In this document: positions 1 to 9,602 of the stretch, piece after piece
Layout of the letters: each line of letters starts with the position of its first letter
Position numbering within the stretch: position 1 is the first letter of the stretch
Assembly (NCBI GenBank): GCA_946543095.1
Contig: CAMNLO010000044.1
Location: 1 to 9,602, forward strand
DNA length: 9,602 nt
Origin: an uncultured bacterium
GTDB lineage: Bacteria; Bacillota; Clostridia; Lachnospirales; Lachnospiraceae
Direction: 5' to 3'
Notes under the pieces: model-generated
The model's database searches: none
Told to the model about the DNA's origin: nothing
What the model saw: the letters and a program-made list of their open reading frames with translations, nothing else
Made by a program: the position numbers and the translations under genes

Positions 1-87
1 CGGGATTTCCGCAGGGTGTTGTCCGCTGCAAGGGAGGGAGATACATCTGACAGGCTTCACTTGATATATGATGGAGGAAGAGTGTGT
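1..87 (+). other. Upstream leader of folA, no gene identified
   Basis: This short stretch precedes the chosen folA start. The folA reading frame stays open to the left edge of the window, but the residues before Met at 88 do not resemble dihydrofolate reductase. The other two forward frames close at 48-50 and 62-64, so the tail of a preceding gene could end there; I do not recognise one. No promoter or riboswitch could be picked out in so short a piece. Confidence 0.4.
73..77 (+). promoter_or_regulatory. Ribosome binding site deciding the folA start
   Basis: GGAGG lies 10 bases before the ATG at 88. This favours that start over the ATG at 94, which would be 16 bases away, and over further upstream codons in the same open frame. 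Confidence 0.65.
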
Positions 88-582
88 ATGAACATGATCG
101 TGGCAGTGGATAAAAACTGGGGCATCGGCAACGAGGGCTCCCTTCTGGTATCCATTCCGGCGGACCATCGCTTTTTCCGCTCCGTGACCCTGGGGAAGAC
201 CGTGATTTTCGGAAGAAAGACCATGCAGACCTTTCCAGGAGGCAGGGCCCTGTCGGGCCGCAGAAATATCCTGCTGACCAGGAAGGAGGATTTTTCCGCC
301 CCCAACATGGAGGTGGCCCACAGCATCGAGGAGCTGCTGGAGCTGATCAAAGAGGTTCCGGAGGAGGATATCTATGTCATCGGCGGAGCAAGCGTCTATG
401 AACAGCTGCTTCCCTACTGTGACACGATCCATGTGACGAAGATCGATGAGAGCTACAAGGCAGACGCCTTCTTTCCGAACCTGGATGAGCTCCCGGAGTT
501 TGAGATCACCCAGGATTCCGACGAACAGAGCTATTTCGACCTGACCTACACCTTTTTAAAATACGAAAGAAAGAAGAAATAG
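88..582 (+). CDS. folA: Dihydrofolate reductase
   Basis: This 164-residue protein should reduce dihydrofolate to tetrahydrofolate with NADPH in the cytoplasm, feeding one-carbon and thymidylate metabolism. The family landmarks are all visible: NWGIGNEG at residues 10-17 (the Met20-loop region), the acidic active-site residue in IPAD (Asp26), the NADPH-binding block around VIFGRKTM followed by a GRRNILLT segment, and the conserved VIGGASVYEQLLP block near the middle of the C-terminal half. Length is normal for a bacterial enzyme. The start at 88 is supported by GGAGG at 73-77 and places the first beta strand (MIVAVD) right at the N-terminus, as in the family. The stop is one base before the cobS ATG, so the two genes are almost certainly cotranscribed. 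A folate gene heading a B12 cluster has no obvious biochemical link and may only reflect local operon history. Confidence 0.95.
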   Translation: MNMIVAVDKNWGIGNEGSLLVSIPADHRFFRSVTLGKTVIFGRKTMQTFPGGRALSGRRNILLTRKEDFSAPNMEVAHSIEELLELIKEVPEEDIYVIGGASVYEQLLPYCDTIHVTKIDESYKADAFFPNLDELPEFEITQDSDEQSYFDLTYTFLKYERKKK

Positions 583-583
583 G

Positions 584-1354
584 ATGTCTTTTCTGGCTTC
601 GCTTTTTACCGCTTTTGCCATGTATTCCAAGATCCCGGTGCCGCAGCTGGACTGGGATCAGAAGCATTTAAGATACGCCATCGGACTGTTTCCCCTGGTA
701 GGGGCTGTCATCGGCGCAGTCTCTTACGCCTTTGTGTACTTTACCCGGCAGCTGGAGCCCTCCCTTGCGGGATTCCCGAGAGCTGCCGTTTTCGCGCTGA
801 TCTCTCTTCTGATCTCCGGGGGCATTCACGTGGACGGCTATTTGGACACCTCCGATGCCCTGAGCTCCTTCGGGGAACGGGAGAAGAAGCTGCAGATCCT
901 CTCGGATCCCCATATCGGCTCCTTTGCCGTGATCCGTCTTTTGTGTTACTATCTGCCGCTGCTTGCGGCCTATGCCTTATTGGAGGATCTGACCTCCTGG
1001 CTTTTGTGCTCCGCGGGATTTTATCTTTCCAGGATAATGTCCGGCACAGCCTCCACCTGGTGCAAATCAGCCACCAGAGAGGGCACTTTGTTCACCTTCA
1101 CGGACAACGCCCAGAAGACCGGGGTCAGGCTGATCCTGGCGCTGCAGCTTGTAGTATGTCTCGCATTCATGCTGTATGTAAGCCCTGCAAAGGCGGCTTT
1201 TGTCATAGGAGCTAATGCGATGCTGTGCATCTGGTGGAGATACACGGTGTATTCCAATTTCGGTGGCATTACAGGGGACACCGCCGGGTTTTTGTCCACC
1301 CTGAGCGAAGGCGCCACGGCGGTGGCCCTGGCAGTGAGTTTATGGTTTGTGTGA
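584..1354 (+). CDS. cobS: Adenosylcobinamide-GDP ribazoletransferase
   Basis: This 256-residue integral membrane protein should carry out the last assembly step of the nucleotide loop, joining alpha-ribazole (or its phosphate) to adenosylcobinamide-GDP. The N-terminus (FTAFAMYSKIPVPQ) matches the typical CobS opening. The family signature is clear: HVDGYLDTSDALSSFG at about residues 82-97, then LSDPHIGSFAV at about 106-116, corresponding to the Asp-rich catalytic region (DGxxDTxDG...DxxIGxFG). Several hydrophobic stretches flank this, and a conserved GGITGDTAGF segment lies near the C-terminus. Length is normal. The ATG follows the folA stop by one base with only a weak purine-rich site before it, so translational coupling to folA is likely. 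CobT, which makes the lower-ligand precursor, is encoded downstream in the same orientation. Confidence 0.95.
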   Translation: MSFLASLFTAFAMYSKIPVPQLDWDQKHLRYAIGLFPLVGAVIGAVSYAFVYFTRQLEPSLAGFPRAAVFALISLLISGGIHVDGYLDTSDALSSFGEREKKLQILSDPHIGSFAVIRLLCYYLPLLAAYALLEDLTSWLLCSAGFYLSRIMSGTASTWCKSATREGTLFTFTDNAQKTGVRLILALQLVVCLAFMLYVSPAKAAFVIGANAMLCIWWRYTVYSNFGGITGDTAGFLSTLSEGATAVALAVSLWFV

Positions 1355-1394
1355 GGAGCATTACGGCTGCTGCATGAATACAGGATTCTGAACT

Positions 1395-4300
1395 ATGAGA
1401 AACGGCTTCACGACCGGAAGCTGCGCGGCGGCGGCCTCCAAGGCGGCGGCCTGGATGCTGTTTTCCGGGCAGGAAAAAAAGGAGATCACCATCATGACCC
1501 CCAAGGGGATCCCCTACACCGCGGCCATCGAAGAGATCCGCAGGGAGAAAGGGATGGTTTCCTGTGCCGTCAGAAAGGACGGGGGAGACGATCCCGATAT
1601 TACCACCGGGAGCCTGGTGTTTTCCGAGGTGCGGATCTGGGAGGAAACGGCCGGTGAAGTGCCAAATGGCAGGATCGGAGCGGGTGGTCCGGAAAGTCAA
1701 TTAGTTAACATAACTCAGTACGAAAGAAGAGGGAAGACTGATTCAGAAGATGAATTAGTTGACATAATTTATACTGATAAGAACGCAGAATGTGATTTGA
1801 ATTGCAGCGTAGTTAACATAACTCAAAACGAAGGAAGAGGGAAGACTGATTCAGAAGATGGATTGGCATCATCAGAGGCTTATTCAGGAGAGAACAGGCT
1901 GACGGGGAATGCAAATAGAGCAGCAAGAATCGTAATCGACGGGGGAACGGGAGTAGGCCGGGTCACCCGCCCGGGTCTGGATCAGCCCATAGGCAGTGCC
2001 GCCATCAATCATGTGCCTCGGGAGATGATCGAGAAAGAGGTGCGGGAGGTCTGTGAGCTCTTTGATTTTACAGGGACTCTGAAGATCACCATTTCTGTCC
2101 CCGATGGCATAAAGCTGGCGAAGCGCACCTTTAATCCCCGCCTTGGCATCGAAGGCGGCATCTCCATTCTGGGCACCAGCGGCGTGGTGGAGCCCATGAG
2201 CGCCCAGGCCCTTCTGGACACCATTAAGGCAGAGCTTTCCGTGCTCTCCTCGGAGGGCAGGAGGATCTGCGCCATTTCCCCCGGAAACTACGGGCAGGAC
2301 TATATGAAGGAGGCCTACGGCTTCGACCTGGATGCGGCGGTGAAATGCTCCAATTTTATTGGGGACACCTGTGAGTTCGTGGCGGAATACGGCTTTACCC
2401 ATATCCTGATGTGCGGCCATATCGGCAAGTTTATCAAGCTTTACGGCGGCGTTTTCAACACCCATTCCCATGAAGGAGACTGCAGGATGGAGCTTCTTAC
2501 CTCCGCGGCCTTACGAGGCGGGGCGGATGGGGACTGCGCAAGACGGATCCTTTCCCAGATCAGCACCAGCGCCGGGCTTACGATCCTGAAGGAAGCGGGA
2601 CTTCTTGAGAAAACCATGGAGGAGGTCCTGCGGGGAGTCATGGACACCTTAAACCGCTGGGCTCTGGAGCGGTATCAGGTGGACTGCATCATCTACGAGA
2701 ATGATTTCGGCGAGTTGGCCAGAAGCCGTGGCGCGAAAGAGCTGGTGGAGAAGCTGGTGCGGGGGGATAAGACAGAGGAGGATCCCGAGGGTAACCCGGA
2801 GCATCATCAGGACGCTTATTCCCAAAGGCAGGCAGATCCGGAGAAATTAGTTAACATAACATCAAACAGCCCGCATGATAATTCCGCAAAAACTTGTGGC
2901 GATTCTGAGGATGTAGTTAACATAACACTAGGACAACAGCCGGATCACACATTATCTGAAGGAGACAGAACCGAAAGTATAGTTAACATAACATCAAACA
3001 GCCCGCATGATAATTCCACAAAAACTTGTGGCGATTCTGAGGATGTAGTTAACATAACACTAGGACAACAGCCGGATCACACATTATCTGAAGGAGACAG
3101 AACCGAAAGTATAGTTAACATAACATCATCCCCCAGTATCATCTGCTTCACAAAAGAGGGCCTGATCATGGCAGACCGGATCGCCGGGATACTTGGGAAT
3201 GCGAAGGTTTACATCAAATCAAAAGCCTTCATACCTGAAACAGGCATCCTTGTGCAGAAACCCCTTACGGCCTGGGTCGCGGAGCGCTTTGCCACCCATT
3301 CCCCTATTGTCTTCATCGGCGCCATCGGTATCGCAGTCCGGGGCATTGCGCCCTCTGTGGAAAACAAGCTGACAGATTCCACCGTGATCGTGGCAGATGA
3401 GAAGGGGCACTTTGTGATCCCCCTGCTTTCCGGCCACTACGGCGGAGGCATCGAGCTTTCCCAAAAGATCGCGGAAGGTCTTGGAGGCGAAGCTGTCGTC
3501 ACCACCGCCACAGATACAAGAGGCCTCTTTGCCGTGGATGTCTTTGCAAGGAAAAATGATCTTGTGATCAGTAAAAAGGACGGCATCAAGCTGGTCTCCT
3601 CAAAGCTTCTGGAGCAGGGCAGCATCACGATGCAGATCGACGGCGGAAAGATCCTTGGTAATGTGCCGGAAGAGGTGCATCTGAAAGGAGCAGACACGAT
3701 CCTGAGCCCTGCTTTTGCCGAGAGATCTCCTTCCGCGTCTTCAGATGATCGATCAGGCGATACTTCGCAGGATTATGAGCATGGACAGCCGGAGGTGTTC
3801 AGGCCGCCCTATAGCTATGGCGCTGATTTTTCCGAGGGGGCAGGAGAAGCAGGAACTGCAGATACCTGCTGTACTATTGGCGCGGGCAGTTTCTCAGCCG
3901 ACGTTCTGGTAAGTGTCAGGGCTGCAGCACCCCCTACCGTCTCAGGATCCAACGCATCGGCGGCCGGCACTACATCCGGCGTCCATACCGGCGAAACTGC
4001 TGACAGCGCCGACACCGCAGTGCCCCTCCTCACCCTCCACCCCAAAGCCCTCCACTTGGGCATCGGCTGCAGGAAGGGGGTGCCCGCAGACCGGATCCGG
4101 AAAGCGGTGGAGGAGGTTCTTTCGGAATACGGCTATGCAAAAGCCTCCGTTGCCGCTGTGGCCTCAGCGGACTTAAAGGCTGAGGAGACGGGTCTGATCG
4201 AATTCGCAAAGGAACTGGGAGTCCCCTTTACTACCTATTCCGCGGAGGAACTGGAAGCAGTCCCCGGAGAGTTCACAAAATCGGATTTTGTGCGAACAAA

Positions 4301-4436
4301 GGCCGGAGTGGACAATGTGTGCGAAAGATCTGCAGTACGCTCCTCCGGAAACGGGAAGCTTCTGGTCCGCAAGCAGGCGAAGGAGGGTATTACCGTGGCC
4401 CTTGCGGAGGCGGACTGGGCAGTTAAGTTTACATAA
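1395..4436 (+). CDS. cbiD-cbiG: CbiD-CbiG fusion: cobalt-precorrin-5B C1-methyltransferase / cobalt-precorrin-5A hydrolase
   Basis: One uninterrupted 1013-codon frame carries two enzymes of anaerobic corrin synthesis. CbiD covers about residues 1-455: GFTTGSCAAAASKAA at 4-18, KDGGDDPDITTG at 61-72, then VIDGGTGVGRVTRPGL after residue 180. CbiG covers about 579-1013: IICFTKEGL at its start, the FIGAIGIAVRGIAP block, LSGH at 678-681, an ATDTRG motif, and the C-terminal domain opening with LGIGCRKG at 888-895. CbiG opens the lactone of cobalt-precorrin-5A and CbiD methylates the product at C1, so the fusion joins consecutive steps. CbiG has no start codon of its own at the expected place; the Met at 592 would remove its first strand. 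Three insertions make the protein about 300 residues longer than two standard enzymes: residues about 84-176 inside CbiD, about 456-578 between the enzymes, and about 774-877 inside CbiG. The ATG at 1395 is the only plausible start because TGA at 1389-1391 closes the frame upstream. The ribosome binding site is modest (AGGA, 1382-1385). Confidence 0.93.
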   Translation: MRNGFTTGSCAAAASKAAAWMLFSGQEKKEITIMTPKGIPYTAAIEEIRREKGMVSCAVRKDGGDDPDITTGSLVFSEVRIWEETAGEVPNGRIGAGGPESQLVNITQYERRGKTDSEDELVDIIYTDKNAECDLNCSVVNITQNEGRGKTDSEDGLASSEAYSGENRLTGNANRAARIVIDGGTGVGRVTRPGLDQPIGSAAINHVPREMIEKEVREVCELFDFTGTLKITISVPDGIKLAKRTFNPRLGIEGGISILGTSGVVEPMSAQALLDTIKAELSVLSSEGRRICAISPGNYGQDYMKEAYGFDLDAAVKCSNFIGDTCEFVAEYGFTHILMCGHIGKFIKLYGGVFNTHSHEGDCRMELLTSAALRGGADGDCARRILSQISTSAGLTILKEAGLLEKTMEEVLRGVMDTLNRWALERYQVDCIIYENDFGELARSRGAKELVEKLVRGDKTEEDPEGNPEHHQDAYSQRQADPEKLVNITSNSPHDNSAKTCGDSEDVVNITLGQQPDHTLSEGDRTESIVNITSNSPHDNSTKTCGDSEDVVNITLGQQPDHTLSEGDRTESIVNITSSPSIICFTKEGLIMADRIAGILGNAKVYIKSKAFIPETGILVQKPLTAWVAERFATHSPIVFIGAIGIAVRGIAPSVENKLTDSTVIVADEKGHFVIPLLSGHYGGGIELSQKIAEGLGGEAVVTTATDTRGLFAVDVFARKNDLVISKKDGIKLVSSKLLEQGSITMQIDGGKILGNVPEEVHLKGADTILSPAFAERSPSASSDDRSGDTSQDYEHGQPEVFRPPYSYGADFSEGAGEAGTADTCCTIGAGSFSADVLVSVRAAAPPTVSGSNASAAGTTSGVHTGETADSADTAVPLLTLHPKALHLGIGCRKGVPADRIRKAVEEVLSEYGYAKASVAAVASADLKAEETGLIEFAKELGVPFTTYSAEELEAVPGEFTKSDFVRTKAGVDNVCERSAVRSSGNGKLLVRKQAKEGITVALAEADWAVKFT
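1701..1862 (+). repeat. Array 1 of VNIT boxes inserted in the CbiD fold, 54-base period
   Basis: Three 54-base (18-codon) units begin at 1701, 1755 and 1809. Units 1 and 3 open with TAGTTAACATAAC (1702-1714 and 1810-1822) and are nearly the same over their whole length. Unit 2 opens with a degenerate box, TTAGTTGACATAAT, and has an unrelated spacer. Encoded units start LVNIT, LVDII and VVNIT; units 1 and 3 end in GKTDSED plus one residue. The array sits where normal CbiD proteins have only a short link between the DDPDITTG region and the GVGRVTRPGL region, so it is probably an exposed loop. Local sequence is AT-richer than the flanking CbiD code. A decayed fourth unit may follow (1863 onwards), but this is not convincing. 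Confidence 0.85.
2847..3128 (+). repeat. Array 2 of VNIT boxes bridging CbiD and CbiG, 66-base period
   Basis: Five exact copies of TAGTTAACATAAC begin at 2848, 2914, 2980, 3046 and 3112, each exactly 66 bases (22 codons) from the next. The base before each copy varies (T, G, A, G, A), giving L, V, I, V, I before VNIT. Spacers alternate between a KTCGDSED-containing type and a second type containing LGQQPDHT. A hand count of the unit 2849-2980 gives about 41% G+C, clearly below the surrounding cbi code. The array fills the region where cbiD should end and cbiG should begin. Confidence 0.9.
2849..3112 (+). repeat. Near-perfect 132-base tandem duplication within array 2
   Basis: Bases 2849-2980 are repeated as 2981-3112. 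By direct reading the only difference is G at 2886 against A at 3018, which changes Ala to Thr. A further 16 bases (3113-3128) begin a third copy. Each 132-base unit contains two boxes and one of each spacer type. The near identity indicates recent duplication or continuing homogenisation by slippage or recombination. Confidence 0.92.
3715..4016 (+). other. Low-complexity insert inside the CbiG half
   Basis: About 100 residues (774-874 of the fusion) rich in Ser, Ala, Gly, Thr and Asp separate the CbiG N-terminal/middle part, ending near GADTILSP, from the C-terminal domain beginning at LLTLHPKALHLGIGC. Ordinary CbiG proteins have a much shorter connection here. Unlike the two VNIT arrays, this insert is GC-rich and contains no VNIT box, so it is a different kind of expansion. 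It is probably a flexible, disordered linker. Confidence 0.6.
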
Positions 4437-4682
4437 TTCATCCACACTTCTGCCCTCCATCTTTGCTGTGATCCAGATGATCGTGGGAGACATATTGCTG
4501 GTGGCCTTCGGCGAAGCCTTCTCCATCTTTGTGGTCCTGTTTGCCCTGGAAACCCCCGACTACAGAAAGCTCATGAAGACCATGAAGGAGCTGGAGATCG
4601 CAAGGGAAGAGGCAAATGTGGCCAACCGGTTCAAAAGCGATTTCCTGGCTCCAGTGAATACGGCAGCGGTTCCGTCTTTACG

Positions 4683-5195
4683 GTGAAGATCCCCCAGAAG
4701 GTCATCGGTGAGCATACCCTGGGCGACTTTTCCGCAAAGCTGAAGGAACACGCGAATGTGGTCAAAACCGTGGAACGCGGTTTCAGGGCTCCCGGAAAGC
4801 TGGCTTTGGTGGTGGACGATACGAAGATCAATATCATGGTGTTAAAGGGGCTCCTTCGCAGCACGGAGATGACGGTGGACAGCGCCATGTCCGGCCCTGA
4901 AGGCATTGAGATGACTAAACTTAAGAAATACGATATCATATACATGGATCACAGAATGCCCGGGATGGACGGGATCGAGGCCTTCCACAGGATCCGTGAA
5001 GATGCGAATAATATAAACCGCGATACCCCTGTCATCGTGCTGACGGCCAACGCCATCGTGGGAGCCAGGGAATCCTATTTGGAGGAAGGCTTTGCGGAAT
5101 ACCTGACGAAGCCCGTGGAGCATAAGAAACTGTTTGCCGTGACGGAAAAACTGTTGGGAATACATGAAAAGAATCCGGAGATTGATTGGAGGTAG
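4683..5195 (+). CDS. Receiver-domain open frame within the kinase remnant, doubtful as a gene
   Basis: The only long frame left in the remnant could give up to 170 residues from a GTG at 4683. It contains a complete receiver domain: the acidic pair in VVDDTKIN (Asp codons 4815-4820), the phosphoacceptor Asp in YMDHRMPGMDG (4947-4949), Thr in VLTANA (5043-5045) and Lys in YLTKPVE (5109-5111). All five key residues are present, so the fold could still work as a stand-alone phosphoacceptor if translated. Against this, no ribosome binding site precedes the GTG and no output domain follows. The frame begins with leftover kinase C-terminus (KIPQKVIG). It is most simply read as the undamaged tail of the pseudogene. 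Its last codons contain the GGAGG that serves cobT. Confidence 0.4.
   Translation: MKIPQKVIGEHTLGDFSAKLKEHANVVKTVERGFRAPGKLALVVDDTKINIMVLKGLLRSTEMTVDSAMSGPEGIEMTKLKKYDIIYMDHRMPGMDGIEAFHRIREDANNINRDTPVIVLTANAIVGARESYLEEGFAEYLTKPVEHKKLFAVTEKLLGIHEKNPEIDWR
5188..5192 (+). promoter_or_regulatory. Ribosome binding site for cobT, inside the end of the kinase remnant
   Basis: GGAGG is 14 bases before the cobT ATG at 5207, a long spacing. No closer ATG in the cobT frame exists. The site overlaps the last sense codons of the receiver frame, so cobT may once have been coupled to translation of the kinase gene. Confidence 0.5.
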
Positions 5196-5206
5196 TGTAA
5201 AACACA

Positions 5207-6301
5207 ATGCTGGAAAAATTTACTGACGAGGACTTACAACAGGAGCTTTCACAGATCCGGGGTGCAGATGAGGAGCGGATCAAAGAGGCGCAGGACTACA
5301 CGTTAAAGCTGGTGGCCCCTCCCGGCAGCCTGGGAAAGCTCTATTCCCTGGGCTGGCAGCTGGCCGGGATCTCGGGAAAGCTCCATAATGATATTCCGAA
5401 GCGCCGCATCATCGTGTTATGCGCGGATAACGGCGTGGTGGAGGAGGGGGTGAGCTCCGCGCCCCAGTCCGTCACCGTTTCCCAGGCCATCAATATGACC
5501 AGGCACATGACGGGGATGAGCACTCTGGCAAAGCATTTTGATGTGGATGTCTGCGTGGCGGATTTAGGCATCGCGGCAGACTATAACTGCCCTGGGATCG
5601 AGGACTGGCGGATCCGGAAGAGCACAGGAAACATCGCAAAGGGTCCTGCCATGACCAGAAAGGAAGCCCTTCTTGCCATCGGCACCGGGATCCGTCTTGC
5701 GAAGAACGCGAAGAAGGACGGCATGGATATCATCGGTGTGGGGGAAATGGGCATCGGCAACACCAGCACCTCCTCTGCCGTGTTATCCGTCTTAACGGGC
5801 GCTGCCGTGGAGGAGGTAACGGGCCTGGGAGGCGGCCTGACATCGGATGCCTTTGCAAAGAAAAAGCAGGTGATCCGGCAGGCCATCGAAGTGAATCAGC
5901 CCGATAAGACAGATATCGTGGATGTGATCGCAAAGGTGGGAGGTCTGGATATCGCAGCCATGTGCGGTGTGTTCATCGGCGCTGCCATCGAAAGGATACC
6001 CGTGGTCATCGACGGCTTTATCTCCATTGTGGCGGCGCTTTGCGCCTACCGGCTGAATCCCCTGACCAGGGTATTTATGATCCCCTCCCATGTGTCTGTG
6101 GAGGTGGGGTATCTCATCGCCCAGAAGGAAATGGGGCTGGAGCCCTTTTTACAGATGGATATGCGGCTGGGAGAGGGGAGCGGCTGTCCCCTGGCCTTCC
6201 AGATCATCGAGGCCGCCTGCTCCATCATGAACGAGATGGCCTCCTTCGAGGAAGCCTCCATCGACGACGGGTACCTCACAGAAGTAAGAAAGGTGATGTG
6301 A
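5207..6301 (+). CDS. cobT: Nicotinate-nucleotide--dimethylbenzimidazole phosphoribosyltransferase
   Basis: This 364-residue soluble enzyme should transfer phosphoribose from nicotinate mononucleotide to 5,6-dimethylbenzimidazole or another lower-ligand base, yielding alpha-ribazole phosphate for CobS. Landmarks in order are PPGSLGKLYSLGWQLAGI near residues 31-48, VLCADNGVVEEGVSSAPQSVT near 66-86, the phosphate-binding GVGEMGIGNTSTSSAV from residue 177, VGGLDIAAMCGVFIGAA near 246-262, PVVIDGFIS, and MRLGEGSGCPLAF near 319-331. Glu323 in that last motif corresponds to the catalytic Glu317 of the Salmonella enzyme. Length is close to the family norm. The gene follows the kinase remnant by 11 bases and ends 5 bases before cbiP. 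The base actually used cannot be read from this gene; in gut Clostridia CobT often accepts bases other than dimethylbenzimidazole. Confidence 0.96.
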   Translation: MLEKFTDEDLQQELSQIRGADEERIKEAQDYTLKLVAPPGSLGKLYSLGWQLAGISGKLHNDIPKRRIIVLCADNGVVEEGVSSAPQSVTVSQAINMTRHMTGMSTLAKHFDVDVCVADLGIAADYNCPGIEDWRIRKSTGNIAKGPAMTRKEALLAIGTGIRLAKNAKKDGMDIIGVGEMGIGNTSTSSAVLSVLTGAAVEEVTGLGGGLTSDAFAKKKQVIRQAIEVNQPDKTDIVDVIAKVGGLDIAAMCGVFIGAAIERIPVVIDGFISIVAALCAYRLNPLTRVFMIPSHVSVEVGYLIAQKEMGLEPFLQMDMRLGEGSGCPLAFQIIEAACSIMNEMASFEEASIDDGYLTEVRKVM

Positions 6302-6306
6302 ATCAA

Positions 6307-7833
6307 ATGTCAAAATCCATCATGATCCTGGGCACTATGTCTAATGCCGGCAAAAGCCTGATCACGGCGGGACTCTGCCGGATCTTCAAACAGGACGGCT
6401 ATCGTGTGGCCCCCTTTAAATCCCAGAATATGGCTTTAAACTCCTATGTCACGGCGGCGGGCCTGGAAATGGGCAGGGCCCAGGTGGTGCAGGCGGAGGC
6501 TGCGGGGATCCTCCCGGATGTGCGCATGAATCCTATTCTCCTAAAGCCCACCTCCGATTCCGGCTCCCAGGTGGTGGTGAACGGCGAGGTCCTGGGGGAT
6601 ATGGATGCCCAGACCTATTTTCAGTACAAGAAGAGCCTGCTCCCCAAGGTCATGGAGGCCTACCACAGCCTGGAGGAGGAATTCGAGGTGATTGTGCTGG
6701 AGGGGGCCGGATCTCCGGCGGAGATCAACTTAAAAGAGGCGGACATCGTGAACCTGGGTATGGCGAAGGCATCGAGATCTCCCGTGCTTCTGGTGGGAGA
6801 CATCGACAGAGGCGGCGTTTTCGCCCAGCTCTACGGCACGGTGGAGCTTCTGGAGAAAGAGGAGCGCTCCTATATCAAGGGCCTGGTGATCAATAAATTC
6901 CGGGGAGACAAAAATCTCCTGATGCTCGGCAACAAAATGCTGGAGGACAAGGTCCATATCCCCGTGGTAGGAGTGGTGCCCTATACAAGGCTGGACATCG
7001 ATGACGAGGACTCCCTTTCCGAGCGCCTGGAAGAGGCGGGGAAGAAGGGGCAGGATGCCAGGGTGGATATCGCCGTGATCCGCCTGCCCCATATCTCCAA
7101 TTTCACGGACCTGAATGTGTTCTCCCTTCTGCCGGAGGTCAACGTGCGCTACATCATGCACCCCGGACAGCTGGAGCATCCCGATATGGTGGTGCTGCCG
7201 GGAACGAAAAATACCATGGGAGACCTGAAGTGGTTAAAGGACATCGGTCTGTATGATAAGCTGAAGGAATACTATGCTGAGGGCGGCGTGGTCTTCGGCA
7301 TCTGCGGAGGCTACCAGATGCTGGGGGCGTCCCTTGAGGATCCTCATGGAGTGGAGGAAGGGGGCACGGAGGAGGGCCTTGGCTTCTTTAATGCCGCCAC
7401 GGTGTTTACCACGGAAAAGCGCAGGACCCAGGTGAAGGGACATTTCCTTGAGACTGGCGGTCTTCTGGACGGGTTAAAATGTATTGAAGCGGAGGGCTAT
7501 GAGATCCATATGGGAAGGCTTTCCCATATGCCGGAGTCCGCGAAGCCCTTTCTTTCCCTTCAGGACATCAACACCGGGGAAACGGTACAGGACGGCATCG
7601 CGGGAGAGCGGGTCTTCGGCACCTATCTCCACGGGGTCTTCGATGCGCCGGGCATCGCCTTTGAAACGGCGAAGGCCCTGGCAAAGCGGAAGGGGATCAC
7701 GCTGACCGACGCGGGAGAGAGCTTAAAATCCCCTGCCCAGCATAAGGAAGAGCAGTACGACCTGCTGGCAAAGACCCTCCGGGAGAATCTGGACATGGAG
7801 CAGGTGTACAGGATCCTGGAGGAAGGGATCTGA
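6307..7833 (+). CDS. cbiP: Cobyric acid synthase
   Basis: This 508-residue enzyme should amidate four carboxylates of adenosylcobyrinic acid a,c-diamide using glutamine and ATP, giving cobyric acid. The N-terminal nucleotide-binding domain opens with GTMSNAGKSLITAGLC (residues 9-24), a dethiobiotin-synthetase-like P-loop. FKSQNMALNSYVT follows, then EGAGSPAEINL. The C-terminal half is a class I glutamine amidotransferase: the nucleophile is Cys333 in FGICGGYQMLG and the catalytic His is His442 in GTYLHGVFD. Both catalytic residues are present and the length is typical. The start at 6307 was chosen because AGGTGA (6291-6296) lies 10 bases upstream, because the protein then begins right at the first strand as in the family, and because an upstream extension in the same frame would overlap cobT code. 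It follows cobT by 5 bases, so the two are surely cotranscribed. Confidence 0.96.
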   Translation: MSKSIMILGTMSNAGKSLITAGLCRIFKQDGYRVAPFKSQNMALNSYVTAAGLEMGRAQVVQAEAAGILPDVRMNPILLKPTSDSGSQVVVNGEVLGDMDAQTYFQYKKSLLPKVMEAYHSLEEEFEVIVLEGAGSPAEINLKEADIVNLGMAKASRSPVLLVGDIDRGGVFAQLYGTVELLEKEERSYIKGLVINKFRGDKNLLMLGNKMLEDKVHIPVVGVVPYTRLDIDDEDSLSERLEEAGKKGQDARVDIAVIRLPHISNFTDLNVFSLLPEVNVRYIMHPGQLEHPDMVVLPGTKNTMGDLKWLKDIGLYDKLKEYYAEGGVVFGICGGYQMLGASLEDPHGVEEGGTEEGLGFFNAATVFTTEKRRTQVKGHFLETGGLLDGLKCIEAEGYEIHMGRLSHMPESAKPFLSLQDINTGETVQDGIAGERVFGTYLHGVFDAPGIAFETAKALAKRKGITLTDAGESLKSPAQHKEEQYDLLAKTLRENLDMEQVYRILEEGI

Positions 7834-8058
7834 GGAAATGCCGGATCGATCAGCATTTTCCATACCCTCCGGGGAATCTGCTTCATCAGTGTTTTCCTGA
7901 AGAAGAGACCGAAAAAGCAGTATTTCAGATTTTGCATCTACAGCTTTCGATTTCCCTAAGACAGAACTGGAATTGTATGATATAATGAAACGGCTGTGTG
8001 CAAAAATACGAGGATATGAAACAAAGGTTTCGGGAGCATCAGCCGGAGGGCAGCAGCC
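7834..8058 (+). other. 225-base gap between cbiP and the downstream hypothetical gene
   Basis: No recognisable gene lies here. Just after the cbiP stop is a weak inverted repeat (7834-7841 with 7853-7861, one bulge, 11-base loop). It is followed by no run of T, so it is not a convincing terminator. The middle is relatively AT-rich and contains a promoter-like sequence. A frame running from 7901 to a TGA at 8060-8062 is open and reads like ordinary protein (for example TELELYDIMKRL), but its only ATG (7985) has no ribosome binding site. Confidence 0.5.
7958..7986 (+). promoter_or_regulatory. Possible sigma-70/sigma-A type promoter
   Basis: A perfect -10 hexamer TATAAT (7981-7986) lies 17 bases after AAGACA (7958-7963), which matches 4 of 6 positions of the TTGACA consensus. 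It lies about 70 bases before the gene at 8059 and could start a transcript covering that gene and cobD. The match is by eye only. An open coding-like frame runs across the same bases, so chance is possible. Confidence 0.45.
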
Positions 8059-8526
8059 ATGATGATCAGGATCTCCGCGATCCGCAAGGATTATTCCGGA
8101 AAAGGCAAAGAGAAGGACGAGGAAAAGAAGAAGGGTGAGGATAACCCTCTGTTTGTGTATAATCAGCTGCCGGCAACCTCTGTGTCCACCGGTTTCATGA
8201 AGCATCAGGGCAGGGAATGGGACCCGCATAAGGAGCTTCCCGAAGACTTCCATCCCACACTGGATCAGATGTGCTTTGAATTAAAGGGCTACCGCTATGA
8301 TAAGGACGATATGGAGATGGTCATCTATACGCCCTTTGAATACCGGCTGTACTGCCCCTGTGGCGAGCAGGAGTATCTGCAGTTCGCGGAAGAGGTGGAT
8401 ATGGCAATGGCCCATAACACCAACTACACCTGCAAGATGCTGGCGTATTATCTGGATCCGGATTTCCATACCTTCAGTTCCTTAAATCCCCTGTTAAACA
8501 TCGGGCTCAGATGGTTCTTCCATTAA
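8059..8526 (+). CDS. Hypothetical protein, 155 residues
   Basis: I do not recognise this protein. The N-terminus has a very charged Lys/Glu/Asp stretch (about residues 13-28, GKGKEKDEEKKKGED). A more ordinary globular sequence follows, rich in Tyr, Phe, His and acidic residues, with one CPCGEQEY segment and a hydrophobic end (NPLLNIGLRWFFH). There is no signal peptide and no clear membrane helix. A good ribosome binding site (GGAGGG at 8045-8050) sits 8 bases before the ATG at 8059; a second ATG follows directly at 8062. The gene lies on the same strand between cbiP and cobD and a promoter-like sequence lies upstream, so it may share a transcript with cobD. The charged start could be non-homologous leader with the conserved part beginning near residue 29. 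Whether it has any role in B12 metabolism cannot be told from sequence. Confidence 0.65.
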   Translation: MMIRISAIRKDYSGKGKEKDEEKKKGEDNPLFVYNQLPATSVSTGFMKHQGREWDPHKELPEDFHPTLDQMCFELKGYRYDKDDMEMVIYTPFEYRLYCPCGEQEYLQFAEEVDMAMAHNTNYTCKMLAYYLDPDFHTFSSLNPLLNIGLRWFFH

Positions 8527-8544
8527 GACCGGTTTTTCCCGCAG

Positions 8545-8570
8545 GGTTTGTGCCGCGAGCTCCGCAAACC
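8545..8570 (+). other. Small inverted repeat between the hypothetical gene and cobD
   Basis: GGTTTGTG (8545-8552) can pair with CGCAAACC (8563-8570), with one G-T pair and a 10-base loop. No T tract follows on either strand, so it is not an intrinsic terminator. It sits 32 bases before the cobD start, in a leader with no visible ribosome binding site, and could affect translation; this is only a possibility. Confidence 0.3.
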
Positions 8571-8601
8571 TGTGCTGTCAGATCCTTGTTTCACTCGCAA
8601 T

Positions 8602-9602
8602 ATGGAGCCTGATTTGAGTCATACGGACTGCAAAGCCGACAATATGCTGCATGGGGGTGAGATTTACGCCCTGGGGGAGATTCGTCAGGATTTTTCCGTC
8701 AATATCAATCCTCTGGGTGTCCCGGAGGAGGTGCTGAACGCCATCCGCGCAGGGCTCTTAAATGTGGAATGTTATCCCGACAGGGATTGCATGTCACTGA
8801 GAGAGGCTCTTTCCATCCGGCTGGAGCTTCCCGGTGAGAACATCCTTTTCGGCAACGGTGCCTCCGAGCTGATCATGCTGTTAGTCCTTGGCCTTCGTCC
8901 GAAGAAGGCCCTTCTTCCCGTTCCCTCCTTTTCCGGCTATGAACATGCCCTCAGAGGAGCGGGAGTTCCCATTGATTATTTTTTCTTAAACAAAAATGCC
9001 GGCTTTCAGCCAGACGAGGGCTTTCTGGAAGCCCTGGTTCATCTGAGCGCCGGAGATATGCTCTTTTTATGCTCCCCCGCAAATCCCGTGGGGAATACCC
9101 TGTCCAAAGCATTTTTGACGGAGCTCGCGGAAGAGTGCAGGAGCAGGCAGATCTGTTTTGTCCTGGACGAATGCTTTATCGGGTTTTTGCCCGATGAGGA
9201 GATGAGGACCATGCGGCAGGAGGCCGTGGGGAATCCTTACCTCTTCGTGCTGGATGCCTTTACCAAGCGCTATGCCTGCCCGGGCCTGAGACTCGGCTAT
9301 CTCATGGGGGATCGGGAAAGGCTTACGGAGATCGCAAGGCTCCAGCCGGAGTGGAGTGTCTCCGCCCTGGCCCAGATCGCGGGTACCGCGGCCCTTCATG
9401 CCCCGGTTTCCTATCTTGAGGATGCAAGGCTTCTGATCACCACGGAACGGGAGTATCTGACAAAGAGCCTGACGGACCTCGGCTTTATCGTTTATCCCGG
9501 GGAAGCGAACTATATGCTTTTTGAGGCCACGGACGCGGTCCGGTGTGAGATTTTTTCCGCCCTTCTGAAGGAGGGCTTTCTGATCCGCCGCTGCGCAAAT
9601 TA
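8602..9602 (+). CDS. cobD: Threonine-phosphate decarboxylase-like PLP aminotransferase, incomplete at the window end
   Basis: Reading from ATG 8602 gives 333 residues without a stop up to the window edge. The protein is a class I/II pyridoxal-phosphate enzyme of the histidinol-phosphate aminotransferase/CobD group. The opening HGGEIYALGEIRQDFSVNIN, with NPLGVP following, is characteristic of CobD. CobD decarboxylates L-threonine-O-3-phosphate to aminopropanol phosphate, the arm linking corrin and nucleotide loop. Further landmarks are FGNGASELI (Gly84-Asn85), Asn161 in SPANPVG (usually NPNNPTG), Asp189 in VLDECFIGF, the PLP lysine Lys222 in FTKRYACPG, Arg230 in LRLGY, and LIRRCAN at the edge, matching the IRDCSNF-type end motif. 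About 25-30 residues are probably missing. The start is uncertain: no ribosome binding site precedes 8602. TTG at 8548, GTG at 8572 and ATG at 8644 are alternatives. The position beside cbiP, cobT and cobS supports CobD over a histidine-pathway aminotransferase. Confidence 0.88.
   Translation, partial: MEPDLSHTDCKADNMLHGGEIYALGEIRQDFSVNINPLGVPEEVLNAIRAGLLNVECYPDRDCMSLREALSIRLELPGENILFGNGASELIMLLVLGLRPKKALLPVPSFSGYEHALRGAGVPIDYFFLNKNAGFQPDEGFLEALVHLSAGDMLFLCSPANPVGNTLSKAFLTELAEECRSRQICFVLDECFIGFLPDEEMRTMRQEAVGNPYLFVLDAFTKRYACPGLRLGYLMGDRERLTEIARLQPEWSVSALAQIAGTAALHAPVSYLEDARLLITTEREYLTKSLTDLGFIVYPGEANYMLFEATDAVRCEIFSALLKEGFLIRRCAN

What the first reader, a model, noticed from the sequence alone, without database searches (positions are those of the whole stretch)
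1701..3128. Seven exact copies of a 13-base, phase-locked 'VNIT box' inside one B12 gene
TAGTTAACATAAC occurs at 1702, 1810, 2848, 2914, 2980, 3046 and 3112, with a degenerate copy at 1756. Every copy is in the same codon phase, giving [L/V/I]VNIT. I saw no copy elsewhere in the window on either strand. The word contains stop codons in both other forward frames (TAG and TAA; TAA) and in two reverse frames, so inside a gene it is tolerated forward essentially only in this phase. It is also an imperfect palindrome (GTTA-ACA-TAAC). Invariant DNA words separated by variable spacers suggest a mobile or recombinogenic coding-region element, comparable in concept to the Rickettsia palindromic elements that insert in frame in genes. 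It could instead be a protein- or nucleic-acid-level binding repeat. I know of no named family that matches.
Basis: partly seen in the sequence, partly recalled or inferred. Interest (0 to 1): 0.82.

Follow-up and report, generated by a model that had tools for sequence, protein, structure and literature searches.

The report
XerD docking sites woven into genes
A short DNA word repeated inside a vitamin B12 gene is one of 165 copies of the same motif in this bacterium's draft genome and has the sequence of the arm of the dif site that binds the chromosome-handling protein XerD; it is likely a XerD landing pad, and in the same bacterial family it is enriched almost only in genomes that carry the xerD gene.

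Summary
The repeat is real and not private to the B12 gene. GTTDACATAAY has 165 copies in the 2.04-Mb draft genome (reversed control 3), and its exact form is the most over-represented 11-mer in the 943 kb read. The conserved part, RGTTDACATAA then YWY, is the reverse complement of TTATGTHAACY, the XerD arm of dif (B. subtilis TTATGTAAACT). No XerC arm follows, so these are half-sites.

Copies lie between and inside genes, in same-strand arrays with a 31-36-bp spacing peak. Inside genes all 19 spacings are multiples of three. RecJ and CbiD carry them in in-frame inserts that most relatives lack. The DNA word is what is held: 25 of 36 V[NDY]I[TI] peptides use the rare codons GTT and ATA (0.09 expected).

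In 214 genomes of the family, those with XerD hold 1050 copies (control 222) and those without hold 128 (control 235), p=2.5e-19; three genomes are exceptions and relatedness was not corrected for.

Best reading: dispersed XerD landing sites that also multiply in permissive protein loops, probably for chromosome organisation such as SMC unloading. XerD binding and function are inferred; terminus placement is undecided. Full dif, pdif-module and RPE-like readings fit less well.

The parts
1395..4436 (+). Host gene: CbiD-CbiG fusion, 1013 aa
1650..1925 (+). In-frame insert in CbiD that carries three boxes (borders approximate)
   Evidence: alignment with P0002-P0006
1703..1713 (+). XerD-arm half-site AGTTAACATAA, read VNIT
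1757..1767 (+). XerD-arm half-site AGTTGACATAA, read VDII
1811..1821 (+). XerD-arm half-site AGTTAACATAA, read VNIT
2772..3137 (+). CbiD-CbiG linker with five boxes at 66-nt spacing (borders approximate)
2849..2859 (+). XerD-arm half-site AGTTAACATAA, read VNIT
2915..2925 (+). XerD-arm half-site AGTTAACATAA, read VNIT
2981..2991 (+). XerD-arm half-site AGTTAACATAA, read VNIT
3047..3057 (+). XerD-arm half-site AGTTAACATAA, read VNIT
3113..3123 (+). XerD-arm half-site AGTTAACATAA, read VNIT
4426..4436 (+). Ninth half-site AGTTTACATAA in another phase; its TAA is the stop codon of the gene

Best explanation
The box has the sequence of the 11-bp XerD arm of the dif site, occurs 165 times in this draft genome in its GTTDACATAAY form, and is likely a landing site for the tyrosine recombinase XerD rather than a protein motif or a transposon. 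Shown here: the sequence identity, the genome-wide copies, the lack of a second arm, the same-strand arrays with a 31-36-bp spacing peak, the codon constraint, the in-frame inserts in RecJ and CbiD, and the co-occurrence with xerD across the family. Inferred: that XerD binds each half-site, that the spacing lets neighbouring sites be filled side by side, and that selection keeps the sites while spacers drift. Inside genes such arrays would persist only in permissive loops, in the phase without stops and at spacings divisible by three, and would grow by tandem duplication. The most likely job is chromosome organisation: XerD docked without XerC would unload or stall SMC complexes, as XerD does near the terminus of B. 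subtilis.
For: Most over-represented 11-mer, 47 against 0.08 expected in 943 kb; 165 copies of GTTDACATAAY, control 3. Equal to the XerD arm of dif printed in PMC3025954 (passages). Array pattern in 12 of 299 family genomes, no control match. XerD against motif: 106 genomes with XerD 1050 copies (control 222), 108 without 128 (control 235), p=2.5e-19, control p=0.69; p=2e-11 without the 33 rich genomes. This genome has XerD over the family cut-off (351 bits, cut-off 329.6), best solved match E. coli XerD 1a0p. Neighbours within 150 bp: 55 same strand, 4 opposite; 22 of 55 spacings are 31-36 bp, 19 of 19 inside one gene divisible by three. 25 of 36 peptides box-coded, 0.09 expected. RecJ insert. 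XerD as SMC unloader: passages of PMC12322038, PMC8357415, PMC9733580, PMC13342612.
Against: No binding data. 25 of 106 XerD genomes have 0-1 copies, and G181, G332 and G279 have 20, 10 and 16 copies without a clear XerD hit. Relatedness of genomes was not corrected for. No terminus clustering over C1-C80 of this genome (44 loci, p=0.12); clustering by contig in G214 is not tied to the terminus. Orientation to replication is inconsistent: 18 of 21 on the leading strand in G230, 41 against 30 here, mixed in G214. No canonical dif stood out from control in 15 genomes, so the arm could not be matched to a dif of this lineage. In G214 and G230 most copies are in predicted genes (20 of 30, 17 of 21), so intergenic preference is weaker there.
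Confidence: 0.62

Rival explanations
1. A coding-region insertion element of the Rickettsia palindromic element kind: a selfish short element that inserts in frame in genes, the box being its conserved part.
For: In-frame inserts in conserved enzymes; the word is an imperfect palindrome.
Against: Only 11-14 bp are shared; spacers are mostly unrelated; 70 of 125 copies are intergenic; copy number follows xerD.
Confidence: 0.12
2. Sites of a different DNA-binding protein (another tyrosine recombinase, a nucleoid or uptake factor) whose presence follows xerD by shared ancestry.
For: Three motif-rich genomes lack a clear XerD; Xer-like recombinases with 230-250 bits are common in the family.
Against: The full 11-bp identity with the XerD arm, and the motif is near or below control in genomes that have the other Xer-like proteins but no XerD (128 against 235).
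Confidence: 0.17
3. Recombining dif or pdif sites of Xer-dependent mobile modules or IMEX-type elements.
For: XerD arm identity; direct repeats at boxes in the window.
Against: No XerC-like or inverted second arm at the dif distance in 142, 95 and 451 sites (with four non-family loci left out); spacers of 20-60 bp hold no gene.
Confidence: 0.05
4. A local microsatellite-like expansion of a VNIT linker with no wider meaning.
For: The window linker is a 132-bp tandem duplication.
Against: Copies in many unrelated genes, between genes and in other genera; codon constraint.
Confidence: 0.02

Closest known systems
dif, the XerCD chromosome dimer resolution site
   Same: The box equals its 11-bp XerD arm (PMC3025954, passages).
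   Different: dif is one 28-bp site with XerC arm, centre and XerD arm per chromosome; here there are half-sites in high copy with no second arm.
XerD-mediated SMC unloading near the terminus of B. subtilis
   Same: XerD is a sequence-specific SMC unloader there (passages); half-sites would hold XerD without XerC.
   Different: The primary paper is not held, so its site list was not compared. Here copies are many, arrayed and inside genes, and terminus placement is not shown.
pdif (Xer-dif) modules of Acinetobacter plasmids
   Same: Multiple Xer-site-like sequences (abstracts in a search listing).
   Different: Modules carry genes between full sites; here short spacers between half-sites.
Rickettsia palindromic elements (recalled; one listing seen)
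   Same: In-frame insertion of repeated DNA in conserved genes.
   Different: As recalled, RPEs are longer hairpin units; here only 11-14 bp recur and over half of the copies are outside genes.
DNA uptake sequences of Neisseria and Haemophilus (recalled)
   Same: Short word dispersed in coding and intergenic DNA.
   Different: Directly repeated arrays at 31-36 bp and dependence on xerD are not features I recall for them.

Membership tests
dif site | 11-bp XerD arm | tested here: met
   RGTTDACATAA = reverse complement of TTATGTHAACY
dif site | XerC arm after a 6-bp centre | tested here: not met
   No excess at offset 17 in three sets
dif site | Single copy at the terminus | tested here: not met
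   165 copies
XerD-only binding site (SMC unloading type) | XerD arm sequence with xerD present in the genome | tested here: met
XerD-only binding site (SMC unloading type) | XerD occupancy and SMC loss at the site | not testable with these tools
   needs ChIP-seq
XerD-only binding site (SMC unloading type) | Concentrated near the terminus | tested here: inconclusive
   uniform in C1-C80 here; 16 of 41 on one 245-kb contig and 9 of 41 on a 50-kb contig of G214, none on its dnaA contig C89; a closed relative could not be read
pdif module / IMEX | Full Xer sites flanking a gene-bearing module | tested here: not met
   half-sites, short spacers
Rickettsia palindromic element-like element | In-frame insert absent from orthologues | tested here: met
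   RecJ, CbiD; others not aligned
Rickettsia palindromic element-like element | Common unit longer than the box shared between loci | tested here: not met
   blastn of 23 arrays against 943 kb

The most novel reading that the evidence does not exclude
In XerD-bearing Lachnospiraceae, chromosomes carry a family-wide code of tandem XerD half-sites (31-36-bp spacing, one orientation per array) that steers condensin traffic without recombination, and selection for it is strong enough to push in-frame site arrays into the loops of core enzymes such as RecJ and CbiD: chromosome architecture rewriting protein sequence.
Probability: 0.38. Interest if true: 0.88.

Novelty: new variant of a known kind. 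Interest (0 to 1): 0.76.

Why it matters
If XerD binds these arrays, a protein known for resolving chromosome dimers and unloading SMC has a large set of landing sites in a major gut family, and those sites reshape proteins. Genera with and without xerD give a natural experiment on how condensin traffic is controlled away from dif. It would also explain odd VNIT-rich inserts in annotated enzymes.

Tried and rejected
Protein-motif reading: 70 of 125 copies intergenic and codon constraint. RNA-strand reading: intergenic copies run with both neighbouring genes 33 times and against both 25 times. Promoter reading (TTGACA-like): no -10-like columns downstream, judged by eye. Full dif, pdif: no second arm. 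A dif candidate at G000:C38:56-82 (1 mismatch) lies among other copies in a repetitive stretch and is not claimed. Replication polarity: inconsistent. Terminus clustering: not seen here; in G214 contig clustering only. One search took 19 copies for G214:C12; the listing gives 16, and recomputes (p=2e-8, expected 3.1). Viral contigs: one stretch (no R-preceded core on rescan) and two; not pursued. A relative of P0002 was sought in viral contigs only, none found.

Limits: the gene caller is my own hexamer model. Groups use best E-value, not the curated cut-off (84 of 219 pass it); 4 genomes between the groups and G000 itself were left out. The table was typed by hand. The named loci were selected for holding a pair, and several come from one genome. 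In one search four non-family loci (L260, L319, L325, L328) were left out. In one search the caller's starts cut off some boxes of L037 and L048.

Full report
Observation. Shuffles give 0.03 matches on average. The 66-nt array is a 132-bp unit repeated 2.1 times. A ninth, looser copy at 4426-4436 supplies the stop codon.

Genome. The window is contig C44 of a 2.04-Mb, 370-contig, 68% complete draft. GTTAACATAAC has 47 copies there, reversed control 0. In the 943 kb read (101 of 370 contigs) it is the most over-represented 11-mer, 47 against 0.08 expected. Of 71 one-mismatch forms, 45 differ at position 4 and 21 at position 11. GTTDACATAAY has 165 copies, reversed pattern 3. Column counts extend it to RGTTDACATAA-YWY with weak A after it (similar in 112 outside loci, 479 copies against 2 control, at least two per locus forced by selection in 110 of them).

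Family. No other genome of the genus is held. Relatives are unnamed, but contigs of G065 and G214 equal in length records titled Lachnospiraceae, so I call the family Lachnospiraceae.

Identity. RGTTDACATAA is the reverse complement of TTATGTHAACY. Kono et al. 2011 (PMC3025954, passages) print dif as ACTTCCTAGAATATATATTATGTAAACT (B. subtilis), GGTGCGCATAATGTATATTATGTTAAAT (E. coli) and a F. alni form ending TTATGTCAAGT. Two 11-bp half-sites around a 6-bp centre make up dif (PMC5357621, passages); the last 11 bases are the XerD arm. The three H variants here are those of the three species. No second arm, XerC-like or inverted, follows at the dif distance in 142 sites of G000, 95 of G214 and G230, and 451 of named loci (four non-family loci left out, one of which, Paenibacillus L260, does show inverted pairs).

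Spread. The array pattern is in 12 of 299 family genomes, control none, and in 12 of 297 in a second draw that overlaps the first. By title four are outside the group (Paenibacillus, Cyanothece, two Bacteroidota); the other 106 are labelled Lachnospiraceae, Oscillospiraceae, Ruminococcaceae, Eubacterium, Clostridia, Candidatus Equihabitans or only 'bacterium', several from one genome.

Dependence on xerD. TIGR02225 and RGTTDACATAAYWY were searched in the same 219 genomes. Without G000, 106 genomes with best E<=1e-90 hold 1050 copies (control 222); 108 with E>1e-80 hold 128 (control 235); 4 lie between. Mann-Whitney p=2.5e-19; the control pattern does not differ, p=0.69. 33 of 106 against 3 of 108 have 10 or more copies. 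Without the 33, p=2e-11. Against: 25 of 106 XerD genomes have 0-1 copies; G181, G332 and G279 lack a clear XerD yet have 20, 10 and 16 copies; relatedness was not corrected for. This genome's XerD (C190:715-1575) scores 351 bits, cut-off 329.6, and matches E. coli XerD 1a0p best among solved structures.

Arrangement. By a simple gene caller (92% coding), 125 RGTTDACATAAY copies are 70 intergenic, 15 at gene ends, 25 sense in the GTT phase and 15 otherwise coding. In G214 and G230 most are in predicted genes. Neighbours within 150 bp share a strand 55 times and oppose 4 times here; in G214 and G230 20 and 2. Of 55 same-strand spacings up to 120 bp, 22 are 31-36 bp (17 of 36 outside genes). Inside one gene 19 of 19 are multiples of three; outside, 13 of 36.

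Genes. In-frame boxes lie in 10 predicted genes: CbiD-CbiG, RecJ, BirA, MurB, an ABC exporter, an HtrA-type protease, an NFACT protein, two without a Pfam match and one (L035) not scanned. In RecJ the loop has 80 residues here, 29 in 118 of 120 relatives, 37 and 38 in two. In CbiD, P0003-P0006 lack the insert; the close relative P0002 has one VNIT in the insert and one in the linker, with other spacers. BirA, MurB, the exporter and the protease were not aligned to relatives. Of 36 V[NDY]I[TI] peptides 25 use GTT-NAC-ATA, 0.09 expected (GTT 9%, ATA 5% of their codons).

Mechanism. XerD unloads SMC near the terminus in B. subtilis (passages; the primary paper is not held). A half-site array would hold XerD without making a recombination site, and 31-36 bp would leave room for one 28-bp dif-sized footprint per unit; both are inferences. 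Terminus placement is undecided: uniform over C1-C80, clustered by contig in G214 (16 of 41 on C12, 9 on C13, none on C1 or on dnaA contig C89).

In print. Searches for the words, Lachnospiraceae with XerD and dif and XerD-binding with SMC and ChIP-seq (no paper) showed no report of such arrays among the listed titles and abstracts of the held library; the dif papers PMC2731167 and PMC3025954 were the relevant holders of the words.

Noticed in passing
window 3706-4020 (approximate): A low-complexity in-frame insert in the CbiG part without boxes; absent from the close relative P0002.
   Followed up: no
window 4441-5195: Remnants that look like a decayed hybrid sensor: a short ORF tail, then a response-regulator receiver domain (PF00072) without its kinase.
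   Followed up: no
L035, L040, L042, L044 and others (G000): A longer, clearly palindromic dispersed repeat, ending in AAACGCTGATTAAAGCGTTTCC...ATTCGGGTCGCGAAGC and CTAAGGAAATGCTGAATTATTCAGCATTTCCTTAG, sometimes beside the boxes.
   Followed up: partly
L260 4181-4287 (Paenibacillus radicis): Three 28-bp dif-like inverted pairs (arm, 6 bp, inverted arm, some imperfect) spaced 39 bp.
   Followed up: no
L081 1745-1783 (G000:C219): An inverted pair of boxes that could form a hairpin, rare against same-strand arrays.
   Followed up: no
L336 992-1040 (IMG/VR contig 3300028591_000118): A cluster of boxes on a viral-collection contig, one pair inverted; could be a phage or host DNA.
   Followed up: no
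L328 1611-1702 (Bacteroidetes MAG): A 16-bp tandem repeat that contains GGTTTACATAA; probably a chance match.
   Followed up: no
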